Origin: Lachnospiraceae bacterium
GTDB lineage: Bacteria; Bacillota; Clostridia; Lachnospirales; Lachnospiraceae
Reading direction: 5' to 3'
DNA: 64,000 nucleotides
Assembly (NCBI GenBank): GCA_017634065.1
Contig: JAGBOC010000030.1
Coordinates: 1 to 64,000 of the forward strand
Shown here: one piece after another, positions 1 through 64,000 of the stretch
Position numbering within the stretch: position 1 is the first letter of the stretch
How the letters are laid out: every line of letters begins with the position of its first letter
Program-made: the position numbers and the translations under genes
The notes under the pieces: model-generated
The model's database searches: none
Told to the model about the DNA's origin: nothing
The model's input: only the letters and a program-made list of their open reading frames with translations

Positions 1-681
1 AATTCTATCAGTATCGATGCTATAATTTTTACAAATATCTTTTATAACATCAATATTGATAAATACATCTTCTGATACATTATTATCATCATCAACAACA
101 CTCTCCATTCTACTTTGAATAGTTTTATAATCATGACTAAGTCCGTCACTAAATGCAGGGATATACACAAAACATTCATTTTTGTTTTGTGCTTCTTCAG
201 TAGTCCATACAAGTCCACCATATCCTTGTGTAAGTTGACTTAAAGTATCCTTACCAAAAAGACTCGCATCAGGTATAAACTGCACCAAAGGATATTTTTT
301 ACTTGAATCATAGTTTTCAGGTATAAATAAATTATAGTTGACTGTTATCCCCGAAGCATCATCAGTATAACTAAATTGTTTAAACTTAGGAACTTCTGAC
401 TCAATTAAACTTTGTAAAGTTAAATCATCAGATTTATCAATACCACCACCTCCATTTGGTCTATTATTTCCGCCTTCAGCTTGTCTTACACCACCTTGAT
501 TATCATTGTTTGTTTCTCTCATCATTTCACTTGATTCTTCTTTACTATCATTTACATTCAATGTTTCACTTGAAACTTCATTAGATGTGTTTTTGCTTCC
601 ATCACATGATACAAGTGAAAATATCATTAACATTATAACAAATAATCCAATAAACTTTTGTGTGATATTAGTCTTATTCAT
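1..681 (-). CDS. Lipoprotein esterase, C-terminus cut by window
   Basis: The minus-strand reading frame starts at ATG 681-679, preceded by a GATGAGG ribosome site, and stays open for 227 codons to the window edge. The N-terminus is a lipoprotein signal (MNKTNITQKF, a hydrophobic core, then SLVSC), so the mature protein should be lipid-anchored outside the cell. A Ser/Asn/Glu linker follows, with a Gly-rich stretch near residues 75-80. From about residue 95 the sequence reads like the front of a secreted alpha/beta-hydrolase of the PHB-depolymerase/feruloyl-esterase type (NYNLFIPENYDSSKKYPLVQ and a following FIPDA). The catalytic serine would lie outside the window. The substrate cannot be told. 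Confidence is good for a lipoprotein and moderate for the esterase fold. Confidence 0.7.
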   Translation of the reverse strand, partial: MNKTNITQKFIGLFVIMLMIFSLVSCDGSKNTSNEVSSETLNVNDSKEESSEMMRETNNDNQGGVRQAEGGNNRPNGGGGIDKSDDLTLQSLIESEVPKFKQFSYTDDASGITVNYNLFIPENYDSSKKYPLVQFIPDASLFGKDTLSQLTQGYGGLVWTTEEAQNKNECFVYIPAFSDGLSHDYKTIQSRMESVVDDDNNVSEDVFINIDVIKDICKNYSIDTDRI

Positions 682-798
682 AATTTGCTACCTCATCATT
701 ATATTTACCATGATAATATTTTAACATTTTATACGATTTTCTGTAAGTGAATTTTTTGTGAAGGCAGAGTCAAGAGTTGACCTATATAAATTATCTAT

Positions 799-930
799 TT
801 ATAAATCAATATTTGCTTTTCTTGCTTGCGACATTTGTATCGCTCGTGGGATTTTATAAGCTCTACCATCTTTTATAAAGTTAGCACCTGTTTGCTTAAA
901 GTAAAATGGCACTTCCCACTTTTTACATTA
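799..930 (-). pseudogene. Decayed fragment, possibly excisionase-like DNA-binding protein
   Basis: On the minus strand a frame opens after a TAA at 930-928 and runs for 42 codons to a stop at 801-799. It has no ATG, GTG or TTG at its front. The peptide begins CKKWEVPFYFKQTGANF and continues with KDGRAYKIPRA. It resembles the tail of small excisionase/MerR-like helix-turn-helix proteins, where a short wing ends in a K/R-x-IP motif. With no start it is best read as a remnant of a lost gene, possibly from a mobile element. The family guess is weak. The rest of 682-1070 shows no other coding signal. Confidence 0.3.
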
Positions 931-1071
931 CTCTCGTGTGTTTAATACCCAGTCATATTAGAAATTATCACATTTTAAATTGTTTGCAAAATTTTCACAA
1001 TTTTTACACTGTATTTTCACTACAAAATACTATATTTAATATCATAAAGCTTTAGCTTTATAAAAAAAGAA

Positions 1072-1151
1072 AGGAGTGTAATATCCCACTAGGATAAAAC
1101 TACAGTTTCCCCCATTTTACTTATCCTAGTGGCAATATTACAAATAAAACT
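1072..1151 (+). promoter_or_regulatory. Hairpin between ribosome site and start codon
   Basis: AGGAG at 1072-1076 lies about 75 nt before the ATG at 1152, too far to work directly. A long inverted repeat fills the gap: 1078-1097 pairs with 1121-1141 (one side contains CCCACTAGGATAA, the other TTATCCTAGTGG). If it folds, the ribosome site and ATG are brought to about 11 nt apart. This geometry is inferred from the sequence only. It could instead act as an attenuator. Confidence 0.5.
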
Positions 1152-1541
1152 ATGGAAAATGTAACAGAAAACAAACAAGGAAATAATCATAGCAAGACAC
1201 TATCTATCATTGCTATTTCACTATCAATTGTCAGCATTTTATTCTCTTCATTTACTCTTGTGAAAACTGGTAATGTGCATAAGAGAGGTTTCGATAGACC
1301 TTTCGCTATGCAAAACGAAATGGGCGATAGTTATGCAAGAAATAATCAAGAATTCAGTGAAAGACCTTTTAATGATAACTTCCGCTTTAATAAACCAGGT
1401 AGTAATTCTCAAAGGCCTAATATGGGAAATGATATGAGAAAATCTAGAAGAGAAAATAATGCTCCAAACTTTGATGATGGTGGAAACCAAAATCAACCAA
1501 GCAACAATGGTCCAAAAACTGCACCAGAAGTTTCTCCATAA
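1152..1541 (+). CDS. Small single-pass membrane protein, Asn/Pro-rich
   Basis: This 129-residue protein of unknown function has a short polar head, one hydrophobic segment at about residues 16-38 (LSIIAISLSIVSILFSS) and a long outward-facing, low-complexity tail rich in Asn, Pro, Arg and Gly. The tail resembles the linker of the lipoprotein at the start of the window (both have N-x-RPN and Gly/Asn runs), but this may be composition only. There is no ribosome site directly before the ATG; translation may depend on the hairpin just upstream. A terminator follows at 1577. The minus-strand frame over the same bases looks like a shadow. Confidence 0.6.
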   Translation: MENVTENKQGNNHSKTLSIIAISLSIVSILFSSFTLVKTGNVHKRGFDRPFAMQNEMGDSYARNNQEFSERPFNDNFRFNKPGSNSQRPNMGNDMRKSRRENNAPNFDDGGNQNQPSNNGPKTAPEVSP

Positions 1542-1576
1542 CATTTATTAAAAATATAATTAAATCTCCTAAAAAT

Positions 1577-1601
1577 AAAAAGCCACAATATGTGGCTTTT
1601 T
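1577..1601. terminator. Bidirectional terminator
   Basis: AAAAAGCCACA-ATA-TGTGGCTTTTT is a perfect hairpin with a T-run on one side and an A-run on the other. It serves both the plus-strand gene ending at 1541 and the convergent hydE ending at 1615. Confidence 0.9.
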
Positions 1602-1614
1602 GTTTTACATTATT

Positions 1615-2658
1615 TTACATTTTTTTGCAATCCCCTCTATCTATGACAAGTGTATATCCTATTCTTTTCATTCGTGCACTCATACAATCTTTACACTCTG
1701 CTGCCTCATCTCCAGTGCAGATTTTATTATCATATAATAGATACTTATTTCTTACAGAAGATGGCGATAGATTTGGCATCACTACATTTGCTCCATGCTC
1801 TACACCCTTCTCTCTGCCAAGCGGATTTATAGTTCCAAGTGCCGTAGTGGCTGGGAGCAAGACATTCGGACGAATTATTCTAACTATAGAAAGAAGCAAA
1901 AGTGTTTTCTCAAGTGTTCCTGCTTTTTCATTTTTATAAATTGTATCCTTATGTGGTATGAATGGTCCTATCCCACACATTTCTGGCTTAAACTCTTCGA
2001 TAAACTTTAAATCATACGCTAAATCTTTATTAGTTTGATAAGGGCTCTCAACCATAAAACCTGCCCCTACCTGATAGCCAATATCTCTTAAATCCTGCAA
2101 ACACTTCATTCTATGCTCATATGACATAGTTTCAGGATGCAATTTTTCATAATGAGTTTTATTTGCAGTCTCATGGCGTAGTAAATATCTATTTGCACCA
2201 GCATCAAAATATTTCTTATAAGTCTCTTTTTCCTTTTCACCTATAGAAAGTGTGATAGCACAATCAGGAAACTTTTTTCTTATATGTGAAATTATCTCTA
2301 CCATTATTTCATCAGTAAAATATAAATCTTCACCGCTCTGAAGCACAAATGTTCTAAAACCAAGTTCATAACCTATATCACAGCAACTATATATTTGTTC
2401 TTTCGTAAGTCTATATCTTTCAGCGTTTTTATTTCCATTTCTAATGCCACAGTAATAACAATCATTTTTACAATAGTTTGAAAACTCTATGAGCCCTCTT
2501 GCATAAATGTCTTTTCCATATATAGAAGTCGCAAGTCTCACAGCTTCTACTCTTAATACCTCTTTTTCCTCATTTGTGACATCATTAAGAAGTGTCTCAT
2601 ACTCTTCAACACCTAGTTTATGTGTGTCTATAAACTTGTTAATGATACTATTTAACAC
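1615..2658 (-). CDS. hydE: [FeFe]-hydrogenase maturation radical SAM protein HydE
   Basis: This 347-residue radical SAM enzyme belongs to the HydE/BioB/ThiH group. The radical SAM cluster motif is C63-x3-C67-x2-C70 (NYCKNDCYYCGIRNGN). Near the C-terminus CTGDEAAECKDC gives C-x7-C-x2-C, the accessory second cluster site found in many HydE proteins. HydE helps build the dithiomethylamine bridge of the hydrogenase H-cluster with HydF and HydG, neither of which is in this window. The start is a GTG at 2658, preceded by AGGTG five bases upstream; no ATG fits. It is followed by the convergent terminator at 1577. PylB-like relatives are the main alternative, but the second cysteine cluster favours HydE. 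Confidence 0.88.
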   Translation of the reverse strand: MLNSIINKFIDTHKLGVEEYETLLNDVTNEEKEVLRVEAVRLATSIYGKDIYARGLIEFSNYCKNDCYYCGIRNGNKNAERYRLTKEQIYSCCDIGYELGFRTFVLQSGEDLYFTDEIMVEIISHIRKKFPDCAITLSIGEKEKETYKKYFDAGANRYLLRHETANKTHYEKLHPETMSYEHRMKCLQDLRDIGYQVGAGFMVESPYQTNKDLAYDLKFIEEFKPEMCGIGPFIPHKDTIYKNEKAGTLEKTLLLLSIVRIIRPNVLLPATTALGTINPLGREKGVEHGANVVMPNLSPSSVRNKYLLYDNKICTGDEAAECKDCMSARMKRIGYTLVIDRGDCKKM

Positions 2659-2685
2659 CTTATCACCTACATTTTTTATAGTTTA

Positions 2686-3810
2686 TTATTCTGATATATC
2701 AATATCTGGAGTTATCTCAATATTATAATCAGGGTATACATTTTTTAGTTCAGTTGTCAGAATCTTTGCCCCATCGCCAGGCTCTACATCAAAAGACATT
2801 ACAACATCAAATCGCATATCCTTTGCTTTTTTATCAAGATAGAAACCATGTAGCTGAAATGCAAAATCGTGGCTAAATACAATCTCCTGCACTTTATTTC
2901 TTATCTCAGAAATCTCATCATCTTTTGTATTGTATGAATAAGCGCCTATACCTGTAAGTATAACTCCTGTCTTATGATATACCTCTTGCTCTATCTTTCT
3001 TGTCAACACATCAAAATCATCTATAGTCATACTATCAGGAACTTCCACATGAATAGAGGCATAGTTTTTACTTGGTCCAAAATTATATACAAATAAATCA
3101 AAAGCACCGCGAACTTCTTTAAAAGAAGAAACTATTCTCTTTATCGTAACTGTCAATTCCTTTTCTGCTCTTCTCCCTAATATGTCACTTATAGTTTCTT
3201 TTAGCATTCCAAATCCTGCTTTGATGATAAATATTGATATAACTATCGCAACATATGCTTCAAGAGATATATTGGTAAGTTTATAAATTATGGCACTTGC
3301 AAGAACTGAAAAAGATAACACTGCATCAAACATCGCATCACTTCCAGATGCGACAAGTGCATCAGAATTATACTTTTCGCCTTGAGCCTTTACAAATCTG
3401 CCAAGAACTATTTTCACTAGTACTGCTACTGCGATGATTATGAGCATAACATTTGTGTAATTGACAGTCTCTTTATTTAGTATACTTTTCACAGATTCTA
3501 TAAGTGATGTAATACCTGCATAGAGAACTATAGCAGATATAATCATAGATGTCAGATACTCAATTCTTCCATGACCAAGAGGATGTTTTTTATCTGGCTT
3601 TCTTCCAGCAAGTTTTGTACCGACAATAGTTATTATAGAAGACATTGCATCTGATAAATTATTTACTGCATCAAGAATTATAGCAATGGAGTTTGATAAA
3701 AATCCTATAGTCATTTTGAAAGCAACTAACAAAATATTTGCAATTATCGCAATGATACTCGTCCTTACTATGACATCATTACGACTTTTTTCATTTGATA
3801 CTTCTGACAT
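2686..3810 (-). CDS. Cation diffusion facilitator (metal efflux)
   Basis: This 374-residue CDF-family transporter exports divalent cations (Zn, Mn, Fe or Co) in exchange for protons. An early segment carries the family's metal site as LDAVNNLSD, and the matching HP-x-GH-x-R loop reads KKHPLGHGRIEYL. A later helix carries ASGSDAMFDA, equivalent to the second HxxxD/DxxxD site. About six membrane segments precede a cytoplasmic domain from about residue 215, followed by a further C-terminal extension. The ribosome site AGGTGGTG precedes ATG 3810. It stands 27 bp upstream of hydE on the same strand, so co-transcription is likely. Metal preference cannot be read with confidence. Confidence 0.9.
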   Translation of the reverse strand: MSEVSNEKSRNDVIVRTSIIAIIANILLVAFKMTIGFLSNSIAIILDAVNNLSDAMSSIITIVGTKLAGRKPDKKHPLGHGRIEYLTSMIISAIVLYAGITSLIESVKSILNKETVNYTNVMLIIIAVAVLVKIVLGRFVKAQGEKYNSDALVASGSDAMFDAVLSFSVLASAIIYKLTNISLEAYVAIVISIFIIKAGFGMLKETISDILGRRAEKELTVTIKRIVSSFKEVRGAFDLFVYNFGPSKNYASIHVEVPDSMTIDDFDVLTRKIEQEVYHKTGVILTGIGAYSYNTKDDEISEIRNKVQEIVFSHDFAFQLHGFYLDKKAKDMRFDVVMSFDVEPGDGAKILTTELKNVYPDYNIEITPDIDISE

Positions 3811-3866
3811 ATTTCACCACCTAAAACTAAACTTTTTATATAAATGTTTTCACAAATTTGCACTTA

Positions 3867-5657
3867 TTAAAGTTTCTTAAATATGAGTTCCACATTTCTA
3901 TGCTCTCTTTCAATTTTCTCAAGAGCATTTAACCCTGCCGGTAAGATAAAATTAACTTTTGACAAATTAATTATAAGATTTCTATCTTTCAAGTCAATAT
4001 TTAAACCTTCTACATAATCTATAAGTTTTGATGAATTAATAGAGTCAAGAGCACCTTTTACACTTATGATTACATCTTCATCACTTGACAAATGCGATAA
4101 ATTAAATGCATCTATTGGTTTCACATTATCAAGTTCATTTATATCATCACTATTTACTAATTCAACTACACCCTTTTCAGACCTCATACATAAAATGCCA
4201 TAATCTTTTATAAGTCTCTTGATATTGTTTCTTGCAAACTTTAGCTCAAACTCGAAAAGTTCACTCTCGACATTTTCCATAAGAAGTAGTATTTTATTTT
4301 TCTTTCCCTTCACAAGTTTCTCAAGTAATTGATAATTAGTTATGTCTACAGACTCCATCTTTAAGTCATTTCCGATTGCCTTATGCATATTTTTTGCTTC
4401 AGTGACAACAGCAGGAAGGTCTGCACCAATGTAATCTATGTTTTTATTTTTGCAAGTAATCGCTCGAACTGCAAACCCTGCTCCAATATCTATAACCAAG
4501 TCTATATCATTTTTCCTAGTAAGTTCATCAATCTTTTTTGTCACTTCATCATATCTTTCTTTATACTCTTTCTCTTCATCCGCTAAAGTCTTATCTTTCA
4601 TACTATCATAAATGCCACCAGAAAGAGTTTTAGCTTCATTAAGCCCTGCTTTCTCAAGTAATAAAAGAGATTTTAACGCATTTAGAAGTTTAGGATTTGC
4701 TCTCTCCATAGAATCTATATCTTCAGTCTTGAGTTTACTACAAGCCCAATCATATATTTTATCAAGTGTCATAGGACCTGTCTTTTCAAATAGAACTCTA
4801 TGTCTACCTTCATAAAGTTTGAAACTTACATCTTTTATCCCTACTTGCTTAAACTTACTCACGAGTTCTGAAATAGTTTTCCCACCTCTTGCTACTGGAT
4901 CATCTTTGCCCGAGATAAAAATAATTGGATTATCTTTATTCATCTTTGCTATATTTTCTATCTTTCCAGTGAACTTTATAGCATAAAGTAATTCTCTAAA
5001 AAGACCTATGCTTATAGTTTCCATAGCGTGAGGATCAGCCATAAGTCTTTTTACTTCATCTTCATCTTCATTTATCCAATCAAGATAACCTCTTCTTTTT
5101 TTTATCTTGAGATTATTTGTCTCATTTACAAAAAAATCAAGTAACTTTGGAGCTGCTTTTTCTCCAAGAATTATCGAAAGTATATTTGCAATTATCTTTC
5201 CAAAAAAAGTTGCGATTTTAGGAAACGACAAACACCCTACAAGTATCGCAGCATCAACACTGTCACCATATCTTATCAGATAATCTCTTATAAGATATGA
5301 ACCAAGCGAAAAACCTAATACTATATATGGGACATCTCCATACTCTTTTTTTGTCAGAAGTCTACAAGTATAAATGTCATCACTCGCAAAATGCCAACTT
5401 CCTCTTGGTCCAAGATAAAGTCTTGGTTCGCCTGGAAGCACAGAGTCTCCATGTCCCAAGTGGTCATTGCCACGAACTATAAATCCCCTATCAGTAAAAT
5501 ATTTTGCTACTGGCTCATAAAGTAAAATGTGTTCTGACAAACCATGAGCAATCTGAATAATCCCTTTTATATGACGGGCATTTTGTGGCATCCACTCTAC
5601 TGCATGTATAGTTGTCTTTCCATCCGCAGATGGATAATAAAAATCTCTTCTATTCAT
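3867..5657 (-). CDS. Fusion: S33 hydrolase + methyltransferase-like + STAS domain
   Basis: This 596-residue protein has three parts. Residues 1-310 are a monoacylglycerol-lipase-type alpha/beta hydrolase: nucleophile Ser117 in GFSLGS, an acid in SGKDDPV (about 252-253) and His286 in EGRHR. Residues 355-520 read as a class I SAM-dependent methyltransferase, with the SAM loop VIDIGAGFA (388-396) and an acidic DLP motif (413-415), close to the leucine-carboxyl-methyltransferase pattern. Residues 528-596 are a STAS domain (anti-sigma-antagonist fold). Its usual D-S-S/T-G phospho-switch is replaced by FILPAG, so it probably cannot be phosphorylated there. It begins 2 bp after the acyl-CoA-synthetase-like gene, so the two are surely one operon. 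The combined activity is unknown; acyl-ester or acyl-thioester chemistry at the membrane is plausible. Confidence 0.82.
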   Translation of the reverse strand: MNRRDFYYPSADGKTTIHAVEWMPQNARHIKGIIQIAHGLSEHILLYEPVAKYFTDRGFIVRGNDHLGHGDSVLPGEPRLYLGPRGSWHFASDDIYTCRLLTKKEYGDVPYIVLGFSLGSYLIRDYLIRYGDSVDAAILVGCLSFPKIATFFGKIIANILSIILGEKAAPKLLDFFVNETNNLKIKKRRGYLDWINEDEDEVKRLMADPHAMETISIGLFRELLYAIKFTGKIENIAKMNKDNPIIFISGKDDPVARGGKTISELVSKFKQVGIKDVSFKLYEGRHRVLFEKTGPMTLDKIYDWACSKLKTEDIDSMERANPKLLNALKSLLLLEKAGLNEAKTLSGGIYDSMKDKTLADEEKEYKERYDEVTKKIDELTRKNDIDLVIDIGAGFAVRAITCKNKNIDYIGADLPAVVTEAKNMHKAIGNDLKMESVDITNYQLLEKLVKGKKNKILLLMENVESELFEFELKFARNNIKRLIKDYGILCMRSEKGVVELVNSDDINELDNVKPIDAFNLSHLSSDEDVIISVKGALDSINSSKLIDYVEGLNIDLKDRNLIINLSKVNFILPAGLNALEKIEREHRNVELIFKKL

Positions 5658-5659
5658 AG

Positions 5660-7405
5660 TTATATATACATCGCATCAACTTTTTGATAATCAATCTTTC
5701 CAAAAAGTGTAAGTGGTATCTCTTCTATTATTTTATAATCAACTGGTCTTAAATGTTTTAATAATTTTTTATCAGCTTCTTTTCTAAACTCATCTATAAT
5801 CTCTTTTTCTTTTTCAGCATCAAGTTTTTTATAGTCGCCTTTAAGTTGCACGAGAAGCACTGGCAAATTAAAGCACTCTTTATCAGGTCTTGGTATAGCG
5901 ACACATCTTTCTACTAACTCATGATTTTTAAATGCATCTTCTATATCTGAATAGTCAATTTTGAAATTAACTCCTCTTGTGACACCTGGGAATTGATAAT
6001 AGAATGATCTTGACTTTCTTGACTTATAATATACAAATCCTTCTTCATCTACGAAACCCAAATCTCCACTATGGAACCAAAGTCTTCCATCATCATGGAC
6101 TTGAAGTACTTCCTTTGTCTTTTCAGGAAGTCCTACATACTCAATCATAACTGATGGGGATGTTATGCAAAGTTCTCCAATTTCATTATACTTCTTCTCT
6201 TTTCCTGTGTCAGGGTCAAATGCTGATATTATAGTTTTCGCAAATGGCAAACCAACAGATCCAGATTTGTGATGCTCTTTTGTATTGACACATGCTGCTG
6301 CACAAACCTCTGTAAGTCCAAATCCATTTAATATAACTTCATCACTACCATTTCTTTTTAGATAATCATTTATCTTATCTTCAAGTTCAGTAGTTAAAAT
6401 GTCACTTCCAGTTATCGGATCTATCACACAAGACATATCAATTTTCTTATCTTGATCTACAAATGTTTGCCAAATCTGTGGCATAAATGCTACGTGATTA
6501 ACTCTATCATGTTTAAATGCATCGACCAATAGATTATTTCCAGGCATTCTCATGACAAGTTTCATCCCATGTCTAATTGCTTCATGAAGTCCCGTCGTGA
6601 TAGCAAATGCATGATACATAGGAACTGCACAAAGACAACTATCATAATTTCCGATTCTGCTATTTTGTGCACTATATTGTTCGAGACAATTATTTATCGC
6701 TTTACTACTTACAAGTGCACCCTTACTATGTCCACTTGTGCCACTTGTAGGAAATACTATTGCTGGGTCATCACCTTTTACTCCATAATCTATGTCAATA
6801 TGAGAAGAACCTTTATTCATAAACTCTTTCCAAGTTATAGCATTTAATTCTTCTGGTACTTTATAACGAACTAAACCATAAAACCTTGATATAAGTTTTG
6901 AAATTGGAATCATAGAATCAAGAGCACTCATACTTATGATATGTTTTGGCATCTTATCTTTTTCTATGTCCTTAAACTTGTATGCAAACATATCAAAAGT
7001 AAAAAGAAACTGACTATTTACTTTGGTTACATTTGCAGGTACCACTTCATCAAGTTCAAATGGATTTATAAAGTTCACTATCGCACCAAGTTTATTGATA
7101 GCATAAACTAAATAAATTACTTCAGGGGCTATAAATATGCAAAGAGATACATAATCCCCTTTCTTTACTCCGATACTTTTAAGTGCACTAGCAACCTTCT
7201 CCACTTTCTCTCGCACATACTTATAGTTAAACTTGGCACCATAGTAATCAAGCATTACTCTTCCATCAGAGTATAATTTCTCGCTCTCTTTAAATACTTC
7301 ATATAAAGTTTTATTAGAGAGCTTCACATTTTTTGCCTCATCACTCAAATAATTAAGCCAAGGCAAATCAATGGACGCATATCCACTCATCTTTTCTTTA
7401 TTCAT
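5660..7405 (-). CDS. AMP-dependent acyl-CoA synthetase/ligase
   Basis: This 581-residue protein of the ANL (adenylate-forming) superfamily activates a carboxylic acid as acyl-AMP, usually followed by transfer to CoA or a carrier. It shows the P-loop PTSGTSGHSKG, the NGFGLTE motif, the SGDLGFVDEEG motif and, near the C-terminus, LFGKIDYQK with the catalytic lysine. I chose ATG 7405 (MNKEKMSG), with GGGAGG five bases before it, over an upstream TTG. It is the first gene of a two-gene operon with the hydrolase fusion (2 bp gap). A promoter with an inverted repeat lies about 100 bp upstream. Substrate is unknown; a medium or long-chain fatty acid, or a peptide or polyketide starter, are all possible. 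Confidence 0.88.
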   Translation of the reverse strand: MNKEKMSGYASIDLPWLNYLSDEAKNVKLSNKTLYEVFKESEKLYSDGRVMLDYYGAKFNYKYVREKVEKVASALKSIGVKKGDYVSLCIFIAPEVIYLVYAINKLGAIVNFINPFELDEVVPANVTKVNSQFLFTFDMFAYKFKDIEKDKMPKHIISMSALDSMIPISKLISRFYGLVRYKVPEELNAITWKEFMNKGSSHIDIDYGVKGDDPAIVFPTSGTSGHSKGALVSSKAINNCLEQYSAQNSRIGNYDSCLCAVPMYHAFAITTGLHEAIRHGMKLVMRMPGNNLLVDAFKHDRVNHVAFMPQIWQTFVDQDKKIDMSCVIDPITGSDILTTELEDKINDYLKRNGSDEVILNGFGLTEVCAAACVNTKEHHKSGSVGLPFAKTIISAFDPDTGKEKKYNEIGELCITSPSVMIEYVGLPEKTKEVLQVHDDGRLWFHSGDLGFVDEEGFVYYKSRKSRSFYYQFPGVTRGVNFKIDYSDIEDAFKNHELVERCVAIPRPDKECFNLPVLLVQLKGDYKKLDAEKEKEIIDEFRKEADKKLLKHLRPVDYKIIEEIPLTLFGKIDYQKVDAMYI

Positions 7406-7501
7406 TTTTTCCTCCCACAAAATTGTGCTATCCTACCTTATCTAAAAGTAGTTTGCGACTGCTTCCCACAGTCACTATTAAATTTGTCCACCGCCAAAAA
7501 T

Positions 7502-7539
7502 CATATCTATTATAGCACATTTATAATTATATAGATATG
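7502..7539 (-). promoter_or_regulatory. Extended -10 promoter with flanking inverted repeat
   Basis: On the minus strand TGCTATAAT gives an extended -10 (the TATAAT complement is at 7509-7514). A perfect 9-bp inverted repeat, CATATCTAT (7502-7510) and ATAGATATG (7531-7539), brackets it with a 20-bp gap. It likely drives the acyl-CoA-synthetase operon and may be a repressor site. No good -35 was seen. Confidence 0.55.
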
Positions 7540-7554
7540 AAAATTGTTAAACAT

Positions 7555-7583
7555 AAAAAAGAGGCGGACATTCCGCCCCTTTA
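7555..7583 (-). terminator. Terminator of the giant surface protein gene
   Basis: On the minus strand a stem GGGGCGGA/TCCGCCTC with an ATG loop is followed by TTTTTT. It sits 30 bp after the stop codon. A second, weaker hairpin (TGGTGAA/TTCACCA, 7590-7606) lies between. Confidence 0.92.
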
Positions 7584-7612
7584 GTCATTGGTGAAAACTT
7601 CACCATTTAGTT

Positions 7613-10600
7613 TTACATCATCTTCCCATCTGCTCCTACTACATAACCATCTGGTGTTGTAGCACTTATAAGCATTGAGCCATCAGCATTAAAGTAGTAC
7701 CAACTATTCTCTATCTGCTTCCAGCCTATAGCCATCTTTCCTTCATCTGCTGTCTTTGCATTTTCAAAGAAATATGTTTTGTTGTCTACTGTCTTTACCC
7801 ACCCTGTCACCATACTTCCTGTCGTGTCAAAGTAATATGTATTTTGAACTGCAACTGGTACTGCTATATTATTTACGAGTGTTGTGGTAACTTCATTTAT
7901 TGTAAAGAAACCATTTGTTGCTGGGACATTTTGACCATTTTGTACTACATTTAACTTAAACTTGTTACTTACTTGGTCAAATATCCACGCTACTGAACTT
8001 GCTTCAAATGTTGGTGTCATTGCTGGTTTTGCTAAAGCATTTTCAGTGGTTGTTGGAGCCTGTGTTAGTGGCTGACCATTTGGCAGTGTTGTTGGCAAGT
8101 TTCCAACTGCGATGCCACCACCGCCTCCACCACCACCGCCACCGCCTCCTCCACCACCTCCACCTCCTACTGGTCTACGATTTGGTCTTGGTGTTGGGGT
8201 TGGTGCTGGATTAGCTGTCCATACGGCTGTCAAAATTAAATCACTTGTTATATTTTCTAATGCCTGTCCATTTGTAAATATTCTTCCATCATTTGATGAC
8301 CACTTACTAAATGTGTATCCTGATCTTGTAAATGTATTTGCATTAAGTGTTGTCTCTTCTCCATCAAATACATACTGCGAACTCATAGAACCTATTCCGC
8401 CACCTGATAGGAAGTTTAAAGTATGGTATGTTCCAGTTCCTGGATTGAATGTCCACTTTGCATAGAGATTAAGATTTGTAGTTACTCCTGTGAGTGTTGT
8501 TACCTGTTCAGTAAAGTTACTATCTTTATACCATCCATTAAATATATAGTGATTTCTGCTTATATTTGCACTTGTTGGAAGTAAAGTATTTAAGTTAGGT
8601 GTTTCAAATGTCAATGATGTTAGTGCTGTATATCCATCTGCCCATGTGCCATTATTTACATTGTAAGTAATAGTATATGTGATTAGTTCCCACTTTGCAT
8701 AGATTGTTCTTGGTGCTGTTATCGCTGTATTAAAATTATATGCTGTGGTAAGTTCTGGATCTGCAAACCATCCTTTAAATGTATAACCATTTGATACTGG
8801 AGTAGATGGTTGTTGCACTTTATTGCCACTTACTATATATTGATTAGGTATCGCTTCTACCGCACTTGGATGAGTTGTGCCACTTGTTAAGTTAAATATC
8901 ACTTCATATGTAGTTGCATCTTCCCACTTTGCATAGAGGGTAAATGATTCTGTTACTAATGAATTAAAATTATATGGGTCTGTAAACTGTTCATCAAGAG
9001 TTAGTGCTGTAGCATCATATGTCTTATACCAACCTGCAAATCTCTTATTATTATATGTAGGGTCATTTGGTCTTCCTACTCTATGATTATTTCTTACTAA
9101 ATCAGTTTCATTAGTTCCGTATCCTAAATAGTTAAATGTTACTTCGTATGCTGTATCCCACTTTGCTCTTAATACTATGTCTTCTGCCGTGTTTGCATTT
9201 ATACTTGTGATGATTGTCTCATTTGTATCCCCTTCCTTAAACCACCCAAGGAAGAAGTTATTTCTCTTTACTACATTTGATTCACCTGGGAGTGCTACCA
9301 TTTCTGTATATCTTCTACTTGTAGGTGCTTCTGTATATCCACTCTTCCAGTGAGCATAAAAATCATCTGCATATGGGGTAATGTTAGTTCCATCATAATC
9401 TTTATATGTTATGCTGTATGTCTTCTCGTTCCACTTTGCATATACTACCTTCGCCTCTGCTACATTTGGTCCTACATTTGTGATAGGGGTTCCGCTATAC
9501 TCTGAATTCTCATACCAACCTTCAAAGTCATAACCAGTTCTTGTAATCTGTGTATTAGTTGGTAATTGAGTATTTTCTGTATAAGGTCTACTTGTTGGTT
9601 TACTATATCCACTTGCATAGCTTCCACCATTTTCAAAATATGTAATAGTATATGAGTTCTCATTCCACTTGAGCCAATACTCTTTCTCCGCATCAGTGTT
9701 TGCTACTACACTTGTAACTTTTGCTCCTGTCATCTCTGCATTAGCATACCAGCCATCAAATGTGTATCCAACCTTTGTTATATTTGCATTTGTTGGAAGA
9801 ACTTTTGCCTCGTGATAAAGCCTATTTGCTTCGTAATTATTTGTTGTTGTATTTAGTACGAAATCTGTGTATCCTGCATTAAATGTTCCACCATCTATGT
9901 GAAGTATTACTTTATGTGTGTTCTCTGTCCACTTGGCATAAAGTACTTTTGGCTCTGTAACAGTATAACTATGTCCTGCTTGACCAACACTTGTTCCTTC
10001 GCAATTAGAATTATCATACCAACTATTTGTTGTATCAAATGTCCACCCTGTCACATTAGCAAGAGTTGGTAATGTAGTCGTTCCCCACAAATCTACATCT
10101 ACTGCTGCTGGAGATGTGCCATGACCATTTGCATTATACGTTATCTTCGCTTGCCACTTCGCATAAATTGTTGTGGAATCTCCAGATGCTGAAACTATAT
10201 CAGTCGTGCCATCATACTCATCTGAATATGTGTGAGTTGTTGTATTGTAATTCTTATACCAGCCAACAAATGTATAATTAGTTTTTGTTGGCCTGTCTAA
10301 TGTTTTGTTAGTTCCATAAGTTTTTGGTATGCTGTTATGAACTATATTAGCATCACTTATGACTGTATCATAATTTATAGTATATGTGTTTGCCGTCCAC
10401 TTTGCATAAATGTTATATGTCAATGTTCCTTCTACATAGATATCATCATTTGTCTTGTCATATTCAGTTGCAAATGCATTTGTGGTAAACCAACCACCAA
10501 ATGTATACCCTGTCTTTGTTGGTATTGCTAAATCAGTTGTGATGGCTGTGTCATATGTTTTTGTAAATAACGTTGGGCTTACACTTGCTCCTTCCCCTAC

Positions 10601-13600
10601 ATTATAATTAATTGTGTAAGTCTTTGCTGTCCACTTTGCATAGAATGTTGTTGGACTATCAACATTTACAGGATCGTTATATCCTCCTGCTCTATTTGCG
10701 TCTGAAAAGTCTGTAGCACTTCTATACCATCCACCAAATGTATATCCTACCGCACTAGTATTTGGTAAAGTTATTGTTGTCGCACTTGTTATCTCCATTG
10801 ATGCAGGTTGAGATGCATTTATACTATTACCATTATATGTTACATTAAATACTATCGCTCTCTTCCACTTGGCATAGACTGGTATTGTCACACCATTTTC
10901 AGTAGTTAAATCATCATTTGCAACCTTTCCTGTCCACTGATTCACATATGTATTTTCTTTATACCAACCAAGGAACTCGTATCCTGATGGAATATTAGTT
11001 GGTTGTGGTAAGTCATCAGTTCTTGCTACTCTATAAGTCTTACTTACTGGTGTTGGTGCAGTTGCTCCAGAAGTTCCTACATCAAAACTTATACTATATG
11101 TGTTTGCTGTCCACTTGGCATAAATGTTATATGGAGTAGTTTGATTTTCTACATATATGTCATCTACTGACTTGTCATATTCTGTTGTTAATGCACTTGT
11201 AGTAAACCAACCACCAAATGTATAGCCTGTCTTTGTTGGCACTGCCAAATCAGTTGTGATGGCTGTGTCATATGTTTTTGTAAACCATAAAGGACTTACA
11301 CTTGCATCAGTTCCAACATTATAATTAATTGTGTAAGTCTTTGCTGTCCACTTGGCATAAATATAATATGGTGAAGTCTCTCCTTCTACATATATATCAT
11401 CTACTGACTTATCATATTCATTATTAAAGGTATTATTGTCTGTATACCATCCGTCAAACATATAACCTACTCTTGTTGGTGTTGTAAGTGCACCACTATA
11501 AGCCGTATCATATGTCTTGTCAAATGAAGTTGCACCTGTTATCGTTCCTTCATTTGCATCATAATTTATTGTATAAGTTTTTGCTGTCCACTTGGCATAA
11601 ATATTATATGTCAATGTTCCTTCTACATAGATATCATCATTTGTCTTGTCATATTCTGTTGCAAATACATTTGTGGTAAACCAGCCACCAAATGTATACC
11701 CTGTCTTTGTTGGTATTGCTAAATCAGTTGTGATGGCTGTGTCATATGTTTTTGTAAATGACGTTGGGCTTACACTCGCTCCAGTTCCTACATTATAATT
11801 AATTGTGTAAGTCTTTGCTGTCCATTTGGCATAAAGGACTCTTGGTTCACCAAATACAACACTCTGTCCACCATATCCGATAAAGTTTGCTGTCTGCCAA
11901 TTTGCACTATCATACCAACCACCAAATGCATAACCAACTTCACTTATACTTGCTAAAGTTACATTTTGTGTTCCATTTATTTCAATAGACTCTGGTGCAG
12001 TTCCATGACCGTTTGCATTAAATGAAATTGTTGACTTCCATTTTGCGTATACTATAGTATCAGCATCAGTATTTGCAGCAATAGTTGTAACTTGTGTTCC
12101 CCAGTTGTTATCATTGCCATCCTCAGTCCACCAACCTGCAAACTCATATTCAGCAGTTCCTGATACTTTTTGAATATCATCACTCGTAGGAAGAGTTAAA
12201 CTCTCAGTATAAGACCTTGTCGCTTTATTATATGCATTTGCTTTCCAATTACCGCCATTCATATTATATGTAACATTATAAATATTTTCTCTCCAGTTAC
12301 CATACAGATGATAACTTTCATGTGATGCATCTGGTGTTATACTCGTCATATTTTCTTTAGTTTCATGGCAATACCATGAATCCAAATTATATCCAGTTTT
12401 AGTAAAACCATTAAGCATCTCTGAAATTGAAGCTACAGTAACAGGGAGATCAAACCTTAGATTATATGGTACAGTATATGCAGCTATAGAAACACCATAA
12501 GTGCTATTTTCAAAGAAAGAAACTCTATATCTTATCGTACGCCAAATGACTTCAAGTCTTGTATCTTCATCTATGGTTGAATTAAAATCAAATGCATCGC
12601 TATAATTAGGAACTTTCGCCCATCTAATAAACTCATGTCCTCTTTTTGTTGGTGCAGTTGGTTCGGCCACCTTGCTACCACGAGGTATAGATATAGTTGC
12701 TACAGGTCTTATACCATCATCATAATCAAATCCAACTTCTACCATATCACCAGTATCATCTGACACTATTATAGGTATAGTGCAACTTTTACCTCTAAAT
12801 GTAACTGTTACTGTGTCTCCTGCACTTAATTCTGTATCAAGACTTGGAGTAAATGTAAACTCATCTCTATATCTTTCATCATAAACAAACTCTCTGTTGC
12901 CATAAGTTGTGTTGTATCTTCCATTTTTATTTATATTTTTTGCAAGAATAGATAATCCACTTGGATCAAATCTCTCACCTGATAAATAGTTAAGTTTGGT
13001 TGGTTTATTTTTTAGTTCTATCTCATTGAGTAATCCAGAGAAACGAGGATAGAAATACACTCCTTCATTTTGTCTACTTATGTCTATAACTACATAGTTA
13101 TTTCTATAATAAAAACTCCATAATTCGTCACTACGTATCATTGTTGAGACACCATTGTACTCTTCTTCTCCTTTTATAATCCCCTCTGGTATAACTACAT
13201 CCGTTATAGTATCATATCCAGGCATACTATAATTTTCACCCATACCATATCCATAAGTGAAAATAGAATGTTCCCAATCAAAGTTTGGTGGATTATAGCC
13301 ATCATCAGATCCATCTAAAGAATATAGAATTGCTGGTACCTTATTGTGTTTCAAATTATATTCATAAGTTTCGCTCATGTCCCAGTTGTCATGTCCTCTA
13401 ATAGTTATTGGTATAGCATTACCATTTTTAATTATACCTATCGGTTGAGTGAAGTCTGGTACATTATTTACAGTAATTGGATATCCATCAGTTGAGTTCA
13501 TATAAGCAGTTTCGTTAAACTCTATATTCTCATCTTTATATGATACTCTTATATAGTTATAGTCTTGTACTGTGTTTGAAACATTCATTGGATTATTTTT

Positions 13601-16600
13601 AATAGTAAAATCATTTTGACTATCGCTATCATAAGTTACATTTTCAACAACCCCATTTTCATATGTAACTCGTATCACAAGACCTGTCAAATCTATAGTA
13701 TCCCCATAATTATATACAGCTCTTGATGGAGTAGATATTAAAGTTATATTTGATATAGTTGCTACGGCATCATATCTCCACTTCGCATAAAGTGTAGTTG
13801 GTCCTGTGACTACATCATTTTCAAAGTCCCATAAGTTTTCAAATGTGTCTTCCGTGTACCAGCCGATGAATCTGTAGTCGTCTGCTACTGGGGTAGTAGG
13901 TGCTCCAATTGTTGAACCACTTGCTACACTTACTGAAGCAACTTGAGTTCCGTGGCCCATCATATCATATCTAACTTCATGATATGCTCTTATACTTATT
14001 GCTTGATAATAATGTTTTCCACCATATATAACTTTAATTCTTGTATCATTTTCATTTAGTGGAGTATCTAATGATGGCACAAATGAAAAACTATTCTTTG
14101 TTGTATCATTATACTCTACATAGTCTAAATTATTATCGCTATATGTTAATTTTATTTTAAGTCCTGTAGGATCAAATGTTTCTCCTTCATCATAATTTAA
14201 TTTAGTTGGTGGTATCTCTGCTTGAATGTTACTTAGTACCGGTCCAGTAGGAGTATTTCCACCATCCCATACAGCACATAAAACTACATATCCAATATCC
14301 GGTATCGTTGAGAAATCATACTCTCCACCTTCATAACCATTATCCCATCTAGTAAATGTATGACCATCCCATGTTGGTGCTGCTGGCTCGGCAAATGGCA
14401 CATTATCTGGCACTTTAAAAGTATCAATTTGACTTCCACCCATAGTAACACATACTACATATGTCCAGTCATATCCTTCTACATCTTCATAAAGCCTTAA
14501 ATTTGTTGTCACAGGCATATCAAAATCATATGGAATAGTATGTTCCCTATTTGTATAAGTACCTAATAATTGATAATTACCAGTCCACACTGAATTTCTA
14601 GGGCTAATCTTTGCACCTTCATTTACTATTTTTGATATAGCATAGTCTGAATAATATATTTCACATCTGCCTTCTGTATATCTTGTAAACTCTCCATAAA
14701 TATCAAGGCTTGACTTAAATGCACCAGTTCCAGTATTAGTACTTAATATTTGTCCACTATCAGTATGTTTCCACTCACCAGGCACATTTGCACTACTGAT
14801 TCTTGTTCTTAAATTATTATTGAATGTAATTTTTTGCAATCCAACACAACCATTTAACGTTGAAGTTAAACCATATAAATTATTTGTTATACAAGTCAAA
14901 TCAATTTCTCTTAATTTTATGCATCTATAAAACATAGACTGCATACTCGTTAAATGTGCAAATATAACACCTTCAAAATCTACTGTCTCTAGTCTCTCAC
15001 ATCTATAAAACATATTGTTTATTTTCTTTAAGTTTTCAGTATTCCAATTTTGGAATGAAAAACTTTGTAATTTCACACAATATGAAAACATATTGGAAGT
15101 ATCTTTTAAACTACTTGTATCGAAACCACTTAAATCAATACTTTCAAGTTCATCGCAATGATTAAACATATATTTCATATACTGAATACTACTTGTATCT
15201 ATATTGCCAAAAACAATCTGTGCCAAAGCTCTACAATTCTGAAATGCATAATTAAAATCCATTAATTTATGTATATCAAGGTTAGAAATATCTACATACT
15301 GTAGTCCTCTATAGCTTCTAAACCACCAAAACCTTGAAGGCGCAATGTTATCATCAATATATGCTCTTACAATATTATTTTTCTCCCAAGGCAAGTTTGT
15401 CCTACTATTGAGTGTAAATTCATCTATCACTTGTCCAGAAGTATAGTTCCCAGATGTAGGTTCTGATTTTGACAAATGTAACTCATTTCCATTTTCAATA
15501 TACCAATAAATCATATACTTGTCAGAAGTTACAATTTCATATGTACCACTTGTTCCAGTTGGTATAGTTATAACTCCATCTTCAGCATTATAAGGATATT
15601 CACTATTTGTTACTGTGTTTTTCCATGAACCATAAAATAATACTCTGCTCAAAATATTAGACACTGATTCATTAATACTTATTTGGACTAAATTATCCGT
15701 GTTATAAAACATCCTATCTAAATTATTTGTATTGATAGTAAATGACGAAATATTAAGTGTCTCAAGTTTTCTCATATAAGAAAACATCTCATCAAACTGT
15801 GTGCCGCTTGCTGTATTAAATGCTGATAAATCAAGTGAAGTTAATTTGTCACATTGATCAAACATGTATCTAAAATCAGTTACATTTGAAGTATCAAAAT
15901 TACTTAAATTTAAAGATGTTATTGATGTACAGGCATTAAACATAGAATGCATGTCAGTTACACTGCTTGTATCAAAATTAGATACATTTATTTCTCTCAA
16001 TGAATAACATGTCATAAACATCTCAGCCATATCAGTTACTTGTGATGTGTTAAATGAAGATATGTCAACTGATTCCAATTTATAACATTCGGCAAATAAC
16101 ATATACATGCTTGTTACATTTGATGTGTCAAACGAACTTAAGTCTAGATTTACTAAAGAATGGCAGTATGTAAACATATATTCCATATGTATAAGTGAAG
16201 GAGTCCTAAAATTTTCAAAGTTAATCTCTTTAAGCGAATAACAATCATAAAACATATCTCTACAATCTGTTAATAGTAAGTTATTAAGTCCACTTAAATT
16301 CGCTGTCTGCAAACTATAACATTCTTTAAACATATAACTCATGTTAGTTACTTTTGATGTATTAAGATTTGATAAATCAATACTTATAAGCGAATTACAT
16401 CCATAAAACATATAACTCATGTTTTCCACATTTTCTGTGTTCCAACTATGTATATCAATAGTCTCTATTTTTTCCAAGTTAGAAAATAAATAAGACATAT
16501 CAGTAACATTTGAAACATCCCAGTTAGATATATTTAAAGATGTAAGGCTTGTACAGTTGTCAAATAAACTTTCCAAAGTTGATACATTACTTATATTAAA

Positions 16601-18214
16601 GTTACTTAGATTTAAAGTTGTAAGATTAATGCAATTTCCAAATATATTATTTAACTCAGTCAAATGGTCCGTATTGAAGCTACTTAAATCTAAAGAAGTA
16701 ATTGCCTTACAGCCATAAAACATATAAGACATATTTTCTACATTCTGCGTATTAAAATTAGACAGATTAATACTTGCAAGGTTCGTACATCCGCTAAACA
16801 TGCTACTCATATCTGTTGCATTTAAAGTATTAAAATTAGATATATCTAAGTTTGTGAGACTTGCACATCCTTGGAACAAACTCGCAAATGAGTCCGCATT
16901 TTGAGTATTGAAAGAAGAAACATCTAATGATACTAGTTTTGAACATCCAGAAAACATTCCATAAAATCCATATGATTCTTCATCCGTGTTTATACTTGTT
17001 GTAATAAAACTAGATAAATCTAACAATGTGATAGATGAACAATTTGCAAACATCATATTCATTGTCTTAACATTGTTTGTATTAAAACTGCTCACATTTA
17101 AAGATTCTAAGGAACTACACTTATAAAACATATTGCTCATATCACTAACTTCAGAAGTGTTTAAATATTCTATATGGGAAATTGTAGCAAGATTTGTAAA
17201 GCCATTAAACCATTGCCTACAAGTTTTAGCATTTACTTGATTGTCAAATTCTGCATTTGTGATTGATTGTTGCACAGTGGCAGAACTAGGTCTTGGAGAA
17301 CTAGTGTTACTACTTACTGAGCCTTTATTTGTATATGTAGAAAAATCAGCTGGTTCAGTACTACTATAATGTATTGTAGTTCCATCTACATACCAATAAC
17401 ACCATGTTGAAGCGCCTAATAACTTATTATCGGCTAAACTATCTGTTGCCACAATTACTTTAAGCAAATCAATGGCATTTATTTCAGACATACTTGCTTC
17501 TTCATATCCTAAATCATTTTCAGGTATACTATTAATTTCAGAATCACTAGCCACTGTATCTTCTGCATCTATTATTTCATCGTCATTAGTCATATCATCA
17601 TTATTAGTTGCCACATCAATACTATAAGTGGTATCAATCACTTCATCATTATTTGACTCGCTCATAGATTCGTTTTCAATAATCGTTGTGGATTCGCTTT
17701 CGTTGATTATTGTTGATTCACTTTCATTTTCAGATTCATTTGTAGATTCATAGCTTTCTTCATTTGCAGATTCCGGTTTATCATTGAAATTATCACCAAC
17801 TAATTCATCATCCTCTGGCTCTTCTACATAGCCATTTTCACTATCATTTTCAGGTTCAACTATACTTCCATCTGACATATCACTTGGATTATTATCAACA
17901 TCAGTTTTAACCGCAGTCATTGAAGACTCATTTAAAAAAGTGCTATCGTCAGTAACTTCTTCATTTCTTTCGCTATGCAAATTATCGTTTTCATCATTTG
18001 AACTATCAGAAGTCTGTGAGTATTCCACACTTTCTTTACTCACACTAATAATCTCTGTAGCCTTTTCCTCTCCCAAATCATTTTTTAATTGTTCAACTAT
18101 TTTGTTTTGGCTACCGACACTTTCGATGTCATTTGCAAAAACTGCCACATGTGGTATAGTCATATTTACCATCATACTCACAATTAGAATTGTTGATACT
18201 AATTTCTTATTCAT
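7613..18214 (-). CDS. Giant surface protein: BspA LRRs, Ig-like, InlB B-repeats, wall-binding repeats
   Basis: This 3533-residue secreted protein starts with a signal peptide (residues 1-28, ending VAVFAND). An acidic Ser/Asn/Glu region follows to about 265. Two BspA/DUF285 leucine-rich blocks come next, each led by a WYxxG(T/N) module: about 270-895 and 905-1170, with unit pattern NVTDMSYMFxxC-x-LxxLDLSSFNT. Bacterial Ig-like domains of the PPTKLNY-EG type lie near 1340, 1505 and 1740. A long run of InlB B-repeats (about 1895-3265, pattern GYTFxGWxxT...IYAKWT) is followed by a Pro-rich segment, 18 glycines, and C-terminal choline/wall-binding-type repeats (about 3435-3533, GWKQIENSWYYFNADGSM). 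No LPxTG is present, so attachment is probably through the C-terminal repeats. BspA-type proteins commonly bind host or bacterial surfaces. The ribosome site AGGGGGC precedes ATG 18214. Confidence 0.93.
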   Translation of the reverse strand: MNKKLVSTILIVSMMVNMTIPHVAVFANDIESVGSQNKIVEQLKNDLGEEKATEIISVSKESVEYSQTSDSSNDENDNLHSERNEEVTDDSTFLNESSMTAVKTDVDNNPSDMSDGSIVEPENDSENGYVEEPEDDELVGDNFNDKPESANEESYESTNESENESESTIINESESTTIIENESMSESNNDEVIDTTYSIDVATNNDDMTNDDEIIDAEDTVASDSEINSIPENDLGYEEASMSEINAIDLLKVIVATDSLADNKLLGASTWCYWYVDGTTIHYSSTEPADFSTYTNKGSVSSNTSSPRPSSATVQQSITNAEFDNQVNAKTCRQWFNGFTNLATISHIEYLNTSEVSDMSNMFYKCSSLESLNVSSFNTNNVKTMNMMFANCSSITLLDLSSFITTSINTDEESYGFYGMFSGCSKLVSLDVSSFNTQNADSFASLFQGCASLTNLDISNFNTLNATDMSSMFSGCTNLASINLSNFNTQNVENMSYMFYGCKAITSLDLSSFNTDHLTELNNIFGNCINLTTLNLSNFNISNVSTLESLFDNCTSLTSLNISNWDVSNVTDMSYLFSNLEKIETIDIHSWNTENVENMSYMFYGCNSLISIDLSNLNTSKVTNMSYMFKECYSLQTANLSGLNNLLLTDCRDMFYDCYSLKEINFENFRTPSLIHMEYMFTYCHSLVNLDLSSFDTSNVTSMYMLFAECYKLESVDISSFNTSQVTDMAEMFMTCYSLREINVSNFDTSSVTDMHSMFNACTSITSLNLSNFDTSNVTDFRYMFDQCDKLTSLDLSAFNTASGTQFDEMFSYMRKLETLNISSFTINTNNLDRMFYNTDNLVQISINESVSNILSRVLFYGSWKNTVTNSEYPYNAEDGVITIPTGTSGTYEIVTSDKYMIYWYIENGNELHLSKSEPTSGNYTSGQVIDEFTLNSRTNLPWEKNNIVRAYIDDNIAPSRFWWFRSYRGLQYVDISNLDIHKLMDFNYAFQNCRALAQIVFGNIDTSSIQYMKYMFNHCDELESIDLSGFDTSSLKDTSNMFSYCVKLQSFSFQNWNTENLKKINNMFYRCERLETVDFEGVIFAHLTSMQSMFYRCIKLREIDLTCITNNLYGLTSTLNGCVGLQKITFNNNLRTRISSANVPGEWKHTDSGQILSTNTGTGAFKSSLDIYGEFTRYTEGRCEIYYSDYAISKIVNEGAKISPRNSVWTGNYQLLGTYTNREHTIPYDFDMPVTTNLRLYEDVEGYDWTYVVCVTMGGSQIDTFKVPDNVPFAEPAAPTWDGHTFTRWDNGYEGGEYDFSTIPDIGYVVLCAVWDGGNTPTGPVLSNIQAEIPPTKLNYDEGETFDPTGLKIKLTYSDNNLDYVEYNDTTKNSFSFVPSLDTPLNENDTRIKVIYGGKHYYQAISIRAYHEVRYDMMGHGTQVASVSVASGSTIGAPTTPVADDYRFIGWYTEDTFENLWDFENDVVTGPTTLYAKWRYDAVATISNITLISTPSRAVYNYGDTIDLTGLVIRVTYENGVVENVTYDSDSQNDFTIKNNPMNVSNTVQDYNYIRVSYKDENIEFNETAYMNSTDGYPITVNNVPDFTQPIGIIKNGNAIPITIRGHDNWDMSETYEYNLKHNKVPAILYSLDGSDDGYNPPNFDWEHSIFTYGYGMGENYSMPGYDTITDVVIPEGIIKGEEEYNGVSTMIRSDELWSFYYRNNYVVIDISRQNEGVYFYPRFSGLLNEIELKNKPTKLNYLSGERFDPSGLSILAKNINKNGRYNTTYGNREFVYDERYRDEFTFTPSLDTELSAGDTVTVTFRGKSCTIPIIVSDDTGDMVEVGFDYDDGIRPVATISIPRGSKVAEPTAPTKRGHEFIRWAKVPNYSDAFDFNSTIDEDTRLEVIWRTIRYRVSFFENSTYGVSIAAYTVPYNLRFDLPVTVASISEMLNGFTKTGYNLDSWYCHETKENMTSITPDASHESYHLYGNWRENIYNVTYNMNGGNWKANAYNKATRSYTESLTLPTSDDIQKVSGTAEYEFAGWWTEDGNDNNWGTQVTTIAANTDADTIVYAKWKSTISFNANGHGTAPESIEINGTQNVTLASISEVGYAFGGWYDSANWQTANFIGYGGQSVVFGEPRVLYAKWTAKTYTINYNVGTGASVSPTSFTKTYDTAITTDLAIPTKTGYTFGGWFTTNVFATEYDKTNDDIYVEGTLTYNIYAKWTAKTYTINYDANEGTITGATSFDKTYDTAYSGALTTPTRVGYMFDGWYTDNNTFNNEYDKSVDDIYVEGETSPYYIYAKWTAKTYTINYNVGTDASVSPLWFTKTYDTAITTDLAVPTKTGYTFGGWFTTSALTTEYDKSVDDIYVENQTTPYNIYAKWTANTYSISFDVGTSGATAPTPVSKTYRVARTDDLPQPTNIPSGYEFLGWYKENTYVNQWTGKVANDDLTTENGVTIPVYAKWKRAIVFNVTYNGNSINASQPASMEITSATTITLPNTSAVGYTFGGWYRSATDFSDANRAGGYNDPVNVDSPTTFYAKWTAKTYTINYNVGEGASVSPTLFTKTYDTAITTDLAIPTKTGYTFGGWFTTNAFATEYDKTNDDIYVEGTLTYNIYAKWTANTYTINYDTVISDANIVHNSIPKTYGTNKTLDRPTKTNYTFVGWYKNYNTTTHTYSDEYDGTTDIVSASGDSTTIYAKWQAKITYNANGHGTSPAAVDVDLWGTTTLPTLANVTGWTFDTTNSWYDNSNCEGTSVGQAGHSYTVTEPKVLYAKWTENTHKVILHIDGGTFNAGYTDFVLNTTTNNYEANRLYHEAKVLPTNANITKVGYTFDGWYANAEMTGAKVTSVVANTDAEKEYWLKWNENSYTITYFENGGSYASGYSKPTSRPYTENTQLPTNTQITRTGYDFEGWYENSEYSGTPITNVGPNVAEAKVVYAKWNEKTYSITYKDYDGTNITPYADDFYAHWKSGYTEAPTSRRYTEMVALPGESNVVKRNNFFLGWFKEGDTNETIITSINANTAEDIVLRAKWDTAYEVTFNYLGYGTNETDLVRNNHRVGRPNDPTYNNKRFAGWYKTYDATALTLDEQFTDPYNFNSLVTESFTLYAKWEDATTYEVIFNLTSGTTHPSAVEAIPNQYIVSGNKVQQPSTPVSNGYTFKGWFADPELTTAYNFNTAITAPRTIYAKWELITYTITYNVNNGTWADGYTALTSLTFETPNLNTLLPTSANISRNHYIFNGWYKDSNFTEQVTTLTGVTTNLNLYAKWTFNPGTGTYHTLNFLSGGGIGSMSSQYVFDGEETTLNANTFTRSGYTFSKWSSNDGRIFTNGQALENITSDLILTAVWTANPAPTPTPRPNRRPVGGGGGGGGGGGGGGGGGGIAVGNLPTTLPNGQPLTQAPTTTENALAKPAMTPTFEASSVAWIFDQVSNKFKLNVVQNGQNVPATNGFFTINEVTTTLVNNIAVPVAVQNTYYFDTTGSMVTGWVKTVDNKTYFFENAKTADEGKMAIGWKQIENSWYYFNADGSMLISATTPDGYVVGADGKMM
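8114..8167 (-). repeat. Run of 18 glycine codons
   Basis: Eighteen consecutive glycine codons (GGA, GGT and GGC mixed) form a G/C-rich stretch inside very AT-rich DNA. It separates the InlB-repeat stalk from the wall-binding repeats and probably works as a flexible hinge. Mixed codons mean it is not a simple slipping microsatellite. Confidence 0.9.
10409..11830 (-). repeat. Near-identical InlB-repeat modules in DNA
   Basis: Segments at about 10409-10640 and 11597-11825 are nearly identical at the DNA level over more than 200 bp, and about 11120-11350 is close to both. The bases, not just the protein, are conserved, which suggests recent duplication or ongoing recombination. The number of stalk repeats could therefore vary between strains. 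Confidence 0.8.
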
Positions 18215-18237
18215 AGTTGCCCCCTACTCCAAACCAT

Positions 18238-18891
18238 TTAAACCCTTGCTCTTACAAGCGATGCATTTTTTAATTGCACATATTTATTCTCACCTTCATA
18301 GTAAATATCAAAAACTCCAGTGACAATTATATTGTCACCTTCATTTGGATAATCCTCTGGATACTTATGATTACCAGCCCACAAAAACTCCATACCTTGC
18401 TGACAACATGCTGTAGCATCTTGGATTATACAAGTATAATAATTTCTCTCTGGATATTTATATACAGCAAGTTTTCCATCCATTCTTATTACTTTCCCAA
18501 CATAACTCTCTGGACTATTCATCATATTATAAACTTCTGAATAAACCATCGTGCTACTAAGTCTTGTCAAATCTATATCAATGTCTGATGCATTTATAAC
18601 CGCACCACTATTTGATCTCTTTAAATTAGAACTTGCTGTTATCTGGCTTGAACCACCTGATATCGCAGGTGCTGTGTTATTTACGCTCTTACTATTTTGA
18701 TCGTTAGGATTTGTTACAGTCCCACCATGATTTTTATCATCTACATTTTGTGTGTCAGAAGTTTTTTCTTTTAGCACTTGATCCACAGTCTTTGATGTTG
18801 TGTTTGAAGTTTTTGTGGCTACTTTCTTACTACCACAAGATGTTGTGATAGCTATGAGTATTATTAAAAATATTGTTGCAATTCTTTTCAT
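18238..18891 (-). CDS. Small lipoprotein with OB-like C-terminal domain
   Basis: This 217-residue protein has a lipoprotein signal (MKRIATIFLIILIAITTSC, lipobox ITTSC). A Thr/Ser/Asn-rich linker runs to about residue 105, then a compact domain (about 110-217) reads like an extracellular OB-fold or nucleic-acid/ligand-binding-like module, with DATACCQQGMEF and a closing VTGVFDIYYEGENKYVQL. Such domains recur in clostridial lipoproteins of unknown function. It ends 23 bp before the giant surface protein gene on the same strand, so they are probably co-transcribed. A GGAGAG site lies about 40 nt before the ATG with a 17-nt palindrome (8-bp arms CAATTATT and AATAATTG) between. Confidence 0.7.
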   Translation of the reverse strand: MKRIATIFLIILIAITTSCGSKKVATKTSNTTSKTVDQVLKEKTSDTQNVDDKNHGGTVTNPNDQNSKSVNNTAPAISGGSSQITASSNLKRSNSGAVINASDIDIDLTRLSSTMVYSEVYNMMNSPESYVGKVIRMDGKLAVYKYPERNYYTCIIQDATACCQQGMEFLWAGNHKYPEDYPNEGDNIIVTGVFDIYYEGENKYVQLKNASLVRARV

Positions 18892-18958
18892 TCTGTTTAC
18901 TTCGATACAATTATTAAATAATTGACCTTCTCTCCTTTCAAAACTTTAGAAAATACTT

Positions 18959-20053
18959 TTATATAAATAATTCTAATATTTGCACTGCATTAGTTGCTGC
19001 ACCTTTTCTTATCTGGTCGCCACAGCAAAATAGCGAGATACCATTTTCAAATACAAGGTCTTTTCTGATTCTTCCAACTTCTACTATGTCTTTATCTGTT
19101 GTATTTAATGGCATTGGATACAAATCATTTTTCTCATCATCAACTAACTTTACACCCTTCACATTTGACAAAGCTTTCTTCACTTCATCAACAGTTAATT
19201 TTTTCTCTAAATCAAGTGTTACTGATATACTATGTGATCTCATCACAGGCACTCTTATACAAGTGCAAGTAACTTTCAAATCAGGCAAATGCATAATTTT
19301 TCTTGTCTCGTTTTGCATTTTCATTTCTTCGGTTGTGAAATCATTTTCAGTAAATGACCCGATACAAGGTATCAAATTATATGCTATCTGATATTTAAAT
19401 GCATCTGATGTAAACTCCAGACTCGTAGTACTCGCCCCTACATTATTACTCTGATTAACACGATTAGAATCTCCATCTTTCATAAGAGAGCTGATTCTGT
19501 GATTTGGTATATCACTATGCTTTGCAAGATACTCAACTTGCTCATCAAGAGCTTTCATACCACCGATTCCAGCACCACTAACTGCCTGATAAGTTGATGC
19601 TATGATACTCTTAATCTTTGAAACTTTATTTATACCATAGATAGCCATATCAGTTATGATAGTAGAACAATTTGGATTTGCGATTATTCCTTTATTATTT
19701 TTCGCATCTTCTCCGTTTATCTCTGGCACTACAAGTGGCACATCTTTATCCATTCTAAATGCAGAAGAATTATCGATGAATATTGCTCCTGCTTTTACTA
19801 TAGCATCTGCATACATTTTAGAAAACTCTGCTTCTACAGCACCGAGTACAAAATCCATCCCTGCAAATGAATCATTAGTTGTTTCTTCAACTACTATCTC
19901 TTTTTCTTTCCCTGCAATATTTACTTTTACTTTCTTCCCAGCAGATTTTTTAGAAGCAAGAAGTTTAAGTTCTAGGTCAATACTTTGCTCCTCTATGCAT
20001 TTAATCATCTGCATTCCTACGGCACCTGTCGCACCTAATATCGCTACTTTCAT
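18959..20053 (-). CDS. asd: Aspartate-semialdehyde dehydrogenase
   Basis: This 364-residue enzyme reduces aspartyl-phosphate to aspartate semialdehyde with NADPH, the branch-point step for lysine, threonine and methionine. It shows the N-terminal nucleotide loop GATGAVG, the catalytic cysteine in NPNCSTI and the YQAVSGAG segment. Length is normal for the fungal/archaeal-like Asd class. GGGAG sits 9 bases before ATG 20053. It is the third gene of hom-lysC-asd, 51 bp after lysC. Confidence 0.95.
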   Translation of the reverse strand: MKVAILGATGAVGMQMIKCIEEQSIDLELKLLASKKSAGKKVKVNIAGKEKEIVVEETTNDSFAGMDFVLGAVEAEFSKMYADAIVKAGAIFIDNSSAFRMDKDVPLVVPEINGEDAKNNKGIIANPNCSTIITDMAIYGINKVSKIKSIIASTYQAVSGAGIGGMKALDEQVEYLAKHSDIPNHRISSLMKDGDSNRVNQSNNVGASTTSLEFTSDAFKYQIAYNLIPCIGSFTENDFTTEEMKMQNETRKIMHLPDLKVTCTCIRVPVMRSHSISVTLDLEKKLTVDEVKKALSNVKGVKLVDDEKNDLYPMPLNTTDKDIVEVGRIRKDLVFENGISLFCCGDQIRKGAATNAVQILELFI

Positions 20054-20104
20054 ATTTAGTCTCCCAGTTTTAATTTATATATTCTTAATTTTATTTGTAT
20101 AAAA

Positions 20105-21427
20105 CTATCTTATAAACTTATTATAGATACATCTTATCGCCTTCTCGAAGTTTTCACCATCTACACCAACTATGATACAAATCTCATCCGAACCTTGTGA
20201 GATGATTCTTATGTTAATGTCATTTGCTCCAAGTTCGGCGAATATCTTTCCCGACATACTTCTTTTATTTCTCATCCTGCGTCCCACCACGGCTACAAGT
20301 GCGATACCATCTACAACTTTTACTTCATCACACTCAAGTCCTTCTTTTAACTCATCAACTATTTCATAATAATATTTTTTAAGTTTCGATGTCGCAACTA
20401 CTACATCTACACTATCAACTCCTGACGGACAAAACTCTACACTGATACCATACTTCTCAAAAACAGATAATATCTTTCTCATAAATCCGACAGCACCAGA
20501 CATATGATTTTTTACACAAGTCACTACTGAAAAATCTTTCTTACCAGTGATTCCTGTAATTGCATGTATTATATCTTCATCTTCTTTATCTACAAATGAT
20601 GCAAGTATCATGGTTCCTGGATTATCTGGCTCATTTGTATTTTTTATATTTATCGGTATATCCTTTTCTTTTACTGGAAATACTGCTTCATCATGTAAGA
20701 CATTTGCACCCATGTAACTCATTTCCCGAAGTTCACTGTATGTTATAGAATCTATTCTCTTTGGATTTTCAACTATTTTTGGATCGCAAACAAGGATACC
20801 TGATACATCTGTCCAGTTCTCATAGAGATTTACATTTAAGAGATTAGCAAGAATAGACCCAGTTATGTCCGAGCCACCCCTACTCATAACTTTTATCTTT
20901 CCATCTGGCATAGAACCATAGAAACCAGGGAACACAATTTTCTTATCCGTATCTATAACTTTCTGCAGTGCCTCATAGGTCTTTTCCATATTTATTCTTT
21001 GGTCGTAATTGAATTTGAAAATGTCTTTTGCATCAACAAACTTTGCATCTAAATACTCTGCGAGCATAAGTGCAGTTAAGTATTCCCCTCTTGATACGAG
21101 ATAATCTGTGTCATTGTCTTCTGCTATATCATCTCTTATCTTCTTAAACTCTCTCTCAAGGTCAATTTTAAGTTTGAGTGCATCTCTTATGCTATAATAT
21201 TTTTTTTCAATCAAAGAAAAAATATCATCAACTGAAACTTTATACTTCACATGAGTGTGAGCAATATAAAGAAGGTCTGTAACCTTATAGTCATCCTTAC
21301 CTTCTTTACCACAGGCAGATGTGACAACAAACTTTCTCGCCACCTCTGCATTTACTATATTCTTTACTTTTTCGAACTGTTTGGCATTTGCTACTGATGA
21401 GCCACCGAATTTTACTACTTTTATCAT
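20105..21427 (-). CDS. lysC: Aspartate kinase
   Basis: This 440-residue enzyme phosphorylates aspartate, the first step of the aspartate family. It begins with KVVKFGGSSVANA (kinase motif KFGGSS) and has the SRGGSDITG segment. Two ACT domains follow from about residue 300 (HMSGAVGFMRKILSVFEKYG and NKRSMSGKIFAELGANDINI), where end-product feedback normally binds. It is monofunctional, not fused to homoserine dehydrogenase. Its ribosome site TCAGGAG is part of the end of a 37-bp tandem repeat that fills the gap from hom. Confidence 0.95.
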   Translation of the reverse strand: MIKVVKFGGSSVANAKQFEKVKNIVNAEVARKFVVTSACGKEGKDDYKVTDLLYIAHTHVKYKVSVDDIFSLIEKKYYSIRDALKLKIDLEREFKKIRDDIAEDNDTDYLVSRGEYLTALMLAEYLDAKFVDAKDIFKFNYDQRINMEKTYEALQKVIDTDKKIVFPGFYGSMPDGKIKVMSRGGSDITGSILANLLNVNLYENWTDVSGILVCDPKIVENPKRIDSITYSELREMSYMGANVLHDEAVFPVKEKDIPINIKNTNEPDNPGTMILASFVDKEDEDIIHAITGITGKKDFSVVTCVKNHMSGAVGFMRKILSVFEKYGISVEFCPSGVDSVDVVVATSKLKKYYYEIVDELKEGLECDEVKVVDGIALVAVVGRRMRNKRSMSGKIFAELGANDINIRIISQGSDEICIIVGVDGENFEKAIRCIYNKFIR

Positions 21428-21433
21428 TATGTC

Positions 21434-21544
21434 TCCTGACAGGCTCGAAGTTCTCGCCCCTACATTTTAATCCTAACGAACTCATAATACTCGTCTTACC
21501 AATTTGATCCTGACGGGCTCGAAGTTCTCGACCCTACAATTTAC
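21434..21544. repeat. 37-bp tandem repeat, three copies
   Basis: Units start at 21434, 21471 and 21508, exactly 37 bp apart. Units 1 and 3 share TCCTGAC, then (A/G)GGCTCGAAGTTCTCG and CCCTACA; unit 2 is degenerate (TCCTAACGAACTCATAATACTCG). The array fills the hom-lysC gap, overlaps the hom stop codon and supplies the lysC ribosome site. No other copies were noticed in the window. Confidence 0.85.
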
Positions 21545-22632
21545 TACTGATGATGTTCTGAATTAATTCTTGCAATAAACTTTATTGTTGAATTCTTTAA
21601 TTCACTCACTGTCATTCCATTTACTATCTCAACTTTGCCATCATCATATCTTATATAAAACTTTTCAGTAAAATCTTGATAATTGACAATCACTTTCTCT
21701 GTCGTGTATATTGGCACAACTGCATTTTGACTAATCCTAACCAAGTCTTGAACTATTGAATGACCAGTAGGAAGGCTTCCCGCACCTGGTCCTATGAAAA
21801 TGAGTCTTCCTTCAGTCTTGCAATATAATTCTACATAATTATAATTCAATCCTACATTTGCTATATATGCATTTTCATCAAATAACTCTGGCATAACTAA
21901 TATTAAGTTTTTATCTCTATCAAAGGTTGTAATTAGTTTCAACACCAAATGGCTTTTCTTGAAGTATGCCATATCCTCTTTGGTAAGATATCTTATGCCA
22001 AACTTCAAAACATTTTCCATTGAAAATGATTTTCTTGTTGCGACATTTGCCGAGATAATGGTTTTATAAAGTAAGTCATCTCCATCTATGTCACTTGATG
22101 GGTCTTTCTCTGCAAATCCCATATCCTGTGTCTCTTTTAATGCAACATCAAAATCTACATATCCATTTGTCATTTTATCAAGGATGTAATTTGTTGTGCC
22201 ATTAAATATTGCCTTAAATCCCAAGACATCATCAACAAAACCAACTCTTGATAGATTTTCTATCCAAGGTATACCACCACCAACTGATGCTTCAAACATA
22301 AAGTAGACATCATTTTCATCAGAAAGCTTTATAAGTTCGTCATAATGAGTTGCAACCAAAAGTTTATTTGAAGTGACTACATTTTTTTTCTTTCTCATAG
22401 CCTGACTTACATAAGAAAATGCAGGTTCACTTCCACCCATACACTCAACAACAGTGTCAATGCTATCATCATTCAAAATCACATCAAAATCATCAACCAT
22501 CTCTGGTTTAGTAAGTGCACTTCCTTTTCTTTTCAAAATCTTTGAGACAGTTATATAATCAAGTCCATTATTTTTTATAATCTCGTATGCGCCCTTGCCA
22601 ACTGTTCCAAAACCAAGTATTGCTATATTCAT
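21544..22632 (-). CDS. hom: Homoserine dehydrogenase, no ACT domain
   Basis: This 362-residue enzyme reduces aspartate semialdehyde to homoserine. It shows the nucleotide-binding loop GFGTVGKGAYE, the catalytic-domain signature FKAIFNGTTNYIL and the downstream DMGFAEKDPSSDIDGDD. Typical Firmicute Hom proteins are about 430 residues with a C-terminal ACT domain for threonine inhibition; this one stops at the end of the catalytic domain. It is the first gene of hom-lysC-asd, with its own promoter just upstream and AGAGGAAAG before the ATG. thrC lies 6 kb away on the other strand; no homoserine kinase is in the window. Confidence 0.93.
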   Translation of the reverse strand: MNIAILGFGTVGKGAYEIIKNNGLDYITVSKILKRKGSALTKPEMVDDFDVILNDDSIDTVVECMGGSEPAFSYVSQAMRKKKNVVTSNKLLVATHYDELIKLSDENDVYFMFEASVGGGIPWIENLSRVGFVDDVLGFKAIFNGTTNYILDKMTNGYVDFDVALKETQDMGFAEKDPSSDIDGDDLLYKTIISANVATRKSFSMENVLKFGIRYLTKEDMAYFKKSHLVLKLITTFDRDKNLILVMPELFDENAYIANVGLNYNYVELYCKTEGRLIFIGPGAGSLPTGHSIVQDLVRISQNAVVPIYTTEKVIVNYQDFTEKFYIRYDDGKVEIVNGMTVSELKNSTIKFIARINSEHHQ

Positions 22633-22657
22633 AATCTTTCCTCTATCGCAACTAAAT

Positions 22658-22686
22658 ATTATAGCATAGATAAAATGTCCTTACAA
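22658..22686 (-). promoter_or_regulatory. Promoter of hom-lysC-asd
   Basis: On the minus strand TTGTAA, a 17-bp spacer and TATAAT fit a housekeeping promoter, and a TGC precedes the -10. The expected start point is about 20 bases before the hom ribosome site, so no long leader or attenuator is present. Confidence 0.8.
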
Positions 22687-22687
22687 T

Positions 22688-22714
22688 AAAAATAGGGGCA
22701 GTTCATACCCCTAT
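22688..22714 (-). terminator. Terminator after the DUF6273 lipoprotein gene
   Basis: On the minus strand the stem ATAGGGG/CCCCTAT is followed by a TTTTT tract. It closes the tcdA-DUF6273-DUF6273 operon and overlaps the hom promoter region. Confidence 0.88.
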
Positions 22715-22752
22715 AATGTTTATTATAAGGCTTTTTGGCCTCCTTATATCAT

Positions 22753-24315
22753 TTACTTATACTTAACCCAAACAGCTGGTCTTATACCTATATACCCTTC
22801 TGCCACACTAAACCCATTATGCTTTATCTTGCCATATTCTGTCACGGCTTTTATACACTTTGGAGAATAACCTTTTGTCCTAAGTGCATAATAATCTTTT
22901 TGATCATATCCTTTTTCTCTATAGCGAACATATTTCAAATTATAATCATGCGGTGTTATATATATGTCTTTTCTCTCTGCACAATGAAGGGTTGGTCGCG
23001 CCATTCTCATCATATCAGACTTAAAGTATTTATTTAATTCATCTTCACTCAATATAAATACTTTGTCAGTAGTTCCATCTCCATCAAGCACTGACTCTAT
23101 AATAAAGTTATCGCTAATTCCTTCAAATGCAAAATCATAAAACAAATTATTAAGTAATTTTCTTAAAGAAGAGTTTTCCCAATTTATATTCACATACTCA
23201 TCATTATATCTAAATCTATCCAAAATGTCTTTGCTTAAAAGTAAAGCTTTATCATCTTTTTTCTCAAGAATAATCCACTCTATGTCTGAAGATGTGCTAA
23301 TTCCTAGCTCATACCTTCCAAATGTCACAGTATCAAAATCGTCAACAGTACTATTCTCACTATATTCTGTCACAGCTTTTTTTGATGCTATTTCAGATTT
23401 TACATTTTCAATATCATAAACCTTTGGTTCACCATAACGACTAATAGAGCGATTAAATAATGAATCAATTTCATTTTCATACTTTGGAAACTTTTCTCTA
23501 TTAATTAAATCAATCATTATCATAGGTCTCACACCTTTATACTCAGTTGCTTCCAAAGCATTTTCACAATTAACTATTTCACCATTTTCTCTGACAAAAT
23601 CTAGATTTGATGAAAAGTCAACTGTATCACCATAATAATTCCAAGTACTAAGCACAGCTTTATTACTATACAGCCAATAAGGCACCCATTCATTTTTTTC
23701 AATACTTTTAGTTTTGATTAATGAATCTTTCTTCAAATAATTCTCACATTCATTCGCTGATGGTATGGAGCAATATTCACCTATTTCATTAGTTAAAATC
23801 ATTTGCTTTTCATTTTCATTAAAAGCACTATCATAAAACTTACTATCTAAATAATAATGAAGTGATGATTCTTTCCACACCACCAAACTTAAGGAACTCT
23901 CTTTTGGTAGATCAAATGTTCTTGTGTATTCTTCTACATACTTATCAATTTCATTATCAAATTGTTCATAAGTTAAAATATATTTGCTAAGTAGTATTAC
24001 TCTATCGACTAATCTGTCAAGAACAATCCACTCAATATCATTCCCATTAAACTTACCAAACTTTATTGTTTCAAAGTCATCGATACTTTCAATATCGTCA
24101 ATATTATACTCGCTTACTGGTTTGATACTTTGAAATAACTCTGCACTATCATTATATATTTTATCAACACTATAATTTGGTATATCAATTTCTGTCTCAC
24201 TTTTTTCTAAATGTGATTTGTCATTTTTATTTGTTTCATCACTACTTACATTTTTACACGAAAAAAACAGCATCAACATAATGATAAATAGAACTTTTAC
24301 ACAAATATTTTTCAT
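22753..24315 (-). CDS. DUF6273 lipoprotein, two domain copies
   Basis: This 520-residue protein has a lipoprotein signal (hydrophobic core then FFSC) and two copies of the DUF6273 module. Each copy starts with a D-T-V/I-x-FG-K/R stretch followed by an IEWIVLD core and LLSKYIL, at about residues 70-275 and 320-515. The family is common in gut and oral Clostridia but its function is unknown; the fold has been compared with sulfatase-modifying/C-type-lectin-like domains, which I cannot confirm here. It is the last gene of the operon, 8 bp after the larger DUF6273 protein. Confidence 0.8.
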   Translation of the reverse strand: MKNICVKVLFIIMLMLFFSCKNVSSDETNKNDKSHLEKSETEIDIPNYSVDKIYNDSAELFQSIKPVSEYNIDDIESIDDFETIKFGKFNGNDIEWIVLDRLVDRVILLSKYILTYEQFDNEIDKYVEEYTRTFDLPKESSLSLVVWKESSLHYYLDSKFYDSAFNENEKQMILTNEIGEYCSIPSANECENYLKKDSLIKTKSIEKNEWVPYWLYSNKAVLSTWNYYGDTVDFSSNLDFVRENGEIVNCENALEATEYKGVRPMIMIDLINREKFPKYENEIDSLFNRSISRYGEPKVYDIENVKSEIASKKAVTEYSENSTVDDFDTVTFGRYELGISTSSDIEWIILEKKDDKALLLSKDILDRFRYNDEYVNINWENSSLRKLLNNLFYDFAFEGISDNFIIESVLDGDGTTDKVFILSEDELNKYFKSDMMRMARPTLHCAERKDIYITPHDYNLKYVRYREKGYDQKDYYALRTKGYSPKCIKAVTEYGKIKHNGFSVAEGYIGIRPAVWVKYK

Positions 24316-24323
24316 AATCTCAA

Positions 24324-27300
24324 CTAATCTTTTTTAACTCTTTTTATAAGTATAGCTGGTCGAATTCCAACTCTTGTCGCTTCTACTCGTTTAGCTATGT
24401 TCACATCATTTGACCTATACTTTGGGTCTAAAAAGTCATTATTATAACGCACTCTATACGCCATTGAATTAGTATAATTTCCTTCGTCAGTTACATATTT
24501 TTTGATGTAATAGTATTCTGTTCTTGTCCAGTAGTCTCTTTTATCATCATCAGGATCTGGGAAATTCCTATAGTAATAAGAGCTTTCTATAGTTAATTTA
24601 CTATCCTTATTATCAACATTTAATGCATAATCGGTTGCAACTGCTCTTCTATCTTTAATGCTAAAGTATTTCAATATATCATTGCTACTTGATAGAAAAA
24701 CTTTTCCATAATTCTTTTCCACTTCACTAATTGTTGATATGCTTATACTTTTATTTCTCAATATATTAAGCTTTTCCTTTTCTTCTTCTGTAAATGCCTC
24801 ATTAATAAACTCTTCATTCAACCACTTAAAAATACTACTATCTTCGTATTTCAAATCATTTATTTTCTCTTCGTTATAGCTTTTATGATCAAGTATTTTT
24901 TTGCTAAGCAACAATATATTTTCATCGTCTTTATCTAACACCAACCATTCTATTTTTTCCTTTCCGTTTTTAGTATTATTATCTTGCTCATAATTTCCAA
25001 AAACAACAGTATCTAAAAACGAAATCGTCGTTCTGTCATCAAAGTCTAGTATTGTCCTAGCATTCTCAACTTCATCTATATTATACTGCACCGGAGGATC
25101 TTGAATCTTATTATAATTTTTTACATATCTCTTTTTTGTAACTATGCTATCAAATCTATTCTTTTGCTTTAAGTCTATTCTTATCATAGGTCTTATGCCT
25201 CGTGTAAAAAGTGAACTATGAAACCTTTCTGCATCATCAATTGCATCAATACCTATATATTCCGACGAAGCATAATAATCTCTTCCATGATAATTTATAC
25301 TTCCGTTCATATCAATTGTAGCTATCAGATTATTCTCATAGATTGTATTCCCACCATCTATTGTAGTTCCTTCTCCTATAGTTCTTAGCCAGTAGTGTTG
25401 ATTTTCATCATACCAAGTTATATAGTTTTCTTTCCATTCAGTTTGAGTACTTTTTGCAAAATCCGTTTGAGCTGTTGCAAGTTTCACATTATCAACTAAT
25501 TCATTTGTGTCATAGTCAAAGTAATATCTTGCCTCATCCATACTCATCAAATATACTTTATCATTTGTATCAGGAACTCTTATATTTTTATAGTTAGAAA
25601 ATCTTTCTTGTGTTTTTGCACTTGTCAAATTCTTAATTCTTGACTCCAAAATGTAATCTTTATAGTCGCCGAATGCTTCATTTATAAAATATGAATTACA
25701 CCATAGTCTTATCGCTGATTTATCCCATCCAACCATCTCTTTATTCGTATGATAACTGGCATTATCTAAAATGTATTTACTTAAAAGCAATGCACTCTCT
25801 TCATCTCGATCAAGTACCAACCACTCTATCGCCTCTTTACCATTCTCGATATTATTATCTTGTTCATACTCTCCAAAAAGAACTGTATCAAATTGCTCTA
25901 CGTTTGACTTATCATCATATTCAGAAACTCGTTTTGCTTTTTCAATCTCGGATAAACTATAGGCTTTTTTTGAATTTCTTCTGCTTAATATATTATAGTA
26001 ATTCTCTACTTCTTTATCATAATCATATCCATTTTTCTTGTCTGTTTTTATAACTTCACTGATACCATCCACTTTAACCCATATACATGGTCTTACCCCT
26101 TGTGCATTGATACCTGATTGATTTATTCTACTTTCGCTTATGTAATTATCATTTATATAATAGTCATTCTCCAACCGATAATTATCATTTTTTTGTTCTT
26201 TTATATGATTCACATTCATGTGCAAAACATAATCAGTCATCCTTGCATCCAACTTCCCATAGCCTTCTGAACGGTTTTCATTTTTTATATCTCCATAAGG
26301 CAAGACATAATCATAAACATCTTTTTTAGATTTACTTTCAAATTCTTTGTATAGTATTTTGTTTTTCTCATTTTTGTCAAATGCCACATTATAAAAAACA
26401 GTATTCATCCAATATCTCAAATAACTCTTTTTATAAGAACCTTTTTGATTATTAAGATAATAGGGTTTTACATCCAAAACATACTTACTTAAAAGTTTTG
26501 CCTCTCCCTCTTTTCTATCTACCACTATCCACTCTATAGGTTCTTTCCCATTTTCAAAATTGCTATCTTGTTCATAGCTACCAAAAAAGACTGTATCATA
26601 TGTGTCAATATCAGCATCAGATCCATAATCATAATATGTTTTTGCATTTTTTATCTGATTCTCAATACTTTCTTCTTTACTCACCTTATCAAAGTCAATC
26701 CAAATTAGTGGTCTAAAACCAAGTGCCCTATCAAGCATATCTCCAAAATTATCGACATTCCCATCTGCATCTATAAACTTTGCTACATAATCATTTTTAC
26801 CTTTATCACTTATCCAATAACAGTTTTTAATATCATATTTGTTCCAAGCACTTTCTTCGTCTTTTTCTTTTAGATAATGATTATATTCTACATATTTATA
26901 ATTTTCATTAAAATAAAATGACTTAAGTTTTTTATTATCTACTTTTCCATTTATAGTAAAATATTTATTAATTAATTCTTCATTTAGCACAAAAACTTTT
27001 TCACCATTTACTGCACTTATTAATTCTCGTTCCTCTTTACTAAATGTTTCATTGTAAAAATTACTATTTGCATAAGTGCAGATGCTTGAATTCTTATATG
27101 GCTCTTTTCCACCTTTTGAATTATACTCTATATATCTAAAAATGTTTTTTGAAAGTAATAGTACTTTATTATTGTCTTTTTCTAATATAAACCATTCATT
27201 TGCACCATAACCATTATAGTTTCCGAAGTAAACTGTATCACATTGGTCGATAGTGGCATCTTCATCGTATTCAGTTAGCATTTTTGTCAACCGAATCTTT

Positions 27301-27407
27301 GACTTTAGATTTTCTCTAAAATCATTTTCATCTGCAAATACCTTTATTAAAAAGATATTTTGTATTAATAGCATTGCTATCATAAGTTTTACTATAAGTT
27401 TCAGCAT
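24324..27407 (-). CDS. Secreted protein with four DUF6273 domains
   Basis: This 1027-residue protein has a signal peptide (about residues 1-25, ending VFADEN) without a lipobox. Four DUF6273 modules start near residues 45, 265, 500 and 800, each with D-T-V-x-FG-x-Y, EWIVLD-like and LLSKYIL-like cores. Copies 2-4 share the insert YEQDxNxxNGKE, so they are more recent duplicates; copy 1 (NGYGANEWFILE) is divergent. Its first 7 bases overlap the end of tcdA, so translation is probably coupled. It probably acts outside the cell with the lipoprotein encoded next. No enzyme motif is visible. Confidence 0.8.
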   Translation of the reverse strand: MLKLIVKLMIAMLLIQNIFLIKVFADENDFRENLKSKIRLTKMLTEYDEDATIDQCDTVYFGNYNGYGANEWFILEKDNNKVLLLSKNIFRYIEYNSKGGKEPYKNSSICTYANSNFYNETFSKEERELISAVNGEKVFVLNEELINKYFTINGKVDNKKLKSFYFNENYKYVEYNHYLKEKDEESAWNKYDIKNCYWISDKGKNDYVAKFIDADGNVDNFGDMLDRALGFRPLIWIDFDKVSKEESIENQIKNAKTYYDYGSDADIDTYDTVFFGSYEQDSNFENGKEPIEWIVVDRKEGEAKLLSKYVLDVKPYYLNNQKGSYKKSYLRYWMNTVFYNVAFDKNEKNKILYKEFESKSKKDVYDYVLPYGDIKNENRSEGYGKLDARMTDYVLHMNVNHIKEQKNDNYRLENDYYINDNYISESRINQSGINAQGVRPCIWVKVDGISEVIKTDKKNGYDYDKEVENYYNILSRRNSKKAYSLSEIEKAKRVSEYDDKSNVEQFDTVLFGEYEQDNNIENGKEAIEWLVLDRDEESALLLSKYILDNASYHTNKEMVGWDKSAIRLWCNSYFINEAFGDYKDYILESRIKNLTSAKTQERFSNYKNIRVPDTNDKVYLMSMDEARYYFDYDTNELVDNVKLATAQTDFAKSTQTEWKENYITWYDENQHYWLRTIGEGTTIDGGNTIYENNLIATIDMNGSINYHGRDYYASSEYIGIDAIDDAERFHSSLFTRGIRPMIRIDLKQKNRFDSIVTKKRYVKNYNKIQDPPVQYNIDEVENARTILDFDDRTTISFLDTVVFGNYEQDNNTKNGKEKIEWLVLDKDDENILLLSKKILDHKSYNEEKINDLKYEDSSIFKWLNEEFINEAFTEEEKEKLNILRNKSISISTISEVEKNYGKVFLSSSNDILKYFSIKDRRAVATDYALNVDNKDSKLTIESSYYYRNFPDPDDDKRDYWTRTEYYYIKKYVTDEGNYTNSMAYRVRYNNDFLDPKYRSNDVNIAKRVEATRVGIRPAILIKRVKKD

Positions 27408-28123
27408 TTCTTTATTAAGTCCTTTATAACTTCCCCTGCTATAATTAATCCTGCAACTGATGGGACAAAAGAGACACTTCCTGGTACTCGTTTTTTTGTA
27501 TTTTCACCATTTAATTCTTCATCGCCACCTTTTATTTTTATTGGCTCTTCTTTTGAATAAACCACCTTAAGTTTTTTTATGTCTCTTTTCTTTAATTCAT
27601 TTCGCATCACTTTCGCTAGAGGACAAGTTTTTGTCTTATAAATGTCACTCACTTCAAACTTTGTAGGATCAAGTTTGTTTCCTGCACCCATAGAAGAAAT
27701 AATTGGTACATTATACTCTTTAGCCCTCATAACTAACTCTATTTTTCCCGTCACTGTATCAATAGCATCAACTATGTAATCATATTTTGTAAAATCAAAT
27801 TCATTTGCATTTTCTCTTGTGAAGAATGTTTTATTTTTTTTTACATTCACATCTGGATTTATATCTAGGATTCTTTCTTCTGCAACATCTACTTTATATT
27901 TTCCGATGCTACTATGAAGTGCATATAGTTGTCTATTAATATTGCTCTCACTTACTATGTCACTATCAATAATGTCAATGGCACCAACGCCTGATCTAAC
28001 CAATGCTTCAACTACGAAGCTTCCAACTCCGCCTATGCCAAATACAGCTATATGCGATGCCTTTAACATCTCTATAGCTTCCTTTCCCAAAAGTAATTCT
28101 GTTCTTATAAACTCATTTGACAT
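27401..28123 (-). CDS. tcdA: tRNA threonylcarbamoyladenosine dehydratase (ThiF family)
   Basis: This 240-residue member of the E1/ThiF/HesA fold group corresponds to TcdA (YgdL/CsdL), which converts t6A37 in tRNA to cyclic t6A using ATP. It shows the nucleotide loop GIGGVGSF, then DSDIVSESNINRQL, with the conserved arginine after the N-x-N-R-Q pattern, and DAIDTVTGK. The length matches TcdA and lacks the rhodanese domain of MoeB. It is the first gene of an operon with two DUF6273 proteins, an unusual pairing of RNA modification and secreted proteins. Confidence 0.88.
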   Translation of the reverse strand: MSNEFIRTELLLGKEAIEMLKASHIAVFGIGGVGSFVVEALVRSGVGAIDIIDSDIVSESNINRQLYALHSSIGKYKVDVAEERILDINPDVNVKKNKTFFTRENANEFDFTKYDYIVDAIDTVTGKIELVMRAKEYNVPIISSMGAGNKLDPTKFEVSDIYKTKTCPLAKVMRNELKKRDIKKLKVVYSKEEPIKIKGGDEELNGENTKKRVPGSVSFVPSVAGLIIAGEVIKDLIKKC

Positions 28124-28363
28124 GCTATTTAATAATATCCATCTCCCTACTCTAATATTAATTTCCCAAACTCAATTACCATCTGCAAATCTTTCATTCT
28201 CATACTTTTTCGCACTAATTATACCATTTTTCTATTTTTTTTGATACTTAATAATTTTAAGTGAATAAAATCTCATTTTATGCTAAAATATCTATATGCA
28301 TTTTAATATGCACAAATATTTTTTAAATCGTATTAAAGTTTTACTTAATAAATAGAGGTGAAA

Positions 28364-29893
28364 ATGAAACTACATTCTACAAGAAATCTAAATGAAATTA
28401 AAAATCCTAAAGATGCCATCATAAAAGGTTTGTCAGATGATGGTGGACTTTATTGTCCAAAATATGAAGATATAATTGCACACAAGTTTAATATAAAAGA
28501 TTTATTATCAAATAATTACACAGATACTGCGAAACTAATTTTTACAATTTTCTTTGATGACTTTATTGATAAGGAAATAGAAGCCTGTATAAATGCTTCT
28601 TACAATAAAAATAATTTTGATGTAGCAAATAATAATATCGCTCCCATCACTAAACTAGGAAACAACTTTTTAATGGAACTTTATCACGGACCAACTTCTG
28701 CTTTTAAGGATGTTGCACTTACTATACTGCCACAGTTCTTGACAACAGCCTATAAAAGTAAAGGCGAAAATAAAAAAGTATACATCTTAACTGCTACATC
28801 AGGTGACACAGGAAAAGCAGCCCTTTCAGGGTTTAAAGATGTCGAAAATGTTTCTATCACAGTCTTTTATCCTACAGATGGTGTATCAAATATACAAAAG
28901 CTTCAAATGCAAACTTCAGAAGGAAATAATGTATCAGTTGTAGCCGTAAAAGGAGACTTTGATGACTGCCAAAGGCTTGTGAAAGAAATATATACAGATG
29001 CTGACATAAAAAAAATCTGCAATGAAAATAATGTTGTCTTATCAAGTGCAAATTCTATAAATATCGGAAGACTAGTCCCTCAAATAGTGTATTACATACA
29101 GTCCTATATAGATTTAGTTAATGAAAACTGTATCAAATTAAATGATGAAATAAACTTTGTAGTGCCAACTGGAAACTTTGGAGATATTCTTGCAGGATAT
29201 ATCGCTAAACTTCTTGGCACACCAATTAATAAATTGATTTGTGCAAGTAATGACAACAAGGTACTAACTGATTTTATAAACACAGGTATGTATGACAAAA
29301 ATAGAGAATTGTATAAGACCATTTCTCCATCTATGGACATACTTGTATCAAGCAATCTTGAAAGATTATTATTTTTACTTTCTGGTAACGATGATAAACT
29401 TGTGAAAGAACTTATGGATGATTTAAATGAAAAAGGAATATATAAAGTTTCTGATAATTTACTTTTGAAAATAAAAGAAAGTTTTGTAGCATATTATGCA
29501 AGTCAAGATGAATGCAAAAAAACCATAAAAGAAACATTTGAAAAAGATGGAAGAATCATAGACCCACACACAGCAGTTGCCTATAACTGCTTAAAGAAAT
29601 ACTTATCATCTAATCACGACAACATAAGTAAAAAATCGGAATCTGAAAAACCTGCTGTAGTACTCTCAACTGCAAGTCCTTATAAGTTTGCTCGTGATGT
29701 TCTAAAATGCATTTCAGAAGATAACATAGATGCACTTGATGATTTTACTTGCCTTGATAAATTAAATGAACTCACTAAAGAGCCTATCCCAAAAAACTTA
29801 TCTAAACTAAAAACAAAAGAAAAAAGATTTGATACAACACTTGATTATAGTGAAAGCAAAAACTATGTTGTAAATAATATAAAAAACGATTAA
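28364..29893 (+). CDS. thrC: Threonine synthase
   Basis: This 509-residue PLP enzyme converts O-phosphohomoserine to threonine. The PLP lysine lies in GPTSAFKDVAL, and the phosphate-binding segment ATSGDTGKAA and NSINIGRLVPQ match the long (yeast/E. coli-like) ThrC class. I chose ATG 28364 (MKLHSTRN), with AGAGGTG in front, over the GTG at 28358 that is itself part of that ribosome site. It is transcribed alone and divergently from tcdA. It ends 9 bp from the convergent zinc-ribbon gene with no clear terminator between. Confidence 0.95.
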   Translation: MKLHSTRNLNEIKNPKDAIIKGLSDDGGLYCPKYEDIIAHKFNIKDLLSNNYTDTAKLIFTIFFDDFIDKEIEACINASYNKNNFDVANNNIAPITKLGNNFLMELYHGPTSAFKDVALTILPQFLTTAYKSKGENKKVYILTATSGDTGKAALSGFKDVENVSITVFYPTDGVSNIQKLQMQTSEGNNVSVVAVKGDFDDCQRLVKEIYTDADIKKICNENNVVLSSANSINIGRLVPQIVYYIQSYIDLVNENCIKLNDEINFVVPTGNFGDILAGYIAKLLGTPINKLICASNDNKVLTDFINTGMYDKNRELYKTISPSMDILVSSNLERLLFLLSGNDDKLVKELMDDLNEKGIYKVSDNLLLKIKESFVAYYASQDECKKTIKETFEKDGRIIDPHTAVAYNCLKKYLSSNHDNISKKSESEKPAVVLSTASPYKFARDVLKCISEDNIDALDDFTCLDKLNELTKEPIPKNLSKLKTKEKRFDTTLDYSESKNYVVNNIKND

Positions 29894-29902
29894 CTCATCA
29901 AT

Positions 29903-31174
29903 CTACTCTTCTATATTTGTTATCATCACTTTTTTTGATTTCCTATCATATATAAATCTAAACTTTTTCTTCTCTCTTAAACCCTTTCTTGGTGTCACTC
30001 TACCGTGAGCAAGAATATTCATCCTATAACTATTTAATGTTCTCTGTTCTATTGTATTAAATATAATTGATTTAGGAAGTTCAAAATCGGCTTTTGCCAT
30101 CTCCACCAGTTCATTTTTAAACTTCACAAAACTCTCCGACAGTGCCTCATTTATATTTTTTACTTCTCTCTCATCAGCACCTTCTATCACTGGCACGTAA
30201 TAAATAATATTGCACCTGAGGTCTCCTTTAGTGACTGTCTCCCTTTCTTGTCTTAAACTTTTCACATAGAGTTCGTATTTTTTTTCTGGGTCAACTCCCT
30301 TTATTTCTCCTGAAGTACTTGACTTTAGATTTGATGCAGACACAGTTTCTGCAGAATCTGGATTTTCATAGTACACATATGTCTCTCTTTCTACTGCTAC
30401 ACCTTCACCACCTTGCAATAAAACTCTTCCATCTTCATCAACATATGCTCCATCAGGTGTCGCCTGATCTTTTAGCATCGCACCATCAGAGCCTACATAA
30501 TATTCTCCATCTATCCATGAATTGACTACAAGTTTTCCATCTATATCAAAATAGTACTTTTGTTCTACTCCATTTTCATCAACCTCTGTCACCCAATCAT
30601 CTACTACAGGGTCACCATTTTTATCAAATGCATAAAAATATCCTTCTCTTCTAACCCAAGTGTCTTTTAATTCCAGCACTGGTTGTGAAGTTTCTACTAT
30701 AGTACTCTCTTCTTCTAATGTTGAGGCTGGACCATCATTAAAAGTAGCCGTCTCTAATTCTTTTTTAAGTTGATAATCTTTAATTCTTTGCTTTACTATA
30801 GGAAATAAAAATGTTGCAAATGTTATAGCTCCCATCGTAAACAATATCATAAGTGACATAAGAAGTGTGAGTTTTGATTTACGCACTTTGCTTTTTTTTA
30901 TGCCATTTTTCTCATCTTGCATTTTATATACTAAAAGAACATCTTTTGCATTATCGCCTCGAAGTTCACTTTTAAGTTCTTCTATGTTGCCATCTACATT
31001 TAAAGGTATCCCACAGTATGGACAAAAGATAGCATCGGCATCGATTTGCTTATGACAAGTATCACAAATCTTTTTTTCTCTATGACTATGTTTTTTTGAA
31101 GCCAAAAACTGTTCGCAACTGCACGAACCTTTTTCTAATTCCAATCCACAATATTTACAATAAATCTTTTTCAT
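29903..31174 (-). CDS. Zinc-ribbon membrane protein with outside wall-binding-type repeats
   Basis: This 423-residue protein starts with two zinc-ribbon-like knuckles (CKYCG...CSC at 6-20 and CDTCHKQ...CPYCG at about 37-55). A charged stretch leads to one membrane segment at about 105-128. Outside this are repeats of the choline/wall-binding type (about 175-255: EGYFYAFDKNGDPVVDDWV and EYYVGSDGAMLKDQATPDG). The last about 120 residues (from LYVKSLRQERETV) form an unrecognised domain. The final repeat resembles the C-terminus of the giant surface protein (ATPDGYVVGADGKMM). The design suggests an inside zinc module linked to a wall-facing sensor or anchor; no function is established. Confidence 0.75.
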   Translation of the reverse strand: MKKIYCKYCGLELEKGSCSCEQFLASKKHSHREKKICDTCHKQIDADAIFCPYCGIPLNVDGNIEELKSELRGDNAKDVLLVYKMQDEKNGIKKSKVRKSKLTLLMSLMILFTMGAITFATFLFPIVKQRIKDYQLKKELETATFNDGPASTLEEESTIVETSQPVLELKDTWVRREGYFYAFDKNGDPVVDDWVTEVDENGVEQKYYFDIDGKLVVNSWIDGEYYVGSDGAMLKDQATPDGAYVDEDGRVLLQGGEGVAVERETYVYYENPDSAETVSASNLKSSTSGEIKGVDPEKKYELYVKSLRQERETVTKGDLRCNIIYYVPVIEGADEREVKNINEALSESFVKFKNELVEMAKADFELPKSIIFNTIEQRTLNSYRMNILAHGRVTPRKGLREKKKFRFIYDRKSKKVMITNIEE

Positions 31175-31219
31175 ACAATCATTATATACATTAAATGTGT
31201 TAAAAATATGTCCTATACA

Positions 31220-32614
31220 CTAATTTCGTTCTCTTCCATTTTCATTTTTTTCTATTTGTTCTTTCGTAGGACTTATATATACTTCTTTCCATTTCATATT
31301 CTTATGATATAAGAACATAGATAGTGCAAAAATATTCATAAGCACCCACCCAGCAACTGTTCCAACCGCAAGTGCATTAAATCTCCACACATTCATAAAC
31401 ATATACACAACTAACACTTTTGAAGATATATTGATTATTGAATCGACAAGAGTAAGTGTCATATTTCCCATGCCTCTAAAGAAACCATGGAATGTATTTG
31501 TAAAACCTACGAGAAAATATCCAAATGCAAGTATGTGCAGATAACTATTTCCAAGTTCTATAACCTCACCACTTCCCTTTGGTGCAAGTGCAACCATAAT
31601 GTCATTTTTAAAAAAGAATAAGATTATAAATATTATACCCGCAAAACTCATCTCCAATATAGCACCTTTCTTAAACACATCATATATCAAATCATTCTTT
31701 TTTGCTCCTCGACACTGCGCCGTATAAGTCATAATTCCAAGTGCTATATTTTGAGCTGGGACTATCGCAAAATTATCTATACGATTTATGATACCATTAG
31801 CAGCCATCGCAGCAACACCAAGAGTATTTATCTTTGCCATCACAAGTATTTTACCAAATGGTGGGACAGCCTGTTGAATTGCTGTTATGATACCATCTCT
31901 AAAAGTTCTTATAAAGAGTCTTCTCTTCACAACCAAGTCTTTTTTCTTAAAACGAAGTTCTTTAATTTTAACTTGCACATAAATATAAATTAATATGCAA
32001 CACACTATTTGAGAAATAATAGTTGCAACTGCTGCACCAAAAACACCTTGATTAAAAATTGCTACAAACAAAATATCAAGTATTATATTCATAACTGCTG
32101 AAAGTGCAAGATAAAATGTAGGTATTTTACTATTTCCCATTGCTTTTAATGTATTTCCAAAAACATTATAGATAAATACAAAAGGAAGTCCTATACAAGC
32201 AGTCCTAAGATATAGTATTGTGTCATCCATAACATCATTTGGCACCTGCATTATATAGAAAATATTTCTTGCAAATGTAGCAAGAATCAAACTTATGAGA
32301 ATTGAAAATATGCCACCAGCTATAAGTGTCGTTGATACTTCAAGTTTTACACCTATCATATCTTTAGCGCCATAGTATTCACTAATTATAACTGATGCGC
32401 CCATACAAAGACCGTAGAAAAATAAAAGCGTCAGACTGCTGATTTGTCCTGCTGTTGATACAGAAGCAAGACCTCTCTCCCCTACAAACTTTGACACCAC
32501 AAGTGCATCTACTAAATCATAAGATAGTAGCACAATGTTACCAATGATTAGTGGCACAGAAAACCAAAATAGTTTTTTAATTATATCTTTTTTTTCTATT
32601 TCTTCATATTTCAT
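31220..32614 (-). CDS. MATE-family efflux transporter
   Basis: This 464-residue protein has about twelve membrane segments and the two-fold repeated pattern of the MATE (NorM/DinF) family, which export drugs or cations with Na+ or H+. The early IIGNIVLLSYDLVDALVVSKFVG segment is typical. The C-terminal cytoplasmic tail is charged (EQIEKNENGRERN). There is no ribosome site: the ATG follows directly on the T-tract (TTTTTTATTATG) of the terminator of the thioredoxin operon. Transcription would need read-through or a start within the terminator. Substrate unknown. Confidence 0.87.
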   Translation of the reverse strand: MKYEEIEKKDIIKKLFWFSVPLIIGNIVLLSYDLVDALVVSKFVGERGLASVSTAGQISSLTLLFFYGLCMGASVIISEYYGAKDMIGVKLEVSTTLIAGGIFSILISLILATFARNIFYIMQVPNDVMDDTILYLRTACIGLPFVFIYNVFGNTLKAMGNSKIPTFYLALSAVMNIILDILFVAIFNQGVFGAAVATIISQIVCCILIYIYVQVKIKELRFKKKDLVVKRRLFIRTFRDGIITAIQQAVPPFGKILVMAKINTLGVAAMAANGIINRIDNFAIVPAQNIALGIMTYTAQCRGAKKNDLIYDVFKKGAILEMSFAGIIFIILFFFKNDIMVALAPKGSGEVIELGNSYLHILAFGYFLVGFTNTFHGFFRGMGNMTLTLVDSIINISSKVLVVYMFMNVWRFNALAVGTVAGWVLMNIFALSMFLYHKNMKWKEVYISPTKEQIEKNENGRERN

Positions 32615-32647
32615 AATAAAAAATATCGCCCTTCAAAAGGGCGATAT
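32615..32647 (-). terminator. Terminator of the redox operon
   Basis: On the minus strand an 11-bp stem ATATCGCCCTT/AAGGGCGATAT with a TTG loop is followed by TTTTT. It sits 22 bp after the thioredoxin stop codon and immediately before the MATE start codon. Confidence 0.95.
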
Positions 32648-32669
32648 AATTATAACACATTTAACTATT

Positions 32670-32975
32670 TTATTTAAGCATCGCAAGTATGTTTTCTTTT
32701 GAATCTACACCAACTAATTGATTTACAACTTTACCTTCTTTTAGTGCGAAGAGTGCTGGAATTGATGATACTTTATATTCCATCGCGAGATCCATATTAT
32801 CGTCGACATTTACAGTTGCAAACTTTATATCCGCATTTTCTTCTGCAAGTTCTTTTATGCTTGGCCCAAGCATTGAACACGCACCTCACCAAGAAGCCCA
32901 GAACTCCAGGATAACTGGCTTGTCAGATTTTAGAACTTCATTTTCATAGTTGTCTTTTGTAATTGCTACTTCCAT
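32670..32975 (-). CDS. trxA: Selenocysteine thioredoxin (UGA read as Sec)
   Basis: From ATG 32975, with GGAGG upstream, the frame reads MEVAITKDNYENEV, continues to FWASW, then TGA at codon 30 (32888-32886), then GACSMLGPSIKELAEE and a full thioredoxin tail to TAA. In ordinary thioredoxins W-A-x-W is followed by the redox CxxC; here the first cysteine codon is TGA and the resolving cysteine C33 is kept, giving U-G-A-C. Read through, the protein is 101 residues, normal thioredoxin length, with the cis-proline segment SSIPALFALKEG. A hairpin stands at the right distance for a bacterial SECIS. Taken as a stop the gene would be a useless 29-codon stub. Selenothioredoxins are known in some anaerobes. 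It is the last gene after the metallo-hydrolase and FTR. Decoding needs SelA/B/C/D, not in this window. Confidence 0.87.
32857..32873 (-). promoter_or_regulatory. Candidate bacterial SECIS hairpin
   Basis: On the minus strand, 12 nt after the TGA codon, ATGCTTGG-G-CCAAGCAT forms a perfect palindrome, most likely a 7-bp stem with a GGC loop. The loop begins 19 nt after the TGA and starts with G. Known bacterial SECIS elements have an apical loop 16-37 nt after UGA with a G in its first two positions. The hairpin also encodes sensible residues (SMLGPSI), so it does not disturb the fold. Confidence 0.75.
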
Positions 32976-33032
32976 AATACCTCCTTCTGGTGGACATAAG
33001 AGTGCACCAATTTACTTTGTGTTTTTTTTATC

Positions 33033-33230
33033 TTATTTCTCTTTGTGATAAAGTTTGCAGTGACAATAACCTTCAAACTCTGGATCAGCAACTTGATCTC
33101 TAAACTCTTTACACATGCACATAGTGTCATCTGTCATCTCAAGTCTGCATGGACAGTGACCATTTCTTTTTGCTAACCCTTCTCTTATTTTTTCTACTAT
33201 CTCTTTGTTTTCGTTAAAAGATAACTTCAT
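33033..33230 (-). CDS. Ferredoxin-thioredoxin reductase catalytic subunit
   Basis: This 65-residue protein carries the three cysteine pairs of the FTR catalytic chain: CPC (26-28), CMC (38-40) and CHC (56-58). In the known enzyme these hold a 4Fe-4S cluster next to a redox disulfide, so electrons from ferredoxin reduce a thioredoxin disulfide. Plant FTR-beta is about 110 residues; short forms such as this occur in anaerobes. It overlaps the metallo-hydrolase gene by 17 bp and lies 57 bp before the selenothioredoxin, its obvious partner. GGAGAAG precedes the ATG. No FTR variable (alpha) chain is visible. Confidence 0.88.
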   Translation of the reverse strand: MKLSFNENKEIVEKIREGLAKRNGHCPCRLEMTDDTMCMCKEFRDQVADPEFEGYCHCKLYHKEK

Positions 33231-33912
33231 TTTCTTCTCCTCTTCTATTGTTAATTCTTATTTCTTTTTCGATAATCTCTTTTACTTCTATACTCTTATC
33301 AACAAGTGCAACAAATTTCTTTCCTAATTCATATTCCCCTACAACATTACCGTAGTGTGTTGGTATAGCAACTTTTGGTTTTATAATATTTACAAGTTTT
33401 GATGCCTGTTCATAATCCATAGTGTATGTCCCACCTATTGGCACCAGTGCCACATCACACTTAACTTCTCTTGCCTCATCCGTAGCATCAGTGTCTCCTG
33501 CCACATAAAATCTCTTCCCATTTACATCAAGTATATACGAAAGCCATTCAAAAACTTTTTGATGAAATTGCTTATTTATATTATATGCAGGGAGAGTTTC
33601 AACTCGTATATTTTCCTCAAGCTCTATTTTATCAAACGGATTTAGTTTTATAATTTTTGCACTATCTCTTATTCCCGCATCAGAGATTAAAGTTTTAGCA
33701 ACCTTTGTCGGACAGATAAACTTTGTTTTATCATTCATTACATTTTGGATGCTTTTAGGGTCAAGATGATCATAATGGTCATGAGTTATAAAAATATAAT
33801 CTGCATCACAAAATCTTCCCCTTAACTCAAATGGATCAAAATAAAACTTTTTTCCACCTTCAGTTATTTTGATGCTTGAATGAGTATTTATTTTTATGTC
33901 TAAATTATCCAT
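33214..33912 (-). CDS. Metallo-beta-lactamase-fold hydrolase (UPF0173 type)
   Basis: This 232-residue protein has the metal motif THDHYDH (44-49), then GDTDATDE and PTHYGNV, which together give the histidine and aspartate ligands of the MBL fold (two metal ions). It matches the small UPF0173/UlaG-like group, whose substrates are mostly unknown. It is the first gene of an operon with FTR and selenothioredoxin, under a promoter that shares a palindrome with the ohrR-like promoter. A role in peroxide or thiol stress is an inference from context. Confidence 0.85.
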   Translation of the reverse strand: MDNLDIKINTHSSIKITEGGKKFYFDPFELRGRFCDADYIFITHDHYDHLDPKSIQNVMNDKTKFICPTKVAKTLISDAGIRDSAKIIKLNPFDKIELEENIRVETLPAYNINKQFHQKVFEWLSYILDVNGKRFYVAGDTDATDEAREVKCDVALVPIGGTYTMDYEQASKLVNIIKPKVAIPTHYGNVVGEYELGKKFVALVDKSIEVKEIIEKEIRINNRRGEENEVIF

Positions 33913-33936
33913 ACTACTTTATTAGGTATTATCTAT

Positions 33937-33965
33937 ATTGTATCGCATACGACATAATTTGTCAA
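33937..33965 (-). promoter_or_regulatory. Promoter and OhrR-like operator of the redox operon
   Basis: On the minus strand TTGACA (33965-33960), a 17-bp spacer and TACAAT (33942-33937) form a near-perfect promoter. The spacer and -10 hold an imperfect palindrome, ATTATGTCG-TATG-CGATACAAT. The matching region in the ohrR-like promoter (40483-40504) is identical at 17 of 22 positions and has the same -35 context (ATTGACAAATTAT). Confidence 0.8.
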
Positions 33966-33974
33966 TGGCAACTA

Positions 33975-34916
33975 TTAGTATAATCTAAATGTAAATCGCC
34001 TATTAGTCTTGCCATCTTTTTCTACCTCTATAATGAACAATTTGTCAATAATACTATCTCTCTCTATAACATTTATATCAACAAACTTTTTGTAATAATC
34101 TTTTTGCATTTTCACATCCACACAGTTAAGTACAACATTAGTTACTATTGATAATATTATAGTAATTAAGAACAGTGTTCTTCTATTTTTAAGAGGCTTC
34201 TCCACATAATCATTTATATTATCTTGGCTATCATCAGTATGGATGGCTTCACTATCTTCAGAATATTTATTCTTTATACTATTATAAAACTCTACCTTAC
34301 TCATATGAATGTAGGCTCTCACAAAAGGATAGATAGCACCAAGCGTTAGTATTGAAAGTAGCATCCATCCTATAAATGTCAGATAAAGATAAAACAAGTT
34401 GAACTTATTGTCCACCATTATACGGCGACTCTCACTTATACATTCATTTGCTGACCAATCTGAATGTTCTGCTTTAATAAATCCTGCCATACTATAAGCA
34501 AAAAACTTAATAAATACACCTACAATAGTTAAAACCCATAAAGCTAAATACAAAAATCTCAATAGATGTAAACAAATAATTCCTTTAAGATTAGATTTAT
34601 AATAGTAAAGTATATCATTAAAATCGTAATCCCTATCATTATTTGACATACTAAGAGTTTTCCTATCCAGCGAAAATAAAAATGGTGCATAAGGAATCTG
34701 CAAATTAATTATAAGTCCAATAGCCCACAAAATATATAAAAACGCTTTTGTTTGAGTTAAGGTCACTTGTTGATTAAAGTAATTAAGCAAAAGTGATACT
34801 ACTGACATTATTGTAAATGCAACTCTCAAACAAAATGCTAAATATACAAAGCCATCAGCAGAAAAATTACCACCTAATTTTCTATATGCAATTCTTTTTA
34901 TTTCTTTTGTAGACAT
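33975..34916 (-). CDS. Integral membrane protein, DUF975-like
   Basis: This 313-residue protein has about five membrane segments and a soluble, charged C-terminal part (RFTFRLY end). The segment EHSDWSANECISESRRIMVDNKFNLF and the pattern of helices resemble the DUF975 family of Firmicute membrane proteins, of unknown function. It begins 18 bp after the flavoprotein gene on the same strand, so it is probably co-transcribed with it. No catalytic residue is evident. Confidence 0.65.
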   Translation of the reverse strand: MSTKEIKRIAYRKLGGNFSADGFVYLAFCLRVAFTIMSVVSLLLNYFNQQVTLTQTKAFLYILWAIGLIINLQIPYAPFLFSLDRKTLSMSNNDRDYDFNDILYYYKSNLKGIICLHLLRFLYLALWVLTIVGVFIKFFAYSMAGFIKAEHSDWSANECISESRRIMVDNKFNLFYLYLTFIGWMLLSILTLGAIYPFVRAYIHMSKVEFYNSIKNKYSEDSEAIHTDDSQDNINDYVEKPLKNRRTLFLITIILSIVTNVVLNCVDVKMQKDYYKKFVDINVIERDSIIDKLFIIEVEKDGKTNRRFTFRLY

Positions 34917-34934
34917 CTTTTATAAACTCCTATT

Positions 34935-35549
34935 TCATTTTATGAAGTTAGTCATCTTGTGGTCTTCGTTAAAGTTAATTTTGTATTTTTCTTTTCCATC
35001 ATTTATACATTTAACTATGAAAGCCATATTTTTGCCAAGATGTCTCATAGTCTGCATACCCTCTTCATCTTGTTTTGCTTCACCAGGCAATCTTCCAAAA
35101 ACATTATTCCAGTACTGACTTCCTACAACTACCATATTACTAATAGTAAAATATTTATTTATCACATCAAAGTTTGTATCAGTTCCAGCACGACGTGCGA
35201 CGCATACTGTTGCACCCACTTTCATACTTAAGTCGTAACTTGCACTATAAAATAGTCTATCAAGAAAACTAATGACCGTTCCGTTTGTAGATGCATAATA
35301 GGTCGGACTTCCTACCACTATGCCATCTGCACCCTTAAGTTTTTCTGCCACTTCATTTACTACATCATCTATGACACATTTGCCAAGTTTAGTACACGCA
35401 CCACAAGCCATACAACCTTTTACATCATTTTTAAGACTAATTAACTCTGTCTCAATTCCTTCTTCATTTAGACCTTTTGCAACTTCATTTAATGCAAGTT
35501 CTGTATTAGAATCTTTCCTTGGACTTCCATTAATTAATATTATTTTCAT
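34935..35549 (-). CDS. Iron-sulfur flavoprotein / NADPH-dependent FMN reductase
   Basis: This 204-residue protein begins MKIILINGSPRKDSNTEL, the FMN phosphate-binding loop of the flavodoxin-like NADPH:FMN reductase family. The cysteine cluster GCMACGACTKLGKC (C-x2-C-x2-C-x4-C) follows, as in iron-sulfur flavoproteins, and GSPTYYASTNG binds the flavin ring. It probably passes electrons between ferredoxin and low-potential acceptors or detoxifies oxygen or peroxide. GGGGAAAAGG precedes ATG 35549. A -10 candidate (TATAAT) lies near 35630 on this strand without a clear -35. Confidence 0.87.
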   Translation of the reverse strand: MKIILINGSPRKDSNTELALNEVAKGLNEEGIETELISLKNDVKGCMACGACTKLGKCVIDDVVNEVAEKLKGADGIVVGSPTYYASTNGTVISFLDRLFYSASYDLSMKVGATVCVARRAGTDTNFDVINKYFTISNMVVVGSQYWNNVFGRLPGEAKQDEEGMQTMRHLGKNMAFIVKCINDGKEKYKINFNEDHKMTNFIK

Positions 35550-35646
35550 AATTCCTTTTCCCCTTTTATTTACATTTAATTTTTATACTGGCAAATACTT
35601 TAAGCCCGTTAATTTTACATACTATTATATCATAAATGCATAAATA

Positions 35647-35900
35647 TTATAGTCTATCATTTATTTCAAGGCACCAATTTTTTACAGCCTCATACTTACC
35701 ATCGCAATGATGCTTAAAATTAGTTTTATTTCCTTTATTATTTATGCACTTCTCACAATTCACATCTTGTTCTACGCTGTCCTCCCCAGGACAAAATCTG
35801 TCATGAGATGCTTGACAACTTGCACATGCGCAAGTCGCACAAAGGTCTTTTGTGTTATCCTTATCTACAAATCTAACTTCTACATCGCTTTTATACTCAT
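35647..35900 (-). pseudogene. Small cysteine-rich protein, frameshifted or oddly started
   Basis: On the minus strand an open frame ending at 35647 encodes a nine-cysteine peptide (LCATCACASCQASHDRF, then CPGEDS, NCEKC, HHCDG, NWCLE). It has no start codon of its own. ATG 35900, three bases past the DegV terminator T-tract, begins MSIK but hits TAG after six codons; adding one A to its A-run would join MSIK to SDVEVRFVDKD and the cysteine-rich frame. This is either a real frameshift, a sequencing slip or a non-ATG start. The cysteine spacing suggests metal or iron-sulfur binding. Confidence 0.45.
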
Positions 35901-35903
35901 AAT

Positions 35904-35929
35904 AAAAAACACCTGTGCGCCACAGGTGT
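35904..35929 (-). terminator. Terminator of degV
   Basis: On the minus strand ACACCTGTG-GCG-CACAGGTGT is followed by TTTTTT, a 9-bp perfect stem seven bases after the DegV stop codon. Confidence 0.95.
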
Positions 35930-35935
35930 CATTTT

Positions 35936-36823
35936 CTAATCTACTCTCTCATCCCCATAGAAGAATAATGCAACTGTTCCTGGACCTGTGTGACAACCTA
36001 TCACTGTACCTATGTTATTGATTAAAACTTTTCCATCTAAACTCTTAAATGTTTCTTCTACTTTTTTAGCCACTTCTTCTGCATCAGCAAGACAAGCAGA
36101 GTTACTTATATAGCATTTACCACTATAATTAAGACCACCTTCAGCATGTTCTTTCATTTTCTCAACTATTCTATCTATGACATTATGCTTTCCACGAATT
36201 TTTTCTCTTGGTATAAGTGCACCTTTGTAATCAACATTTAAAAGAGGACAAATCGAGAGCATTTTACCTACAAATCCTGCTGTTTTTGAGACACGGCCAC
36301 CTCTGATAAAGCAAGTTAAATCTGTAGTAAAAAACCAGTGATGAACTTTTAATTTATTATTTTCTCCCCACTCATAAAGTTCATCTATACTCATACCCTC
36401 TTTCTTCTTTTTAGCCATCATATCTATAAATAGCCCATATCCTGATGATGCTGAAAGTGAATCAAGAAGAAGTATTTTTCTATCAGGATATTTTGCGCTC
36501 AAAACATTTTTAGCCATATTTGCAGAATTAATAACTCCAGAGATTCCTGATGAAAGACACACATGCAAAACATCATATCCATCTTTTAAATATTTCTCAA
36601 AAAACTCTTCAAATTGTTTTTCATTAACTTGAGAGGTTTTTACATTTGCTCCTTCTCCAACCATCTTATAAAAGTCATCAAAGTTTATTGATTTCCCAAG
36701 GTCATCAACATATTGTTTCCCATCCATCTCAAATGTAAATGACACAAATGGTACTTCAATTTTCTTAAAATGTTCTTCTGATAAGTCCGCCGTTGAACAA
36801 CAACTTAATATATATTTACTCAT
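35936..36823 (-). CDS. DegV-family fatty-acid-binding protein
   Basis: This 295-residue DegV-like protein of the FakB type binds a fatty acid and presents it to the kinase FakA for entry into phospholipid. The usual segments are seen: an N-terminal SCCSTADLSEE strand, VPFVSFTFEMDGKQYVDD, HVCLSSGISGVINSA and LDSLSASSGYGLFID. It is a single-gene unit with its own terminator. No fakA partner is in the window. Ligand choice cannot be told. Confidence 0.9.
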   Translation of the reverse strand: MSKYILSCCSTADLSEEHFKKIEVPFVSFTFEMDGKQYVDDLGKSINFDDFYKMVGEGANVKTSQVNEKQFEEFFEKYLKDGYDVLHVCLSSGISGVINSANMAKNVLSAKYPDRKILLLDSLSASSGYGLFIDMMAKKKKEGMSIDELYEWGENNKLKVHHWFFTTDLTCFIRGGRVSKTAGFVGKMLSICPLLNVDYKGALIPREKIRGKHNVIDRIVEKMKEHAEGGLNYSGKCYISNSACLADAEEVAKKVEETFKSLDGKVLINNIGTVIGCHTGPGTVALFFYGDERVD

Positions 36824-36956
36824 TCAGCCTCCAAAAATATTTGACTAATTATACACTATTTATTATATACACCTTGCAGGTTATCTCTCATATAAACAAA
36901 TAGTAAAATAATTAATTCACTATGATATTTTAGTAGAAATTAAATAAAAAATCAAT

Positions 36957-36972
36957 TATAATTAACTCTATG
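36957..36972 (+). promoter_or_regulatory. Leaderless-type promoter at the aminotransferase start
   Basis: TATAAT (36957-36962) stands seven bases before the ATG at 36970, so the transcript would begin at or next to the start codon. No ribosome site is present before this ATG or before the next in-frame ATG (36985). The -35 is poor. Confidence 0.45.
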
Positions 36973-38250
36973 ATTAACAAAAATATGCTAAATCTTGGCA
37001 AAAATCGCTCTGCCATTCGAGAGCTATTTGAACAAGGTAAAATCTTAAAAGAAAAATATGGCGAAGACAATGTCTACGATTTCTCTCTTGGAAATCCAAG
37101 TGTTCCTTGCCCAGATTTTCTAAATACTACGATAAAAAATCTAATCACTATCAGCGAATCATTAAAAAATAAAGATGGAAACTTTGCTGATATAGGCATA
37201 CTTGAAAACTATAATACTAATTATGATTATAGAAAACTATCAAGCACTATGCTACACGGTTATACATCTGCTCCTGGTGATAAGATTGTTCGTGATGCAA
37301 TTTCATCATATTTAAATAAAACATATAATGTGAATACTTCTTCTGACTTAATTTATCTCACTACTGGTGCAGCTGCTGCACTTTCAATTACACTTAAAGC
37401 ACTATCATCACCAGATGGAAATAACGAAGTGATAGTTTTTGCACCATTTTTCCCAGAATATTCTGTATTCATTAAAAATGCAAATGCAAAAGTCACAATA
37501 GTTAAACCTGATTACAAAACTTTTTATCCAGACTTTAATGATTTTGAATCTAAAATTAACGAAAATACATCTTTAGTTATAATCAATTCTCCAAATAACC
37601 CAACTGGTGTATACTATAATGAAGATGTATTAAAAAACATTTGCCAAGTTCTCGAAAAAAAGCAAAAAGAGTTTTCTCATCCTATATATCTAATCTCTGA
37701 TGAACCTTATAGAGAACTCTTATACACTTACTTAAAATATAATTTCATAACCAACTTTTATAAAAACTCTATTATCACTTATTCATTTTCAAAGTCTTTA
37801 TCAATACCTGGTGAAAGAATTGGTTATATACTTGTTAATCCAGAAAGTGATAATGCAAATGATGTGTTTTATGCAGTTTGCGGAGCCGGTAGATCTCTTG
37901 GCTATGTATGTGCCACAAGTCTTTTTCAGTTTTTAATTCCGCATTGTCTCGGTCTTACATCAGACACTACTACATATAAAAGAAATGCGGAGACTCTTTA
38001 TAGAGAACTTACACACATTGGCTATGAAGTCGTGAAGCCTGATGGCGCATTTTATTTATTTGTGAAATGCCCGACTAGCGATGATAATGCTTTTTCCAAA
38101 AAAGCACTTGAATATAATTTACTACTTGTCCCAAGTGAAAGTTTTGGAGTGACAGGTTATTTTAGGATAGCTACATGTGTGACAGAAAAACAAGTCACAA
38201 ATTCGATCCCAAAGTTCAATGAACTATTTAATTTCTATAAAAATAGATAA
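36970..38250 (+). CDS. PLP-dependent aminotransferase (class I)
   Basis: This 426-residue fold-type I aminotransferase has the PLP lysine in SFSKSLSIPGERIGY, preceded by NSPNNPTGVYY (Asn that hydrogen-bonds PLP), SDEPYR, and the C-terminal FRIATC arginine that holds the substrate carboxylate. Sitting 51 bp before pheA on the same strand, it probably transaminates phenylpyruvate, prephenate or aspartate in phenylalanine synthesis, though that is inferred only from position. It lacks a ribosome site and may be read from a leaderless transcript. Confidence 0.88.
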   Translation: MINKNMLNLGKNRSAIRELFEQGKILKEKYGEDNVYDFSLGNPSVPCPDFLNTTIKNLITISESLKNKDGNFADIGILENYNTNYDYRKLSSTMLHGYTSAPGDKIVRDAISSYLNKTYNVNTSSDLIYLTTGAAAALSITLKALSSPDGNNEVIVFAPFFPEYSVFIKNANAKVTIVKPDYKTFYPDFNDFESKINENTSLVIINSPNNPTGVYYNEDVLKNICQVLEKKQKEFSHPIYLISDEPYRELLYTYLKYNFITNFYKNSIITYSFSKSLSIPGERIGYILVNPESDNANDVFYAVCGAGRSLGYVCATSLFQFLIPHCLGLTSDTTTYKRNAETLYRELTHIGYEVVKPDGAFYLFVKCPTSDDNAFSKKALEYNLLLVPSESFGVTGYFRIATCVTEKQVTNSIPKFNELFNFYKNR

Positions 38251-38301
38251 AACTTTTTATAAAAATTTGAAAATAAGTCATTACATTTAGAAAGGATAAC
38301 T

Positions 38302-39387
38302 ATGAATAACTTAAATGAAGCAAGAGAAAAAATTAATGAAATTGATAAGCAGATGACAAAACTTTTTGTAGACCGTATGTCACTATGTAAAGAAATAGCT
38401 GAATATAAAAAGGCAAACTCTTTACCAATTCTTGATGCAAGTAGAGAAGAAGCACTTATAAATATTAATTTGAAACTAATCTCTGATGAATCGCTTAAAC
38501 CCTATTACATAAATTACATAAAAGGCTTCTTAAATGTATCAAAGGAATATCAAAGAAGTCTACTTACAGGTCTTAAAATAGCATATAGTGGCATTGAAGG
38601 TGCCTATGGCTATATCGCCGCAAAAAGAATGTATCCAAATTGCGAACTCGTTTCCAATAGCAATTTCACAAAGACATTTAAATCTGTTGAAGATGGTACA
38701 AATGATAGAGCAGTGCTTCCTATAGAAAACTCTTTTGCTGGAGATGTTGGAGAGGTTATGGACTTAATCTTCTCTGGTTCACTTTTTGTAAATCGCATAT
38801 TTGATTTAGAAGTGGAACATAACTTGATGGTCAACCCTGGAACCACTCTTTCGCAAGTCAAAATAATTGTTTCTCATCCACAGGCTCTTGCACAATGTTC
38901 TAATTTTATAGAAGAACATGATTTTAAAACCATTGAAGAAGTCAACACTGCCTTTGCGGCAAAAAGGCTTAAGGAAACAAACGACAAGACTATGGCAGTC
39001 ATAGCAAGTAAGGAAACAGCAGATGCCTATGGGCTCACAATATTAAAAGAAAAAATAAATAACTCTGGTCTAAATACTACTCGATTTGCTTCATTTTCAA
39101 GAGTACTTTCAGACTACAAAGATGTAAGCGCCTCAAAAAAGAACTTCATCATAGTTTTCACTGTCAAAAATGTCGCAGGTGCTCTCGCAAAATGTCTCGA
39201 CATAATAGGTGCTCACGGTTTCAATATGCGAAACTTACGAAGTCGTCCTATGAAAGAACTTATGTGGACTTATTATTTCTTCTGCGAAATAGAAGGCGAC
39301 ATAGAAAGCAATGATGCTAAAGAAATGCTAATTGCCCTTAAAACATTTTGTGATAGACTAAAGATAGTTGGAAACTATATTATCTAA
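38302..39387 (+). CDS. pheA: Chorismate mutase / prephenate dehydratase
   Basis: This 361-residue bifunctional enzyme carries out two steps to phenylpyruvate. Residues 1-85 are an AroQ-type chorismate mutase (NEAREKINEIDKQMTKLFVDR). Residues 92-275 are the dehydratase, with AYSGIEGAYGYIAAKRM, LPIENSFAGDVGEVMDLI and the catalytic TRF in LNTTRFASFSR. Residues 285-361 are an ACT domain for phenylalanine feedback; the usual ESRP reads RSRP. AGAAAGGA precedes ATG 38302. It is followed by a strong terminator at 39429. Confidence 0.95.
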   Translation: MNNLNEAREKINEIDKQMTKLFVDRMSLCKEIAEYKKANSLPILDASREEALININLKLISDESLKPYYINYIKGFLNVSKEYQRSLLTGLKIAYSGIEGAYGYIAAKRMYPNCELVSNSNFTKTFKSVEDGTNDRAVLPIENSFAGDVGEVMDLIFSGSLFVNRIFDLEVEHNLMVNPGTTLSQVKIIVSHPQALAQCSNFIEEHDFKTIEEVNTAFAAKRLKETNDKTMAVIASKETADAYGLTILKEKINNSGLNTTRFASFSRVLSDYKDVSASKKNFIIVFTVKNVAGALAKCLDIIGAHGFNMRNLRSRPMKELMWTYYFFCEIEGDIESNDAKEMLIALKTFCDRLKIVGNYII

Positions 39388-39428
39388 TTAATCTAAAACT
39401 TTTTATAAAAAAGTATTTATAATAAAAA

Positions 39429-39475
39429 ATTGGCACAAATTAGTGAACTATACACTATTTTGTGCCAATCTTTTT
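39429..39475. terminator. Bidirectional terminator
   Basis: ATTGGCACAAA pairs with TTTGTGCCAAT, and the stem continues with TAGTG/CACTA around an AACTATA loop, interrupted by one T-T mismatch. T-runs on both strands let it stop pheA from one side and the glutathione peroxidase gene from the other. Confidence 0.9.
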
Positions 39476-39476
39476 A

Positions 39477-40016
39477 TTAAAGAAGTGTTTTCACACAATT
39501 CTCAACGTCTTGCATATCTGCCATAGGTTCAAATCTTGCTACGACATTTCCATCTCTATCAATTATAAACTTTGTAAAGTTCCATTTGATATCAGATTTT
39601 TTATTCCAATCTGGATCCATTTTTGCCATCATTTTTTCCATCATATCTTTGTACTGACCTTCAGGAAAACCTTCAAAACCTTTTTGCTCTTTTAGATATG
39701 TATAAAGTGGCAACTCATTTGCACCATTTACATCTGCTTTCTTCATTTGTTCAAATGTTGTATTGTAATGTAGAGTGCAAAACTCATGTATTTCAGAATC
39801 AGAGCCAGGAGCTTGTCCACCAAATTGATTGCATGGTATATCTAAAATCTCAAGTCCCTTATCGTGATACTTTTTATACATTTCTTCAATTGGTGCATAT
39901 TGTGGAGTAAATCCACATCCAGTAGCTGTATTTACTACCATTATAACTTTTCCTTTAAGTGTGCTTAAATCTAAATCTTCTCCATTGCTTTTTTTTACTT
40001 TGTAATCGTAAACCAT
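39477..40016 (-). CDS. Glutathione-peroxidase-family thiol peroxidase
   Basis: This 179-residue GPx-fold peroxidase has active-site Cys34 in NTATGCGFTPQY, then PCNQFGGQ and WNFTKF, which supply the Gln, Trp and Asn of the catalytic tetrad. It uses cysteine, not selenocysteine, here. Bacterial enzymes of this type are usually thioredoxin- rather than glutathione-dependent and reduce hydrogen peroxide or lipid hydroperoxides. It lies 9 bp downstream of an OhrR-like regulator in the same operon, so peroxide induction is likely. The selenothioredoxin 6.5 kb away is a plausible electron donor. Confidence 0.92.
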   Translation of the reverse strand: MVYDYKVKKSNGEDLDLSTLKGKVIMVVNTATGCGFTPQYAPIEEMYKKYHDKGLEILDIPCNQFGGQAPGSDSEIHEFCTLHYNTTFEQMKKADVNGANELPLYTYLKEQKGFEGFPEGQYKDMMEKMMAKMDPDWNKKSDIKWNFTKFIIDRDGNVVARFEPMADMQDVENCVKTLL

Positions 40017-40025
40017 ATTTCCTCC

Positions 40026-40466
40026 TTAGTCATTTTTTATTTCCCAATTCATTAATTTATAAATTAGTTTTCTATATGTTTTTAATTCCTCTTCATCAAG
40101 CGGAAAACTTTGACCAAATACTTTAGGTATATCAATTGCCTTATCTTTTAATCTTACACCTTTCACTGTGATATTTATATCTATACTTCGTTTATCAGTC
40201 TTATCTTTAACTATAGATATATATCCCTTTTCCTTAAGCTTTTTTAATAGTGGCGCAAGTGTATTTGACTTAAGATTTAAAGCATCCACTAAATCTTTTT
40301 CATTTACACTCTCTTTTTCCCATAGCACCATCATAACTATATACTGCGTGTAAGTTAAATCAAGTTTTTTGAGAAATGGTCGATAGTTATTTACTATTCT
40401 ATTTGACGCCGAATATGTCGGAAAACATATTTGATTTTTTAACAATAATGGATCATATTTACTCAT
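40026..40466 (-). CDS. OhrR-like MarR-family peroxide sensor
   Basis: This 146-residue winged-helix repressor starts at ATG 40466 (MSKYDPLLLKNQICF), chosen over an upstream GTG because GGGTG sits before it. Cys14, in LKNQICF, matches the redox-sensing cysteine of OhrR (LxNQLCF). The recognition helix region reads NLKSNTLAPLLKKLKEKGYI and the wing DKTDKRSIDINIT. OhrR-type repressors leave DNA when that cysteine is oxidised by organic peroxides. It heads an operon with glutathione peroxidase and has a palindromic site in its own promoter, the pattern of self-repression. Confidence 0.9.
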   Translation of the reverse strand: MSKYDPLLLKNQICFPTYSASNRIVNNYRPFLKKLDLTYTQYIVMMVLWEKESVNEKDLVDALNLKSNTLAPLLKKLKEKGYISIVKDKTDKRSIDINITVKGVRLKDKAIDIPKVFGQSFPLDEEELKTYRKLIYKLMNWEIKND

Positions 40467-40482
40467 AATTGTCACCCAATAA

Positions 40483-40511
40483 ATTATATCTTATGCGATA
40501 TAATTTGTCAA
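40483..40511 (-). promoter_or_regulatory. Promoter and palindromic operator of ohrR-gpx
   Basis: On the minus strand TTGACA (40511-40506), a 17-bp spacer and TATAAT (40488-40483) form a consensus promoter. A perfect inverted repeat, AAATTATATC-TTATGC-GATATAATTT on the plus strand (40481-40506), covers the spacer and -10, as expected of a repressor site for the adjacent MarR/OhrR-like protein. Confidence 0.87.
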
Positions 40512-40782
40512 TATCACACTTTTATATTTCTACTAGCAATATACTTTTGATAGATATAAAATATATTTTATAGAAAAAATATTAAATTAAATATCCAACA
40601 TCACTAAGTACGTTTAAGTGTTTATATGATGTACTATGCTTAAACAGAACACATAGCATAAAAGCCGCCAGTAAAGGCGACTTTCAAAACTTAATAAGTA
40701 ATAAAGTATAAAACCATCATTAGAAATGTATATCATAAATAGCTAATATATTAATTGACTATGTTTCCATTCATAAATATAT
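40512..40782. other. Noncoding gap before the defence island
   Basis: About 270 bp between the ohrR promoter and the DUF4238 reading frame has no convincing gene. It holds imperfect inverted repeats (GTTTAAG/CTTAAAC, TATGCT/AGCATA) and one terminator at 40660. It marks the left edge of the defence island. Confidence 0.6.
40660..40686 (-). terminator. Terminator downstream of the DUF4238 gene
   Basis: On the minus strand AAAGTCGCC-TTTACT-GGCGGCTTTT forms an 8-bp stem with one mismatch followed by T-rich sequence. It lies about 100 bp after the end of the extended DUF4238 frame and closes that transcript. Confidence 0.65.
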
Positions 40783-40920
40783 TTAGTCTAATTGCAGTAT
40801 TCCTGTTTTTCTACCACTTCTAAAACAAACTCCGTCTATGGATTCTTCAAAAATAGTCTTATTCATTCTAGCTACAAAATCATCTTCTAAATAATTACAT
40901 TCTATCAAATAACCTAAGCC
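40783..40920 (-). other. Possible -1 frameshift extension of the DUF4238 protein
   Basis: Just before the TAG of the 257-residue protein the mRNA reads CAA-AAA-AAT-TTG, a slippery A-AAA-AAT heptamer within a seven-A run. The -1 frame is open for about 46 more codons (FGLGYLIECNYLEDDF, then VARMNKTIFEESIDG) to a stop at 40785-40783. This looks like real coding sequence: either programmed frameshifting, a natural indel or a base-calling slip in the A-run. Confidence 0.5.
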
Positions 40921-41687
40921 AAATTTTTTTGCTCTTGATACCAGTTTTTATTATTAACTTTAAACTGTTTTATTTTTTCATGAAAATCTGAATATGTATC
41001 TACTATTGCAATAGCTCTATTATATGAAATTGGAAATATTAAACACGTGAGTGACAATGCACCAAAAAAATTAATTGACTCTGCAATTCCAATTGGATAA
41101 ACATCTCCTAAGATAAAGTCTATTTTCCCAGCACTTTCAAATAATACCAAGTGTTTGTCCGTGCTACCAAATAAAATGTCAATTGCATAACGAATAAATT
41201 GCCTATCTATTTTATCATCTATTACTGCTTCTTCTAAACTTCTACATTTAACCAGTCTACCGAGATTTTTTTTATAAAACTCATCTAATTCTCCAGGAGT
41301 TAAATTAGAGTTTTTATTATTATTAAATATATCTTTATTATATGTAGCAGTCATGAATTTTGATCGAAACATCATTATAAAAAAGAAATACTTTAGCAAT
41401 TCATTCTTTTTGTAATCAACTTCAACAGAATAATTCTCTTTAAAAGATTTAATTAATTTTGCCGCAACATTTTCAAACTCCGCCAAATCTTTTTCAATTA
41501 TATTAGGATCTTCCTTATTTTCATTTAAGTATTTGTATAGATTGTTTTCAACAAAAATTTCCTTCGGATATTTTTGTTCTATTTTTTCAGTTTTTTTATC
41601 ATAATAATATACTTTGCCATCGGTTTTGCAAAAATTTCTAATAATAAATTGTGGAATATAATGTTGTCTTATATGTTCATTGTTCAT
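40914..41687 (-). CDS. DUF4238 family protein
   Basis: This 257-residue protein begins MNNEHIRQHYIPQFIIRNF, the HY-V/I-PQF-x-LRNF opening of the DUF4238 family, which occurs widely in defence islands and prophages but has no settled function. It then has YYYDKKTEKIEQKYPKEIFVENNLY and a mostly helical rest. It is downstream of the type III restriction gene on the same strand (99 bp after res), which suggests a defence-linked role. Its end is followed by a slippery A-run and an open -1 frame, so the true C-terminus may be longer. Confidence 0.75.
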   Translation of the reverse strand: MNNEHIRQHYIPQFIIRNFCKTDGKVYYYDKKTEKIEQKYPKEIFVENNLYKYLNENKEDPNIIEKDLAEFENVAAKLIKSFKENYSVEVDYKKNELLKYFFFIMMFRSKFMTATYNKDIFNNNKNSNLTPGELDEFYKKNLGRLVKCRSLEEAVIDDKIDRQFIRYAIDILFGSTDKHLVLFESAGKIDFILGDVYPIGIAESINFFGALSLTCLIFPISYNRAIAIVDTYSDFHEKIKQFKVNNKNWYQEQKNLA

Positions 41688-41785
41688 TACTTTTCTAAAT
41701 ATACTCTTATTTCTTTAATTATACATCAATTTGTAGCAATTTACATCAATTTTTATATTTTACTAAGCTCATAAAATAAATATAA

Positions 41786-43885
41786 TTATGTATTACTAAC
41801 CAAGTGTTCTCTAAATGCAATAATCGAAAATGTTTCTTCTACACCATTTTTATATCTATAAATTATCCATTCTTTACCTTTGAGCATCGGTAGATAAAAC
41901 ATATATCCAGTTAACTTAGATGCTACTTTATAACACTTTTTTAATTCTGCAACTTTCTCTTTGTATTGATTGTCATCATTAATACCTACAAATTCACTTG
42001 ATTTGTTTACACTTTTAACTTCAAAAATATGTATATTATCATAACTATCTTTCATTATAAAATCAGGATAACTAAAATGTCTTCCATTAAGATAATATTC
42101 AAACTTAATCTCAGAGTTTTGTAAATAATTTTTTCCCCACAAATACTCAAAATCTTCAGTCAATGGACTTGTCGATTTTACAATTCTCTCTTTTCCTTTT
42201 TCATATCCTTTATCAAGTGTATAACTTGATAAATCTTTTATCTCTTCTGCCCATTTCTTTTCCGCTTCACTATCAAATGTAAAGTCTATATCATTATCAT
42301 CTAAGTTTTTCCACACCCAATCTCTTATTCCCATTTCATACTTAGCAACTTTTACATAACTTGAATTTCTTGGTAAAGATACTAACACAACTTTGCCTGT
42401 ATCATCTATGTTGATTTCCATATTCTCATCATAGTCACATATATATTTATTATATGCAAGTGATATGGATTTGATACTGTCGTTAAAAGCAAACCAATTA
42501 TCATAGTTTTTAGTATATTCTTTGCACAAAAGACGAATATCGTGACTATATTTATTTAGATTTCTATAAGTATCAAAGATATTCTCAATACTGATTTTTA
42601 CTGGACACTCACCAATTATTTTTTCTAAATCAAAACTTTTCCTTTCTCTAAGAGTTTTCAGCCTTGTTGTTTTAATACTTATTTCTTCTTTTACTTTAGC
42701 AGTATTCTTTATTTCAACACTTTTTATACTTTCATCTCTTTCTATATTTGCCCATATATATGCTTTGGTTGCGAGATTTTTACTTTCATCATCTAAATCT
42801 TCAAAATCCATTAACCTCGGATTTCTTCTTACTCTACCTATGACTTGTTCATTTAATTGTGCACTTTGCACATCTCTCTTTTGGTATAGCATGCAAGCTC
42901 TTGGTATATCCCAACCTTCTGATACTGTTAATTTAAATATAACAACATCTATAGTTGATAGATTTTCTTTTGCATAATCTCTCCATTTATTAACTGGAAG
43001 TTTTTTAACCTTAAATACATCATTTGTATCACATTCTTTTAATTCATTTACTATATAAATCCACTTTAACTCATTTTTATTTAGAGTTGGTATGATTTCT
43101 GCTAATTCTTCCTTCACTTTATCCTTATTAGATATCTGAATTATCATACAAGGATTGATGTGTAATTTATCGATATATTGCTCTTTAATTTCTCTAAACT
43201 TGTCAACTGCAACTTGCAAATCATCATATTCATTTCCCTCAACTATTTCTTTAATTAATTTTGCATGCACAGCCTCTGATTTAGTTATCTCTACATCCGG
43301 GACTTGCCCTCGACTTAATTTTGGTGTAGCAGAAAAATTAAACGTCTTACTAAAATATGTTTTTGATAAAGTATCCAAATTATTTGTTGCTTGATGACAC
43401 TCATCTTTTATAAGATAAATTATTTTATTTTTCCCAATAGCTGCAACTTCTCCATCAAATCTTATTCCAGCTGTTTCATCTCTCAAAAAACTTTCCATAG
43501 GTCCTCTCATAAGCAAAGTATTCTTTTTATATAAATCTCTTGGAAGGACATACACATTATATTCAGTTGGTATAAATAGTCTTTCTTCATTACTTATCTC
43601 CGAATTAATTAAATATGGTTTTAAATATGAAAATAATTTCTTTTCACTATACTCTAAGAACTTATCATAATTTTGTTTTGCAAGATCTCCTTTTGATAAA
43701 GTTGATACCAAAAATATGACATCGGTATTATCTCTTAATATCTCATTCATAAATCTTGCCATCATAAATGTTTTACCACTTCCAGTTGGTGCCTTAAATG
43801 TAATTTCATTTAATTTATTTTCTTTTGTTAGATGGACAAGCTCTGCAACTGCTCTATCTTGTAAATCTATAGCTTCTTGTAGCAT
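41786..43885 (-). CDS. res: Type III restriction enzyme, Res subunit
   Basis: This 699-residue helicase-nuclease has helicase motif I APTGSGKTFMM, DECH box (KDECHQ), and the downstream QLNEQVIGRVRRNPR motif VI of SF2 helicases. Near the C-terminus YPDFIMKD...FEVKS gives the PD-(D/E)xK nuclease site. Res normally runs 900-1000 residues, so this is a short version; it lacks much of the usual region between the helicase and the nuclease. It overlaps mod by one base (TAATG), so translation is coupled. It cuts DNA when two unmodified sites in opposite orientation are met, with ATP-driven sliding. Confidence 0.9.
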   Translation of the reverse strand: MLQEAIDLQDRAVAELVHLTKENKLNEITFKAPTGSGKTFMMARFMNEILRDNTDVIFLVSTLSKGDLAKQNYDKFLEYSEKKLFSYLKPYLINSEISNEERLFIPTEYNVYVLPRDLYKKNTLLMRGPMESFLRDETAGIRFDGEVAAIGKNKIIYLIKDECHQATNNLDTLSKTYFSKTFNFSATPKLSRGQVPDVEITKSEAVHAKLIKEIVEGNEYDDLQVAVDKFREIKEQYIDKLHINPCMIIQISNKDKVKEELAEIIPTLNKNELKWIYIVNELKECDTNDVFKVKKLPVNKWRDYAKENLSTIDVVIFKLTVSEGWDIPRACMLYQKRDVQSAQLNEQVIGRVRRNPRLMDFEDLDDESKNLATKAYIWANIERDESIKSVEIKNTAKVKEEISIKTTRLKTLRERKSFDLEKIIGECPVKISIENIFDTYRNLNKYSHDIRLLCKEYTKNYDNWFAFNDSIKSISLAYNKYICDYDENMEINIDDTGKVVLVSLPRNSSYVKVAKYEMGIRDWVWKNLDDNDIDFTFDSEAEKKWAEEIKDLSSYTLDKGYEKGKERIVKSTSPLTEDFEYLWGKNYLQNSEIKFEYYLNGRHFSYPDFIMKDSYDNIHIFEVKSVNKSSEFVGINDDNQYKEKVAELKKCYKVASKLTGYMFYLPMLKGKEWIIYRYKNGVEETFSIIAFREHLVSNT

Positions 43886-45495
43886 TATTTTTCCTCCAAA
43901 TACTTCTGTGTGCGTTCAAAATTCTCACACACCCACTTGATTTTATCATTTGCATTAGTAAACTTTTCCTTCCCATATAAAGTCTCATCTATAACATCAA
44001 ATGCAGACTTACCTTTACCTCTTTCATAATTAAAAACTTGTGCTATATCATATACATCAAGCGAGCCACCAAGAGGCTCATTTTTCTTTATCCAGTCAAA
44101 ATCACTTGTGCCATCATAACACTTACCGGTCATAACTCTTTTTAATCTTTTTGATGTTACATCTATAGCTATCCCATTTGGTGTGGTTTCTGTTTTTTCA
44201 TTATTTGTACACAATATAAACTGTCTATTTCCACCATCCTCTTTATTTAATTCAAGAACAGCTTGACCAGTGGTGCCCGAGCCAGCGAAGAAATCTAAAA
44301 TAATTGCATTGTCGTTGTCTGGTATAAATTTAATTATTTTTTTTAATAACACCACAGGTTTAGGATATTGAAAAATTCCTCTAGACAGTATTTCTTCAAG
44401 ATTATTGTTTCCAATTTGTGTACTTCCAAATTTTTTTGATTCTAAACTCTTTAATGGAGCTGTATTAGTTCTATTTGCCTCATAAGACAATCTTGGTGCC
44501 ATTTTTTTGCTTTTAAATATTAACTGTGCACCATTATTCATTCTTTCATACATTGTCTCTTCTGTCATTCTAAATGTTCCTTCAATAACAAAGTCATTGA
44601 CATTTGTGCTGTTTTTAATTACAACATCTTCATTTATTTTCACTAATCCATAATCTCCTGCTTTGATTATACAATCAGCAAAACGAAACGATGCCATTTT
44701 ACTTCTAATTCGAATTTTTCTATTTGGGTTTCCTTTATTTTGTAAAGGTGCATCTGTTTCACTGCTTTCAACAACTCCTCCATCCAGCGATTCTATTCCT
44801 TTTAATCCCTTTTCTTTTGCATAACATAAAATATATTCGCTTGTCGAACGCGAATATTTATTTAAAAAAGTCGGATTTGGATTTTTTTCCCATATAAAAT
44901 TTTCTATAAAATTTTTTTCAAAAAATATTTCATCAAATAAACACTTCACATATGCCTGATTTCTATCATCTATACTACAAAATATTACACCATCATCACT
45001 CATGAGTTCCTTTGCAAGTATTAAACGATTATATAACATAGATAGTAAGTTGTCTCTTGTTATAGCATTATCATAATTAGTTTCAGCAAATTCTCCCATA
45101 GAATCTTTTCCATAAGGTGGGTCTATATATATCACATCAATTTTTCCTTTGTATTCTATAAGAAGATTTTGCAGAGCATCATAGTTGTCACCAATAATCA
45201 GTTTATGAGTGATAGGACTCTTGGTGCTCTCCCCTACAAAAGATAATTGCTCATTTTTCTTAAAATATTTTATGTCACTTCCCATTTTTTCAAGTCGCTT
45301 GTCAAAATGAAATCCTGTTCTTTTGTAAGTTGTCCCGAGTGCTGCAATATTAATTGCCTCATTTAAATCTTCTGCATTTTCAATTAATTTAATTAAAAGT
45401 TTTGCGTTGCTTTCTTCTATGATTTTATCCTCTTGTCTTCTTTTGATATCTGCTATCAAACTTTCTTTAGTTGCTTTTGAATGAATTGTGTCCAT
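43885..45495 (-). CDS. mod: Type III restriction-modification methyltransferase, Mod subunit
   Basis: This 536-residue N6-adenine methyltransferase has catalytic motif IV DPPYGKDSM before SAM motif I FFAGSGTTGQAVLELN, the beta-class order of type III Mod proteins. The central part carries the target recognition region. I took ATG 45495 (MDTIHSKATKES) with GGAG upstream, over an upstream TTG. It heads the mod-res pair. A terminator hairpin lies about 33 bp before the start, so mod must have its own promoter or be reached by read-through of the structured RNA upstream. Confidence 0.93.
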   Translation of the reverse strand: MDTIHSKATKESLIADIKRRQEDKIIEESNAKLLIKLIENAEDLNEAINIAALGTTYKRTGFHFDKRLEKMGSDIKYFKKNEQLSFVGESTKSPITHKLIIGDNYDALQNLLIEYKGKIDVIYIDPPYGKDSMGEFAETNYDNAITRDNLLSMLYNRLILAKELMSDDGVIFCSIDDRNQAYVKCLFDEIFFEKNFIENFIWEKNPNPTFLNKYSRSTSEYILCYAKEKGLKGIESLDGGVVESSETDAPLQNKGNPNRKIRIRSKMASFRFADCIIKAGDYGLVKINEDVVIKNSTNVNDFVIEGTFRMTEETMYERMNNGAQLIFKSKKMAPRLSYEANRTNTAPLKSLESKKFGSTQIGNNNLEEILSRGIFQYPKPVVLLKKIIKFIPDNDNAIILDFFAGSGTTGQAVLELNKEDGGNRQFILCTNNEKTETTPNGIAIDVTSKRLKRVMTGKCYDGTSDFDWIKKNEPLGGSLDVYDIAQVFNYERGKGKSAFDVIDETLYGKEKFTNANDKIKWVCENFERTQKYLEEK

Positions 45496-45527
45496 AATAC
45501 ACTCCAAATAATAATATTACGACACAA

Positions 45528-45559
45528 ATAAAAAGTCGCAGCTTTTGAGAGCTACGACT
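45528..45559 (-). terminator. Terminator ending the structured RNA
   Basis: On the minus strand AGTCG-T-AGCT-CTCAAA-AGCT-G-CGACT (9 bp with one mismatch) is followed by TTTTTATTT. It closes the transcript from about 45703 and comes before the mod start. Confidence 0.85.
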
Positions 45560-45703
45560 GAAAATTGTGAGCTCCCATTTGCTGCGACACAAATTATATA
45601 CATCACTACGGACTATAAAAAGAGCTCACAGTTTTGCCGTTTTAGACAAACTGTGACCGTAGTAATGCATAACTAAATATATATAATTTATGTCGCAATT
45701 ATC
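45534..45703 (-). ncRNA. Candidate structured RNA with nested stems and pseudoknot
   Basis: Three nested stems fold on the minus strand: 45584-45600 with 45680-45696 (17 bp), 45602-45611 with 45657-45666 (10 bp), and 45627-45634 with 45648-45655 (8 bp). The first two each contain one G-U wobble that would be an A-C mismatch on the plus strand, so selection on the minus-strand RNA is implied. GAGCTCACA (45622-45630) is also complementary to TGTGAGCTC (45566-45574), a possible 9-bp pseudoknot or switch. A promoter-like TTCAAA-17-TAAAAT (45732-45704) precedes it and a terminator ends it. No known class was recognised. Confidence 0.6.
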
Positions 45704-45806
45704 ATTTTATCATACTTTCAATGTTTTTTGAATATAAAAAGGCTGATAAATCCGCCACTACATTACTCATAAAATCTACAGCCTCAAAGTCTTCATAATT
45801 TACCAA
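45702..45806 (-). pseudogene. Short orphan frame, likely gene remnant
   Basis: From a TTG at 45806 the minus strand encodes 34 residues (VNYEDFEAVDFMSNVVADLS, then AFLYSKNIESMIK) to TGA at 45704-45702. The composition is protein-like and helical, but there is no ribosome site and a stop just upstream. It is probably the end of a lost gene, whose 3' end now overlaps the promoter-like sequence of the structured RNA. Confidence 0.35.
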
Positions 45807-45815
45807 TACTTACAA

Positions 45816-45837
45816 CAAAAAAGTGGCTCTCGCCACT
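45816..45837 (-). terminator. Terminator of mntA-hepT
   Basis: On the minus strand AGTGGC-GAGA-GCCACT is followed by TTTTTTG, 18 bp after the hepT stop. Confidence 0.88.
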
Positions 45838-45854
45838 ATGAAAACATTACCTGT

Positions 45855-46205
45855 CTATGTGTTATCTAAAATCTTACTCAATTTTTCATTTAATTCTGGT
45901 ATATCCTTTTCAATTGTTTTCCACACTGCTGTTAAATCTAAATTATCATAGTCATGTGCTTCTACATTTCTCAAGCCTCTCATTTCTGCCCAAGGAATCT
46001 CCATATGCTGCTTTTTAAATTCTTCTGGAACCATTTTACTAATTTCACCAATTTGAAACAAGCACATATGAAGTGAATGTCTATACAGTACATTTGTTTT
46101 ATACATATTTTCTGTAACTTTATTATCAATAATAATTTTATTAATATCATTAATGTACTTTTTAATCCCTAGTAAAATGCTATTTATATCATTTTTATTT
46201 ATCAT
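45855..46205 (-). CDS. hepT: HepT-like HEPN RNase toxin
   Basis: This 116-residue HEPN (DUF86) toxin has the catalytic motif R79-NVEA-H84-D-Y86, the RX4HXY site of HepT ribonucleases. Its first 11 bases overlap the end of mntA. MntA silences HepT by adding AMP groups to the tyrosine of that motif, so the two form a type VII toxin-antitoxin pair. Presence beside a type III restriction system fits a defence island. Confidence 0.92.
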   Translation of the reverse strand: MINKNDINSILLGIKKYINDINKIIIDNKVTENMYKTNVLYRHSLHMCLFQIGEISKMVPEEFKKQHMEIPWAEMRGLRNVEAHDYDNLDLTAVWKTIEKDIPELNEKLSKILDNT

Positions 46206-46485
46206 AAAGAACTATGCTCTCCTTGTTAATACTATTTATAAAGTTTTTATCTTCTATTTCCGTCGATACTACATCAATGTGGCATCCAAATTCTTTTTCT
46301 AATCTGTTGACAAATGAAATGTATTGAAATAAAGTTTCCATTTTACCTTTATTCACAATAAAATCTATATCACTATTCTCATTATTTAGTCCTTTTGCAT
46401 AAGAGCCAAATAATTTAAGTGTTTTAATTCCATATTCTTCTGCTATTGGAGTAGCTTTCTTTTTTATTTCTTCTATAGTATACAT
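46195..46485 (-). CDS. mntA: MntA-like nucleotidyltransferase antitoxin
   Basis: This 96-residue minimal nucleotidyltransferase has GS-x10-D-x-D as G27-S28...D39-I-D41 (GSYAKGLNNENSDIDF), the metal-binding site needed to transfer AMP onto HepT. It lies first in the pair, as usual for MntA-HepT, and overlaps hepT by 11 bp. It likely shares one promoter with the toxin. Confidence 0.92.
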   Translation of the reverse strand: MYTIEEIKKKATPIAEEYGIKTLKLFGSYAKGLNNENSDIDFIVNKGKMETLFQYISFVNRLEKEFGCHIDVVSTEIEDKNFINSINKESIVLYDK

Positions 46486-46593
46486 CAGTTATTATTTTAC
46501 CACATTTCCATAATTTTTTGTAAAAAAAACTCAATTTTAATAATTGATATGTATCCTTTTTCAAGATACCCTATTTATAATCATACTCATTTT

Positions 46594-46602
46594 TGCTATA
46601 AT
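46594..46602 (+). promoter_or_regulatory. Extended -10 promoter of aroB
   Basis: TGCTATAAT (46594-46602) is an extended -10 without a matching -35. The same TGCTATAAT pattern precedes hom and the acyl-CoA-synthetase operon. GAAGGTAAAAT follows before ATG 46633. Confidence 0.6.
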
Positions 46603-46632
46603 ATAGCATATGTTCTAATGTGAAGGTAAAAT

Positions 46633-47664
46633 ATGTTAAATGAAAATCTAAAAACTAGTGAGATAAAAAAAATCCATGTCACATTAAGTGAGGCATCTTA
46701 TGACATTTACATTGGCAGAAACCTTTTGCAAAATGTAAATGATTATTTTAATTTAGATAGAAAAGTTCTAATCATCACTGATGACCATATCCCAGATAAT
46801 TATGTAAATGCCGTCAAATCAAATATTAAAAATTCGATAATTTTTAAAGTCCCAAATGGCGAAGAAAATAAAAACTTTGATAACTATCAACAGATATTAA
46901 AAACTCTTGTTGAAAATAATTTTACGAGAACTGATGCACTACTCGCTATTGGTGGAGGAATGGTAGGTGATTTATCAGGAATTGTTGCGAGTACATTTAT
47001 GAGAGGAATTGACCTGTATAATATTCCAACTACTCTTTTATCACAAGTTGACTCATCTATCGGTGGCAAAACTGCAATAGATTTTATGCATGTTAAAAAC
47101 ATAGTTGGTAGCTTCTTTCAACCAAAAGCTGTCCTCATAGATGTAGAAACTCTTAAAAGTTTACCTGATAGACAAATTAAAAATGGATTAGTTGAATCTA
47201 TCAAGATGGCTTCAACATTTGATAAAGATTTTTTTGACTATCTTACTACGATGCCAAATATACTTAATAATGCCGAAGAAATTATCTATAAATCTTTACT
47301 TCTTAAAAAAGATGTAGTAGAAAAAGATGAAAAAGAAAAAAACATACGAAGAGTCTTAAACTTTGGACACACAATAGGACATGCGATAGAAGAAACGATG
47401 AACTTAAAACTACTTCATGGAGAATGTGTCGGGATTGGTATGCTATACTTTTCATCAGACGAAGTAAAAAATAAATTGCGAGAAACACTTGAAAAATATA
47501 AACTTCCTACAAGTTGCGATTTTGATAAAGAAAAAGTTTTAGAGCTTATAAAGCATGATAAGAAAGCAAGTGGCGACACTATTGCGACTATTCATGTAAA
47601 TGAAATTGGTACATATGACATAGTGAAAATGACTATTCCCGAGATTTCAAAACTATTAGTTTAG
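46633..47664 (+). CDS. aroB: 3-dehydroquinate synthase
   Basis: This 343-residue zinc- and NAD-dependent enzyme converts DAHP to 3-dehydroquinate, step two of the shikimate pathway. It shows GGGMVGDLSGIVAS, the PTTLLSQVDSSIGGKTAID segment and the zinc histidines in NFGHTIGHAIE and LLHGECVGIG. Length is normal. It begins the plus-strand aroB - aroE/aroK - aroA run, with an 83-bp gap to the next gene. Confidence 0.95.
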   Translation: MLNENLKTSEIKKIHVTLSEASYDIYIGRNLLQNVNDYFNLDRKVLIITDDHIPDNYVNAVKSNIKNSIIFKVPNGEENKNFDNYQQILKTLVENNFTRTDALLAIGGGMVGDLSGIVASTFMRGIDLYNIPTTLLSQVDSSIGGKTAIDFMHVKNIVGSFFQPKAVLIDVETLKSLPDRQIKNGLVESIKMASTFDKDFFDYLTTMPNILNNAEEIIYKSLLLKKDVVEKDEKEKNIRRVLNFGHTIGHAIEETMNLKLLHGECVGIGMLYFSSDEVKNKLRETLEKYKLPTSCDFDKEKVLELIKHDKKASGDTIATIHVNEIGTYDIVKMTIPEISKLLV

Positions 47665-47747
47665 TCATAAGAAAGCATTTTACCTTTTGTCATTTAAACC
47701 TTCATTAGTTTTTTACATATACACTTATTCATCAAATGGAGATAAAA

Positions 47748-49079
47748 ATGGATTTTGGTTTAATCGGTTATCCACTCAAACATAGTTTTTCAAAAGAAGT
47801 GCACTCTCTTTTTTCAAATTATCAATACGAGATAAACGAATTAGAAGAGAGCTCTTTTGATGATTTTATGACTCGTAAAAACTTTAAAGGAATAAATGTC
47901 ACAATCCCATATAAGCAAAAAGTAATTCCCTATTTAGATGAGATTGATGACTATGCTAAAGAAATTAATGCTGTAAATACTATCATAAATACTAACGGAA
48001 AACTTAAGGGCTACAATACTGATTTTTTTGGTGTTGTATCATCTTTTACATTTTTCAATTCATTCAACAAAGACTATTGTTATATAATTTTAGGTACAGG
48101 TGCTACTTCAAATACGATTGCATATACTCTTAAATTTTTGGGTGCGCACTATGTGAAAAAATGTTACCGCGAAAACTCTAAAGTAAAAGGTGACTTATTG
48201 TATAGCGAACTTGAAAAGGATTTCACCAATGTTCCTTTATATATTATAAATACTACTCCAAATGGTATGTATCCACACCACAGCGATGAAACTCTTATTG
48301 ACTTAACTAAGTTCAAAAACTTAAAAGGTGTAATGGATGTTGTATACAATCCTCTTAAAACTAAAATCTTGCAAGATGCAGAAAAACTAGGTGTCCAAGT
48401 CTCATCAGGTCTTTATATGTTAGTTGCACAAGCCATTTTCGCAGGAAAATATTTTCTAAATGACAAGTCAAAACTTGATCCATTTCACTTTTATCCATCT
48501 ATAGATTATCTAAGAAACGGTGATTTAGTTCGTGCAAATAAAATTTGTGGCAATATACTTACAGAAGATATCTTCTCATACTATGACATATGTCGTAAAA
48601 ATAAATTAAATATTGTTCTTACTGGTATGCCAACCTGCGGGAAAAGTACACTCGGTAAAGAGATTAGCAAAAAATATAATTATGATTTTATAGATACTGA
48701 TGAATTAATTGAAAATAGAATTAATATGAAAGTTTCTGACTACATAAAAAGTAATGGTGAAGCAAAGTTTAGAGATATTGAATCAGATATTATAAAAGAA
48801 ATTGCTACAAGAAATCATGTGGTGATATCAACAGGTGGCGGAGTTGTATTAAGAGATGAAAATATTACAAATCTAAAATATAATGGTAAAATATTTTTCA
48901 TAAATAGGTCTCTTGAACTGCTAAAGCCTTCTGATGATAGACCTCTTACAAGTAATCAATCTAGCCTTACTAAAAAATATAATGAAAGACTTCCAATTTA
49001 TAAGAAAACCTGTGATATAGAAATAAATGGCGACAATGATTATACTTCACGCATAAATGATATTTTTGCAAATCTCTAA
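47748..49079 (+). CDS. aroE-aroK: Shikimate dehydrogenase + shikimate kinase fusion
   Basis: This 443-residue bifunctional protein covers two consecutive steps. Residues 1-265 are shikimate dehydrogenase, with GYPLKHSFSKEVH, NVTIPYKQKV (catalytic Lys), NTIINTNGKLKGYNTDFFG and the NADP loop LGTGATSNT. Residues 288-443 are shikimate kinase, with Walker A GMPTCGKST, then FIDTDELIE, EAKFRDIE and STGGGVV. Fusion lets the substrate pass directly. I chose ATG 47748 (MDFGLIGY), with TGGAG before it, instead of the in-frame ATG four codons upstream. A weak hairpin follows before aroA. Confidence 0.93.
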   Translation: MDFGLIGYPLKHSFSKEVHSLFSNYQYEINELEESSFDDFMTRKNFKGINVTIPYKQKVIPYLDEIDDYAKEINAVNTIINTNGKLKGYNTDFFGVVSSFTFFNSFNKDYCYIILGTGATSNTIAYTLKFLGAHYVKKCYRENSKVKGDLLYSELEKDFTNVPLYIINTTPNGMYPHHSDETLIDLTKFKNLKGVMDVVYNPLKTKILQDAEKLGVQVSSGLYMLVAQAIFAGKYFLNDKSKLDPFHFYPSIDYLRNGDLVRANKICGNILTEDIFSYYDICRKNKLNIVLTGMPTCGKSTLGKEISKKYNYDFIDTDELIENRINMKVSDYIKSNGEAKFRDIESDIIKEIATRNHVVISTGGGVVLRDENITNLKYNGKIFFINRSLELLKPSDDRPLTSNQSSLTKKYNERLPIYKKTCDIEINGDNDYTSRINDIFANL

Positions 49080-49081
49080 TT

Positions 49082-49102
49082 AAAAGTGTTTGGCCACTTT
49101 TT
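49082..49102 (+). terminator. Weak terminator or attenuator before aroA
   Basis: AAAAGTG-TTTGGC-CACTTTTT is a 7-bp, mostly A-T stem followed by T's, between the aroE/aroK gene and aroA. It may only lower read-through. Confidence 0.4.
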
Positions 49103-49123
49103 CAATGTTTTTATTAAATAACT

Positions 49124-50362
49124 ATGAACATAAAACTTAAAAAAATTAGTAAGTTATCTGGCACTATAACTGCAAAACCAAGTAAGAGCTTTGCACATAG
49201 ATATTTGATTGCATCTGCACTCTCAAATAATGAGAGCACAATTTCTAATGTTGATTTCAGCGACGACATTATAGCTACACTCAACTGTATCCATGCGTAT
49301 GGAAAGACACATTTTAGAGAGTTTGAAAAACATGAAGTTAGATTTAAAGCTTCTTGTGACAAAAACTTTGACCCAGTTTTTGACTGTAAAGAATCTGGCA
49401 CTACTTTAAGACTCTTTATGCCAATAGCAATGCAAAAGTATGAAAAGGCAACTTTTATCGGAAGTTCTCGATTAATTGAAAGAGGCATTGATGTATATGA
49501 AAATGCATTTAAATATATCTCATTTTCTAAAGATAAATATAGCATCAAAACAAATGGCTTATTAGATCCTGGTCACTATGAACTCCCAGGAAATATAAGT
49601 TCGCAGTATATATCTGGTCTCCTCTATACTCTTCCACTTCTAAATGGTGATAGCGAAATAATTATCACTACTAAACTTGAAAGTATAAATTATATACTTA
49701 TGACTCTTGATGTCCTTAAAAATTATCAGATAGAAATTGACACAAATATTGATATTTCACCAAATGATACTAAATCCGATAAGACCTCAAAACTATTTTT
49801 TAATATTAAAGGTAAGCAAACATATGTTGCTAAAGACTTTTATGTGGAAGGCGACTATTCAAATGCGTCTTTTATAGATGCCTTTAATTATTTTGGAAAT
49901 GATGTTACACTTCTTGGTCTCAATGAAAAATCTTTACAGTCTGATAAAGTCTACAAAAAATATTTTAGCCTGTTAAATGAAAGTGCTCCAGAAATTGATA
50001 TAAGTAATTGCATTGACCTTGGTCCTATCCTTATCACGTTCGCAGCACTAAAAAATGGTGCAAGATTTACTGGGACTAAAAGGCTAAAGATAAAAGAGAG
50101 CGACCGTGGAAATGTAATTGCAAATGAATTAAAAAAATGTAAAGCTTCCATAGAAGTTTTAGATGATGAAATAATTGTCCAAAAAAAAGAACTTCAGTCA
50201 CCCGAAGTTCCTTTTGATTCTCATAATGACCATCGAATCGCGATGGCTTTAAGCCTTCTTTCAACTATGTTTGATATTGAAATAAATAATGCAGAGTGTG
50301 TGAGCAAAAGTTACCCTGGATATTTTGATGATCTAAAAACGCTTGGGGTTCTCATTAATTAA
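49124..50362 (+). CDS. aroA: 3-phosphoshikimate 1-carboxyvinyltransferase (EPSP synthase)
   Basis: This 412-residue enzyme joins shikimate-3-phosphate and phosphoenolpyruvate. It shows AKPSKSFAHRYLIASAL (substrate-binding Lys/Ser), ESGTTLRLFMPIA, KIKESDRGNVIANELKK and HNDHRIAMALSLL. EPSP synthases run 420-450 residues; this is slightly short but complete. No ribosome site is visible before ATG 49124. Chorismate synthase and dehydroquinase, the remaining steps, are not in the window. Confidence 0.94.
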   Translation: MNIKLKKISKLSGTITAKPSKSFAHRYLIASALSNNESTISNVDFSDDIIATLNCIHAYGKTHFREFEKHEVRFKASCDKNFDPVFDCKESGTTLRLFMPIAMQKYEKATFIGSSRLIERGIDVYENAFKYISFSKDKYSIKTNGLLDPGHYELPGNISSQYISGLLYTLPLLNGDSEIIITTKLESINYILMTLDVLKNYQIEIDTNIDISPNDTKSDKTSKLFFNIKGKQTYVAKDFYVEGDYSNASFIDAFNYFGNDVTLLGLNEKSLQSDKVYKKYFSLLNESAPEIDISNCIDLGPILITFAALKNGARFTGTKRLKIKESDRGNVIANELKKCKASIEVLDDEIIVQKKELQSPEVPFDSHNDHRIAMALSLLSTMFDIEINNAECVSKSYPGYFDDLKTLGVLIN

Positions 50363-50381
50363 TGCCCCTGTTTCTTTTTCA

Positions 50382-51098
50382 TCACACATAAAACTCTTTC
50401 ATATCATCAAGCCTCAGACAGCCTAACCTTCCACCTTTATAAGTACATCCACAGTCTATTACTATATTGTTTTTACTGTGATAAATATAGCCAGGATTTT
50501 CATTATTCTCTATTAGTTGAGTTGGTGTATGACCTACAACCAAATATTTATCATCAAAATACAATTTTTCATAGTCCATTTTGTCCCATACCAGTTCCAT
50601 TATATTATAATCTTTTAACTTTTTACTTTTCTTAAAGTTCCCAAGCCCAGCATGAACAAGTATAAACTTTTTATCTCCAATTTCTAATTCTTTATATAGC
50701 TTCAATCTTGTTAAATAATTAAATATTCTATTTCGTGTTTCTTTATCAACACTAAATAATTCATTTAATGTAGTTCCTCCACCATTCTTATTCCATTCTT
50801 CTAAAAGTCCAAGAATCATACCATCTGACAACTTGTCTACAATGTCATTTGAAATTTCCTTTAACAAGTAATTTAAGCATAGTGTTGCCATATACTCGTG
50901 GTTCCCTGCAAGTAAATAGATATTATCTTTTCCCATAATATAAAGTAATGTCTTAATAGAGTTGGGTCCTCTATCAATGACATCACCAATGACATATAAT
51001 ATATCGCTGTCTTTAAGTTTAATTTTTTTCAGCATCTTTATAAATGCATCATACTGACCATGAATATCTGATATTACATATGTATATGACTTTTTCAT
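50382..51098 (-). CDS. Metallophosphoesterase (Ser/Thr phosphatase or Ap4A hydrolase type)
   Basis: This 238-residue enzyme has the phosphoesterase signature ISDIHGQYDAF, GDVIDRGPNS and LAGNHEYM (DxH, GDxxDRG, GNHE), then VHAGL and VVGHTPT, all metal ligands of the PPP/ApaH fold. Substrate could be a phosphoprotein or a dinucleoside polyphosphate. It is oriented against aroA with 19 bp between stops and has no obvious terminator. Confidence 0.9.
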   Translation of the reverse strand: MKKSYTYVISDIHGQYDAFIKMLKKIKLKDSDILYVIGDVIDRGPNSIKTLLYIMGKDNIYLLAGNHEYMATLCLNYLLKEISNDIVDKLSDGMILGLLEEWNKNGGGTTLNELFSVDKETRNRIFNYLTRLKLYKELEIGDKKFILVHAGLGNFKKSKKLKDYNIMELVWDKMDYEKLYFDDKYLVVGHTPTQLIENNENPGYIYHSKNNIVIDCGCTYKGGRLGCLRLDDMKEFYV

Positions 51099-51231
51099 AT
51101 TTATTCCAATTTCATTATGGTATAAAATCTAATATTCTTTTAATTAATTCACCAACTTCACCAAATCAATACTTTCCCTTTCCTTTGTATTCTCAAGCAT
51201 TAACTTGTACTCTTTATTATTTAAAACTTTG

Positions 51232-52413
51232 CTATTTATTAGTTTTATTCTTTTGATTAATCTGCCTATTTCTTATAAGTGCAATAATTACAATAGCCAA
51301 AATCACTGAAGAGCTTATGATACCTATTTGCCATTCTTTGCCAATTAAAATATTTCTTATATTTTTTATAATCTCAAATAGTTGACTCATACTTAATATA
51401 AAAGCTAATGTATTTAAAATCTTGGCCTCAATATTTGCTGTTATACCACTCTTCAGATTTGCAATTTGCTCTAAATGCTTACTATTCTTTTTATACTCAT
51501 CCATTAATTCTTTAGTCTTAAAAGCATTCACTATATCATTTGATAGATCTTGAGCAACATGGTAATTAAATACATTATTATTCCAAAATAGAATTGTCTT
51601 TCCATATTCAACTTGAAGTTTAAGTGATTTACGAGAAGAAATATTACTATTTTCTAATAACTCATCAATTATCTTAATATTTATTCGACTAACTGCTGCA
51701 TTTTGAAATATTGCTATTTCACAAATAAAAATAAGTAATATTTCTGCGTCAATATTTTCTTCATATCTATTAGAAAAATCTTTTAGTAAATAAACTACAG
51801 TTTTTTCATCGACATATAACTCATAAAAATTGTATTTTGAAAAATCATCACTTCCTACTTTCTCAAAATAACTATCACTAATCTGATGAGGATTGTATTC
51901 ACTATTTGCTGTTTCTGCAATCAATGTGTATTTCATTGTTTTGTCTTTCTTATTGATGCTATTACAGTTTATAGTTCGAATTTTACCATATTGATTAAGT
52001 GAAACTTTATTCAAAAACTCATCCAATTTATACTCATTATTATTTACCTTAATAGATAAATGATTTGATGAAATTATGTCTCCTATTTGTGAATCTTCTT
52101 TGTCGCAGTTACCTATGATTAGCTGAAGTATGCCAAGATTGGTATTTTTACAGTAAGTATATACTATATTGCATAAAATCCATTGCTTTACACTTTCATC
52201 ATAATTATCACTATCATAATATGAGATATACGCATTCCCATAATTAACTCTCGTTAACGCTTTGCTGACTTTATTGTCACATTCATATAATGATGTCTGC
52301 ATTAGTTTTTCAACATAACTATCAAAAATCTCATCTTTTTTAGAATTAGTGAATAAACTTTCACTAATCACTCCTCCAACTGGTATCATTATATAAATAT
52401 CCGAATTTAACAT
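51232..52413 (-). CDS. Unknown protein with C-terminal membrane anchor
   Basis: This 393-residue protein of unknown function begins MLNSDIYIMIPVGGVISESLF and is mostly acidic and helical for 330 residues. One clear membrane segment lies near residues 364-383 (WQIGIISSSVILAIVIIALI), followed by a short basic tail, so it is probably tail-anchored with the bulk inside the cell. It overlaps the acetyltransferase gene by 7 bp and follows glyA in the same direction. No catalytic motif or family was recognised. Confidence 0.6.
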   Translation of the reverse strand: MLNSDIYIMIPVGGVISESLFTNSKKDEIFDSYVEKLMQTSLYECDNKVSKALTRVNYGNAYISYYDSDNYDESVKQWILCNIVYTYCKNTNLGILQLIIGNCDKEDSQIGDIISSNHLSIKVNNNEYKLDEFLNKVSLNQYGKIRTINCNSINKKDKTMKYTLIAETANSEYNPHQISDSYFEKVGSDDFSKYNFYELYVDEKTVVYLLKDFSNRYEENIDAEILLIFICEIAIFQNAAVSRINIKIIDELLENSNISSRKSLKLQVEYGKTILFWNNNVFNYHVAQDLSNDIVNAFKTKELMDEYKKNSKHLEQIANLKSGITANIEAKILNTLAFILSMSQLFEIIKNIRNILIGKEWQIGIISSSVILAIVIIALIRNRQINQKNKTNK

Positions 52414-52967
52414 AATTTATCTCCTTTAAGATACATTAATTTAAATCCATATTTATTAGATTTGTCGCTCAACAAGTTAAACCCATATTTTTTGGAAATC
52501 TCTTCTCCTTGTTTTGTAACAGTAGATGCTAAAACATCTTTTATTTTGTATCCGGAATTGTTTTTATCTTTCAATTTCTTTATAAAGGCATCCATCATCT
52601 TCGTGCCTAATCCATATCCTTGATATTCTTTATATAATGCTATAGATATAAAATATATATAATTCTCTTTTCCATAAGAAAGTACATCTTCCGGTTCAAT
52701 ATTGTCATCATAAAAAACATCACTTGCCATTATTTTATCATGTAACTTTTTAGTTATTGGGAAATAACACAAATAACCTATTATCTCATCTTTATGATAA
52801 AGCAAGACAAACATTTCCTTATTCTTGTTAAATCTCTTTTCAATACTATCAAATTGCCCTCTGTCTTTTTCCTCATAAACATCTTTTTCTATATTCATTA
52901 AGTCATAAATAATGTCATTTGATGTATATAAATCACTATATTTAATTGTGAACTCTTTTTTATTCAT
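52407..52967 (-). CDS. GNAT-family acetyltransferase
   Basis: This 186-residue protein has the acetyl-CoA loop YQGYGLGTKMMDAF (Q/R-x-x-G-x-G/A) of GNAT enzymes, preceded by strands SIALYKEYQG and, later, a K-x-G-F near the C-terminus (KYGFNLL). The acceptor is unknown. It lies 18 bp after glyA and overlaps the next gene, so the three form one transcript. Confidence 0.85.
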   Translation of the reverse strand: MNKKEFTIKYSDLYTSNDIIYDLMNIEKDVYEEKDRGQFDSIEKRFNKNKEMFVLLYHKDEIIGYLCYFPITKKLHDKIMASDVFYDDNIEPEDVLSYGKENYIYFISIALYKEYQGYGLGTKMMDAFIKKLKDKNNSGYKIKDVLASTVTKQGEEISKKYGFNLLSDKSNKYGFKLMYLKGDKLC

Positions 52968-52985
52968 TACCTTTGTATACTTTCT

Positions 52986-54167
52986 TTACTTTTTATCTTT
53001 CATATACTCATCAATATATTTATCTATTTTATGTGCTACTTCAATAAAATCTTTTTCTTTATATCCTTTAGTTGTCATAGCTGCTGTGCCAATTCTTACA
53101 CCACTTGCAACTTTAGGACTTCTTGTTTCATTTGGTATACAGTTTTTATTTAGCGTGATGTGGTGTGAATCAAGCATCTCTTGACATTCTATGCCAGTGA
53201 TTCCTTTATGAGTTAAATCAAGTAAAAACAAATGATTGTCTGTCCCTCCTGTTACCACACTATACCCCATCTTTATAAACTCATCACTCATTGCTTTACA
53301 ATTTACAACTACTTGATGAATATATTCTTTATATGAAGGAAGTAAACACTCTTCTGCTGCAACTGCTTTTCCTGCAATTACATGTTGAAGTGGGCCACCT
53401 TGCGAAAATGGAAATATCGCACTGTCAACTTTTTTTGCGAGTTCATTCTTACAAAAAATCATCCCACCTCTTGGTCCACGGAGCGTTTTATGTGTTGTAG
53501 TTGTGATTAAGTCTGCATAGCCAAATGGTGTTGGATGCTCAGATACTGCAATGAGACCTGCAATGTGTGCCATGTCAACCATAAAATATGCATTTACTTG
53601 TTTCGCGATTTTAGAAAACTTATCAAAATGTATTGTTCTACTATATGCTGATGCTCCTGCAAGAATTAACTTTGGCTTAAACTCAAGTGCCTTTCTTTTC
53701 ACATCTTCCATATCTATAAATCCATTTTGATCAACTTCATAAAAAACCATATTAAAAAGTTTACCCGAGAAACTCACAGGGCTTCCATGAGTTAAGTGAG
53801 CACCATTGTTTAAAGACATAGAAAGTATAGTGTCCCCAGGATTTAGAACTGAAAAATATGCAGCAAAATTAGCACTACTTCCACAGTGTGGTTGGACATT
53901 TACATGGTAGTCAGTATTAAATACTTTTCTCCAAAGTTCGCAACATTTTTCTTCTATCTCATCCACATACTGGCATCCACCATAATATCTACCTTCATTT
54001 CCACTTTTACGAATAGCTGGATACCCTTCACTATATTTATTTGTAAGTATTGAACCCGTTGCCTTTAATACATTTTCACTTACAAAGTTTTCACTTGCTA
54101 TAAGTTCTATATTTTCATCCTGTCTCTTTTTTTCTTTTTCAATTAAATCAAAAATGTCTTTTATCAT
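52986..54167 (-). CDS. glyA: Serine hydroxymethyltransferase
   Basis: This 393-residue PLP enzyme interconverts serine and glycine with tetrahydrofolate, the main source of one-carbon units. The PLP lysine is in TTTTHKTLRGPRGG, with IASENFVSENV and YSEGYPAIRKSGNEGRYYGG near the N-terminus and NLFSxx-type LFLLDLTHKG later. The length is somewhat below the usual 410-420. It heads an operon with the acetyltransferase and the membrane-anchored unknown. Confidence 0.95.
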   Translation of the reverse strand: MIKDIFDLIEKEKKRQDENIELIASENFVSENVLKATGSILTNKYSEGYPAIRKSGNEGRYYGGCQYVDEIEEKCCELWRKVFNTDYHVNVQPHCGSSANFAAYFSVLNPGDTILSMSLNNGAHLTHGSPVSFSGKLFNMVFYEVDQNGFIDMEDVKRKALEFKPKLILAGASAYSRTIHFDKFSKIAKQVNAYFMVDMAHIAGLIAVSEHPTPFGYADLITTTTHKTLRGPRGGMIFCKNELAKKVDSAIFPFSQGGPLQHVIAGKAVAAEECLLPSYKEYIHQVVVNCKAMSDEFIKMGYSVVTGGTDNHLFLLDLTHKGITGIECQEMLDSHHITLNKNCIPNETRSPKVASGVRIGTAAMTTKGYKEKDFIEVAHKIDKYIDEYMKDKK

Positions 54168-54242
54168 AACTTAGCTCTTTATAATACAATATTAACAATT
54201 GTACTATCCTTTCATATATTATATATTTTTATATATTTAATG

Positions 54243-54266
54243 GATAATACTGCATTTTGTATTATC
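54243..54266. repeat. Inverted repeat in glyA-csaA gap
   Basis: GATAATAC and GTATTATC (8-bp arms, 8-base spacer) lie just beyond the end of the CsaA-like gene and upstream of glyA. It could be a weak terminator or an operator for glyA. No T-run supports the first. Confidence 0.3.
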
Positions 54267-54290
54267 TCTTAATCGTCAAGATGATATTTT

Positions 54291-54617
54291 CTAGAACACT
54301 CTATCCCCATTCTTTACTTTTTCACTTGGAGTTAAAAGAACCACACCCTGCTCTGACTCTGTCCCAAGTATTCTCACTTCACTTGTTATATCTCCAATAT
54401 GAATCGGTGTTAGATTAGTACAACATATTACCTGTTTTCCTATAAGTTCTTCAGCTTTATAAAGTTCTGTTATCTGTGCAGAGGATTTTTTCACACCAAA
54501 ATCTCCAAAATCAATAACAAGTGCATATGCTACTTTCCTCGCTTTTTTGTTAATCTTGCAATCTTTAATAGTTCCGACTCTCATTTCTACTTTGTCAAAA
54601 TCTTCAAGGTTTATCAT
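54291..54617 (-). CDS. csaA: CsaA-like tRNA-binding OB-fold protein
   Basis: This 108-residue protein starts at ATG 54617 (MINLEDFDKVEMRVGTI), chosen over an upstream in-frame ATG because AAGGAG lies 9 bases before it. VEMRVGTI and GTE-SEQGVVLL segments mark the EMAP/CsaA tRNA-binding OB-fold, a dimeric domain also appended to MetRS and PheRS. Free-standing forms act as chaperone-like or tRNA-binding proteins. It is 13 bp after the lipoprotein nucleosidase gene in the same operon. Confidence 0.85.
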   Translation of the reverse strand: MINLEDFDKVEMRVGTIKDCKINKKARKVAYALVIDFGDFGVKKSSAQITELYKAEELIGKQVICCTNLTPIHIGDITSEVRILGTESEQGVVLLTPSEKVKNGDRVF

Positions 54618-54630
54618 ACCACTTCTCCTT

Positions 54631-55428
54631 TTACCCCTTATAGTTTTCAATCATGTACTGAACTATTTTTGCACTCTTCATCGCTGCATCTTTTTCAAAA
54701 ACTTGATATTCAACAAATTGTGTTTCATCAGGCTTATCCGAGATTGCTCTTATAATTACAAATGGTATTTTATGTAAATAACACACATGCGCAATTGCTG
54801 CACCTTCCATCTCACAGCATAAGCCCCCGAAATCAGAAATGATTTTTTCCTTTTGTTCTTTTTTACTTATGAATTGATCCCCAGAGCAAACTCTTCCTTC
54901 AAATACTTTTGCTTCTGGTGTTGTTTCTTTCACAGCATTTACAGCCATTTCCCTTAAAACCTCATCGGCTGGAAAAGCAAAAAGTCCTGTATATGGGATC
55001 TCACCTTTTGCATATCCAAGATACTCTACATCAAAATCATGCTGGACAGCATCAGTTGATACGACTACATCTCCTATATCAATTCTATTATCAAGAGACC
55101 CAGCACAACCTGTGTTAATTATTTTAGTACAATTAAAATCTCTTATCAGAATATTTGCACAAATACCTGCATTAACCTTTCCCATATCGCATTTTACAAT
55201 TACAACTTCATTTTTACCAAGAGTTCCTTCACAAAACTCCATATCTGCTATCTCAATAGTGTTCCTAACTTTTGTTACTTCTTTTAATGATGCTACTTCA
55301 ATATCCATTGCACCAATTATTCCAAATTTTTCAGTGACATTTGCTTTTTTATTACAAGCAAATAATAAAAAACTACAAATATAGATAAATACCATTAATA
55401 CATATTTAACAATTCTCTTCATTATCAT
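54631..55428 (-). CDS. mtnN: Lipoprotein 5'-methylthioadenosine/SAH nucleosidase
   Basis: This 265-residue protein is an MTA/SAH nucleosidase (PNP fold) with an N-terminal lipoprotein signal: MIMKRIVKYVLMVFIY then SFLLFAC with Cys as lipid site. The enzyme part begins about residue 35 (FGIIGAMDIEVASLKEV) and shows INTGCAGSLDNRIDIGDVVVS and CEMEGAAIAHVCYLHKIPF, including the nucleophile-binding Glu, and the catalytic Asp in RAISDKPDE. Normal MtnN is cytoplasmic and unsecreted. An outside-facing form could salvage adenine from methylthioadenosine or act on AI-2 precursors. AGGAG precedes ATG 55428. It forms an operon with csaA. Confidence 0.88.
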   Translation of the reverse strand: MIMKRIVKYVLMVFIYICSFLLFACNKKANVTEKFGIIGAMDIEVASLKEVTKVRNTIEIADMEFCEGTLGKNEVVIVKCDMGKVNAGICANILIRDFNCTKIINTGCAGSLDNRIDIGDVVVSTDAVQHDFDVEYLGYAKGEIPYTGLFAFPADEVLREMAVNAVKETTPEAKVFEGRVCSGDQFISKKEQKEKIISDFGGLCCEMEGAAIAHVCYLHKIPFVIIRAISDKPDETQFVEYQVFEKDAAMKSAKIVQYMIENYKG

Positions 55429-55500
55429 AAACTCTCCTATTTGAAATATAAAAATATATTATACCATAAATCTAAATATATTGTAGTCTTAAAATACATA

Positions 55501-55525
55501 AAAAAGCTCTCGTTTAGAGGGCTTT
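55501..55525 (-). terminator. Terminator facing minus strand, source unknown
   Basis: On the minus strand AAAGCCCTC-TAAAC-GAGAGCTTTTTT forms a 9-bp stem with one G-U pair and a T-tract. No minus-strand gene feeds into it; it may block antisense reading from the tyrA side into the mtnN operon, or end an unseen small RNA. Confidence 0.7.
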
Positions 55526-55678
55526 CTCATTATATAAAACTTTATTGTATTATAAATATAATTATTTTAAGCCATTTTAAGCGCCATTTCTTTTATATAA
55601 ATATTAATCTGCCAATTGCTCAATAAGGTAGTTTTCATTTAAACATTATATTTGCATACATAAAAAAACTATACCCAC

Positions 55679-55708
55679 TTGACAAGCAAAATATTAAAAG
55701 AGTAAAAT
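55679..55708 (+). promoter_or_regulatory. Promoter of tyrA
   Basis: TTGACA (55679-55684), an 18-bp spacer and TAAAAT (55703-55708) give a good promoter about 100 bp before tyrA. Confidence 0.7.
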
Positions 55709-55811
55709 TATCTAATATAAATAAAACTACTGTATGTCAGTGGCAGATTATAAGTTAATTCTATGAAGTTTATCAGAAGCTAATATGAAGCATTACAGAG
55801 ATTGGAGTAGA

Positions 55812-56651
55812 ATGAAAAAAATATTGATTGTAGGTCTTGGACTTATTGGTGGCTCTTATGCTTTAGGTCTTACAAAAAAAGGCTATGAAGTTTATGCATA
55901 CAATAGAAATAAAGATGCCATAGACTATGCAATAAAAAATAAAATAATCATCAGTGGGACTTCCGAGTTTACAAAAGATTTTGTAGGTCAATTTGATAGG
56001 ATTATTTTTTCACTTTATCCTAAAGTGTTTGTAGAATACATAAAAAACTACAAAGACTTTATAAAAGATGGTGCGATAATTAGTGATGTGACAGGCGTAA
56101 AAGAATCTATAGTATATGATACTCAAGCCATCTTAAACCCAAGAGTTGAGTTCATCCCTGCTCACCCAATGGCTGGAAAAGAAGTATATGGAGTTAAAAA
56201 TGCTGATGAAAAAATATTTGAAAATGCAAACTACATCATAACTCCAACTGATAAAAATACGGATGAAGGAATCGCATTTGCAACAGAAATTGGAGAAGCA
56301 CTAGGTTTTAGAAAAATATCTATATTGTCACCAGAAAAGCACGATGAGATGATTGCCTTCCTTTCACAGCTCACCCACTTAATAGCAGTTTCGCTTATGA
56401 CTTGCAAGGATTCAGAAAATCTTGTCAACTATACAGGCGACTCATTTAGAGATCTAACGAGGATAGCAAATATCAATGAAAATATGTGGACTGAACTTTT
56501 TATGATGAATAAAAATGCTCTCCTAAAAGAAATGGATTCATTTATAAATTGTATAACTAAACTTAAAGATTTTATAAAAGGCGATGAGATAGATAAAATC
56601 AAAAATATGATGAAACTATCAACTGAACGAAGAAAATATTTTAATAAATAA
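55812..56651 (+). CDS. tyrA: Prephenate dehydrogenase
   Basis: This 279-residue NAD-dependent enzyme converts prephenate to hydroxyphenylpyruvate for tyrosine. It begins MKKILIVGLGLIGGSYALG (NAD loop GxGxxG) and carries PAHPMAGKEVYGV and the catalytic histidine region. Start ATG 55812 has GGAG four bases before it; the in-frame ATG at 55785 has none. There is no ACT domain. The next gene is DAHP synthase, 80 bp on. Confidence 0.92.
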   Translation: MKKILIVGLGLIGGSYALGLTKKGYEVYAYNRNKDAIDYAIKNKIIISGTSEFTKDFVGQFDRIIFSLYPKVFVEYIKNYKDFIKDGAIISDVTGVKESIVYDTQAILNPRVEFIPAHPMAGKEVYGVKNADEKIFENANYIITPTDKNTDEGIAFATEIGEALGFRKISILSPEKHDEMIAFLSQLTHLIAVSLMTCKDSENLVNYTGDSFRDLTRIANINENMWTELFMMNKNALLKEMDSFINCITKLKDFIKGDEIDKIKNMMKLSTERRKYFNK

Positions 56652-56731
56652 TTTAGTTACATATCTTTCACACTATAATCTAAAAGTAAATGAGAAATGA
56701 CATTTATAAATATTTACTTGAAAGGAAAAAT

Positions 56732-57787
56732 ATGAATATAACATTTAACAGACAATTACCAACACCTCAAGAAATCAAGAGCATGTATCCTGTGCCAGAT
56801 AATCTTGCGAAAAAGAAAAAAGAGAATGATGAGGAAATTAAAAAAGTATTCACAGGCGAGTCAGATAAGTTTATACTTGTGATAGGTCCTTGCTCTGCCG
56901 ATAGAGAAGATGCTGTCATTGATTATATAAAAAGATTACGAAAACTCGCTGATGAAGAAACAATAAAAAATGAACTTGTGATAATACCAAGAATATATAC
57001 AAATAAGCCACGAACTACTGGAGAAGGGTATAAAGGAATGCTTCACCAACCAGACCCATCTCAAGCACCTGATATGTTGAAAGGAATCATTGGCATAAGA
57101 AGGCTTCATCTCACTGCCTTAACAGAGACAGGCTTTTCATGCGCTGATGAGATGCTCTATCCAGAAAATCATAGCTACCTTTCAGACTTACTTTCATATG
57201 TAGCTGTTGGTGCAAGGTCTGTAGAAGATCAACAGCATAGGCTCACTGCAAGTGGTGTCGACATACCAGTTGGTATGAAAAATCCGACTTCTGGAGATTT
57301 TTCAGTTATGTTAAATGCAATAAAGGCTGCTGAAGCTTCTCACACATTTATTTATAGAGGATTTGAAGCAACTACCAAAGGAAATCCACTCGCTCATGCT
57401 ATACTTCGTGGATATGTAAACCATCATGGTGAATCTCATGAAAATTATCATTATGAGACGCTTAATATTCTTGCAAATATTTATGATAAAGAAAAGTTTA
57501 TAAATCCTGCTGTCATCATTGACTGCAATCATTCAAATAGTGGAAAAAAATATATAGAACAAATACGAATTGCTAAAGAAGTATTACACTCAACTACTGA
57601 AAATGAGAAAATAAAAAATCTTGTTAAAGGACTTATGATAGAATCATATATAGAAGATGGAAATCAAAAAGTAGATGAAGGAATCTACGGCAAATCTATT
57701 ACCGACCCTTGTCTTGGCTGGGATAAGTCAGCAGAGTTAATTAGAGAAATTGCAGATATAAGAAAGAAGCAAAAAAGCAATTCATAA
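56732..57787 (+). CDS. aroF: 3-deoxy-7-phosphoheptulonate (DAHP) synthase
   Basis: This 351-residue class I-alpha DAHP synthase joins PEP and erythrose-4-phosphate, the first step of the aromatic pathway. It shows LVIGPCSADRE, RIYTNKPRTTGEGYKGM, VGARSVEDQQHRL and VIIDCNHSNSGK, the metal and substrate residues of the E. coli AroF/G/H group, including its N-terminal feedback region. I chose ATG 56732, with GAAAGGA upstream, instead of the ATG 14 codons earlier. Which aromatic acid inhibits it cannot be said with confidence. Its stop is one base from the convergent pentapeptide gene. Confidence 0.93.
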   Translation: MNITFNRQLPTPQEIKSMYPVPDNLAKKKKENDEEIKKVFTGESDKFILVIGPCSADREDAVIDYIKRLRKLADEETIKNELVIIPRIYTNKPRTTGEGYKGMLHQPDPSQAPDMLKGIIGIRRLHLTALTETGFSCADEMLYPENHSYLSDLLSYVAVGARSVEDQQHRLTASGVDIPVGMKNPTSGDFSVMLNAIKAAEASHTFIYRGFEATTKGNPLAHAILRGYVNHHGESHENYHYETLNILANIYDKEKFINPAVIIDCNHSNSGKKYIEQIRIAKEVLHSTTENEKIKNLVKGLMIESYIEDGNQKVDEGIYGKSITDPCLGWDKSAELIREIADIRKKQKSNS

Positions 57788-57788
57788 T

Positions 57789-58487
57789 CTAATATGCCTT
57801 TGCTTCTTCTGGTGTCATCCAAAAATGAATTCCGTGTGTTGATTCCATCCATCTGTCTGGATTGAAACTATCTGGAAATACATACTCACCAAGAGTATAT
57901 TTGAAATCACCTGATGCACAAAGTGACCAGGCTTCAGTATAATGCTCTTTATAATCCATCGATGTAATATTTATTACCTTTGCCTTGTCACATCTACAAG
58001 GTCTAGTAGTAGAGCAAACTCTTCTCGCATCTGCTGGTATAAGCAAAGTCACAAGCAAATCATTAAAACATTTTTTATATCCAAGAAATGCGCCTGTCTC
58101 TGGACAGTGCATCTTATAATTTTTAGTTTCATCATCTATTATAATTCCTTCATGGTTTGAGCACTCCATTATAGTACATTCAAAATGAGTCCCTCGGCAA
58201 TCAGCATTATGAAAGTTTGCATATCTCATATCACAACTTTTAAGAACTGCTTTCCTTAGATTAGCAGAGTCAAAGTTCACATATTCAAACCTCGAACCTG
58301 TAAAAATGCTCTCGGAAAGATTTGAATTACTAAAATCAATGTTTTCACCTAATGCATCAGTAAAGTCAATACGGTGAAGATCAAGATTTGATAAGTCGCT
58401 CCCTTTTTCAAATTCAACTTTTTTTAGGTCAATAAAATCTTCATTTTTTCTTTCTTTAATAATCTTTTCTAAATCTAATCTATTCAT
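57789..58487 (-). CDS. Pentapeptide repeat protein with C-terminal domain
   Basis: This 232-residue protein has an N-terminal run of pentapeptide repeats (about residues 25-110: A/S/N-L-x/F-x-x units such as LSNLDLHRID, FSNSNLSESIF and FDSANLRKAV), which build a right-handed beta-helix. Residues 120-232 form a DUF5758-like tail with AFLGYKKCF, RVCSTTRPCRCDKAKV and a final MTPEEAKAY. Related tails carry phage or adaptor functions; none is established here. AAAAAGGA precedes the ATG. It runs convergent with DAHP synthase. Confidence 0.8.
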   Translation of the reverse strand: MNRLDLEKIIKERKNEDFIDLKKVEFEKGSDLSNLDLHRIDFTDALGENIDFSNSNLSESIFTGSRFEYVNFDSANLRKAVLKSCDMRYANFHNADCRGTHFECTIMECSNHEGIIIDDETKNYKMHCPETGAFLGYKKCFNDLLVTLLIPADARRVCSTTRPCRCDKAKVINITSMDYKEHYTEAWSLCASGDFKYTLGEYVFPDSFNPDRWMESTHGIHFWMTPEEAKAY

Positions 58488-58528
58488 ACTTTACCGTCCT
58501 TTTTTAGATTTATGAAACTAATTAATCT

Positions 58529-59374
58529 TTATGATAAAAAGTTTTTGACTCTCTCAAGATTTTTCTTTGCTTCATTTCTGCCTATCTGATACACTCTCTC
58601 AAGTTCATTTGGGTTGTTTTCTGTTCTTTTTATACCAAGAGAAGTTTCTGGACTTATTATAAAAACTTCTCCAATTTTTTCTTTTTCTTTAAGCTCTTTT
58701 GTTTCTTCATTATATACTATATGTCTTCTCGCCATAGCATCAACAAACTTTCTATACTTATGCATCGCAATTCTCATAATAGGTATTATAGAAGTTTTCT
58801 TTTTTACAAAACCTCTTGGTTGAGTTAATATTACTACAATCTTATCATAGCCATTTTCTTCCAATATCTTATATGGTATAGGATTTATCACCCCTCCATC
58901 AAGAAGTTTATATCCACTTACCTCTACGATATTTGATACAAGTGGCATAGAAGCAGATGCTCTCATCCATTCTATAGTTTCAGTGTCAACTATTTTACAA
59001 TTATGATATCTTATCACAGCTTCCTCTACATCTGTTGCACCTACGAAAAAATCTATCGGATTATTTTTATATGCTTCCTTATCAATGGGGTCAAGTTCAT
59101 CAATTATTCTATGATAGCAAAAATCTCTTCCATATAAATCACCAGTTATGATAAGTGATCTAAATCCAAAATATCTTGGATCTCTTCCCCATTTTTTATT
59201 ATATCGAACTCCACGTCCTATCTGTTTTGATTTGTAATTACAACCGAATATTGCTCCTGCTGATATACCTGAAATACCATCAAACTCTACACCATTTTCC
59301 ATAAAAACATCTATGACTCCGCAAGTAAACATTCCTCTCATAGCACCACCTTCAAGTGCTAAACCTTTCTTCAT
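58529..59374 (-). CDS. Patatin-like phospholipase
   Basis: This 281-residue lipid acyl hydrolase has the oxyanion loop LEGGAMRGMF, the nucleophile Ser38 in GISAG and the paired acid in LLDGGVINP (DGG motif). These give the Ser-Asp dyad of patatins. It is cytoplasmic (no signal peptide) and acts on phospholipids or acyl esters. Close relatives are annotated as the YjjU type. It sits 41 bp upstream of the pentapeptide gene on the same strand. Confidence 0.92.
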   Translation of the reverse strand: MKKGLALEGGAMRGMFTCGVIDVFMENGVEFDGISGISAGAIFGCNYKSKQIGRGVRYNKKWGRDPRYFGFRSLIITGDLYGRDFCYHRIIDELDPIDKEAYKNNPIDFFVGATDVEEAVIRYHNCKIVDTETIEWMRASASMPLVSNIVEVSGYKLLDGGVINPIPYKILEENGYDKIVVILTQPRGFVKKKTSIIPIMRIAMHKYRKFVDAMARRHIVYNEETKELKEKEKIGEVFIISPETSLGIKRTENNPNELERVYQIGRNEAKKNLERVKNFLS

Positions 59375-59500
59375 CTTATTTCTCCAACTTCCATAACTAT
59401 ATTTGGCATCCTTTTACTATTCTTACTTCCTAACTCTATAGGTTGCCTTTATAAACACCACATATTTTACTAAATATTGAATAAAAACTCAAATAATTTA

Positions 59501-59526
59501 AATAAGTGGACTTTCGTCCACTTATT
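59501..59526 (-). terminator. Terminator of the small peptide gene
   Basis: On the minus strand AATAAGTGGAC-GAAA-GTCCACTTATT is an 11-bp perfect stem with a GNRA loop, 14 bp after the peptide stop codon; only a weak T-run follows. Confidence 0.75.
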
Positions 59527-59539
59527 CTTATAAAGAAGG

Positions 59540-59626
59540 TTAAGAAAATCTCATCACATAGATTATAAGTAATTCAGAAATTATAACTATGATTTCCATC
59601 CCAAAAATTATTTTCTTTAATATCAT
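59540..59626 (-). CDS. 28-residue hydrophobic peptide (possible type I toxin)
   Basis: A strong AAGGAG stands six bases before ATG 59626. The peptide is MILKKIIFGMEIIVIISELL followed by IIYVMRFS: basic at both ends and one membrane-spanning stretch between. A stable hairpin terminator lies just behind. Small hydrophobic peptides of this kind are often membrane-active toxins of type I systems or small membrane regulators. No antitoxin RNA is identified. Confidence 0.6.
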   Translation of the reverse strand: MILKKIIFGMEIIVIISELLIIYVMRFS

Positions 59627-59794
59627 CTCTGCTCCTTCTGCCCTCCAGGAACAGTAAAAATATAACATTTGTAATGGTATATATATGTCACATATATTTA
59701 AAGCCATTTTTTTTGTTATAATCCAACATTCTTTTGACTTTTTTTATAATCAGTGATAAAATTAATTTTCGGATGTTTAAATAGGAGGTGTATT

Positions 59795-60241
59795 ATGACA
59801 AGTCGTGAAGTAATAACTTTTATGCTTGGTTTTGGATTTATTTTCTTCATATTACTTATGCTTTTTTATGGTTTAACTTCTTTAAGCTACCAGAAGATAT
59901 TTAAAGCATATGGCTATGCTCATCCAGGATATGCATGGATACCATTTTATAGACTTTACATTTTATCAGATTTGACGTGTGAAGATACTTTTAAGCTCGG
60001 TGAATTTGAAATTGAAAAGAAACTATTTGTATGGTGGTGGGTTGCTGTTTATGTCATTGCCTTTATTCCTTTTGTCGGCAGTTTCTTAAGTTTTATCTTA
60101 AATGTACTTTGCCTTGGCTTCTGCTATGATAAAGGTATAAGGAAAGTTGACCCTACCTACGAGAGTAAATTATTAAGCTATGCAAGTGCTATCTTTGGTT
60201 TCATTCTTTGGTTCCTTGTCCTTCCAAAGAAAGTAGACTAA
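59795..60241 (+). CDS. Small integral membrane protein
   Basis: This 148-residue membrane protein starts at ATG 59795 (MTSREVITFML), directly after AGGAGG, rather than at the ATG 14 codons earlier. Four membrane segments are visible, at about 8-30, 75-100, 105-120 and 128-145. The central segment GYAWIPFYRLYILSDL and the FVWWW stretch resemble the DUF5684-type small membrane proteins of Firmicutes. The function is unknown. A terminator follows at 60259. Confidence 0.7.
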   Translation: MTSREVITFMLGFGFIFFILLMLFYGLTSLSYQKIFKAYGYAHPGYAWIPFYRLYILSDLTCEDTFKLGEFEIEKKLFVWWWVAVYVIAFIPFVGSFLSFILNVLCLGFCYDKGIRKVDPTYESKLLSYASAIFGFILWFLVLPKKVD

Positions 60242-60258
60242 TTAGAAGCACAGAATAT

Positions 60259-60294
60259 TAAAAAAACACATTCGACTTTTCGAATGTGTTTTTT
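60259..60294. terminator. Bidirectional terminator
   Basis: AAAAAACACATTCGA pairs with TCGAATGTGTTTTTT around a CTTT loop. The stem ends both the membrane protein gene and the convergent WYL regulator. Confidence 0.92.
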
Positions 60295-60297
60295 GTT

Positions 60298-61317
60298 TTA
60301 CTTATAATTCTTATTCATTTTTTTTATTGTTGTTTTAATTTTATCTACTAAACTTTTTGGCGATATAACTTTCACATGATCACCATACTGCATAGCCCAG
60401 AACTTCATTGATTCAAAGTTTACTGTTACCTGTGCATTGATAGTGCCATCTTTTTTCTCTTGAAATATAATATCCGTACCAAACCAATCTATCACATCAT
60501 TAAGTATTTTTCTGTCAAAGTCAAAACTCACTATCCCCGAATCACCTGACATCATATAGAGATGCTCAAGCATATGCTTTGGTAAATCAGGTTTTGTAGC
60601 TTTCTGGTCTATTGGTTCATCCATAATCTCTATATTCTTAATCCTATCAAGACGTAAATTCGCCGGGTCATTATATTTATCGTATTTACACAAAAGATAA
60701 TAACGACCTTGCGCTGCTATTATATAAAATGGATTTACAATGTGTTCTTTTAGCTCTCCAGTTTTCTCATCTGTCTTTGGTTTTAACTTCTTATCTATAT
60801 CATATGAACAATAATTGAATCTAACCTTTTTTCTCTCTCTTATAGCATCATCAAGAATGCTGATGGTATAAAAGATTTCCTTGTTAATTCTCTTATCATC
60901 TTTAAGCGATTGAATAAACTCTATTCTCGGATTAAAATGTTTACTTGTGAGTTTCTTTAACTTATTTACTAACTCTATTGTTTGGTTAGATGATATGTAT
61001 TTAGAGAAAATAAGACCATCAATTAAAAATCGAAGTTCTGAATCATCAAAGTCGCTCTCAATATAATAATTAGATGTGACTTCATTTTTACTCTTTCCCT
61101 TTCCTCTTTTTGCACTCGAACTATTTATCTCATAGCCCTCTGCTTTTAGATTTTCAAGATTTCTCTTTATAGATTTTCTCTCAACTATCATATCGTAGTC
61201 ACTATAAAGATAATCTTTTATCTGCTCTTGAGTTAATGGGTTTTCAGCATTTGTGTACTCTCTTAAAATCTTTAAAATATAGAGCACCATTAGATTTTTT
61301 GATTGTTTCTGATACAT
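60298..61317 (-). CDS. WYL-domain transcriptional regulator
   Basis: This 339-residue protein has an N-terminal winged-helix/HTH (residues 10-70, EQIKDYLYSDYDMIVERKSIKRNLENL) and a WYL ligand-sensing domain (about 145-240) with IIAAQGRYYLLCKYDKYNDPANLRLDRI. A WCX-type C-terminal domain follows. WYL regulators control DNA repair, defence or nucleotide genes in response to bound nucleotides or DNA. It begins 28 bp after the cyclodeaminase gene, so is probably co-transcribed with it. CAGGAG precedes the ATG. Confidence 0.9.
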   Translation of the reverse strand: MYQKQSKNLMVLYILKILREYTNAENPLTQEQIKDYLYSDYDMIVERKSIKRNLENLKAEGYEINSSSAKRGKGKSKNEVTSNYYIESDFDDSELRFLIDGLIFSKYISSNQTIELVNKLKKLTSKHFNPRIEFIQSLKDDKRINKEIFYTISILDDAIRERKKVRFNYCSYDIDKKLKPKTDEKTGELKEHIVNPFYIIAAQGRYYLLCKYDKYNDPANLRLDRIKNIEIMDEPIDQKATKPDLPKHMLEHLYMMSGDSGIVSFDFDRKILNDVIDWFGTDIIFQEKKDGTINAQVTVNFESMKFWAMQYGDHVKVISPKSLVDKIKTTIKKMNKNYK

Positions 61318-61345
61318 ATTTTCTCCTGGATTTAAGTTTTATGGT

Positions 61346-61936
61346 TTATATGAGTTTTTTAATAGCATTAAGAAAGTGTTCGCAAAAAGTAAAGTATTCT
61401 CTCTTAAACTTATCATCATCTATGTAATGAAGGTTAATAGAAATGTTTTCCCAAGCCCCTTCTGCTGATACACAAAGTAATTTCTTTGCCACCATCAAAT
61501 CAGATTTCGCAGATTGGTTTGATTTGCCAGCTATGCTACTTGTTATTTCCAGTCCTTTTAATACATTTTCCATCATTTCTCTTGGAACCTGACAGCAAAC
61601 TTTACATGCCTCTTGCATTTTTTCTTTTCTCTTTTTCTTCTCATCTTCTGTTACATTTGGCATAGCAAAAACTTTTTCCATTATCTCAAATGTTTCTGCA
61701 TCTTTATCCATTAACTCTAAAAACTTCTTTTTCAAGCTTTCAGCATCATTTTTTACTTTTATAACAAGTTCTTCATACTCTTTATATTTTTCTTTTCCTA
61801 TGGTGAGATTGCAAACCATAAGTGTGAGGCTTATGCCACTTGCTGCAGTAAGCGATGATGCAACACCACCACCCGGCATAGAACTACTACTGCTTAACTT
61901 TTCTAAAAAATCTTCTATTTTGTCATCTTTATACAT
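61346..61936 (-). CDS. Formiminotetrahydrofolate cyclodeaminase family protein
   Basis: This 196-residue protein carries the cyclodeaminase/cyclohydrolase fold (FTCD_C): DFLEKLSSSSSMPGGGVASSL, the conserved PGGG loop, and long helices. The family converts 5-formiminotetrahydrofolate to methenyl-THF with release of ammonia; free-standing forms occur in folate-dependent anaerobes. GAGGAATTAAG precedes the ATG. It shares a direction with the WYL gene and one-carbon metabolism with glyA, though they are 7 kb apart. Confidence 0.85.
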   Translation of the reverse strand: MYKDDKIEDFLEKLSSSSSMPGGGVASSLTAASGISLTLMVCNLTIGKEKYKEYEELVIKVKNDAESLKKKFLELMDKDAETFEIMEKVFAMPNVTEDEKKKRKEKMQEACKVCCQVPREMMENVLKGLEITSSIAGKSNQSAKSDLMVAKKLLCVSAEGAWENISINLHYIDDDKFKREYFTFCEHFLNAIKKLI

Positions 61937-62009
61937 CTTAATTCCTCATTTACTAAACATTTCTACTATATCATATATTTTCTATGCCACTATAAAACTA
62001 TTTTTTTTA

Positions 62010-62783
62010 CTACATACTTGTATATCCGCCATCAACTGGAAGGCATACACCTGTCACATATGTTGACATAGGAGATGAAAGGAATATTGCTGCAGTGTCA
62101 AGTTCTCCTTCATTTCCATATCTTTCAAGTGGTATCATTGTTTTTGCATTTGCTTGGAAGAAATCACTATCAAGAGTTTCTTTTGTAAGTGGTGAATAAA
62201 AATACCCAGGACAAATTGCATTTACATTTATATTATATTTTCCCCACTCTGCTGCAAGACCTCTTGTCATATTTACCACACCACCTTTTGCCGCATGATA
62301 AGGTGAACATGGTGCAACTTTATTTCCCACAAGTCCATACATAGATGCAATGTTTATTATCCTTCCATATTTCTTTGGAATCATTGCTTGTTTTGCAACT
62401 TCTCTTGCCATTCTAAATGCACCGAACAAATCAATATTTAACTCATTATAAAACTGCTCATCAGTAATGTCTTCTGCTGGTGCAACTGCTCCTGTACCTG
62501 CATTATTTATTAAAATATCAATTCTACCAAACTTGTCCATAACTGTCTTCACTGCTTCTTTTACTTTGCTTGTATCAGTTATGTCACAAGTTACACCAAT
62601 AGCATCTACACCAAAATCTTTCCTAATATTCTCTGCTACTTCTTCTACAAGATTTTGTCTTCTAGCAAGAGCTACTATATTACATCCTTGATTTGCAAGA
62701 GCCTTCGCCATCTGAACTCCAAGCCCCGTAGATGCTCCTGTAACAACTGCCACATTACCTTTTAAATCAAAATAATTTTTCAT
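62010..62783 (-). CDS. SDR-family oxidoreductase (gluconate 5-dehydrogenase type)
   Basis: This 257-residue short-chain dehydrogenase has the Rossmann motif TGASTGLGVQMA, NNAG, the catalytic IASMYG serine region and YHAAKGG (Tyr/Lys). The C-terminal CLPVDGGYTSM is typical. It is closest in pattern to gluconate 5-dehydrogenase/KduD-like proteins. AGGAG precedes ATG 62783. The substrate remains unknown and no sugar acid operon surrounds it. Confidence 0.88.
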   Translation of the reverse strand: MKNYFDLKGNVAVVTGASTGLGVQMAKALANQGCNIVALARRQNLVEEVAENIRKDFGVDAIGVTCDITDTSKVKEAVKTVMDKFGRIDILINNAGTGAVAPAEDITDEQFYNELNIDLFGAFRMAREVAKQAMIPKKYGRIINIASMYGLVGNKVAPCSPYHAAKGGVVNMTRGLAAEWGKYNINVNAICPGYFYSPLTKETLDSDFFQANAKTMIPLERYGNEGELDTAAIFLSSPMSTYVTGVCLPVDGGYTSM

Positions 62784-62812
62784 ACAACACTCCTTTTAGG
62801 GTCATACCCATT

Positions 62813-63499
62813 TTATTTTAATATCTTTTTTATATTTTCATCACTTACATTTGGTAGCATATCACTCAGATGATTAAATAATTTTTGATAAGATTTTTCA
62901 GGTGTATTTTTATATACTTTATTTATAAATGTCTTTCCGTAAAACTTTTCAGGAGTTGTATATTCAGCAACTCCCCACCCATAGGGATTGCCATATTTAT
63001 CTCTCATATAAATAAAATCGTTAGTTATAATATAACTTTTTTCCTGCAGTTTTGTAATTAGAGTTTCAAACCCTACTTTACCACCTTTTTTATAATTCCC
63101 TATATCTTTTATTTTTTTAGATAATATTGGTACATTCTCATTTATTAAATTATATAGTTCATTTTCTCTATGTGATATTAAACCATCATCAAATCTTGCA
63201 TCAAAATCATAACCATTTCTTCTGTAATTTGCAAAATCATAAAACCATTCTTTACTTATAAATACAGCCTTTTTATCAAAAAATTTGCCATAAGCACATT
63301 TAAGTTCTTTAATGATTGGTCCTTTCCATTCCCACACTTTCCAACCATCTGCACCATTCCACCATAGGTCAGGCGACACATTTTCTTCTATAGAAAACCC
63401 TGTGATTGAATTTGAAAAAAATGGTATAAAACCATACTTATTAATTGCATCTACTAAACTTTTTTTATTTTTAATATATATTCTAAATCTATTTGCCAT
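62813..63499 (-). CDS. AlkZ-related winged-helix protein
   Basis: This 228-residue protein carries WWNGADGWKVWEWKGPIIKE, CAYGKFFDKKAVFISKEWFYDF and RRNGYDFDARFDDGL, the typical run of the AlkZ-related family, relatives of DNA glycosylases (AlkZ/YcaQ) built from winged helices. AlkZ unhooks interstrand crosslinks; activity of the related group is not known. A weak AAGGA lies 13 bases before the ATG, and it follows the esterase gene at 63530 on the same strand. Confidence 0.65.
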   Translation of the reverse strand: MANRFRIYIKNKKSLVDAINKYGFIPFFSNSITGFSIEENVSPDLWWNGADGWKVWEWKGPIIKELKCAYGKFFDKKAVFISKEWFYDFANYRRNGYDFDARFDDGLISHRENELYNLINENVPILSKKIKDIGNYKKGGKVGFETLITKLQEKSYIITNDFIYMRDKYGNPYGWGVAEYTTPEKFYGKTFINKVYKNTPEKSYQKLFNHLSDMLPNVSDENIKKILK

Positions 63500-63529
63500 T
63501 TAACTGCTTTAAATCCTTATCACTATTAC

Positions 63530-64000
63530 CTATTTCAGTATCCAAGCAAAACCTTTAGCAGTTCTTAAATCTGAATCCACAAAATGGTTCCCTTCATTCC
63601 ATTCTAACACAACTTCTTTTCCTTTAGTATTCTTTAACATCTCGTAATACTTTCTTATATTGTCGCCAACTGTTGCCATTACTTTATTTTTTGTTTTTTC
63701 TTCTTTATCACCAAGACTTAAATATACTTTATTTACTTTTATGTCATTCTCACTTATATACTTCATAAAATCTGGAAACCACATTGATGGCGAAGTCGCT
63801 ACCACCCCATCAAATAAATCTGTATTGTAACTTGCCCATAATGCAAATAGTGCTGATAACGAATAACCACCAATATATATTTTTATATTATCCCCATACC
63901 TTTCTTTTAAATATGGCATCAAACTATTTATAATATACTCTAAAGTTTTAAATGCTCCATCGCCAAAATCTTCTTTACCAAAAACAGCAGGTACTGCCCA
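63530..64000 (-). CDS. Alpha/beta-hydrolase esterase, N-terminus cut by window
   Basis: The frame is open to the right edge and ends at 63530, giving 156 residues of an alpha/beta hydrolase. The nucleophile region is YIGGYSLSALFALW (G-Y-S-L-S), followed by VVATSPSMWFPDF, the pattern of esterase D/enterochelin-esterase-like enzymes, and the catalytic histidine is in WNEGNHFVDSDL. The N-terminal part, with any signal peptide, lies outside the window. Substrate unknown. Confidence 0.85.
   Translation of the reverse strand, partial: WAVPAVFGKEDFGDGAFKTLEYIINSLMPYLKERYGDNIKIYIGGYSLSALFALWASYNTDLFDGVVATSPSMWFPDFMKYISENDIKVNKVYLSLGDKEEKTKNKVMATVGDNIRKYYEMLKNTKGKEVVLEWNEGNHFVDSDLRTAKGFAWILK

Follow-up and report, generated by a model that had tools for sequence, protein, structure and literature searches.

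A thioredoxin gene interrupted by an in-frame TGA codon

The window analysed here, i.e. the whole stretch of 64,000 nucleotides, carries on its minus strand a thioredoxin gene of 101 codons plus a TAA stop (32670..32975; start ATG at 32975..32973, stop at 32672..32670). Codon 30 of this gene is a TGA (32886..32888, minus strand). The initial annotation, in which no strand was given, had described an otherwise normal 101-residue thioredoxin with a strong ribosome site, in which an in-frame TGA takes the place of the first active-site cysteine (FWASW-TGA-GAC), and our analysis confirmed each of these points. When the TGA is translated as selenocysteine (Sec, U), the product of 101 residues reads MEVAITKDNYENEVLKSDKPVILEFWASW-U-GACSML... 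and has the active site W-U-G-A-C. With Cys placed at the Sec position, it matches PF00085 with 97.3 bits (cut-off 23.5) and the thioredoxin model TIGR01068 with 103.1 bits (cut-off 96.8). A ribosome-binding site, AGGAGG, can be read directly 4 nt 5' of the ATG (32980..32985, minus strand). Beyond the stop codon lies an intrinsic-terminator-like hairpin (32623..32647, minus strand) of 11 pairs, five of them G-C, followed by a run of T; two terminator-like sites were seen in the stretch versus 0.7 expected in shuffles. Rfam searches of the window at gathering scores found nothing.

A mechanical ORF listing yields just a 67-residue piece of the thioredoxin gene (32670..32873), i.e. a core redox gene is reduced to a fragment. 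For the mechanical list, this agrees with the expectation that a standard annotation would give only this truncated product. We also scanned the window for frames that are read through a TGA, with at least 25 codons before and at least 40 after it and not mostly inside a longer ORF. This returned the thioredoxin gene and one further frame. The latter (61443..62066, plus strand), with 49 codons before the TGA and 157 after it, looks non-coding by eye.

The upstream neighbour of the thioredoxin gene encodes a cysteine-rich protein of 65 amino acids (33033..33230, minus strand) with CPC, CMC and CHC motifs. It is 91% identical in L016 and 89% in L137, two related loci in both of which it adjoins the thioredoxin gene. 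Its match to PF02943 (E 0.0018, 18.7 bits) lies below the cut-off of 22, and the protein is possibly a divergent relative of the ferredoxin:thioredoxin reductase catalytic chain. A search of the PDB gave no strong match: the hits were weak and to unrelated proteins, the best of them with E 0.17. From the neighbourhood one may guess that it is a partner of the thioredoxin.

Conservation of the TGA codon and of the reading frame

All 12 genomes of the genus contain a thioredoxin match, and in four of them one TGA lies inside the match: the window's own genome, G200 (81% protein identity), G210 (76%) and G203 (69%). The genes of G200 and G210 are the sequences of L015 (Lachnospiraceae bacterium UBA3633) and L016 (uncultured Clostridia bacterium SRR10912540_bin.12), respectively. 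Four further genomes, G202, G205, G201 and G204, have the Cys codon TGT at codon 30 (63 to 54% identity), and the last four have more distant matches with no internal stop. The comparison of homologues that had been proposed as a check thus aligns codon 30 with TGA in three relatives and with Cys in four.

Over the six pairwise comparisons of Sec copies, dN was 0.03–0.21 versus a dS of 0.64 to saturated ahead of the TGA, and 0.14–0.26 versus 0.96 to saturated past it. With dN lower than dS by about threefold or more on each side, both sides of the TGA are under purifying selection in one frame. Among the matches listed for a family sample of 200 genomes (194 with a match) and an order sample of 392 genomes (371 with a match), there were no TGA rows outside the genus. 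The exact pattern F.A.W-UGA-G[AP]C, which is strict, occurred in one of 398 phylum genomes, the window's own.

Genes for selenocysteine insertion

The genome from which the window derives (1.61 Mb, 33 contigs, 87.23% complete) possesses a tRNA-Sec with the anticodon TCA (L012:14944-15033; Infernal 50.1 bits, gathering score 47), which forms one cluster with selA (L012:15155-16546) and then selB (L012:16677-18632). SelA matches TIGR00474 with 591.9 bits (cut-off 267.9) and SelB matches TIGR00475 with 341.6 bits (cut-off 242.25). SelD (TIGR00476, 358.8 bits, cut-off 125) is encoded on a separate contig. The initial annotation had made its reading depend on the presence of selA, selB, selC and selD, and all four are found in the genome. 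The selD gene (L133, G000:C9:597-1511, minus strand) is, in turn, a selenoprotein gene: it contains one in-frame TGA (SCSGGUAAK).

In the three other genomes with a Sec thioredoxin, a tRNA-Sec above the gathering score is likewise accompanied by an adjacent selA. Among the four Cys relatives, the same holds for G201, G202 and G205; their retention of Cys is therefore not explained by a lack of these genes. The fourth Cys relative, G204 (95% complete), has a grdA with a TGA and no tRNA-Sec above the gathering score. Since the TGA-bearing grdA is present, the tRNA-Sec may have been missed by the search; either this is so, or the case is unusual.

A conserved hairpin 3' of the TGA codon

Just 3' of the UGA, the mRNA is predicted to form a SECIS element. 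A perfect 8-bp palindrome had been noticed 12 nt past the TGA, and ATGCTTGG-G-CCAAGCAT is indeed present there, but its arms cannot all pair. The actual hairpin is therefore one of 7 bp (AUGCUUG/CAAGCAU) with a 3-nt loop, GGC (32857..32873, minus strand). It is important to note that this arrangement, a 7-bp/3-nt hairpin that starts 12 nt past the UGA and has its loop at 19 nt, is common to all four Sec copies, with 28 of 28 cells of the upper stem paired. The loops read GGC in the window and AGC, CGC and CGC in the relatives, i.e. the second base is a constant G and the first is variable. Together with a lower helix, the whole predicted element spans 32844..32883 (minus strand; MFE -13.4 kcal/mol over a 49-nt stretch). 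The lower helix, in which 78.1% of the cells are paired over the four Sec sequences, is weakly supported.

In the Sec copy L136, two pairs of the upper stem are changed on both sides (U-A to C-G and G-C to A-U) and one has become G-U. Since just four Sec sequences entered the analysis, the covariation of the upper stem comes from this one divergent row. Within the whole 15-pair structure four pairs are changed on both sides, which was reached by 3 of 500 shuffles, the rows being few and related; slid controls gave 0 or 1 such changes. A comparable hairpin at the homologous place is absent from all four Cys orthologues. The nearest hairpin of a Cys copy, that of L139, has -1.0 kcal/mol and lies at 29 nt. 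The 49-nt stretch of L139 folds to -12.2 kcal/mol via another hairpin, so that Sec and Cys copies cannot be told apart by stretch energy alone.

According to PMC13188914, the bSECIS model allows an upper stem of 4-16 bp, a loop of 3-9 nt with a G in the first two loop positions, a distance of 16-37 nt from the UGA and an MFE of at most -7.5 kcal/mol. The Sec hairpins (7 bp, 3 nt, 19 nt) lie within the stem, loop, guanosine and spacing limits given there, and the view that the spacing is typical of a bacterial SECIS holds, with the loop at 19 nt inside the 16-37 nt range. At 3 nt (NGC), the loop has the minimum length that the model allows. The 49-nt stretches of the four Sec copies fold to -13.4, -11.5, -10.4 and -11.6 kcal/mol and the hairpin alone to -5.8 to -6.0 kcal/mol.

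Single-sequence folding gave weak z-scores for the four Sec sequences (-1.52, -1.07, -0.67 and -0.03). The predicted minimum-energy fold of L136 is a different structure, the mean probability of the upper stem being 0.04; for L016 it is 0.33. When the window gene was recoded synonymously 5000 times, 196 of the versions had an equally good hairpin; the corresponding counts for the three relatives were 44, 44 and 265 of 5000. By itself, the window hairpin is only mildly unusual against chance. The case for a SECIS element thus owes its weight to conservation, covariation and the sel genes, and not to any single sequence. In the hairpin codons (5 to 6 sites), the Sec copies show little synonymous change; so do the Cys copies, albeit less markedly.

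Selenocysteine as the probable reading of the TGA codon

We are highly confident that the gene encodes a thioredoxin with selenocysteine as the first active-site residue. This reading of the TGA, put forward in the initial annotation, is strongly supported by the sel genes, the conserved TGA, the coding constraint and the conserved, covarying hairpin. As the draft genome is incomplete (87.23%, 33 contigs) and only one base lies between TGA and a Cys codon, one might instead assume a sequencing or assembly error in an ordinary Cys thioredoxin, or a pseudogene with a premature stop. However, three further genus genomes share this TGA, at protein identities of 81, 76 and 69% and with the frame intact after it, the region past the TGA is under purifying selection, and the hairpin is conserved. 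Because the TGA recurs in these relatives, the sequencing error that resequencing was to expose is very unlikely, and the explanation by error or pseudogene as a whole retains but a slight probability.

The frame that stays open through the TGA would fit any reassignment, so that the UGA could also be decoded as another amino acid, via a reassigned code or near-cognate readthrough. Against this, TGA terminates 3 of the 42 non-overlapping mechanical ORFs of at least 150 amino acids in the window, and the scan of the window gave no second convincing read-through frame. Furthermore, the codon stands at a catalytic Cys position in a genome in which tRNA-Sec, selA, selB and selD are present. We regard such decoding as even less probable than an error. 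Just as improbable is translation in two parts, as a peptide of 29 residues and a C-terminal fragment of 67 that starts from the internal ATG at 32873. This ATG was picked by the ORF list and is present in three Sec copies (window, L015 and L016), but not in the fourth, L136. Furthermore, the fragment would lack the active-site positions 30 and 33, and purifying selection acts in a single frame before and after the TGA.

On the Sec reading, which we favour, the ribosome would reach the UGA at codon 30, SelB carrying Sec-tRNA(Sec) would bind the mRNA hairpin just 3' of it, and Sec would be inserted to give the 101-residue protein with the W-U-G-A-C active site. The reaction would begin with an attack of the selenolate on a substrate disulfide, and Cys33 would then resolve the mixed selenosulfide so formed; these roles of an attacking selenolate and a resolving Cys are established thioredoxin chemistry. 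The oxidised form would probably be re-reduced by the NADPH thioredoxin reductase of the genome, possibly also via the cysteine-rich neighbour. A thioredoxin reductase match is located at C20:5759-6655 (343.6 bits), barely above the cut-off of 343.45. Sec insertion itself, the redox role and the reductant are thus what we infer from the sequences.

The existence of selenothioredoxins, on which the initial annotation had relied, is documented: PMC13188914 names thioredoxin (PF00085, motif UxxC) as one of the experimentally verified selenoproteins of prokaryotes, with reference to Kim et al. 2015. The window gene resembles the Sec thioredoxin described there in that it belongs to PF00085, has Sec at the first active-site position and occurs in a bacterium with Sec genes. 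Its motif, UGAC, is a variant within the UxxC pattern of that family. Since Sec thioredoxins have already been published, the window gene adds a well-supported example with a motif variant and not a new protein type. A literature search for Sec thioredoxins in Lachnospiraceae gave none among the matches listed.

A probable Cys-to-Sec switch within the genus

A tree was built from 50 thioredoxin rows (49 of them different; 42 from loci fitting a W-C motif pattern). In it, the four Sec copies group as a single clade (support 100/96), and its sister is the Cys copy L137 (95/90). A single Sec clade among Cys thioredoxins fits one Cys-to-Sec switch in the genus. From this phylogenetic perspective, a single origin of the Sec form within the genus, from a Cys thioredoxin, is most likely.

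The gene order DegV, metallo-hydrolase, cysteine-rich 65-aa protein, thioredoxin and MATE is the same for the window copy, L016 and L137. L136 has kept DegV and MATE as neighbours, and at L015 none of the eight tested neighbours is present. The Cys thioredoxin L137, from G202, is like the window copy in that it occupies the same locus (63% identity), but has TGT at codon 30, a CGPC motif and no SECIS-like hairpin. The genus thus offers a Cys/Sec switch with one syntenic Cys relative, and Cys relatives with tRNA-Sec and selA as a natural control. This lets one ask what is gained from Sec in a general thioredoxin and what changes alongside it, such as the motif proline and the hairpin.

The UGAC motif and other thioredoxins of the Sec genomes

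All four Sec copies have the motif W-U-G-A-C, i.e. they depart from the usual CGPC (or UGPC) active site by an Ala in place of Pro. The 46 Cys rows of the tree, which were chosen by a pattern that leaves the third motif position free, comprise 44 with CGPC and two with CMPC. UGAC is consistent with the UxxC given for published Sec thioredoxins in PMC13188914. We considered whether the change from Pro to Ala is forced by the lower stem of the SECIS element, in which the GCN of Ala32 would pair with the GCN of Ala44. When CCN was put in place of GCN, the outcome over the four stretches was mixed, and the idea is not supported in general. For the window, the probability of the upper stem fell from 0.97 to 0.03, and in L015 the two lower pairs were almost gone. 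In L016 and L136 the probability of the upper stem rose, from 0.33 to 0.79 and from 0.04 to 0.60, respectively.

For three of the four genomes (the window's, G200 and G210), the Sec copy is the sole near-full-length PF00085 match. The other matches in these genomes are partial and lie in open frames of 191-206 and 850-964 amino acids. G210 is 98% and G200 79% complete; as G200 and the window genome are incomplete, the absence of another full-length thioredoxin from these two is provisional. The frame of about 200 amino acids in the window genome has a CPPC motif and a lipoprotein-signal-like N-terminus, and for these two features it looks like an exported TlpA-type protein. In our estimate there is an even chance that some members of the genus have turned their housekeeping cytoplasmic thioredoxin into a selenoprotein and possess no full-length Cys copy in addition. 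The thioredoxin-dependent redox chemistry of these bacteria would then depend on selenium, and the switch would have been accompanied by a change from CGPC to UGAC, either as an adaptation to Sec redox chemistry or as a protein change that the SECIS RNA imposed.

The Sec copy is probably not a thioredoxin of glycine reductase. GrdA (PF04723) is matched in three of the 12 genus genomes (G203, G204 and G205), and the window's genome, G200 and G210 gave no match. The match in G205 is a 117-base piece at a contig end. The three genomes with grdA carry a second, separate thioredoxin match in an open frame of 109-110 amino acids on the grdA contig. It has the motif GCVPC in G203, where the thioredoxin measures 105 amino acids and adjoins a thioredoxin-reductase-like ORF, and in G204. 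This separate copy speaks against a glycine reductase role of the Sec thioredoxin, as does the lack of grdA in the window genome. The grdA matches L180 (G204:C53:33396-33836) and L181 (G203:C47:9694-10134) contain one TGA each.

UGA-containing thioredoxin frames on viral contigs

A search of viral contigs (IMG/VR) with the pattern F.A.W-TGA-G[AP]C yielded 31 stretches (L184-L214), all of which show a thioredoxin-like UGPC frame by eye; their motif thus contrasts with the UGAC of the window gene. Thirty look alike by eye, some being identical, and L209 is different. A hairpin with a loop starting 22 nt past the TGA, often ttgagc-AGGT-gctcaa, is seen in 30 of the 31, and two (L206 and L209) fold less stably than -7.5 kcal/mol. 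No tRNA-Sec was found on the viral-contig stretches examined, and a literature search on phage selenoproteins gave none on phages among the matches listed. One viral thioredoxin used as a query (P0002) matches annotated phage thioredoxins, and all 73 matching GenBank phage records are less than 60% identical to it. We regard the viral frames as candidate phage-borne selenothioredoxins. In one example (L210:5055-5399, plus strand), neighbouring genes match the PHROGs single-strand DNA-binding protein, UvsX, exonuclease, DnaB-like helicase and ribonucleotide reductase, and perhaps the viral proteins serve ribonucleotide reductase.
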